DNA from: a virus
IMG/VR virus record: IMGVR_UViG_3300028025_004246
Coordinates: 1 to 21,205 of that record
Length of the DNA: 21,205 nt
Strand: one strand, 5' to 3'
Shown here: piece after piece, positions 1 to 21,205 of the stretch
How the letters are laid out: the number at the start of each line of letters is the position of its first letter
Position numbering within the stretch: the stretch's first letter is position 1
Program-made: the position numbers and the translations under genes
Notes under the pieces: model-generated
Seen by the model: only the letters and a program-made list of their open reading frames with translations
Told to the model about the DNA's origin: nothing
Databases searched by the model: none

Positions 1-3
1 CTA

Positions 4-174
4 ATGGCTAAAATGGAATTCAACGACTGGGCACAAATTGGTATTGACCAGGGATGGATTAGCGAAGGATTTTGTCATACTCATGACGGTGATCCATATA
101 TGACCGATGATGAGATGCAGGATTGGGAAGAGGGCGGAGATCCATGTTGCCCTGTATTCAAAATTCTGATATAA
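4..174 (+). CDS. Small conserved phage protein with CHTHDGDP motif
   Basis: A 56-residue protein of unknown function. It contains WISEGFCHTHDGDPYMT followed by an acidic stretch and GGDPCC near the C terminus. This CxTHDGxP...GGDPC pattern is recalled from small proteins common in actinobacteriophage genomes. The Cys and His residues could bind a metal, but that is inference. The ATG lies inside TAATG, so a gene upstream of the window probably ends at position 4 and this one is translationally coupled to it. Met4 is a possible alternative start. It is the last CDS before the tRNA cluster. Confidence 0.72.
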   Translation: MAKMEFNDWAQIGIDQGWISEGFCHTHDGDPYMTDDEMQDWEEGGDPCCPVFKILI

Positions 175-182
175 TAAAAACC

Positions 183-227
183 CCCTGCCCCTAGCATGAC
201 TCATAAGAACCATTCACTGGGGCAGGG
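183..227 (+). other. GC-rich hairpin between CDS and tRNA-Gly
   Basis: CCCTGCCCC (183-191) is perfectly complementary to GGGGCAGGG (219-227) across a 27-nt loop. The loop contains the small palindrome ATGACTCAT. The hairpin starts 8 nt after the upstream stop codon and ends 3 nt before tRNA-Gly. It may be a terminator without a clear U tract or a processing/protective structure for the tRNA transcript. Which of these applies cannot be decided from sequence. Confidence 0.5.
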
Positions 228-230
228 TCT

Positions 231-300
231 GGGAATGTTGCATAATGGTAGTGCCTCAGTCTTCCAAACTGACGGTGAGAGTTCGATTCTCTCCATTCCC
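231..300 (+). tRNA. tRNA-Gly (anticodon UCC)
   Basis: A complete cloverleaf of 70 nt. The acceptor arms GGGAATG and CATTCCC pair, and the D arm is short. The anticodon stem TCAGT/ACTGA encloses CTTCCAA, giving anticodon TCC. The T arm is GAGAG-TTCGATT-CTCTC. CCA is not encoded. It reads GGA codons, which the A-rich phage genes use often. Confidence 0.93.
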
Positions 301-302
301 TC

Positions 303-375
303 GCCGCTTTAGCTCAGTTGGTAGAGCACCATACTTGTAATATGGATGTCGTCAGTTCGATTCTGACAAGCGGCT
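303..375 (+). tRNA. tRNA-Thr (anticodon UGU)
   Basis: A complete cloverleaf of 73 nt. The acceptor is GCCGCTT/AAGCGGC and the D arm is GCTC-AGTTGGTA-GAGC. The anticodon stem CCATA/TATGG encloses CTTGTAA, giving TGT. The T arm is GTCAG-TTCGATT-CTGAC. CCA is not encoded. It begins 2 nt after tRNA-Gly, so the two are probably cotranscribed. It reads ACA codons. Confidence 0.95.
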
Positions 376-445
376 CGATGGTGAACTGGGGTATGTTGCA
401 ACTAAACCCTTGGTAAGAAACCCAGTGATGCTGGACATCCATCAA
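376..445 (+). other. Structured spacer between tRNA genes
   Basis: This 70-nt stretch has nested complementarity. GATGG (377-381) pairs with CCATC (439-443), ACTGGG (385-390) pairs with CCCAGT (421-426), and GATG (427-430) can pair with CATC (436-439). There is no TTCRA T-loop, so it is not an ordinary tRNA. It could be a divergent tRNA-like relic, a processing structure or a small RNA. Function is unknown. Confidence 0.35.
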
Positions 446-510
446 GTCCCATAGAACTAGATTAACGGTGTGGCTCCTGACGAGGCTTGGTTCGATTCCA
501 AGATGGGACA
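446..510 (+). tRNA. tRNA-like element, abnormal anticodon domain
   Basis: The acceptor GTCCCAT/ATGGGAC is perfect over 7 bp. The T arm CTTGG-TTCGATT-CCAAG is perfect with a canonical TTCGATT loop. Discriminator A follows at 510. Only 33 nt separate the acceptor from the T stem, against about 41 in a normal tRNA. I could not find a 5-bp stem closing a 7-nt loop with U33. The best fits need two mismatches. It may be a degenerate tRNA, a D-armless tRNA or a tRNA mimic, so no amino acid is assigned. Confidence 0.5.
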
Positions 511-513
511 CAA

Positions 514-522
514 TGGTATAAT
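514..522 (+). promoter_or_regulatory. Extended -10 promoter, leaderless start at 528
   Basis: TGGTATAAT is a TGn-extended perfect -10. Five bases (TAAAT) separate it from the ATG at 528, so transcription should start at or next to the start codon and give a leaderless mRNA. No good -35 is visible, as expected for an extended -10. Confidence 0.7.
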
Positions 523-527
523 TAAAT

Positions 528-710
528 ATGGAAAAGCCATTCTACGGCTCAAACACTAGAGCCAATTTTATAATCTACTGCAGCTCATACGATGTAGCTG
601 AGGCATACGCTATTAAGCGAGGGTGGGACGAAAAGGACTGGAGATATTACCATGACAACGTTGCACCACTAAAAGCAGTAGTCTTTGAAAGACAGAAAGA
701 GAAACCATAA
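528..710 (+). CDS. Hypothetical protein, first gene of the 0.5-4.25 kb operon
   Basis: A 60-residue protein that I do not recognise. It has a short hydrophobic stretch (FIIYCSSYDVAEAY) and then a charged, aromatic-rich part (GWDEKDWRYYHD), with no membrane segment. There is no Shine-Dalgarno site. An extended -10 sits 5 nt upstream of the ATG, so translation is probably leaderless. Its TAA overlaps the ATG of the next gene (TAATG), indicating coupling. Confidence 0.65.
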   Translation: MEKPFYGSNTRANFIIYCSSYDVAEAYAIKRGWDEKDWRYYHDNVAPLKAVVFERQKEKP

Positions 711-886
711 TGCCAGTTTATGAATTTTTATGTAAGACATGTGATGAATTAGTTACAGAAGTGAGACCTGCTTCTCAAAGTTCTGATCCAGCCATGTGCG
801 AAATTTGCAATACTGTAATGAAAAGGCTATACTCTAATGTAGGCATTTCCTTTAATGGCAATGGCTTTTATTCAACTGATAAGTAA
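710..886 (+). CDS. FmdB-type zinc-ribbon protein
   Basis: A 58-residue protein resembling the FmdB/Zn-ribbon_8 family. It starts MPVYEFLCKTC, has a second pair CEIC at residues 30-33, and ends with NGNGFYSTDK, the usual GxGFYxTD tail of the family. The two CxxC pairs (C8, C11 and C30, C33) should bind one zinc ion. Family members are small putative regulators of poorly defined function. The ATG overlaps the stop of the preceding gene. The gene is just under a typical 60-codon ORF cutoff, so automated calling could miss it. Confidence 0.85.
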   Translation: MPVYEFLCKTCDELVTEVRPASQSSDPAMCEICNTVMKRLYSNVGISFNGNGFYSTDK

Positions 887-896
887 GAGGTGTAAA

Positions 897-1142
897 ATGG
901 TAGTAATGGAAGAGACTAAGGTAGAAGAAGAACAAGTTCGCAAGCTCACATTAAATGATCGTTGCGATTCTTGTGGTGCTGCTGCCTATGTAAAGGTAAC
1001 TGGAGTTACTGGTGAGCTTTTGTTCTGTGGACACCACTACAATAAGTTTGAGAACACTGAAGGCATGAAGTCATTCGCTTTTGAAACAGTAGATGAGCGT
1101 AGCTTTTTAACTGGAGAAAACCGAGTTAAGGGAGAGCTTTAA
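897..1142 (+). CDS. DUF7455-type zinc-binding protein
   Basis: An 81-residue protein. The core RCDSCGAAAYVKVTGVTGEL followed by LFCGHHYNKFE matches the compact actinobacterial family DUF7455, in which CxxC and CxHH ligands hold a metal. Function is unknown. I chose the ATG at 897 rather than the open frame from 855 because an AAGAGG ribosome binding site at 885-890 is 6 nt upstream, and the 855 start would run inside the preceding gene. Its TAA overlaps the ATG of the next gene. Confidence 0.85.
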   Translation: MVVMEETKVEEEQVRKLTLNDRCDSCGAAAYVKVTGVTGELLFCGHHYNKFENTEGMKSFAFETVDERSFLTGENRVKGEL

Positions 1143-1486
1143 TGACTAGTCGTAACGATAAGATGTTTGAAAAACTTATACTTATTGGGGCAGTAGAGCC
1201 TGCAGGAATGGATATTGAAAGTGGCGAAATGCTTTTTAGCTTCTCACCAGAAATAGAAACCATTGCACCAGGACTTTCAAAACTAATTCAGGATAAGATT
1301 GCCTCCACAGTTATGACTCTCTGGAGTAAGGGATTTATTGATCTAAAGTACAATGATGATTCTAACGATCCACTTGTTTTCCCTACAGAGCAGTGTGAGA
1401 ATGAGGTCGCAGTCTCTGTATTGCCAGATTTTGAAAAAACGGTATTGACAAATATCATCGACCATTTCAAACAAGATCAAGTATAA
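1142..1486 (+). CDS. Hypothetical protein
   Basis: A soluble, acidic protein of 114 residues with no family I can name. The N-terminal half (DKMFEKLILIGAVEPAGMD, then GEMLFSF) and the middle (LIQDKIASTVMTLWSKGFIDLKY) look like a small mixed alpha/beta or winged-helix-like fold, but no motif proves it. The start is coupled to the upstream stop (TAATG). The gene is part of the same operon as its neighbours. Confidence 0.7.
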   Translation: MTSRNDKMFEKLILIGAVEPAGMDIESGEMLFSFSPEIETIAPGLSKLIQDKIASTVMTLWSKGFIDLKYNDDSNDPLVFPTEQCENEVAVSVLPDFEKTVLTNIIDHFKQDQV

Positions 1487-1501
1487 TTAATAAGAGGCAA
1501 C

Positions 1502-1921
1502 ATGGAATACTTGCTAATTATCTTATTGGTTATCCCAATATACATAATCTATAAGCTAGTTAATGCTAGCAAGAGCATCACTGTAAAGAATACAGTTTTT
1601 ACAACCCAGTCTAGAACTTTACAGATGATCGGTGATCTTTACCAGATACAGCGAGACCATGATCTGAGAGAGATGAAGACCCAATCAACAGACTACTTTG
1701 ATAGGGTACATCCAAGAATACTTATTCTTGAAGACGAGGGTTACTGGATTGCAGACAACTCAGTGTATCGTGCAGACTTTGACGGTCAAGAGATAGACAA
1801 AGAGACGGTTGTCAAACTTGACACAATGACCATGAATGATGTAGAATTAAAAAAGCTGATATTTATTATTGAGCAACTAACAAGAGGATTAGATAGTGAA
1901 AATAACGGTAAATGGAAGTAG
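1502..1921 (+). CDS. Membrane-anchored hypothetical protein
   Basis: A 139-residue protein with one N-terminal membrane segment (residues 2-21, LLIILLVIPIYIIY) followed by Lys, so probably a signal anchor. The rest is charged and soluble (about residues 30-139), with no motif I recognise. AAGAGG at 1492-1497 gives a good ribosome binding site 4 nt from the ATG. Its 3' end overlaps the next gene by 26 nt in a different frame. Confidence 0.7.
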   Translation: MEYLLIILLVIPIYIIYKLVNASKSITVKNTVFTTQSRTLQMIGDLYQIQRDHDLREMKTQSTDYFDRVHPRILILEDEGYWIADNSVYRADFDGQEIDKETVVKLDTMTMNDVELKKLIFIIEQLTRGLDSENNGKWK

Positions 1922-2249
1922 AGGCTTTGGCAACTACGATATCTTCCTTAGAGCCATGCGTGTAGTGCTTTCAGAAATGAATAAGAGTGACGACAAGGAA
2001 CTCGTAATCTATTCTGCTGGACCATCAAACATCAATTCTTTTGCTAGAGAGTTTGTAAACATTACGGAACGCAGTATGAAGTCTATGGGTATTCGTGTTC
2101 GTATCAACAACAGACCTTTCTCAGATATCAAAAACTCAATTAGTGAAATGGACTACCTGGCATTCTTTTGTCTTCCGAATGAAACCAAGAATGCACTTGT
2201 AGAAGAGGCTGAGTCGTTTGACGTTGAAGTCGGAATCTACAAGTTCTAA
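1896..2249 (+). CDS. SLOG/YspA-like nucleotide-binding fold protein (putative)
   Basis: A 117-residue protein. The N terminus KITVNGSRGFGNYDIFLRAM has the beta-strand, G-S-R, helix arrangement of SLOG-domain proteins (DUF2493/YspA), which bind nucleotide-like ligands in a Rossmann-type pocket. Further alternating strands and helices follow (ELVIYSAGP, YLAFFCLP). Ligand and role are unknown. The start is GTG with AAGAGG 8 nt upstream, which supports it despite the overlap with the previous gene. The stop overlaps the deaminase start (TAATG). Confidence 0.62.
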   Translation: MKITVNGSRGFGNYDIFLRAMRVVLSEMNKSDDKELVIYSAGPSNINSFAREFVNITERSMKSMGIRVRINNRPFSDIKNSISEMDYLAFFCLPNETKNALVEEAESFDVEVGIYKF

Positions 2250-2632
2250 TGGAGTACGACCTGAGTAACAGTGAAAATGCTTACCTATCTGTTGCAAGAT
2301 ACTTTGCCTCAAAATCGAGGTCTCGTAGAAAGCACGGTGCGGTGGTTGTTAAGGGCGGTAGAGTAATTGGCACTGGCTTTAACAAAGATAGGAATAGTCC
2401 CTACATCGTATCACCTGAGCACATCAAAAAGCATTGCTCAGTACATGCAGAAGTAGAGGCTATCCGAGATGCTAGCTGGAATGTAAGGGGGGCTGTTCTT
2501 TACGTAGCAAGAGTTAATCGTGCTGGTGAAGATAGAAACAGCAAGCCCTGTGATCGTTGTCAGATAGTAATAGAAGAAACACAAATCAAAAAAGTGATCT
2601 ATACAGAAAGCGAGTCTAGTGATGAAGATTAA
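2249..2632 (+). CDS. Cytidine/deoxycytidylate deaminase-family protein
   Basis: A 127-residue zinc deaminase. The signature is CSVHAEVEAI (His66 zinc ligand, Glu68 proton shuttle) and PCDRC (Cys101 and Cys104 zinc ligands). N-terminal residues RRKHGAVVVKGGRVIGTGFN form the first beta hairpin, with Asn45 as substrate contact. A phage enzyme of this kind usually converts dCMP to dUMP and so feeds thymidylate synthesis; ThyX lies at 9419. At 127 residues it is near the minimum size and lacks the allosteric insert of T4-type dCMP deaminase. A free nucleoside or nucleic-acid substrate cannot be excluded. Confidence 0.85.
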   Translation: MEYDLSNSENAYLSVARYFASKSRSRRKHGAVVVKGGRVIGTGFNKDRNSPYIVSPEHIKKHCSVHAEVEAIRDASWNVRGAVLYVARVNRAGEDRNSKPCDRCQIVIEETQIKKVIYTESESSDED

Positions 2633-2843
2633 TTCTCTAGAGGTTGCAGAATCCATTGTAGAAGACAATGATTCTTTACATTGGAACGGATGGGATATCA
2701 TCCACTATGCAGAGTCTCCATCAGGCTGGACAAAGCCTAACGGTGCGTATCGTAATGATAAGTGGTTTGTCACCACAGCATACCCATTGACCGCAAAAGG
2801 TTGGGATCTCCCATCCAAGTTTGTGAGGGATGATGCAAAGTGA
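2622..2843 (+). CDS. Hypothetical protein
   Basis: A 73-residue soluble protein rich in Trp (HWNGWDIIHY, SGWTKPNG, NDKWFVTT, KGWDLPSKF). It resembles uncharacterised small actinophage proteins with a W-D-G-W and N-G-A-Y pattern, but I cannot name a family. A GTG at 2619 directly precedes the ATG at 2622 in frame and is an alternative start. It overlaps both the deaminase 3' end and the whiB start, so the genes are translationally coupled. Confidence 0.68.
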   Translation: MKINSLEVAESIVEDNDSLHWNGWDIIHYAESPSGWTKPNGAYRNDKWFVTTAYPLTAKGWDLPSKFVRDDAK

Positions 2844-3117
2844 CAACACATGGAGAGACGAAGCTAAATGCCTAAGCTATGACACAAACATTTTCTTTGA
2901 TAAGTATGAAGAGAATGAAGGTCTTAGACTTGCAGTAGAAAAAATGTGTTCAGAATGTCCAGTGCGAAGAATGTGCTTTGCTACAGGTGTCTCCAATAAA
3001 GAGTGGGGAGTCTGGGGTGGAGTTTATCTAGAGAATGGAAAGATCTCTAAAGAGTTTAGTTCTCATAGGTCTAAGCAAGACTGGGCAGAAACGTGGAGGA
3101 ATCTAACTAATGACTAG
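2830..3117 (+). CDS. whiB-like: WhiB-family transcriptional regulator
   Basis: A 95-residue WhiB-like protein. Four cysteines match the [4Fe-4S] pattern: C14 (EAKC), then C40, C43 and C49 in CSECPVRRMC. The GVWGG turn is at residues 60-64, followed by a basic C-terminal tail. WhiB proteins are confined to Actinobacteria and their phages and act with the housekeeping sigma factor. Phage copies can repress the host whiB regulon, or may tune phage promoters. This is the strongest single indication of the host phylum. Two adjacent ATG codons (2830 and 2833) are both possible starts. It overlaps the next gene by 8 nt. Confidence 0.93.
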   Translation: MMQSDNTWRDEAKCLSYDTNIFFDKYEENEGLRLAVEKMCSECPVRRMCFATGVSNKEWGVWGGVYLENGKISKEFSSHRSKQDWAETWRNLTND

Positions 3118-3364
3118 TTTCTATACAAATGAAATGCGTAGAGCAGTCCACTCAATTACTGCTCCAAAAAATTTTGGAATCAGTATTGCGGAACACAGTG
3201 ACAATGGTGTATTATTGTTTCTAGAGATTATTGCCGACGAGAATGCATTTATGCGACTCGACTATGATGGCAAAATTGAAGCAGTAAGATATCTATTCAA
3301 AGTAAAATATGCACTAGAGGATAATGGTGCAGTTGTTCAGATCACACGAAAGGCAATTGAGTAA
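3110..3364 (+). CDS. Hypothetical protein
   Basis: An 84-residue soluble protein without a recognisable family. Visible features are an N-terminal helix (NEMRRAVHSI), a strand-rich centre (GVLLFLEIIADENAFMRLDYD) and a C-terminal helix-strand (VRYLFKVKYALEDNGAVVQI). It starts inside the end of whiB and stops one base before the next gene, so it belongs to the same operon. Confidence 0.68.
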   Translation: MTSFYTNEMRRAVHSITAPKNFGISIAEHSDNGVLLFLEIIADENAFMRLDYDGKIEAVRYLFKVKYALEDNGAVVQITRKAIE

Positions 3365-3859
3365 GTGCAAACGTTCCTTCCATATGCAAGCTTCCAGAAG
3401 TCTGCCAAAGAGTTAGATTCAAAACGTCTCAATAAGCAGATTCTAGAGTGCTACCAAATCCTAAAGGTTTTGTCTAGCGATGACCCAAAGGCTGCATGGA
3501 GAAATCATCCTGCAGTCAAGATGTGGCGTGATCACGAGTTTGCACTATGGAACTATGTTCAGGCAATGATTGTTGAGGCAGACGACAGGGGTATTAAGAC
3601 TGATAAAAACCTCAGCAATCTGCTTGAACTACGTAAGGAAAAGGCTGACCAGTGGGGTAGCAAGAACCCAGAGTGGATGTCTGACAGTGTTCTAATGAAC
3701 TATGTAACAACAACACACAAGGCTAACCTATTCCTGAAGGATCAGGTTCTTTACCCACAGTTTGAGGATGCAGTTACTGATGAATATAATCAGCCATGCT
3801 GTCCAGACTGCAAATATTTCTGGGTAGCCCATTACTATAATCAACAGAAGGTAGCATAA
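3365..3859 (+). CDS. MSMEG_6728-like protein, possibly pyrimidine-dimer glycosylase related
   Basis: A 164-residue protein. The N terminus MQTFLPYASF, the region ELDSKRLNKQILE and the WRNHPAVKMWRDH motif match an actinobacterial/phage family that I recall as MSMEG_6728. That family is often linked to Pyr_excise-type (T4 endonuclease V-like) annotations. If the link is right it would act in repair of UV-damaged DNA, but no catalytic residue can be proved here. The C terminus adds CCPDCKYFW, a possible metal site. The start is GTG directly after the upstream stop. Confidence 0.7.
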   Translation: MQTFLPYASFQKSAKELDSKRLNKQILECYQILKVLSSDDPKAAWRNHPAVKMWRDHEFALWNYVQAMIVEADDRGIKTDKNLSNLLELRKEKADQWGSKNPEWMSDSVLMNYVTTTHKANLFLKDQVLYPQFEDAVTDEYNQPCCPDCKYFWVAHYYNQQKVA

Positions 3860-4254
3860 TGACATTAGATCAAATAGTTGTAGTAGTTCTATCAATCATA
3901 ATGGTTGTGTCTACTACATTCTCATTCGTATTAGTTAAGAAGATCAAACAGCTAGAGACAGAAGCTTGGCAGGCTGAGTTGGACAAGGGAGAGCTAATGA
4001 AGCAGCTTTACGAACAGTTTCAAAAGAACTCTGTTCCAAACCCAAATGATTCATTCATCAAGTTCTTGACAGACTCAAGGGACTCAGCATTTGAGTATAT
4101 CCAGAAAGCACAAGAGACTGTGGTTGAGTTCCTTGCAGTAGCAGATAAGATGCCACTAGCAAAGAGTGCAACTAAGGAGCAGTCACAGAAGTACAGGGAG
4201 TGTTACGACAAGCTGATTGATCTGTTGCCAGTGAATACTATCGAGAACGATTAA
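3859..4254 (+). CDS. Membrane-anchored coiled-coil protein
   Basis: A 131-residue protein with one N-terminal membrane helix (residues 4-26, IVVVVLSIIMVVSTTFSFVLV). A short basic boundary (KKIKQ) and a charged coiled-coil-like stretch (about 28-55) follow. The remainder is helical and soluble. I cannot assign a function. The ATG is coupled to the previous stop by TAATG. It is the last gene of the plus-strand operon and overlaps the convergent glycosyltransferase gene by 17 nt at their 3' ends. No terminator is evident between them. Confidence 0.68.
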   Translation: MTLDQIVVVVLSIIMVVSTTFSFVLVKKIKQLETEAWQAELDKGELMKQLYEQFQKNSVPNPNDSFIKFLTDSRDSAFEYIQKAQETVVEFLAVADKMPLAKSATKEQSQKYRECYDKLIDLLPVNTIEND

Positions 4255-5281
4255 ATACAACTTCATATTTTTTACTGAGAACATCTGGAGAGAAGTTCTC
4301 GTAGCCAATTTGGTAAGCTCTTTCTTTTTGTTGGAGCTTACCATTGCTATTTATATAGTCATCTATTGTTCCAGCAAGCTGTTTTATGTTTGCCTGGAAC
4401 ATCGGGACACGAGTCTTTGTTTTGATATATCCATAGTCGTGAGAAGGAACTAGCCATTCCTCTGGAAGGACTTTGTTGTTTGGAGATATGTCTGTCATAA
4501 ATACTGGGAGACCACTGAGCAATGCTTCGTTCATTGGGAGACAGAGACCAGCGTATCTTCTAGGCAAGATCATGGCATCATAGCCAGAATACATGTCTTG
4601 ACGCTCTTCTATATTGTCAGTAATGATTGTTAATCTACTATCTTGTTGATTAATTTTTAGGGGTACTTGTGTATGCACCACTAACTCATAATCAGCCTTA
4701 GAGTGCCTCAGCATCTCTATTACGTCCATAGTTCCGTTACGATCTTTGGCAGCAGGCTTTCCAGCTATGTGTAAAATCCTTTTGTGATCTTTGGATAGGT
4801 TAAACTCTTTAGCCTTATCGAATAATTCTGGTGTAGTTGGCGGCGGTAGATGGTAAATAGCATTAACCAAGTGACCAACTTTCTGATTCATCTTATCGAA
4901 GTACCAAGAACTTGGAGACAGTAATACATCTGGTAATGCAATAGTTCTATCAGACAAGTAGCCAAACAATTCATAGTTATACTGAAGATATGTCTTAACA
5001 TTCATAGCTCTTGCTATCCGTGGCAAGTTATTGTTATAAAATGTCTCACAACTTATGACAGCATCTAGATCCTGAAGAAATTCTTTTGCCTGTTCATCAG
5101 TAAATATTCCATCAACCCTGTATGTGTTATATTCGTCATAGATAGATGGGTCCTGTTTAATAGGGTTGTGACTTGAAAAATCAATAACCATAACTTTGCT
5201 AGGGTTTAGCATCTTTACAAGTTCTCTTGTCTGATTACCAAGACCAGTATTGTCGCACCTAGCTATGATACCTATTCTCAT
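4238..5281 (-). CDS. Glycosyltransferase, GT-B fold (GT4-like)
   Basis: A 347-residue protein. The N terminus MRIGIIARCDNTGLGNQTREL is a typical GT-B first strand with a Gly-rich turn. The C-terminal donor domain carries LHIAGKPAAKDRNG, YELVVHTQVP and MILPRRYAGLCLPMNEALLS, the last resembling the E-x7-E-type donor site of GT4 enzymes (PSxxEGxxLPxxEA). It should transfer a sugar from a nucleotide sugar to an unknown acceptor. It is last in a four-gene glycosyltransferase operon and overlaps the upstream gene by ATGA. A membrane segment or signal peptide is absent, so it is cytoplasmic. Confidence 0.85.
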   Translation of the reverse strand: MRIGIIARCDNTGLGNQTRELVKMLNPSKVMVIDFSSHNPIKQDPSIYDEYNTYRVDGIFTDEQAKEFLQDLDAVISCETFYNNNLPRIARAMNVKTYLQYNYELFGYLSDRTIALPDVLLSPSSWYFDKMNQKVGHLVNAIYHLPPPTTPELFDKAKEFNLSKDHKRILHIAGKPAAKDRNGTMDVIEMLRHSKADYELVVHTQVPLKINQQDSRLTIITDNIEERQDMYSGYDAMILPRRYAGLCLPMNEALLSGLPVFMTDISPNNKVLPEEWLVPSHDYGYIKTKTRVPMFQANIKQLAGTIDDYINSNGKLQQKERAYQIGYENFSPDVLSKKYEVVFNRSR

Positions 5282-6036
5282 GCTTCAGTAAGTCCCCAGG
5301 CTTCGTCATCACTTGTAAACTTTCGAAGACCCTTTCTTCCATCTAAGTTGTTAACTATCCTAATATCTTTTCCTGGTGGATTGTATAACCAAAGTCTGTG
5401 CTCGCTCCATCTTTCCAAAGTCTCATGGCAATCTGCAAATATCTTTCCATAAAACTTATCTTCAATGAATAGATTGGGGGTAGTGTTTGGGAGAACTACA
5501 TTTCTGTAATAGTCTACACGAGATATGTGTGGCTGCTGGCTCCACTGAAAGCTTCTAACATAGTTTCCTTTTTGCTCAAGCATTAGGTGTTTGTGAGCCT
5601 CTTCTATTTTATAATGATACGAATAGAATCGAACGGTATATGCTTTATCATTATTGAACATGTTAACGACCTCTTGCCAGTCTACATCTAGATCATCCTG
5701 GAGTGCGATGTCTCCTTCATTATAAAGCATTAGTGGTGTTTTGATAAGATCAATAGTCTTCGACATCATATTAGACTGATGCTCGTGACTTTCAAAGACT
5801 ATAGGAAGAACATTCTTCCATTCATGCAAACATTTCCATAGCACACGACTTTTGTATTCGTCGTACTGATCTTTACGATGTGATTGCTCTTCTCTGAGAC
5901 CATCTATTTGTAATATGATTTCGTTGTTTGGAAAGTATTTTCTAACACCAGATATCACGGCATCAATAATTTCAGTACTAGGATGTATAGGACTAACAGA
6001 TGTTGGGATAACTATTGTTACGTCTTCAATCTTCAT
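5278..6036 (-). CDS. Glycosyltransferase, GT-A-like (putative)
   Basis: A 252-residue protein. It begins VTIVIPTSVSPIHPSTEII, a GT2/GT-A style first strand. IILQIDGLREEQ follows, then PLMLYNEGDIALQDDLDVDW, where EGD occupies the place of the DxD metal and nucleotide-sugar motif. The C-terminal part has aromatic residues and a WSEHRLWLYNPPG segment. The acceptor and sugar are unknown. Its start overlaps the upstream gene by 11 nt and its stop overlaps the downstream gene (ATGA). Confidence in the fold is moderate because the DxD motif is atypical. Confidence 0.7.
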   Translation of the reverse strand: MKIEDVTIVIPTSVSPIHPSTEIIDAVISGVRKYFPNNEIILQIDGLREEQSHRKDQYDEYKSRVLWKCLHEWKNVLPIVFESHEHQSNMMSKTIDLIKTPLMLYNEGDIALQDDLDVDWQEVVNMFNNDKAYTVRFYSYHYKIEEAHKHLMLEQKGNYVRSFQWSQQPHISRVDYYRNVVLPNTTPNLFIEDKFYGKIFADCHETLERWSEHRLWLYNPPGKDIRIVNNLDGRKGLRKFTSDDEAWGLTEA

Positions 6037-6877
6037 TTATCTGCTCCATAATTTTGTTTGCAAAGTCTCTCTTGTACTTGATCCACCAGGAAACAATTTG
6101 ATGAAGATTCGTTGGGTAGTTTGCCAAAGTTTTTCTCATTATTTTCGGGAGCATCTTCCAATTGTCTGTTTTTACAATATCGTTTTCTCCAAACACAAAG
6201 GTCCAGAAATCAAAAGACTCATCAGATGAACTTTTTGTATCACCAATAGGTATAGCCATCATCTCTATTGCTTCAAAGAATCTAAATGAATCAATGGATG
6301 CTACACCAGCAGGGCAAGGAACAATCTTAGACTGAGACAAAAGTCTATAATACTCTTCTGGTCCATAGCCCTGGGTAAATCCTTCTGTAGGATTGAATAA
6401 AGAATTTTTAAGATTAGGCATAATTTCTGCAAGTTCTTTTCTTCTGCTATGAGTTATCTGACCAGAAAAGAATGAGTCGTATATTTTTTCAGGGTATTCT
6501 GGAACAAAGTCAACAATCCTACTAGGGGATCCAACAGGCATTTTATAATAGTTGCTGTGCTTTTCATACGGATACTGAACCCATATCTTTATGTCAGGAT
6601 GAACAATCTTTTCTACGTCAAACACTCCAAGCTCGTCTGAAGTTATAAACAAAACAACCTTCTCAATATTGTTTAAGTTTTTGTTTAACTCTTCTTCTGC
6701 CCCTGTCCACTCAAATCCAGGTGCAACTACAAAAGCTTTTTTTACTTTAGGGAGAGACTTAACTTGTTTTACCAACACATTGTTTCTGTCAAAGGCTTCT
6801 TTGATAAAGCCAAAATCCCATTTATCGTCAGCAAATCCATGTTCTCCATGCGATATTGAGTATGCCTTGTACTTCAT
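6026..6877 (-). CDS. Exostosin/GT47-like glycosyltransferase
   Basis: A 283-residue protein. The middle and C-terminal parts carry the exostosin-type signature: FFSGQITHSRRKELAEIM, then EEYYRLLSQSKIVPCPAGVA, then SFRFFEAIEMMAIPI. These match the S-K-x-x-x-C-P-x-G...RxxEAIxxGxIPV donor-site pattern of GT47 proteins. The N-terminal half is less conserved. It should act on a nucleotide sugar in the cytoplasm; acceptor unknown. It overlaps the first operon gene by ATGA. Confidence 0.77.
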   Translation of the reverse strand: MKYKAYSISHGEHGFADDKWDFGFIKEAFDRNNVLVKQVKSLPKVKKAFVVAPGFEWTGAEEELNKNLNNIEKVVLFITSDELGVFDVEKIVHPDIKIWVQYPYEKHSNYYKMPVGSPSRIVDFVPEYPEKIYDSFFSGQITHSRRKELAEIMPNLKNSLFNPTEGFTQGYGPEEYYRLLSQSKIVPCPAGVASIDSFRFFEAIEMMAIPIGDTKSSSDESFDFWTFVFGENDIVKTDNWKMLPKIMRKTLANYPTNLHQIVSWWIKYKRDFANKIMEQINED

Positions 6878-7827
6878 AGGCTAAGCTCCTTAATAATCTT
6901 TTCCCATCTATTGGTGTATGTGTGATTAGACTTTGTTCTTTTGAACCCAGCCATACGAATGCTCTCACGTTCAGACTCATTCTCAAGATAGTAATCAATC
7001 TTAGTCTTAAGCTCTTGGAGATTGCCATGCTCATAAAAAACAATCTCTTCTTTATTGTTAAAATACTCGGTTAGCCCAAAAATATTGGGGTAGATTGTGA
7101 AGCCACCTCTCCCAGTAGACTCAAATAATCTGTCTGAAGAATAGTATGGATACGTAAAGTTAATATTAAGAGTGTCTCCAATTGCAATTTTACTACGAGC
7201 ATACATTCGATTCAGATCGTCACCTCTTACAACACCTGTGTCTCCATCTCCACCAACATGTAGGAATCTATCTCCATAAGTATTACGCAAGAAGTCTATT
7301 AACTGAGGACGGTATGGATACTCTGGATGATATCTCCTACTACCAACAAAAATAACATCGTAATCAAAAGTGCCATCGTAATCTGGATGGATATACGACT
7401 CGGGAGCAAACACAGCAGCAGGAAGGAAGTGTCCATTGACCTCTGTATTTTCATTAAACCAGTTAGCCATTAGTTTATCTGTAGCAAAGAAGTGACCAAT
7501 GTTTTTATAGAATGGATCATTTTCAAGATCGTCCTGACGCTTAAGACCAAACCATAGGTCTAAATGATATGTCATTGTTGGTATGCCAAGAGCTTTTAGT
7601 TTTTTTAGCACTTCTTCCATCCCCATTCTTCCAGGGGTATGCCATCCATGAGTATGTACCCAAACGAACAGGTCACAGTTAGAAGCTACTCTATATATTT
7701 TTTCTGAGCCAGCTTCAGTTTCTTGTAATCTGTGGACATCATGTCCCATAGACTCTAGCGTTTCTGTATGATGTGTTTCTGTGGAATAGTTAACTCTAAA
7801 GTTTCCCAGGAAGGCAATTCTTGCCAT
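6874..7827 (-). CDS. CgeB-like glycosyltransferase, first gene of operon
   Basis: A 317-residue GT-B type protein resembling the CgeB/Glyco_trans_1_2 group. The N terminus MARIAFLGNFRVNYSTETHH is the first Rossmann strand. A linker DYDVIFVGSRR opens the C-terminal domain, where DRLFESTGRGGFTIYP is the donor-site loop and a TYTNRWEKI helix ends the protein. Its ribosome binding site is GGAG, 5 nt from the ATG. A minus-strand extended -10 at 7852-7860 lies just upstream, so this gene starts the four-gene unit. Confidence 0.8.
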   Translation of the reverse strand: MARIAFLGNFRVNYSTETHHTETLESMGHDVHRLQETEAGSEKIYRVASNCDLFVWVHTHGWHTPGRMGMEEVLKKLKALGIPTMTYHLDLWFGLKRQDDLENDPFYKNIGHFFATDKLMANWFNENTEVNGHFLPAAVFAPESYIHPDYDGTFDYDVIFVGSRRYHPEYPYRPQLIDFLRNTYGDRFLHVGGDGDTGVVRGDDLNRMYARSKIAIGDTLNINFTYPYYSSDRLFESTGRGGFTIYPNIFGLTEYFNNKEEIVFYEHGNLQELKTKIDYYLENESERESIRMAGFKRTKSNHTYTNRWEKIIKELSL

Positions 7828-7851
7828 GTTACTCCAATTCTATATATCTTA

Positions 7852-7860
7852 ATTTTACCA
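7852..7860 (-). promoter_or_regulatory. Extended -10 promoter of the glycosyltransferase operon
   Basis: On the minus strand this reads TGGTAAAAT, the same TGn-extended form seen before the genes at 528 and 10140. Transcription would start near 7845 and leave a short leader containing GGAG. The element coincides with the plus-strand -35 TTTACC (7854-7859), so the two divergent promoters physically overlap. Confidence 0.62.
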
Positions 7861-7882
7861 TAATAATATTTAGTGATATAAT
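7854..7882 (+). promoter_or_regulatory. Promoter of the candidate small RNA
   Basis: The -35 is TTTACC (7854-7859), the spacer is 17 nt, and the -10 is TATAAT (7877-7882) preceded by TGA, making it also a TGn-extended -10. Predicted initiation near 7888-7890 coincides with the first base of the long closing stem of the RNA. Confidence 0.72.
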
Positions 7883-7887
7883 ATAAG

Positions 7888-7983
7888 TGTCCCCCATACA
7901 GGCTCGCTCTTAGGATGGATTAGTTACCCTGAATATATAAAGACCGTGCCTTCTGCAGGTAGAATCCTGTGTGGGGGATTTTT
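7888..7983 (+). ncRNA. Candidate ~95-nt structured small RNA
   Basis: A 13-bp helix with one G-U pair joins TCCCCCATACAGG (7890-7902) and CCTGTGTGGGGGA (7966-7978), followed by TTTTT (7979-7983) as an intrinsic terminator. The helix closes about 63 nt of interior sequence. The interior includes a second hairpin: ACC-TGC (7943-7949, one bulged G) pairs with GCAGGT (7955-7960) around CTTCT. A strong promoter places the 5' end at the base of the helix. No ORF of useful length is inside. I do not recognise a known RNA family. It could be a free regulatory RNA or a leader element that terminates before 8001. Confidence 0.6.
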
Positions 7984-7985
7984 AG

Positions 7986-7994
7986 TGCTATAAT
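7986..7994 (+). promoter_or_regulatory. Extended -10 promoter, leaderless start at 8001
   Basis: TGCTATAAT, a TGn-extended perfect -10, lies immediately after the U tract of the small RNA. Six bases (ATTTAT) separate it from the ATG at 8001, predicting a leaderless mRNA independent of the upstream RNA. Confidence 0.7.
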
Positions 7995-8000
7995 ATTTAT

Positions 8001-9122
8001 ATGCCATATCATGTAGGAGAAAAGGGATCATACGGTTGCTCAGGCTACCCTGCCCTAAAAGACGATGGAACCGTAATGGGTTGCCACAAGACAGCTGAAG
8101 AAGCTGCTAACCAAATCTATGCTATCAATGTTAGCGAAGGAAATATAGACCCTAAGTCAGCTCACTCTGGCATGGATGAAGAGGATGAGCGAATGGGTCG
8201 CCATCGCAATGAAATGCACAAGTATGCAATAGTCGAGGGTGACTATGTAATGGGCATGACAGTAGAAGGAATGGTAGTTGGTCAAGTTGAGCATGTAATG
8301 CTAGAGGGTGGAACATATGGGACACCAGGAACCGAATACGAGGTTCAGTCAACTCCAGAGAATCCAGCAATGGCTGTTAGAATTTTTGAAGAAGAAGATG
8401 GAATGTACTACCCAACAGCATACTCAATTGGTATGTTAATGATGGATGCAAAGAAGGTTCCAGATCTTCCAATAGGTGAAGACGAAGACGAAGACATGTC
8501 TGATGACATGGAGATGATGTTCAAAGCAGAGACATATTCTCCAAACTCTGGAATGAAGTCAGCTGCACGTCGTGCTCTCAAATGGAAGCAGGATGGCAAG
8601 GCTACAGGTGCAGGAACTCCAGTAGGCTGGGGTAGAGCAACAGATATCGTAGCAGGCAGAGCAATGTCTCTATCCACAGTAAAGCGTATGTACTCATTCT
8701 TCTCTCGTCACGAGGTAGACAAGAAGGGGAAAGACTTCTACAACACTTCTAATCCTAGCAATGGTCGTATCATGTGGGATGCATGGGGTGGAGACGCAGG
8801 ATTCTCTTGGTCACGATCAATCGTAAACAGAATGAAAGATAAGGCTTTGTTTGCTGATTTTGGTAAAGATTACACAAAGTCTAATAGACTAGTTGTGAAG
8901 GCTATTGGTGTTGGATCAATGGTTACATGGAATTCCTCTGGTGGTATGGCAAGTGGAAAGATTACTAGAGTAATCCGTAATGGTTCGTACAATGTCCCAG
9001 GAACAGATGTAACAGTTAGTGGTACTCCAGACAATCCAGCTGCAGTAATTACACTATACCGTGACGGTAAGCCAACTGATACAGTTGTTGCACACAGAAT
9101 GAACACTCTAAGATCTAAGTAG
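8001..9122 (+). CDS. Multidomain phage protein with two Tudor-like (Hva1-type) modules
   Basis: A 373-residue protein. Residues 1-45 form a small Cys-containing module (YGCSGYPALK, VMGCHKTAEEA) seen at the start of some phage head-associated proteins. Residues 78-152 and 303-373 are two related modules sharing G-x-x-V, GMxxGxxxxV, PGTxxxVxxTPxNPA and a terminal DG loop. The second closely matches the Hva1_TUDOR domain (VTWNSSGGMASGK). Between them, residues 180-283 form a basic helical domain (ARRALKWKQDGKATG, HEVDKKGK, WDAWGGDAGFSWSR) recurrent in phage proteins. Residues 155-175 are very acidic. Leaderless start. The role is unknown; nucleic-acid or virion association is inference. Confidence 0.78.
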   Translation: MPYHVGEKGSYGCSGYPALKDDGTVMGCHKTAEEAANQIYAINVSEGNIDPKSAHSGMDEEDERMGRHRNEMHKYAIVEGDYVMGMTVEGMVVGQVEHVMLEGGTYGTPGTEYEVQSTPENPAMAVRIFEEEDGMYYPTAYSIGMLMMDAKKVPDLPIGEDEDEDMSDDMEMMFKAETYSPNSGMKSAARRALKWKQDGKATGAGTPVGWGRATDIVAGRAMSLSTVKRMYSFFSRHEVDKKGKDFYNTSNPSNGRIMWDAWGGDAGFSWSRSIVNRMKDKALFADFGKDYTKSNRLVVKAIGVGSMVTWNSSGGMASGKITRVIRNGSYNVPGTDVTVSGTPDNPAAVITLYRDGKPTDTVVAHRMNTLRSK

Positions 9123-9135
9123 TCTCTCATCTAAC

Positions 9136-9164
9136 TTGACATGGCAATGATTTTGCTATAAACT
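9136..9164 (+). promoter_or_regulatory. Promoter upstream of the thyX unit
   Basis: A perfect -35 TTGACA (9136-9141) with a 17-nt spacer to TAAACT (9159-9164), or 15 nt to the TGn-extended TATAAA (9157-9162). It gives a leader of about 30 nt that contains the AGGGAG ribosome binding site for the GTG start at 9198. Confidence 0.65.
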
Positions 9165-9197
9165 AGAGCTATACAACTACTACGCATAGGGAGATAT

Positions 9198-9419
9198 GTG
9201 GAAAATATTACAAAAATTGAGAATCACTATCATGTAACGGTAGATGATTTTGTTGCCAATATTGTTCTTCAGGAAAGAACTAGGCTAACAGATGTTCTAA
9301 AAGAAAATAACATTATTGTTGAGATTGATGGTGAACTGTTCGGGGTAGCCTATGATAATTGGGATACACGAGAAGAAGAGGGACACCAGCCACAAATTTC
9401 ACTAAAGAAGGTATCATAA
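9198..9419 (+). CDS. Small hypothetical protein preceding thyX
   Basis: A 73-residue acidic protein with no known family. It has a strand-rich N terminus (ITKIENHYHVTVDDFVANIV), a helix (QERTRLTDVLKEN) and a GELFGVAYDNWDTRE segment. The start codon is GTG with AGGGAG 4 nt upstream. Its TAA overlaps the ThyX ATG (TAATG), so the two are co-translated and may be functionally linked. Confidence 0.65.
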   Translation: MENITKIENHYHVTVDDFVANIVLQERTRLTDVLKENNIIVEIDGELFGVAYDNWDTREEEGHQPQISLKKVS

Positions 9420-10123
9420 TGGCGGAGCACAAAGCAATCCCTGTACTAGACAAGGGATATGTGAGTCTAGTCAATGTTATGGGTAACGATCTGTCAATCG
9501 TAAATGCAGCTCGTGTATCTTACGATAAGGAGTCAGAAGAATTCTCAGATCGTGACGAGAAGCTTCTCTCATTTCTAGTACGTGAAGGTCATACATCACC
9601 ATTCCGTCACGCAGCAGTGACGTTTGAGGTGTACGCACCATTATTTGTGGCACGACAGTGGTGGAAGTATGCAGTAGCATCAACACACATCGATGACCAG
9701 AACGGCTGGAATGAATCATCTCGTCGTTACATCACAGAACAAGAACAGTTCTACGTTCCAATGGATAACGAGTGGCGTAGCAAGCCTGAGAATTCTAAGC
9801 AGGGTAGTGGAGATCCGCTTCCTGAGCCTATTGGCAAAGAGTTGACAGATAAGCTTGCTAAGACTATTAGTCTTGGAGTAAGTCTATATCACGAGGCTAT
9901 GGATGCAGGCGTTGCACCAGAATTGGCTCGTCTATTCTTGCCTGCGTATGGTATGTATGTACGCTGGCGTTGGACGGTATCTCTTCAAGGAGTAATGACA
10001 TTCCTAGACCAACGTATGGAGCATGATGCACAGGTAGAGATTCAACAATATGCTTTTGCTGTGAAAGACCTTACAGCAGAGCATTTTCCAAATAGTTTCA
10101 AGGCATTACATATTCAAAGATAG
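9419..10123 (+). CDS. thyX: ThyX-family flavin-dependent thymidylate synthase, divergent
   Basis: A 234-residue protein of normal ThyX length. Conserved blocks are SPFRHAAVTFEVYAP (60-74), FVARQWWKYAVAS (76-88), NESSRRY (98-104) and AQVEIQQ (204-210). ThyX makes dTMP from dUMP using FAD, NADPH and methylene-tetrahydrofolate. Several hallmarks differ from cellular enzymes. The RHRxxS motif reads KYAVAS (83-88), nine residues separate S88 from NESSRRY, and the catalytic Arg of EIR is Gln209. Substrate or chemistry may therefore have shifted, although this variant could simply be a phage subfamily. I used ATG 9419, coupled by TAATG, because the longer frame from 9359 lies inside the preceding gene. 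Confidence 0.86.
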   Translation: MAEHKAIPVLDKGYVSLVNVMGNDLSIVNAARVSYDKESEEFSDRDEKLLSFLVREGHTSPFRHAAVTFEVYAPLFVARQWWKYAVASTHIDDQNGWNESSRRYITEQEQFYVPMDNEWRSKPENSKQGSGDPLPEPIGKELTDKLAKTISLGVSLYHEAMDAGVAPELARLFLPAYGMYVRWRWTVSLQGVMTFLDQRMEHDAQVEIQQYAFAVKDLTAEHFPNSFKALHIQR

Positions 10124-10125
10124 GA

Positions 10126-10134
10126 TGGTAAAAT
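10126..10134 (+). promoter_or_regulatory. Extended -10 promoter, leaderless start at 10140
   Basis: TGGTAAAAT followed by AAAAT and then the ATG at 10140. The spacing is the same as at 514-528. No Shine-Dalgarno sequence precedes this ATG, which supports leaderless expression. Confidence 0.62.
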
Positions 10135-10139
10135 AAAAT

Positions 10140-10760
10140 ATGAGTGAAAATAGTTATCCTCGATCATACTTTGAGGAGATTCCTCCAGAGATTGTGGTCC
10201 GAGCAACAGAAGTAAAGCCAAAAGCAAAGCGAGCTTCTAGGAGTCGTGCAGCAGGTAATACTAAGCGTCGTCGTGTAGAGATGTACGAAAAACAAGAAGC
10301 CAAGCGAGCACCAAAGATCCAGATTGACCAACGAGTTGTTCTGTGGACATGGATTTCAGGTATTGTAATTGCATTTGTATCGTCTGCAATTGTATCGTTT
10401 AATGGTATTACATCTGTAGCAGAGTTCGTAGGCTTATCAGCAGAATGGATGGCAGGACTGTTCTTCTTCTTCGTAGAGCTTATGTATCTGCTATTCCTGG
10501 TCGCTTATCTTGTTCTTGGTTCTCGATTGGATGAAGACGGAAAACCAGAAAAGACCATGGGTGCAGTTATAGGAATGATTGGCTTTGCTGCTATTGCAGT
10601 TTTGGCTAATGCGTTCCACACTCTTGACTACTGGGAATGGGACTGGGTAGAGCCACGCATGTGGGCTGGTGTAGTTCTTGCAGTGTCAGCACCTATTGCT
10701 ATCATTAGTGCATCCAAGATGGCATCTCGTGTCGTCTTTGCAAAAGCTATCAAGCTATAG
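10140..10760 (+). CDS. Four-helix membrane protein (DUF2637-like, putative)
   Basis: A 206-residue protein with a cytosolic, strongly basic N terminus (residues 25-58, with RASRSR and KRRR). Four predicted membrane helices follow, at about 66-88, 104-127, 141-160 and 174-193. The arrangement, with AxLANAFHT in helix 3, recalls DUF2637/Spd-type membrane proteins of actinobacterial plasmids and phages. The function is unknown. The basic tail could touch DNA or membrane phosphates (inference). It sits between thyX and the dNMP kinase gene but has its own promoter. Confidence 0.7.
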   Translation: MSENSYPRSYFEEIPPEIVVRATEVKPKAKRASRSRAAGNTKRRRVEMYEKQEAKRAPKIQIDQRVVLWTWISGIVIAFVSSAIVSFNGITSVAEFVGLSAEWMAGLFFFFVELMYLLFLVAYLVLGSRLDEDGKPEKTMGAVIGMIGFAAIAVLANAFHTLDYWEWDWVEPRMWAGVVLAVSAPIAIISASKMASRVVFAKAIKL

Positions 10761-10770
10761 GGAAGTATAA

Positions 10771-11307
10771 ATGATTATTGGTCTAAGTGGTTATGCACAG
10801 ACGGGTAAGGATACCATTGCAGATTATCTGGTAAAGAATCACAAATTTACGAGGGTAGCATACGCGGACCCAATTCGTGAAGCACTGTTCGAACTTGATC
10901 CAATTGTAACCATTGCTAGTGGAGTACCAGTAACACTAAAGCCTGTAATTGATCTTTATGGATGGGATGAGGCAAAGACACTGTTTCCAGAAGTTCGCAG
11001 ACTTATTCAAAGGTTTGGTACAGAGGTTGGTCGTGAACTATGGCATCAGAATTTCTGGGTACGCCAAGCATTCGCAAAGTTTGACTACCATAAAAACAAT
11101 ATCGTGATTACAGATGTTAGGTTTATTAATGAAGCAGCTGCAATTCGAGGTAGTGGTGGACCAATTTGGCGAGTTACTCGTAATGGTGTTGAACCAGTGA
11201 ATCCACATTCATCCGAGGTAGCACTAGATAACTTTGACTTTGATGCAGTAATTGAAAACAATGGAAGCCTAAATAGCCTATATGCTATCGTAGATAGTCT
11301 TCTCTAG
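10771..11307 (+). CDS. Deoxynucleoside monophosphate kinase
   Basis: A 178-residue P-loop kinase. The Walker A is GLSGYAQTGKDT (residues 4-15), followed by VAYADPIREALFE, RLIQRFGTEVGRELW and VITDVRFINEA, the DVRFxNE block typical of phage dNMP kinases such as T4 gp1. It phosphorylates dNMPs to dNDPs for DNA synthesis. Phage versions often accept modified nucleotides, which matters because glycosyltransferases and a divergent ThyX are nearby. GGGAAG about 7 nt upstream is a good ribosome binding site. The gene ends 9 nt before a tRNA-like element. Confidence 0.88.
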   Translation: MIIGLSGYAQTGKDTIADYLVKNHKFTRVAYADPIREALFELDPIVTIASGVPVTLKPVIDLYGWDEAKTLFPEVRRLIQRFGTEVGRELWHQNFWVRQAFAKFDYHKNNIVITDVRFINEAAAIRGSGGPIWRVTRNGVEPVNPHSSEVALDNFDFDAVIENNGSLNSLYAIVDSLL

Positions 11308-11316
11308 GCTATCCTC

Positions 11317-11392
11317 TCCCTAGTATCCCCTCACTCTTATAAGGTGTAGAAAGGGTAGTCGGTACACGTGGGTTCAATCCCTACCTAGGGAA
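11317..11392 (+). tRNA. tRNA-like element, abnormal central domain
   Basis: The acceptor TCCCTAG/CTAGGGA is perfect over 7 bp. The T arm GTGGG-TTCAATC-CCTAC is complete with one G-U pair. U8 and discriminator A are present, and the total length is 76 nt. The 44 nt between lack a normal D arm and anticodon arm. They can instead form GTGTA/TACAC (11344-11348 and 11363-11367) and CAC-CT/AG-GTG around TATA. No anticodon is assigned. It could be a degenerate tRNA or a tRNA mimic. It lies 9 nt after the dNMP kinase gene and directly before the ATP-grasp gene. Confidence 0.5.
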
Positions 11393-11412
11393 CTTAAGTG
11401 AATGGGAATAAA

Positions 11413-12297
11413 ATGATCTGGTATCTCACAAAAAACAATAAGAACGACTATGAACTTAATCGTATTTTTGAAGAAGCAGCAATTCGTGATTTAGAAATAA
11501 AACATGTAGAGGTTGACAACTTTGATCTTATTGTTACAAGAAATGATAGAAGAAGTATCATACTAAACAATGAAACAGTAAAGCTTCCTTCTGTTGTTAT
11601 TCCAAGAACTGGTAGTGGGACAAGCTACTATGCAATGAGTGTTCTCAGACACTTAGAAAGAATGCATGTTCCAGTTTTAAATACAAGTGATAGCATTGAT
11701 GCTGCACAGGATAAAATGTATTCAACTCAAATTTTGGCACAGCATAACATTCCAGTGCCCAAAACAATGTTAGTTAGATTTCCAGTTGATGCTTCATTGG
11801 TAGAAAAACAAATTGGATTTCCCTGTGTTATAAAAATTTTAAGTGGAAGCTATGGCAATGGCGTTCACCTAGTTCAAGATGCTAAGTCGCTCAAAGAGTT
11901 AATGGAATTTGTTAGTAGCCTTAACTCTCCCCTAAATATTTTGATCCAAGAATATGTTAGCGAACACCCAGGAACAGATGTTAGAGTTTTGGTAATTGGG
12001 GGAAAAATAGTTGGAGCAATGAAGAGGTCAAGTACTGATGGAGACTTCAGGGCAAACATTTCTCGTGGAGGAACTGGATCTGTTTTTGAAATAGATGAAG
12101 AGCTTTCATATCTATCTTTAAATGCTGCAAAAGTTTTAAACTTAGAGATTGCTGGGGTAGATGTTTTAATTGACAAAGACGGATACAAAGTTTGTGAAGT
12201 AAACTCTGCACCAGGCTTTGAAGGATTTGAAAAATTTTGCGACAAGAATGTTGCAAAAGAATTTATACAGTATGCAACGTTTAGACAAACTACATAA
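11413..12297 (+). CDS. RimK-like ATP-grasp ligase
   Basis: A 294-residue ATP-grasp enzyme of the RimK type. Visible elements are SIDAAQDKMYSTQILAQHNIP (preATP region), PCVIK (Lys141), the glycine-rich loop SGSYGNGV (144-151), QEY (179-181), TDVRVLVIGGKIVGAMKR, the RANISRGG loop (213-220), GVDVLI and the metal site CEVNSAPGFEGFE (Glu262, Asn264). Family members join an amino acid, often glutamate, to a peptide or small-molecule carboxylate through an acyl phosphate. The acceptor is unknown. I chose ATG 11413 with GGGAA upstream; a GTG at 11398 is possible. Confidence 0.85.
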   Translation: MIWYLTKNNKNDYELNRIFEEAAIRDLEIKHVEVDNFDLIVTRNDRRSIILNNETVKLPSVVIPRTGSGTSYYAMSVLRHLERMHVPVLNTSDSIDAAQDKMYSTQILAQHNIPVPKTMLVRFPVDASLVEKQIGFPCVIKILSGSYGNGVHLVQDAKSLKELMEFVSSLNSPLNILIQEYVSEHPGTDVRVLVIGGKIVGAMKRSSTDGDFRANISRGGTGSVFEIDEELSYLSLNAAKVLNLEIAGVDVLIDKDGYKVCEVNSAPGFEGFEKFCDKNVAKEFIQYATFRQTT

Positions 12298-12303
12298 ATA
12301 ATT

Positions 12304-12332
12304 TTGCTAAGACACTTAGTCTCTAGCAATTT
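12304..12332 (+). terminator. Hairpin terminator after the ATP-grasp gene
   Basis: TTGCTA-AGAC (12304-12313) pairs with GTCT-(C)-TAGCAA (12319-12329) around loop ACTTA, followed by TTT. It ends one base before tRNA-Arg, so it may also mark the 5' processing boundary of that tRNA. Confidence 0.6.
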
Positions 12333-12333
12333 C

Positions 12334-12405
12334 CCCCCATTAGCTCAGCGGAAGAGCGATGGTTTTCTACACCACAGGTCAGGAGTTCGAATCTCTTATG
12401 GGGGA
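12334..12405 (+). tRNA. tRNA-Arg (anticodon UCU)
   Basis: A cloverleaf of 72 nt. The acceptor is CCCCCAT/ATGGGGG and the D arm is GCTC-AGCGGAA-GAGC. The anticodon stem ATGGT/ACCAC (one A-C mismatch at the outer pair) encloses TTTCTAC, giving TCT. The T arm is AGGAG-TTCGAAT-CTCTT with one wobble. CCA is not encoded. It reads AGA, a codon rare in high-GC actinobacteria but frequent in these phage genes. Confidence 0.88.
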
Positions 12406-12435
12406 CAGTCAGCATTCTATAGGTTCAAGTATTTG

Positions 12436-12444
12436 TGTTACAAT
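12436..12444 (+). promoter_or_regulatory. Extended -10 promoter, leaderless start at 12451
   Basis: TGTTACAAT is a TGn-extended -10 with one change from TATAAT. Six bases (TGAACT) separate it from the ATG of the first HNH gene, so the mRNA should be leaderless. No Shine-Dalgarno site is present. Confidence 0.6.
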
Positions 12445-12450
12445 TGAACT

Positions 12451-12795
12451 ATGCCCTATAGAGATCCAGAAAAGCAGAAGGCTGCACAGGCAGCTTGGTA
12501 TCAAAAAAATAAAGAACTGACAAGACAAAGAACAGGCAGGAATAGGGAAAAGAAAAAAGATATTATTAGGCAAATTAAAGAATCGTCTCCGTGTGTCGAT
12601 TGCAAAACATATTACCCATATTATGTAATGCATTTTGATCATTTAGATTCTTCTCAAAAAATTGCTAATGTCAATATAATTATTCAAACAAAAGCTTTGC
12701 AGACTGCATTAGATGAAATAGCAAAATGTGATCTTGTATGTGCAAACTGTCACTCTACAAGAACCTGGAAAAGGCAACACGGTATAAACTTATAG
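12451..12795 (+). CDS. HNH endonuclease-like protein (copy 1)
   Basis: A 114-residue protein with a basic, coiled N-terminal arm (residues 1-45, KKK and RNREKKK) and a compact HNH/zinc core. The core has C48-VD-C51, the FDH motif at 62-64, then C97-AN-C100-H101 and RTWKRQH. This ββα-metal nuclease layout occurs in phage HNH enzymes, often homing type. It is paralogous to the protein at 13542-13811, sharing YPxYVxxFDH and AKCDxVCxNCH. The basic arm is unique to this copy. It converges on the glycosyltransferase gene with a 6-nt overlap. Confidence 0.78.
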   Translation: MPYRDPEKQKAAQAAWYQKNKELTRQRTGRNREKKKDIIRQIKESSPCVDCKTYYPYYVMHFDHLDSSQKIANVNIIIQTKALQTALDEIAKCDLVCANCHSTRTWKRQHGINL

Positions 12796-13485
12796 ACACT
12801 CACAGCTAGATGGTTCAGAAAACATCTCACCAAGTATTATGTCTTTTAAAAATTCAAAATTGTAATCACTGCCAGAGATGTACGGCTCCTTCGTAATGTC
12901 TATTAGATTCTTAGCTCTGTCCTCAAGCACATCCTTGCTATGAACCTTTACATCGCTATGTTTAGTTCCACCAATACTGTAACGGTTGCCATAGTGTGAT
13001 CTCCACAATGCGGTGGAATGCAGAATAGGAAGTAGTTTTTCCTTGTTCATAATCATTGGTGTGTGTAGTTCATAGTCAAGAGGATCCGCAATACCAGTTC
13101 TTCTAATAACATTGTTACTAAGTATAAGCAGTCTTAGGTAGCCAGCGTTCTGAGACTTTATTTGTTGTAGCGATCTAATTCTATCAACAAGTGTACCTGT
13201 GTACCATGTTGGTATTTCTTTGACAGGATTGATTACAAAAAAGTCATCGTTCATCAAAACAAAGTCATCACTAATTTTTTCTGTGGCACATGCGACTCTA
13301 AGTTGTTCACGAACATTTGCGTATGACTTTTTAGTTTGTTCAACATGCACAAAGTTTCCAGTGTACCAATCTGGTTTGCCACCGATGACCCAGATGTTTC
13401 CTTCTGGCATATTTTTTTCAATAGATCTTATTGAGTATCTAAGTTCTTCATTGTCACCATCACGACAAACGTAAACGTAGTCCAT
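12790..13485 (-). CDS. Stealth-like sugar-phosphate/glycosyltransferase (putative)
   Basis: A 231-residue protein. The N terminus YVYVCRDGDNEELRYSIRSIEKNMPEGN and the segment SDDFVLMNDDFFVINPV resemble the CR1/CR2 region of Stealth proteins, where R...DN...L.YSLRSIEK and NDDxF are the core of a hexose-1-phosphate or glycosyl transferase. The acidic NDD is a metal/nucleotide-sugar site. At 231 residues it is shorter than full Stealth proteins and may lack CR3-CR4. It ends CEC and overlaps the first HNH gene by 6 nt. AGGAAAG, 4 nt before the ATG, is the ribosome binding site. Confidence 0.7.
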   Translation of the reverse strand: MDYVYVCRDGDNEELRYSIRSIEKNMPEGNIWVIGGKPDWYTGNFVHVEQTKKSYANVREQLRVACATEKISDDFVLMNDDFFVINPVKEIPTWYTGTLVDRIRSLQQIKSQNAGYLRLLILSNNVIRRTGIADPLDYELHTPMIMNKEKLLPILHSTALWRSHYGNRYSIGGTKHSDVKVHSKDVLEDRAKNLIDITKEPYISGSDYNFEFLKDIILGEMFSEPSSCECL

Positions 13486-13509
13486 TTTTCTTTCCTAAGT
13501 GTTATAACA

Positions 13510-13515
13510 ATTATA
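13510..13515 (-). promoter_or_regulatory. -10 element of the Stealth-like gene
   Basis: Reads TATAAT on the minus strand, 24 nt upstream of the ATG at 13485, leaving room for a leader with AGGAAAG. TATAAC at 13501-13506 is a second candidate but leaves too little leader. It lies 11 nt from the plus-strand -10 at 13527, so the region is bidirectional. Confidence 0.55.
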
Positions 13516-13523
13516 TACTATGA

Positions 13524-13532
13524 TGATATAAT
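13524..13532 (+). promoter_or_regulatory. Extended -10 promoter of the second HNH gene
   Basis: TGATATAAT (TGn plus perfect TATAAT). Nine bases separate it from the ATG at 13542, predicting a leader of 0-3 nt. No Shine-Dalgarno site is visible. Confidence 0.6.
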
Positions 13533-13541
13533 TGTATTGCG

Positions 13542-13811
13542 ATGACGATAACACAACATCTCCCAGACCTACAGAGGTATAAAGAAGAGTGTGGCTGTTA
13601 CGACTGCGGAGTCAAGTACCCACACTATGTGTTAGAGTTCGATCACAGACCAGGGCATAAAAAAGTCGGTAACGTATATCGAGTACTAAAAAAGTACGGT
13701 CCAGAAAAGGCGTGGGACGAAGTAGCAAAGTGTGACGTAGTGTGTTCAAACTGTCACAAGGTTAGAACGCATGACAGAGAAGAAGAACTACTTAATAGTA
13801 TCTCTAGCTAA
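13542..13811 (+). CDS. HNH endonuclease-like protein (copy 2)
   Basis: An 89-residue protein that is nearly only the HNH core. It has C19-YD-C22, FDH at 33-35, NVYRVLKKYG, then AKCDVVC-SN-C71-H72 and VRTHDRE. It aligns along its whole core with the HNH protein at 12451-12795 but lacks that copy's basic N-terminal arm. Probably a metal-dependent nicking or homing-type nuclease; target unknown. The two copies bracket the minus-strand Stealth-like gene. Start placement follows the near-leaderless promoter. Confidence 0.76.
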   Translation: MTITQHLPDLQRYKEECGCYDCGVKYPHYVLEFDHRPGHKKVGNVYRVLKKYGPEKAWDEVAKCDVVCSNCHKVRTHDREEELLNSISS

Positions 13812-13866
13812 CGTCTTTAGCACAGATTAAGCAGTCGCCAGTACAGTCTTGACATATTTCATTCAT
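13804..13866 (-). CDS. 20-residue Cys-rich microprotein (tentative)
   Basis: The frame reads MNEICQDCTGDCLIC then AKDVS, with two CxxC pairs that could bind zinc or an Fe-S centre. The ATG overlaps the end of the upstream 60-residue gene, and AAGG lies 4 nt upstream, so coupled translation is plausible. Its last 8 nt overlap the convergent HNH gene. It is very short, and only the Cys spacing and coupling support it. Confidence 0.35.
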   Translation of the reverse strand: MNEICQDCTGDCLICAKDVS

Positions 13867-14041
13867 TGCCTTGTTCCAATCTAATTGCTACACCTAATGC
13901 TGTACAGGCATTAATGAATCCTATTTGCCATACACGAACAACATCTTCATCTGGAAGGTGTCCGAACATGCTTGCATAACTGTCGATAAAGGTGAGCATG
14001 TATTCATCTATAAGTTTGTTTCTTTGATCTTCGCTGATCAT
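13859..14041 (-). CDS. Small hypothetical protein
   Basis: A 60-residue helical protein (DQRNKLIDEYMLTFIDSYASMF, then VVRVWQIGFINACTALGVAI). No family recognised. The ATG overlaps the upstream microprotein stop by ATGA, indicating coupled translation from the leaderless promoter at 14128-14133. Confidence 0.62.
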   Translation of the reverse strand: MISEDQRNKLIDEYMLTFIDSYASMFGHLPDEDVVRVWQIGFINACTALGVAIRLEQGNE

Positions 14042-14121
14042 AGGTTAATGTCCTTAATGCATTGTTCACAGATGTCTGTCCATAGCTCCTCTGCTTTGTC
14101 ACCACATCTGCTACATTTCAT
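14038..14121 (-). CDS. 27-residue zinc-ribbon microprotein
   Basis: The frame reads MKCSRCGDKAEELW, then TDICEQCIKDINL. Two CxxC pairs (C3/C6 and C18/C21) have zinc-ribbon spacing. A perfect minus-strand TATAAT ends 6 nt before the ATG, so it begins a leaderless transcript, and ATGA couples it to the next gene. The promoter, coupling and Cys pattern support it despite the small size. Probable role: metal-dependent protein or nucleic-acid contact (inference). Confidence 0.6.
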   Translation of the reverse strand: MKCSRCGDKAEELWTDICEQCIKDINL

Positions 14122-14127
14122 GATTCT

Positions 14128-14133
14128 ATTATA
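14128..14133 (-). promoter_or_regulatory. -10 element, leaderless start at 14121
   Basis: TATAAT on the minus strand with 6 nt (AGAATC) to the ATG of the 27-residue gene. The -35 is weak. Confidence 0.6.
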
Positions 14134-14203
14134 CACTATTACCGACAAGGTCGAGCGTCGGAAGCTCGGCGGTATGTAGAGGTTCTAAGTGCTACACGCA
14201 CAC

Positions 14204-14232
14204 TTGACAAACACACCATTCTCCTATACACT
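14204..14232 (+). promoter_or_regulatory. Promoter with TTGACA, leaderless start at 14239
   Basis: A perfect -35 TTGACA (14204-14209), a 17-nt spacer and -10 TACACT (14227-14232). Six bases then lead to the ATG at 14239. It begins the plus-strand unit of small genes that runs to 15817. Confidence 0.66.
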
Positions 14233-14238
14233 TTATAC

Positions 14239-14412
14239 ATGAGTAGTTTACGTTGGCTTGTAAAGAGAAACAATACATTAGTATCTATGCACAGGTATGA
14301 AAGCCAAGCAGTTAAAGCTGCAACGTTCTATAACGATGAATATCAAACAGATGAATACTATATAGAGAAGTTCGATAAGAGAGAGGCAAGGCGTTGGACA
14401 ACAAAAGACTAA
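14239..14412 (+). CDS. Small basic hypothetical protein
   Basis: A 57-residue protein beginning MSSLRWLVKRNNTL. It is basic at both ends with a tyrosine-rich acidic centre (FYNDEYQTDEYYIEKFDKRE). No family recognised. There is no Shine-Dalgarno site; a TTGACA promoter places the transcript start at the ATG. It overlaps the next gene by 19 nt. It falls just under a 60-codon cutoff. Confidence 0.66.
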   Translation: MSSLRWLVKRNNTLVSMHRYESQAVKAATFYNDEYQTDEYYIEKFDKREARRWTTKD

Positions 14413-14588
14413 CTAAGCCACCACTTGATGATCCACAATCAATATTTAAATATGGCAAAGAGTGCGGTATTGAACAAGAGCAGGATCGAATAGTGTCATT
14501 GCTTACAGAAGAAGCATCACTACTCAATGACAGTGATGCAGCATTTGTTCTTGCCATTATAGATCTTATTAAGGGAGAGAACGAGTGA
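14394..14588 (+). CDS. Small EQxRIxxLL-motif protein
   Basis: A 64-residue protein with TTG as the likely start (AAGG just upstream; no in-frame ATG follows). The centre GIEQEQDRIVSLLTEEASLL resembles the RQEQERIIALLEKL stretch of the protein at 14810-15058. Such amphipathic GxxxEQERIIxLL segments recur in small actinophage proteins of unknown role. Its TGA overlaps the next start. Confidence 0.6.
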   Translation: MDNKRLTKPPLDDPQSIFKYGKECGIEQEQDRIVSLLTEEASLLNDSDAAFVLAIIDLIKGENE

Positions 14589-14659
14589 TAGTTGCAATCA
14601 CCGTCGGAGCGCTTGTTGGTGCTTTCATTATTCTTTTCTGGAAGGACAATAATGGCTAG
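14585..14659 (+). CDS. 24-residue single-pass membrane micropeptide
   Basis: The frame reads MIVAITVGALVGAFIILFW, then KDNNG. It is one hydrophobic helix with glycines (GxxxG-like GALVGA) and a charged C-terminal tail. The start is GTG. AAGGGAG lies 8 nt upstream, the start overlaps the preceding TGA (GTGA), and its stop lies within the next gene. These coupling features support a real gene too small for standard callers. Function unknown; a holin-like or regulatory membrane peptide is conceivable but unproven. Confidence 0.58.
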   Translation: MIVAITVGALVGAFIILFWKDNNG

Positions 14660-14813
14660 GAACTATCAAGTCACGATTGACGGCATCGTGTGGTGTGGCG
14701 CGTATCACATTACAAAGTTTGGTTCTCTGGAGTTTCAAGGCTTCCCTCATCCCGACTACGACTCAGAAGAGTTAGCAGAATTACTTAAAGACCTTAGGAA
14801 GGACGGCAAATGA
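14652..14813 (+). CDS. Small hypothetical protein
   Basis: A 53-residue protein (MARNYQVTIDGIVWCGAYHI, then FQGFPHPDYDSEELAELLKDL). It is probably a small beta-sheet plus C-terminal helix. No family recognised. I chose ATG 14652, with GAAGG 6 nt upstream, instead of the longer frame from 14592, whose N terminus reads through the micropeptide gene. ATGA overlap with the next gene. Confidence 0.65.
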   Translation: MARNYQVTIDGIVWCGAYHITKFGSLEFQGFPHPDYDSEELAELLKDLRKDGK

Positions 14814-15058
14814 CTTTCGCTGACCAGTACAAAGCTCACGCATACGCTGACCTAATCCGTGAGGCTGAAACGCAGGGCATTGAAACTGGAGTGCGACAAG
14901 AGCAAGAACGCATTATTGCACTACTAGAAAAACTAAGTTGTGACTGTGACGAAGACTGTGACATTGTGGAGATTCCATTTCACAACTTAAAAGATCTTAT
15001 TGCATACAAAGAAGACAAACCAAAGCATCCTTTTGAATATGAGGGATGGAACGATTGA
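14810..15058 (+). CDS. EQERIIxLL-motif acidic protein
   Basis: An 82-residue protein. The N-terminal helix YKAHAYADLIREAETQGIE leads into GVRQEQERIIALLEKL, a segment shared with the protein at 14394-14588. A Cys/Asp cluster follows (CDCDEDCD), which might hold a metal ion, then a short C-terminal part. No known function. The start overlaps the previous stop (ATGA), and AGGAAGG precedes it. Confidence 0.66.
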   Translation: MTFADQYKAHAYADLIREAETQGIETGVRQEQERIIALLEKLSCDCDEDCDIVEIPFHNLKDLIAYKEDKPKHPFEYEGWND

Positions 15059-15070
15059 TAAGGAGAAGTA

Positions 15071-15289
15071 ATGACAATTAAGAAAGAGTACATCGTATTC
15101 TCAGCAGAAGGATACAACTATCATAAAACATTTAGGGATACTAAGGCAACTCGTTATGTAGCTCTTAATGTTCGTGACAACGAGAATCGTGTTTATCTTG
15201 AGCTTACTATTGATGAAGCAAAGCAAGTAATTCAAGAGATCAAAGATGCTATCAAGGAATCAAAGAAGAAGGGTAACACTCCGTTCTAA
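15071..15289 (+). CDS. Hypothetical protein
   Basis: A 72-residue protein with a beta-rich N-terminal half (KEYIVFSAEGYNYHK, ATRYVALNVRDNENRVYLEL) and a C-terminal amphipathic helix (DEAKQVIQEIKDAIKESKKK). No family recognised. A strong AAGGAG ribosome binding site precedes the ATG, so expression is probably good. Confidence 0.7.
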   Translation: MTIKKEYIVFSAEGYNYHKTFRDTKATRYVALNVRDNENRVYLELTIDEAKQVIQEIKDAIKESKKKGNTPF

Positions 15290-15304
15290 ATTTGGGGGTA
15301 CATA

Positions 15305-15817
15305 ATGATTGAAGTAACAGTATCAAAAGAACGTGTAGAGGAAACACTACAGTTCGTAAAGGCTATGCGTGAAGCAAAAGAAAAGCATAGCGTAGAAGAT
15401 AAGATGTTTGACCGTAACAATACATCCTATGGTATTAACATCATTGGACATCTAGGTGAGCAGGCTATTGGACAGGCATTAGGCTATCCAGTTGATACCA
15501 CAGTATTGGTTGGTGGAGACAATGGATCTGATATGGTCGTAGATGAAATGACTATCCAGGTAAAGACCAGTCAGCTCAAAAGTCTCATCTTCAACCAGCT
15601 ATGGCAGTTCAAGTCTGACATTGCTATCCTTGTGCAGTATGTTGGAGAAGACAAAACAAAGTCAGAGGAAGATCCACGATTTATTATTCTAGGCTATGTT
15701 GATAAGGCAACCTTCAAGGAAAAGCACTATCGTAAGGACTATGGCTATGGAGAACGATACGTAATGGATGCTCAGGACTTGATTCCTATTGAGTCTCTCC
15801 AATTTGCGAGGGTATAA
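15305..15817 (+). CDS. PD-(D/E)XK nuclease-like protein
   Basis: A 170-residue protein. The core GHLGEQAIGQALG (Glu52 in the first helix), GGDNGSDMVVDE (Asp76) and MTIQVKTSQ (Gln85-x-Lys87) fits the E...D...(D/E/Q)xK arrangement of restriction-like nucleases. The strand AILVQYV follows. Possible roles are DNA processing, recombination or host DNA breakdown; sequence does not distinguish them. GGGGG lies 6 nt before the ATG. It is the last gene of its unit, followed by a terminator. Confidence 0.72.
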   Translation: MIEVTVSKERVEETLQFVKAMREAKEKHSVEDKMFDRNNTSYGINIIGHLGEQAIGQALGYPVDTTVLVGGDNGSDMVVDEMTIQVKTSQLKSLIFNQLWQFKSDIAILVQYVGEDKTKSEEDPRFIILGYVDKATFKEKHYRKDYGYGERYVMDAQDLIPIESLQFARV

Positions 15818-15850
15818 AGTAAAAACCGTATCATTCCTATATATACAATT

Positions 15851-15886
15851 AACCCTAGTAAAGAAACATGCTAGGGTTTCTTGTTT
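15851..15886 (+). terminator. Intrinsic terminator after the nuclease-like gene
   Basis: AACCCTAG (15851-15858) pairs perfectly with CTAGGGTT (15871-15878), followed by TCTTGTTT. It ends the plus-strand unit that stops at 15817. Confidence 0.75.
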
Positions 15887-16003
15887 GCCTGATATCCCCA
15901 TAGCCCCATAAACCCATAGCAGATCCTTCCATACCCCCACAATTTCCTATATATAGTGGTTCGTAATCCTTTTTGACACTAAATATAGATAACAAATAGG
16001 GAG

Positions 16004-16035
16004 TTATCCACAGGTTTATCCACATGTTATCCACA
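16004..16035 (+). promoter_or_regulatory. Three tandem DnaA boxes
   Basis: TTATCCACA occurs exactly three times, at 16004-16012, 16016-16024 and 16027-16035, in the same orientation with 12- and 11-nt spacing, close to one helical turn. This is the perfect consensus DnaA box. It suggests host DnaA binding and possible initiation, with AT-rich DNA to the right as an unwinding element. Confidence 0.75.
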
Positions 16036-16476
16036 TACATCTTACTGATTATTTTATTATCTGACTGTAATAGAGTGTTTGGATATTTGTTTGAGTAATT
16101 GTGACCCCATATCTAGGGCGTTCGTAATGCCAAACCACTACATCTAGTATCCCCCAAACCTCCAAACAAGGATATCAAACCATATATTCTTCTCTCCAAA
16201 CCCCAAATTGGGCTATCTGGCTATCCAAAATACGATCAAATAGTGTTTGTATATATAGGGAAAATGATGTATTTTGTTTATATATATAGGGATATTTGTT
16301 AATTTTCAGGGATAATTTGGTATTTTCGTAATACCCTGCGGACCCCCACAAATCGGGGGTATGCAAACAGTTATTTCTTGAACCAATTATTAATATATAC
16401 ATATATAGCCAATATCCCCATAAGAGATACAATAACTAATATATCTAAAATAGTTCCAAGCATATTTTTCACTCCT

Positions 16477-16566
16477 TCGTAATAACTTTCAGGCGTATTT
16501 TTCAATCGGATCGTAATGTCTTTCAGGCGTATTTTTTAAAGGGATCGTAATGGTGTTTATATAGGG
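16477..16566 (+). repeat. 34-bp tandem repeat array with TCGTAAT heads
   Basis: Two full units (16477-16510 and 16511-16544) share TCGTAAT, then TTTCAGGCGTATTTTT. A third head at 16545 passes into TGTTTATATAGGG. Heads are exactly 34 bp apart. A degenerate earlier unit (GCATATTTTTCACTCC) precedes the array. It resembles iterons or arrayed operator sites. Confidence 0.72.
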
Positions 16567-16585
16567 TTTGGTGTTTGGTCTGCCC

Positions 16586-16624
16586 CTGGGCGCCCCCAGC
16601 TACCCCCCAAACAAGGGGAGTAGC
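16586..16624 (-). terminator. GC-rich hairpin pair after the 16636-18777 minus-strand unit
   Basis: Read on the minus strand, GCTAC-TCCCC/GGGG-GTAGC (16599-16624) is followed by CTGGG/CCCAG around a 4-nt loop (16586-16599) containing GGCGCC. It lies 11 nt past the last stop of the minus-strand unit. There is no clear U tract, so the terminator call is tentative. Confidence 0.5.
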
Positions 16625-16635
16625 CAAGGAGAATG

Positions 16636-16890
16636 CTACATCTCTGCAATTTCGCCTAGGTCAGCAAACCCTGTATCTTCCTCGTGGTCAAAAGATTCCA
16701 GCACACCTTTCCAGCAAGCAGTAACCATAGCCATAGCAACAGGTTCGAGTTTGGCAATACTCTGATTGTGAGCAAATGCCATTGGGAAGCCCATATCAAA
16801 ATACTCGAACAGGGGAATGACTGATTCCTCGTCACGGTAGTTGAGCCATAGGTCTGACAGAATCTCGCATTGTGTATCAAATGGTGTCAT
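16636..16890 (-). CDS. Conserved small phage protein (ILSDLWLNYRD type)
   Basis: An 84-residue acidic helical protein. The pattern ILSDLWLNYRDEE, then EYFDMGFPMAFAHN and a C-terminal GFADLGE, recalls a small-protein family frequent in early regions of actinobacteriophages, with unknown function. It is the last gene of the minus-strand unit; terminator-like hairpins follow. Confidence 0.72.
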   Translation of the reverse strand: MTPFDTQCEILSDLWLNYRDEESVIPLFEYFDMGFPMAFAHNQSIAKLEPVAMAMVTACWKGVLESFDHEEDTGFADLGEIAEM

Positions 16891-16900
16891 TGTATTTTCC

Positions 16901-17107
16901 TTAGTATCTAATTACTTCTATGCCTTGTTCTTCTTTTATGTGTTCCGTCGCTTCGATAAGAGCGATAGCACGATTGAGAGTTAGCGTTCCAATCATATCT
17001 GCCATATAGACGGCTACCATATCTATATCTAATCTTAGGTCTGATAGCAAGTCAGACATCTTCCTCGCTACCTGTAATTCTCGTGTATGGTTTTGGTACT
17101 TTTTCAT
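16901..17107 (-). CDS. Small hypothetical protein
   Basis: A 68-residue helical protein (KYQNHTRELQVARKMSDLLS, MVAVYMADMIGTLTLNRAI). No family recognised. A TTGACA promoter (17140-17145) ends close to the ATG, and GAGGG is 3 nt before it. It may therefore be transcribed separately, on a very short leader. Confidence 0.65.
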   Translation of the reverse strand: MKKYQNHTRELQVARKMSDLLSDLRLDIDMVAVYMADMIGTLTLNRAIALIEATEHIKEEQGIEVIRY

Positions 17108-17115
17108 AGTCCCTC

Positions 17116-17145
17116 AGTTTATCATAGTTGGTGGCTAGTTGTCAA
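17116..17145 (-). promoter_or_regulatory. Internal minus-strand promoter
   Basis: TTGACA (17145-17140) with an 18-nt spacer to TAAACT (17121-17116), 8 nt before the ATG at 17107. The -10 resembles the one at 9159. Confidence 0.5.
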
Positions 17146-17522
17146 TAGGAGTTATCCACAGGCTTCATCTCATATGGAGGAAGGTTGTTAAGATAGTCAA
17201 CGATACGCTGTGGCACATTCTTGTACACATGTAGGATTGAATAACTATCTAACCAGAAATCTTCATCGGGAGCATAGTCGCCTCCATCTTCTTCACTAAG
17301 ACCAAGAGTCATCTGGTCAGCTTCTTCCTGCGTGATGTAGATGTCTAGCTCTTCTCGCTCCTCGCCTGTGCCATAGCCTGCATAGTCGTGAATAATTTCA
17401 TTAAAGCTAAACCTCCATTGCGAATTTTCTTTTGTAGCCTCTACGCCATGGTCAAGGTTATGCCATCCTTCGTTCCAGATGTTTACGTCATATACGTTAT
17501 CTAATTCAATTCTCATAGTCAT
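17142..17522 (-). CDS. Hypothetical acidic protein
   Basis: A 126-residue acidic protein (YGTGEEREELDIYITQEEAD, LSEEDGGDYAPDEDFW). No family recognised. Its start overlaps the end of the 17506-17889 gene; ATG 17516 in the same frame is an alternative. A copy of TTATCCACA, as in the DnaA array, lies inside its last codons (17152-17160). Confidence 0.66.
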   Translation of the reverse strand: MTMRIELDNVYDVNIWNEGWHNLDHGVEATKENSQWRFSFNEIIHDYAGYGTGEEREELDIYITQEEADQMTLGLSEEDGGDYAPDEDFWLDSYSILHVYKNVPQRIVDYLNNLPPYEMKPVDNSY

Positions 17523-17889
17523 CTTTATCTACCTCGCATTCGCTACAAATAGTTACAGTTACTCCAGTGTACCGTTGGTGATTCACCCAGATGTGTTCGT
17601 CCATATCGCACAGTGTCATCTGATACAAATCAACCTGAAGAATCATCTCAGGGTCAAACGGCACGGTACAGATGTAATAGTTGAGACGATTAACATAACT
17701 AAATCCATTACTGATTACACTGTAGTCACCACCATCTGTCCAAGTCCAGATACGGTCTGGGTCTTGCTTACAGACAATCTCTAGGTCTTCGCCATAGGTC
17801 TCATAGGCAATAGGGTTGCCTTCGAAATCACAGATTGGTTTATACTTGTCTATCCATTCCTCATAGGTGAGGTCAATTACTGTTTCCAT
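17506..17889 (-). CDS. Conserved phage hypothetical protein (VIDLTYEEW type)
   Basis: A 127-residue protein beginning METVIDLTYEEWIDKYKPI, with FETYG-like AYETYGEDLEIV, RIWTWTDGGD and FSYVNRLNYYICTVPF. This arrangement recalls proteins found across actinobacteriophages and some plasmids; function unknown. The C terminus has CSECE, a possible metal ligand pair. AAGG lies about 8 nt before the ATG. Confidence 0.7.
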   Translation of the reverse strand: METVIDLTYEEWIDKYKPICDFEGNPIAYETYGEDLEIVCKQDPDRIWTWTDGGDYSVISNGFSYVNRLNYYICTVPFDPEMILQVDLYQMTLCDMDEHIWVNHQRYTGVTVTICSECEVDKDDYEN

Positions 17890-17917
17890 ATTACAACCTT
17901 AGCAGTAGGGTACGACA

Positions 17918-18151
17918 TTAGGAATATAGGGCGATGTATTCGTCAATGAGGTCTGGTTGGAATCCACTCCACCATAGGGTCCCTGCATTAACGACAGGAG
18001 CAGACTTGAATCCCTCGGCTAAAAGTTGATCGAGTGCTTCTTCATCCTCGGTAATATCGACGGTAGTGTAGGCTACACCTTTATCATCAAAGTACTTCTT
18101 AGTTGCATTACACTGTACACAGTTAGGTTTGGTATAAATAGTAGGAGTCAT
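17918..18151 (-). CDS. nrdH: NrdH-type glutaredoxin-like protein
   Basis: A 77-residue thioredoxin-fold protein. The redox site is C11-V-Q-C14 in YTKPNCVQCNATKKYF. The cis-Pro is in KSAPVV, and WWSGFQPDLID is the NrdH-type C-terminal signature. NrdH donates electrons to class Ib ribonucleotide reductase and is reduced by thioredoxin reductase. No reductase gene is visible in this window, so it may serve a phage NrdEF elsewhere or the host enzyme. Confidence 0.88.
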   Translation of the reverse strand: MTPTIYTKPNCVQCNATKKYFDDKGVAYTTVDITEDEEALDQLLAEGFKSAPVVNAGTLWWSGFQPDLIDEYIALYS

Positions 18152-18154
18152 ACT

Positions 18155-18400
18155 CTAGTTTACCACGGTCCGATACTGCTTGTTTACAAAGTAATCCTGA
18201 GAATACATAGTCTTCATCTCATGGTCATGCACACAACGCTGGTAGTTCTGAAAGGCTAGCTCACCATAGAAAAACTTAGGTCTCTGTCCCTCTAGTACTA
18301 CCTTGTAGTAATCGTTCTCTGTATCTGATTCGAACACTTCTGCAACCTGGGAATGATAGATACGCCTCCATACCTGGTCACCTGCTTTAGGCTTGCTCAC
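18155..18400 (-). CDS. Hypothetical protein, possible small beta-barrel
   Basis: An 81-residue protein. KPKAGDQVWRRIYHSQVAEVFE followed by YYKVVLEGQRPKFFYGELAF looks like a five-strand SH3/KOW-like barrel, but no family is proven. The start is GTG with AGAGG 6 nt upstream, overlapping the previous gene by 14 nt. Confidence 0.66.
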   Translation of the reverse strand: MSKPKAGDQVWRRIYHSQVAEVFESDTENDYYKVVLEGQRPKFFYGELAFQNYQRCVHDHEMKTMYSQDYFVNKQYRTVVN

Positions 18401-18509
18401 TTGATTCCTCTCCAGTACAAATAATAATCTCGTTATTCTTATCTACAAACACATGCATATTGGGAAAGGCATTGCCTACCAGTCGTTCTACTTCTTCTAC
18501 AGTCATCAT
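18387..18509 (-). CDS. Small hypothetical protein (40 aa)
   Basis: The frame reads MMTVEEVERLVGNAFPNMHV, then FVDKNNEIIICTGEESS. This is a helix plus beta hairpin, similar in style to small phage regulators, with no family assigned. The ATG overlaps the stop of the preceding gene (ATGA), and its 3' end overlaps the next start. Coupling is the main support, since it is below usual ORF cutoffs. Confidence 0.58.
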   Translation of the reverse strand: MMTVEEVERLVGNAFPNMHVFVDKNNEIIICTGEESSEQA

Positions 18510-18685
18510 GCTTCGTCCTCCTCGTCTTCATCGCCTTCTTCGTATACAAGTTCAGCGTCTACAATTTCGACGGAATCGTACTGAAGATTCTCCATATAGT
18601 ATCCAAGCTCTTCTGCTTCAGCAAGAGTCTCTGCCTCTACAGTACCTGAAAACCGTACAAGGGTTTCTACATAGTATTGGTTCAC
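18506..18685 (-). CDS. Small acidic protein (59 aa)
   Basis: The frame reads MNQYYVETLVRFSGTVEAET, then LAEAEELGYYMENLQYDSVE, with a C-terminal run of Glu and Asp. The N-terminal Y-V-E...V..SG.VEA.TLAEAEELG pattern matches a type of small phage protein with a strand-helix-strand fold. No function known. The start is GTG, overlapping the upstream stop; the end overlaps the downstream gene. Confidence 0.66.
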   Translation of the reverse strand: MNQYYVETLVRFSGTVEAETLAEAEELGYYMENLQYDSVEIVDAELVYEEGDEDEEDEA

Positions 18686-18777
18686 ATTATCTCCTTTAGT
18701 TGTTCATCGGTCAGGCTATCAATTGTAGCAAGACCCTCCGACAGTACCTTGGCTAGTGCCTTTTCTAATTCGTTCAT
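18682..18777 (-). CDS. 31-residue leader protein of the minus-strand operon
   Basis: The frame reads MNELEKALAKVLSEGLATID, then SLTDEQLKEIM. It is a helical acidic peptide. A -10-like CATACT with upstream TGT lies 6 nt before the ATG, suggesting a leaderless start, and its end overlaps the next gene by 4 nt. It is the first gene of the unit running to 16636. Confidence 0.55.
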   Translation of the reverse strand: MNELEKALAKVLSEGLATIDSLTDEQLKEIM

Positions 18778-18783
18778 ATGTAT

Positions 18784-18792
18784 AGTATGACA
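18784..18792 (-). promoter_or_regulatory. Promoter of the 16.6-18.8 kb minus-strand operon
   Basis: Reads TGTCATACT on the minus strand, with 6 nt (ATACAT) to the ATG at 18777. TTGGTA about 18 nt upstream may be the -35. The same CTGTCATACT string is found before the DUF932 gene at 20008-20017, pointing to a shared regulon. Confidence 0.5.
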
Positions 18793-18837
18793 GGTGTAGG
18801 CTACAAATACCAACTTTTCAGGGTGATTGTTACCGTT

Positions 18838-18890
18838 TCGTAATCTGGCGTATATTTTTAACTATCGTAATAGAAAAATAATGTTTATAT
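18838..18890 (+). repeat. Second TCGTAAT repeat element
   Basis: TCGTAAT at 18838 is followed by CTGGCGTATATTTTTAACTA and a second TCGTAAT at 18865, then TGTTTATATA. The order of parts matches the 34-bp array at 16477 (head, GGCGTAT, T run, head, TGTTTATATA), with a shorter 27-bp period. Confidence 0.68.
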
Positions 18891-18907
18891 ATCTATACAA
18901 AAGGATC

Positions 18908-18936
18908 GGCGCCCCCACCACCTCCCCGAAGGGAGG
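18908..18936 (-). terminator. Terminator-like hairpin after the DUF932 gene
   Basis: Read on the minus strand, CCTCCC-TTCG-GGGAGG (18936-18921) is a 6-bp stem with a stable UUCG tetraloop, followed by a GGCGCC-containing stretch and CCTTTT. It begins 15 nt past the DUF932 stop. Confidence 0.66.
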
Positions 18937-18950
18937 CAGTGAGTGACCGA

Positions 18951-19973
18951 CTAGGAAGCCATTGTCATATTCTGAACAATGCGAAGAATGCGATTCTTCT
19001 CTGCGTTCATAGCAGGGTCAAAGCCAGAAGCCGAAGCCAACACAGACTCGTTGTTACCCTTGCGACCAGAGCGATACCAGTCGAGGCGTTCCGTGATACC
19101 GTTTAGAACACCCCACGCTGTACCAGAAATCGTGTCGTTGAACTGTCCGTTGTAGATATCCTCAATGAGTTCCAATTTGGTAGACCACTTGGACATAGCA
19201 CCCTTAGCGTCTTTCTCAGGCATAGGGTAGACCTCACGCAGGATAGCCTGGAATTGGTCATTAGTGACTTCAGTCTCAATCATAGCCTGAGCCATCTTGT
19301 CAAACTCATCCATGTACTCGTTAGCAAGACCGAGAGCGATACGAGCCTCATTGACACGACCCTCAGCAGTCTGAGTGTGACGAATCTTGAACGACTGCTT
19401 GGCACTACGCCATTGCCCTACACCGCTACCGATAGCCATGTTGAGAGTGTTAGCACATACAACACGGACAGGCGTGATGCTAGCCATGATGGACACAGAC
19501 CCATCGTGAGAGGTATTGACGAGCAGGTAAGTGTTTACCTTGTCACCGATACCCTTGGGGTCAAGCACAGTCTCACGCTCAAGAGCAAGAGCACCGAACA
19601 CAACACGACCACCCTTGATAGAGCCAGCCGTCTCCCAACGACCACCACCGTCTAGCAGGTTGTCACCAAAGGTAAACAAGTCCTCATTCTGAAGCGTGTT
19701 GTAACGCTCACCCACGATACCGAGAATGTCGTTCTGCTCAGAGTTGAATGGGTTAGTGCGAGCAACAAAGTAGTTAGTCTTGTCAGATACAAAACCATCG
19801 GGAATAGGAATCTCCTCAAGACGGACATTCCAATTATCAAGATGTGCCAACTTCAGCATATCTGATGTCTTTACTTCTTCCTCGAACACAGTACCAAGAC
19901 CATGCCAAGCAGGTTCACGGAATGATGCGAAAGCAACTTCTCCGTTTTGTCCTTTTTCTAATTCGTGTGCCAT
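18951..19973 (-). CDS. DUF932 / TIGR03299 phage-plasmid protein
   Basis: A 340-residue soluble protein of the DUF932 family, normal in length. Recognisable blocks are EPAWHGLGTVFEE (about 20-32), LGIVGERYNTLQNEDLF, TYLLVNTSHDGSVS, PVRVVCANTLNMAIG and FNDTISGTAWGVLNGITE. Family members occur widely in phages and plasmids and are linked by context to DNA metabolism, but their biochemical role is not established. AAAGG lies 6 nt before the ATG. It is a single-gene unit with its own promoter and terminator. Base composition is visibly richer in GC than the left half of the window. Confidence 0.9.
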   Translation of the reverse strand: MAHELEKGQNGEVAFASFREPAWHGLGTVFEEEVKTSDMLKLAHLDNWNVRLEEIPIPDGFVSDKTNYFVARTNPFNSEQNDILGIVGERYNTLQNEDLFTFGDNLLDGGGRWETAGSIKGGRVVFGALALERETVLDPKGIGDKVNTYLLVNTSHDGSVSIMASITPVRVVCANTLNMAIGSGVGQWRSAKQSFKIRHTQTAEGRVNEARIALGLANEYMDEFDKMAQAMIETEVTNDQFQAILREVYPMPEKDAKGAMSKWSTKLELIEDIYNGQFNDTISGTAWGVLNGITERLDWYRSGRKGNNESVLASASGFDPAMNAEKNRILRIVQNMTMAS

Positions 19974-20007
19974 GTGTAACCTTTCGTTAGCGGTGTTTAC
20001 TTATATA

Positions 20008-20036
20008 AGTATGACAGATACCACCGACAATTACAA
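20008..20036 (-). promoter_or_regulatory. Promoter of the DUF932 gene
   Basis: On the minus strand the -35 is TTGTAA (20036-20031), the spacer is 17 nt, and the -10 is CATACT (20013-20008) preceded by TGT. The leader of about 28 nt includes the AAAGG ribosome binding site. A TCGTAAT copy lies 24 bp upstream of the -35. Confidence 0.58.
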
Positions 20037-20059
20037 GTCTTGGGGGACATTTTTAAGTC

Positions 20060-20097
20060 TTCGTAATTAGATTGTTACATTAGCAGATCGGGGCGCC
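20060..20097. repeat. Third TCGTAAT site with GGCGCC element
   Basis: TTCGTAAT (20060-20067) and GATCGGGGCGCC (20086-20097) recur here in the same order and orientation as at 18838-18913 and 16545-16594, although only one head copy is present. Confidence 0.55.
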
Positions 20098-20117
20098 GCC
20101 CTCGCAGGGTATGAGAA

Positions 20118-20140
20118 TAGGCAGTTTAAAGACATGCCTA
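20118..20140 (-). terminator. Hairpin past the 20200-20709 gene
   Basis: TAGGCA and TGCCTA pair (6 bp) around an 11-nt loop, followed on the minus strand by TTCTC. A weak terminator candidate 60 nt beyond the stop. Confidence 0.4.
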
Positions 20141-20199
20141 GGTCTATTGGATGGAGCCAAGAAAGGAATTAACACAACCCCATCCTAGCCTGCAGGTCC

Positions 20200-20709
20200 T
20201 TACTCGTCGTCAAACTCCACAGAGTCGAGGTCGTAGTCAAAGTTGCCCAGAGCGTCATAGCCATAAGCCACGTTCAGGTCAGCCTCAAGTTCATAGCGGT
20301 CAAGTTCGTCAGTGTCCTCAAAGATGCTAATCTCAATCTGACCAGAGAAGTTGATAATACCAGATACGTTTACGGTCTTGGTGAGTTCACAACCGACCAA
20401 TTCAGCAATCTCTTTAGCACCAGTGTTGGTGATTAGTTCGTGCTCAATCTGTGTCTTGAGAAGTTCCCCGAGTTTGTTACGGATTTCGTCAAGGTTACGA
20501 GACTCACGGTAGTAGTTCTCTTCCCAGCGTGTAGCATTTGACTTGGAAGCCTCAAGTTCCTTAGTCAGGTCGTTGACACGGTTAGCGAGAGCAGTCTCGA
20601 TACCGAGGTCACCCTCAGATATTTCACCAGCGTGTCGTCCTGGAGTCAGCACTCCGCCTACAGATGGCAGGTCTTTCATCTCAATGTTGATGTTCTCGTA
20701 GTCTTCCAT
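20200..20709 (-). CDS. Coiled-coil hypothetical protein
   Basis: A 169-residue acidic protein. After an N-terminal DLPSVGGVLTPGRHAGE segment, residues 38-95 form a coiled coil (ANRVNDLTKELEASKSN and RNLDEIRNKLGELLK). The C-terminal domain is strand-rich (TVNVSGIINFSGQIEISIFE) with a Tyr/Asp-rich end. Proteins of this design occur in actinophage early regions, but no function is known to me. The ATG overlaps the preceding stop (TAATG). Confidence 0.73.
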   Translation of the reverse strand: MEDYENINIEMKDLPSVGGVLTPGRHAGEISEGDLGIETALANRVNDLTKELEASKSNATRWEENYYRESRNLDEIRNKLGELLKTQIEHELITNTGAKEIAELVGCELTKTVNVSGIINFSGQIEISIFEDTDELDRYELEADLNVAYGYDALGNFDYDLDSVEFDDE

Positions 20710-20966
20710 TATTCGTTCCCCATTTCCTGAAGCATTTCGATAGTTGCGTTGAGTTGTTCCATACCCTCTTCACCGAGGCAAACCTCAGCGGTAAAGAATG
20801 AAGCGATAGAAGTAGCCTCAGAGAGAAGACTAGCAAGCAAAGCAATCATTTCTTCCTGTGTAAGATTCTGATACTGCTTGGCAATAGTAGAAGCGATACT
20901 AGTCACCTCTTGCGAATATACAGCGTCACGAACAGCAACCTGTATTGCGAATGCGGTCTCAATCAT
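20709..20966 (-). CDS. Small helical hypothetical protein
   Basis: An 85-residue protein that is almost entirely amphipathic helix (AFAIQVAVRDAVYSQEV, QEEMIALLASLLSEATSI, GMEQLNATIEMLQEM). Not clearly a membrane protein. No family recognised. AAAGGGA, 6 nt before the ATG, gives a strong ribosome binding site. It is coupled to the coiled-coil gene downstream. Confidence 0.7.
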   Translation of the reverse strand: MIETAFAIQVAVRDAVYSQEVTSIASTIAKQYQNLTQEEMIALLASLLSEATSIASFFTAEVCLGEEGMEQLNATIEMLQEMGNE

Positions 20967-21005
20967 TGTTTTCCCTTTCGTTATGTTACTAGTCTAACAG
21001 TAGCC

Positions 21006-21205
21006 TCAGACACTGAAGTCTGTGATAGCCTCAACCGCTGTGTATGCCTCTCCATATTCGATACGCTCGAAGGGGTCTTCTTCCATATCAAATTCGGGGT
21101 AGTTGGAAGCGTCAAGGTATCCCATGCCGACATTCCAAACAGCCTCAGCCTCTTCCTCAGAATTGGCTCGCACATAATACGACTCACCGCTAACGATGAA
21201 GTATG
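21006..21205 (-). CDS. Hypothetical protein, 5' end outside window
   Basis: The C-terminal 65 residues of a minus-strand gene whose start lies beyond 21205. The readable part is YFIVSGESYYVRANSEEEAE, then AVWNVGMGYLDASNYPEFDM, ending ITDFSV. It is acidic, with the Y-x-V-x-A-x-SEEEA pattern of small strand-helix phage proteins. An alternative frame on the same strand (20981-21187) is open but gives a Leu/Arg-rich, unlikely protein. Confidence 0.66.
   Translation of the reverse strand, partial: YFIVSGESYYVRANSEEEAEAVWNVGMGYLDASNYPEFDMEEDPFERIEYGEAYTAVEAITDFSV

Follow-up and report, generated by a model that had tools for sequence, protein, structure and literature searches.

The window analysed here, the whole 21,205-nucleotide stretch of IMG/VR virus record IMGVR_UViG_3300028025_004246, contains three intergenic stretches (together 1,218 bp, 38.8% GC) that carry nine copies of the heptamer TCGTAAT. 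Six copies lie in a convergent non-coding gap (15818..16635), the counterpart of the end region that BE phages have in their direct terminal repeat; it also holds three perfect DnaA boxes (TTATCCACA at 16004, 16016 and 16027; 16004..16035, plus strand) and, within the array formed by the six copies, a 30-aa hydrophobic ORF that is conserved in relatives (16371..16463, minus strand). The other copies are found in gaps at 18.8 and 20.1 kb, on both flanks of a DUF932 gene (phrog_1221; 18951..19973, minus strand). The nine coordinates listed in the initial annotation proved exact, and intergenic TCGTAAT occurs nine times on the plus strand and never on the minus strand, compared with a chance expectation of 0.08 copies (mean of 2,000 dinucleotide shuffles, maximum 2). 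Six of the copies share the form TTCGTAAT, as had been described. The further claim that the motif is confined to intergenic DNA is false for the bare heptamer, which is present at six additional positions (2002, 2750, 7358, 7376, 11178 and 12891), all within ORFs and all on the plus strand. For the extended site that surrounds the heptamer the claim comes close to holding: in a 36-column matrix scan of the window, the nine intergenic copies score 14.5-28.8 and the single genic match, at 12891, is weak (score 11.0).

Read in the ATTACGA direction, each intergenic copy forms the core of an asymmetric site of ~31 bp with the architecture WTTACGAW-N6-A-tract-n-CCnGRA, in which the two conserved blocks are separated by about two helical turns. 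In this direction the copies lie past gene ends and near GGCGCC hairpins, in agreement with the initial annotation. The TCGTAAT copies are the cores of conserved putative protein-binding sites, and the earlier view of a directional array of sites to which a protein would bind, here seen to be asymmetric, is supported.

The six sites of the terminal array are all encoded on the minus strand and comprise 15937..15967 (TCGTAAT at 15961, score 14.5), which adjoins the DnaA boxes and is retained in the relatives G003, G012, G005 and G002, 16098..16128 (16122, score 20.2), 16302..16332 (16326, score 27.6), 16453..16483 (16477, score 28.8), 16487..16517 (16511, score 23.0; neighbours 34 bp away) and 16521..16551 (16545, score 23.0), the last of which lies beyond the end of the leftward operon. 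Copy spacing within the window is irregular (27, 34, 34, 151, 161 and 204 bp). The tiny ORF and a CCCCC/GGGGG hairpin precede the site at 16302..16332; the ribosome-binding site of this ORF (AAGGAG) overlaps the site at 16453..16483. Adenines are enriched in terminal sites at positions -5, 6, 17 and 28 and in BK-phage sites at 6, 17 and 28; in terminal, BE and BK copies it is only these A-tracts that recur in phase at the 11-bp pitch. A second RTAACAAT half-site at this pitch is mostly missing from terminal copies of the window clade (present in 5 of 62) and absent from BE copies (0 of 42).

In the gaps at 18.8 and 20.1 kb, the copies are situated ~50 bp upstream of well-formed promoters, a feature that had been overlooked. 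Upstream of the small gene that follows the DUF932 gene, a promoter is predicted from the sequence at 18784..18813 (minus strand), with a -35 element TTGGTA (18813-18808), an 18-bp spacer and an extended -10 element TGTCATACT (18792-18784). The associated site at 18814..18844 (minus strand; TCGTAAT at 18838, score 23.3) includes a box ATTACGAA-acg-GTAACAAT (18826..18844, minus strand), situated 51 bp upstream of TGTCATACT, that resembles the published MtrA consensus (PMC3353115), and a second site (18841..18871, minus strand; TCGTAAT at 18865, score 19.9) follows 27 bp farther upstream. The predicted promoter of the DUF932 gene (20008..20036, minus strand) consists of TTGTAA (20036-20031), a 17-bp spacer and the same extended -10 element (20016-20008). 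Its site at 20037..20067 (minus strand; TCGTAAT at 20061, score 27.2) has a core 50 bp upstream of TGTCATACT and overlaps a second MtrA-like box, GTAACAAT-cta-ATTACGAA (20060..20078, minus strand; consensus from PMC3353115). Both predicted promoters are conserved in relatives, and both promoter gaps of the window contain two direct 8-bp half-sites with a 3-bp linker.

In promoter-linked copies of the window clade, the distance from the core to the downstream extended -10 element is 50-52, 61 or 72 bp, rising in steps of 11 bp. A second half-site is present exactly 11 bp away (GTAACAAT-N3-GTTACGAT) in 19 of 27 distinct promoter-linked copies, which are homologous and paralogous and thus do not represent 19 independent events. 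These partner RTWACRAW half-sites are located at -11 in 11 cases and at +11 in eight, compared with a background of 0.0013 per position within these gaps. In the more distant relatives G010 and G008, the core is ~14 bp farther from the promoter and out of helical phase.

The window's lineage is related to the Streptomyces phage family Stanwilliamsviridae, cultured members of which (Bmoc, MindFlayer, Coruscant, Comrade and others) also have this site, which lies within the terminal repeat or adjoins a long non-coding gap and frequently has DnaA boxes close by. Nor is the motif missing from the corresponding intergenic DNA of closer kin: relatives with 70-94% identity in the DUF932 protein retain copies in the same gaps and in the same orientation. 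Bmoc contains four strong and one weaker distinct site, none of them outside the early or terminal part of its genome. The array has DnaA boxes beside it in the window, in most relatives, in Bmoc and in three BK phages. Sites of the window clade and of BE phages are found after terminator hairpins and point the same way as the early operon, whereas BK-phage sites oppose transcription; orientation tracks the genome axis rather than transcription. The array is absent from the satellite phages MiniFlayer and MulchRoom. No direct DNA match to the window was identified in the phage collection, and a host search via genome contigs returned one match only, to an unrelated Undibacterium.

The initial annotation regarded the regulator as not identifiable, which can be improved upon for the promoter-linked copies, as these combine an 8-3-8 tandem layout with the half-site sequence of MtrA boxes (PMC3353115, PMC13189361). 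We propose with moderate confidence, based on sequence comparison, that the sites are boxes for a host response regulator of the OmpR/PhoB type, probably MtrA, which would activate the early promoters and may also load the half-sites of the terminal array. MtrA is a regulator of the envelope and the cell cycle. TCGTAAT would be the reverse complement of a strong half-site, (A/G/T)TTACGA(A/T), and the cognate protein would bind DNA head-to-tail with an 11-bp pitch, like winged-helix response regulators of the OmpR/PhoB type. At the early promoters (18826-18844 and 20060-20078), two half-sites immediately upstream of -35 would together form a complete box, RTWACRAW-N3-RTWACRAW, from which the bound protein could contact RNA polymerase as an activator. 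Host MtrA is the most likely candidate because none of the searched phages encodes such a DNA-binding domain: no Trans_reg_C (OmpR-type) domain was detected in ten phage records, while the controls were positive.

In Corynebacterium glutamicum, the MtrA box is (A/G)TAACAAT-ttn-(A/G)TAACAAT and is activating when located upstream of -35 (PMC3353115), the placement exhibited by the promoter-linked copies. These copies share with the MtrA boxes of C. glutamicum and Streptomyces the half-site (TAACAAT/TTACGAW), the 8-3-8 direct repeat and the 11-bp pitch. They differ in being phage-borne, and the terminal, BE and BK copies differ further in consisting of one strong half-site followed by an A-tract and the CCnGRA block. 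MtrA half-sites of S. venezuelae include TTGCGAA, TGTCGAA, TGCCGAA and TTACGGT, with T1 and C4 invariant (PMC13189361); TTACGAW has both, and the terminal, BE and BK copies thus match a single half-site of this type. Several observations speak against MtrA. The conserved CCnGRA block lies outside every published MtrA box, TTACGAW is under stricter conservation than typical MtrA boxes, and GlnR has a similar pitch (GTnAC-n6-GTnAC; PMC3087709). The scarcity of second half-sites among terminal and BE copies, the out-of-phase core of G010 and G008, and the lack of an exact DnaA box in the examined end regions of Coruscant also count against it.

At the non-coding end of the early operon, a number of strong half-sites stand alone, each preceding the in-phase A-tract and the CCnGRA block and placed beside DnaA boxes in most genomes, and these may be loaded by the same protein. 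By analogy with the oriC of Mycobacterium, in which MtrA and DnaA boxes are combined, the terminal array could be a regulated origin, or alternatively a barrier at the operon end; a replication origin is plausible. In the oriC of M. tuberculosis, four MtrA boxes lie between DnaA boxes (PMC4285127); as in the phages, a single non-coding region holds both DnaA boxes and half-sites of the MtrA type. The phage sites differ in being all on one strand and mostly single half-sites, and their origin activity is putative.

An origin could also be bound by a phage initiator, with solitary copies allowing the same initiator to regulate genes, a reading that we consider credible if rather unlikely. The candidate initiator is a MerR-like HTH protein (phrog_9440) whose gene immediately precedes that of the DnaB-like helicase; MerR_1 domain matches in relatives were all sub-threshold. 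Repeats in direct orientation close to DnaA boxes are typical of plasmid and phage origin iterons, and same-strand clusters with DnaA boxes in the main non-coding gap of three lineages, site orientation along the genome axis, the two-turn separation of the conserved blocks and the conservation of the HTH gene beside DnaB in all three lineages are consistent with this. The iteron interpretation of the initial annotation is partially supported by the non-coding location and the DnaA boxes of most genomes, but the spacing (27-204 bp in the window) lacks the regular helical phasing of iterons and solitary copies occur at promoters and start codons. Furthermore, the outgroup phage Weasels2 encodes the HTH homologue, yet its two examined end regions contain no sites, the examined end regions of Coruscant lack exact DnaA boxes, and GC skew and third-position skew track transcription and exhibit no origin signal.

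Another host OmpR-family regulator of the same pitch, above all GlnR, would be an improbable occupant of the promoter boxes. The S. venezuelae GlnR box (GTnAC-n6-GTnAC, 11-bp pitch; PMC3087709) is fitted by GTAACAATTAGGTTAC, but the conserved 3' part of the phage half-site (RAW after GTWAC) corresponds to the MtrA consensus, and GlnR half-sites lack such a conserved A-rich part.

The initial annotation compared the sites with the stoperators of Cluster A mycobacteriophages, at which a bound repressor halts elongating RNA polymerase in one direction. The tandem copies at the operon end, the position after terminator hairpins and the transcription-aligned orientation in the window clade and BE phages would fit, and stoperators (as in L5 and TipsytheTRex) are likewise asymmetric, intergenic and of one orientation. 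This reading is very improbable because the BE-cluster relatives are virulent and without known repressors or reported repressor genes (PMC10690885, PMC7650747), the sites are few and local, and BK sites run against transcription. Cluster A stoperators number 20-30 genome-wide (PMC6550527) and have a 13-14 bp consensus, in contrast to the ~31-bp phage site of different sequence, and the fixed, helically phased promoter distances and the 11-bp partner would be left unexplained. Least probable is that phage-specific transcription machinery uses the sites as promoters in the TCGTAAT direction, as the TYnGG, AT-rich spacer and TCGTAAW elements and the location of several solitary BK sites immediately ahead of CDS starts and tRNA-Gln would suggest, since mostly antisense RNA would be expected in the window and BE phages and one BK start codon falls inside the would-be -10 (a search for T7-like RNA polymerase, PF00940, gave no match, a weak result as the control was silent).

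The preferred reading, that of host MtrA boxes, suggests that common virulent phages may set the timing of early genes, and possibly of replication, by a control protein of the host. More tentatively, and with a low probability of being correct in full, virulent actinophages could copy the oriC/MtrA control of actinobacteria, with host MtrA switching on the early operon and licensing a terminal MtrA/DnaA-box origin. If so, infection would be gated by host physiology. The reading of the promoters as MtrA boxes, if correct, would by itself explain how early genes are switched on in a common environmental phage group and in 130-kb Streptomyces phages, by a regulator whose loss the cell could ill afford, and Coruscant on Streptomyces venezuelae, for which mtrA deletions exist, would provide a cultured test pair. 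The literature searched, which covered few subscription journals, yielded no description of phage promoters based on MtrA boxes; the cis-elements mapped here also lie in a non-coding terminal region for which we found no assigned function. A role as a packaging or terminus cut site was considered and rejected, as the left-end placement of TTACGAW is inconsistent among phages: it is not 27 nt from the end in Bmoc, Samisti12, Jay2Jay, Genie2 and Bartholomune, and is located exactly there in MindFlayer, StarPlatinum, MulchMansion, TomSawyer and Starbow.

The nine positions reported for TCGTAAT in the window are exact, and all lie on the plus strand within three intergenic stretches totalling 1,218 bp, namely the convergent gap (15818-16635, 818 bp) and the gaps downstream and upstream of the DUF932 gene. 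The intergenic plus-to-minus count is 9:0; in 2,000 shuffles the count averaged 0.08 and never exceeded 2. The initial annotation's description of the heptamer as confined to intergenic DNA applies to these nine copies and not to six others inside ORFs, all on the plus strand. In relatives, TCGTAAT is kept in the equivalent gaps with unchanged orientation. Alignment of 83 intergenic copies revealed a longer site, which in the ATTACGA direction comprises TTACGA (positions 1-6), A/T at 7, an A-rich segment (approximately 14-20), CC (22-24) and purine-rich A near 26-28. Matrix scans identified nine good copies within the window itself. In relatives they revealed further copies higher up in the same early operon, such as ten co-directional sites across 9 kb in relative G007, nearly all intergenic. 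Across the terminal gap of six relatives, complete identity holds for 53% of core positions and for 31% of the remaining positions. These sites are a real, conserved family of regulatory sites, present both in the window clade and in cultured Streptomyces phages of two subfamilies.

The window, a complete IMG/VR contig of 21,205 bp, encodes ThyX, a dNMP kinase, WhiB, a glycosyltransferase and the DUF932 protein. The last of these led to thirteen related contigs, and the analysis covered eleven whole records of 16 to 112 kb. Where the relatives encode them, terminase and polymerase III alpha share 52-54% identity with their counterparts in Streptomyces phage Bmoc, portal approximately 45% and DnaB approximately 39%; these identities show the window lineage to be a relative of the family Stanwilliamsviridae. 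The group is common, as a search of the viral collection with one relative's protein gave at least about 600 stretches that encode it. The window also contains a reversed cassette with glycosyltransferase-like genes (4238-7827, minus strand) and a RimK-like ATP-grasp gene (phrog_2599; 11398-12297, plus strand).

At operon junctions near DUF932 in the window clade, the order is stop codon, GGCGCC-type hairpin, site, -35 TTGnnn, 17-18 bp, TGTCATACT and gene. The proposed placement of copies past gene ends near GGCGCC hairpins holds. TTACGAW mostly starts 50-52 bp before TGTCATACT, otherwise 61 or 72 bp, in 11-bp steps. Most members of the 50-bp class carry an RTAACAAT-like sequence exactly 11 bp upstream; in others it lies 11 bp downstream. 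Among 27 distinct promoter-linked copies, which are related by descent and thus not all independent, a second half-site RTWACRAW occurs at -11 in 11 copies and at +11 in eight others (background in promoter gaps, 0.0013 per position). Both of the window's promoter gaps contain such a pair, GTAACAAT-cta-ATTACGAA (20060-20078) and ATTACGAA-acg-GTAACAAT (18826-18844). Direct half-sites with an 11-bp pitch adjoining the -35 are typical of OmpR/PhoB-type regulators, and the assignment of the promoter-linked copies to this type of box is well supported. The MtrA box of C. glutamicum, (A/G)TAACAAT-ttn-(A/G)TAACAAT, activates when upstream of the -35 (PMC3353115), and S. venezuelae MtrA half-sites include TTGCGAA, TGTCGAA, TGCCGAA and TTACGGT, with T1 and C4 invariant (PMC13189361), a pattern that the phage TTACGAA fits. 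Trans_reg_C domains were detected in none of ten phage records (controls were positive), which makes a host protein the more likely binder. MtrA is the best candidate; GlnR, with its box GTnAC-n6-GTnAC (PMC3087709), is the next choice. The TTGnnn/TGTCATACT spacer of early promoters in the window clade often contains TGTCGGTGG (e.g. window 20017-20030), possibly a second operator.

In the BE cluster of cultured phages, the DUF932 operon, whose transcription runs toward the genome end, lies within a direct terminal repeat of approximately 11 kb (PMC5764925). In each of ten BE phages, TTTACGAW-N6-AAAATT-CCnGGA occurs three to five times within the left ~800 bp, which is non-coding, and without exception on the minus strand. 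Bmoc has one additional weaker copy upstream of its first leftward promoter and no further convincing copies across 133 kb; Coruscant shares the BE layout. In five of the ten BE phages (left ends of L059, L060, L061, L074 and L076), the distance between CTTACGAW and the genome end is exactly 27 nt. The BK phages TunaTartare, Comrade and Emma1919 have about 7-11 copies per genome, exclusively on the minus strand and several of them intergenic, immediately before start codons and tRNA-Gln; nearby genes are on the plus strand, so the sites oppose transcription. In the window clade as in BE and BK phages, TTACGA and the late and replication genes are on opposite strands, and orientation therefore tracks the genome axis rather than local transcription. 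Of the suggested resemblance to Cluster A stoperators, which are 13-14 bp long, transcription-oriented and present at 20-30 per genome in repressor-bearing phages (PMC6550527, PMC9283540), only the asymmetry and the direction within the window clade persist: the present sites have a local distribution and another sequence and length, stand in phase with promoters in the window clade and run opposite to transcription in BK phages, and BE phages are virulent (PMC10690885, PMC7650747).

A second RTAACAAT partner occurs in five of 62 copies without a promoter, those of the convergent gap included, and in none of 42 BE copies. A is enriched at -5, 6, 17 and 28 in the terminal set and at 6, 17 and 28 in BK; BE sites show a broader pattern, and the test for periodicity gives no sharp result. 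Such phasing of terminal and BK sites would be compatible with three or four subunits bound in tandem, with the CCnGRA block left over. The terminal array is probably bound by the same protein as the promoter-linked copies; we give the combined reading (conserved regulatory sites, OmpR/PhoB-type promoter boxes with MtrA as best candidate, and this shared binder) about an even chance. Inside the array lies a hydrophobic ORF of 30 codons (16371-16463, minus strand) that has a good ribosome-binding site, with homologues of 26-30 aa at the equivalent place in six relatives. Three copies of a TTTATATATAGGG-like sequence occur at 16246-16293 and 16554-16566 (plus strand), and CCTATATATA/TATATAGGG recurs in end regions of BE phages too.

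Three perfect DnaA boxes lie in the window's convergent gap, and the array is likewise accompanied by DnaA boxes in most relatives, Bmoc and the three BK phages, near whose site cluster they are found; none occur near the array in the Coruscant regions examined. In the oriC of M. tuberculosis, four MtrA boxes lie between the DnaA boxes (PMC4285127). Taken together, this makes a replication origin in the terminal array region plausible; skew speaks neither for nor against it. A MerR-like HTH protein (phrog_9440), a candidate regulator of origin or promoter, is encoded directly before DnaB in all three lineages (L065:38999-39520, L063:44837-45376, L019:17271-17816). Perfect DnaA boxes paired at a distance of approximately 12 bp also turn up repeatedly in the early region, around 10 kb away from the array, in the relatives G003 (30527-32578), G008 (14962-18864) and G001 (52983-56113).
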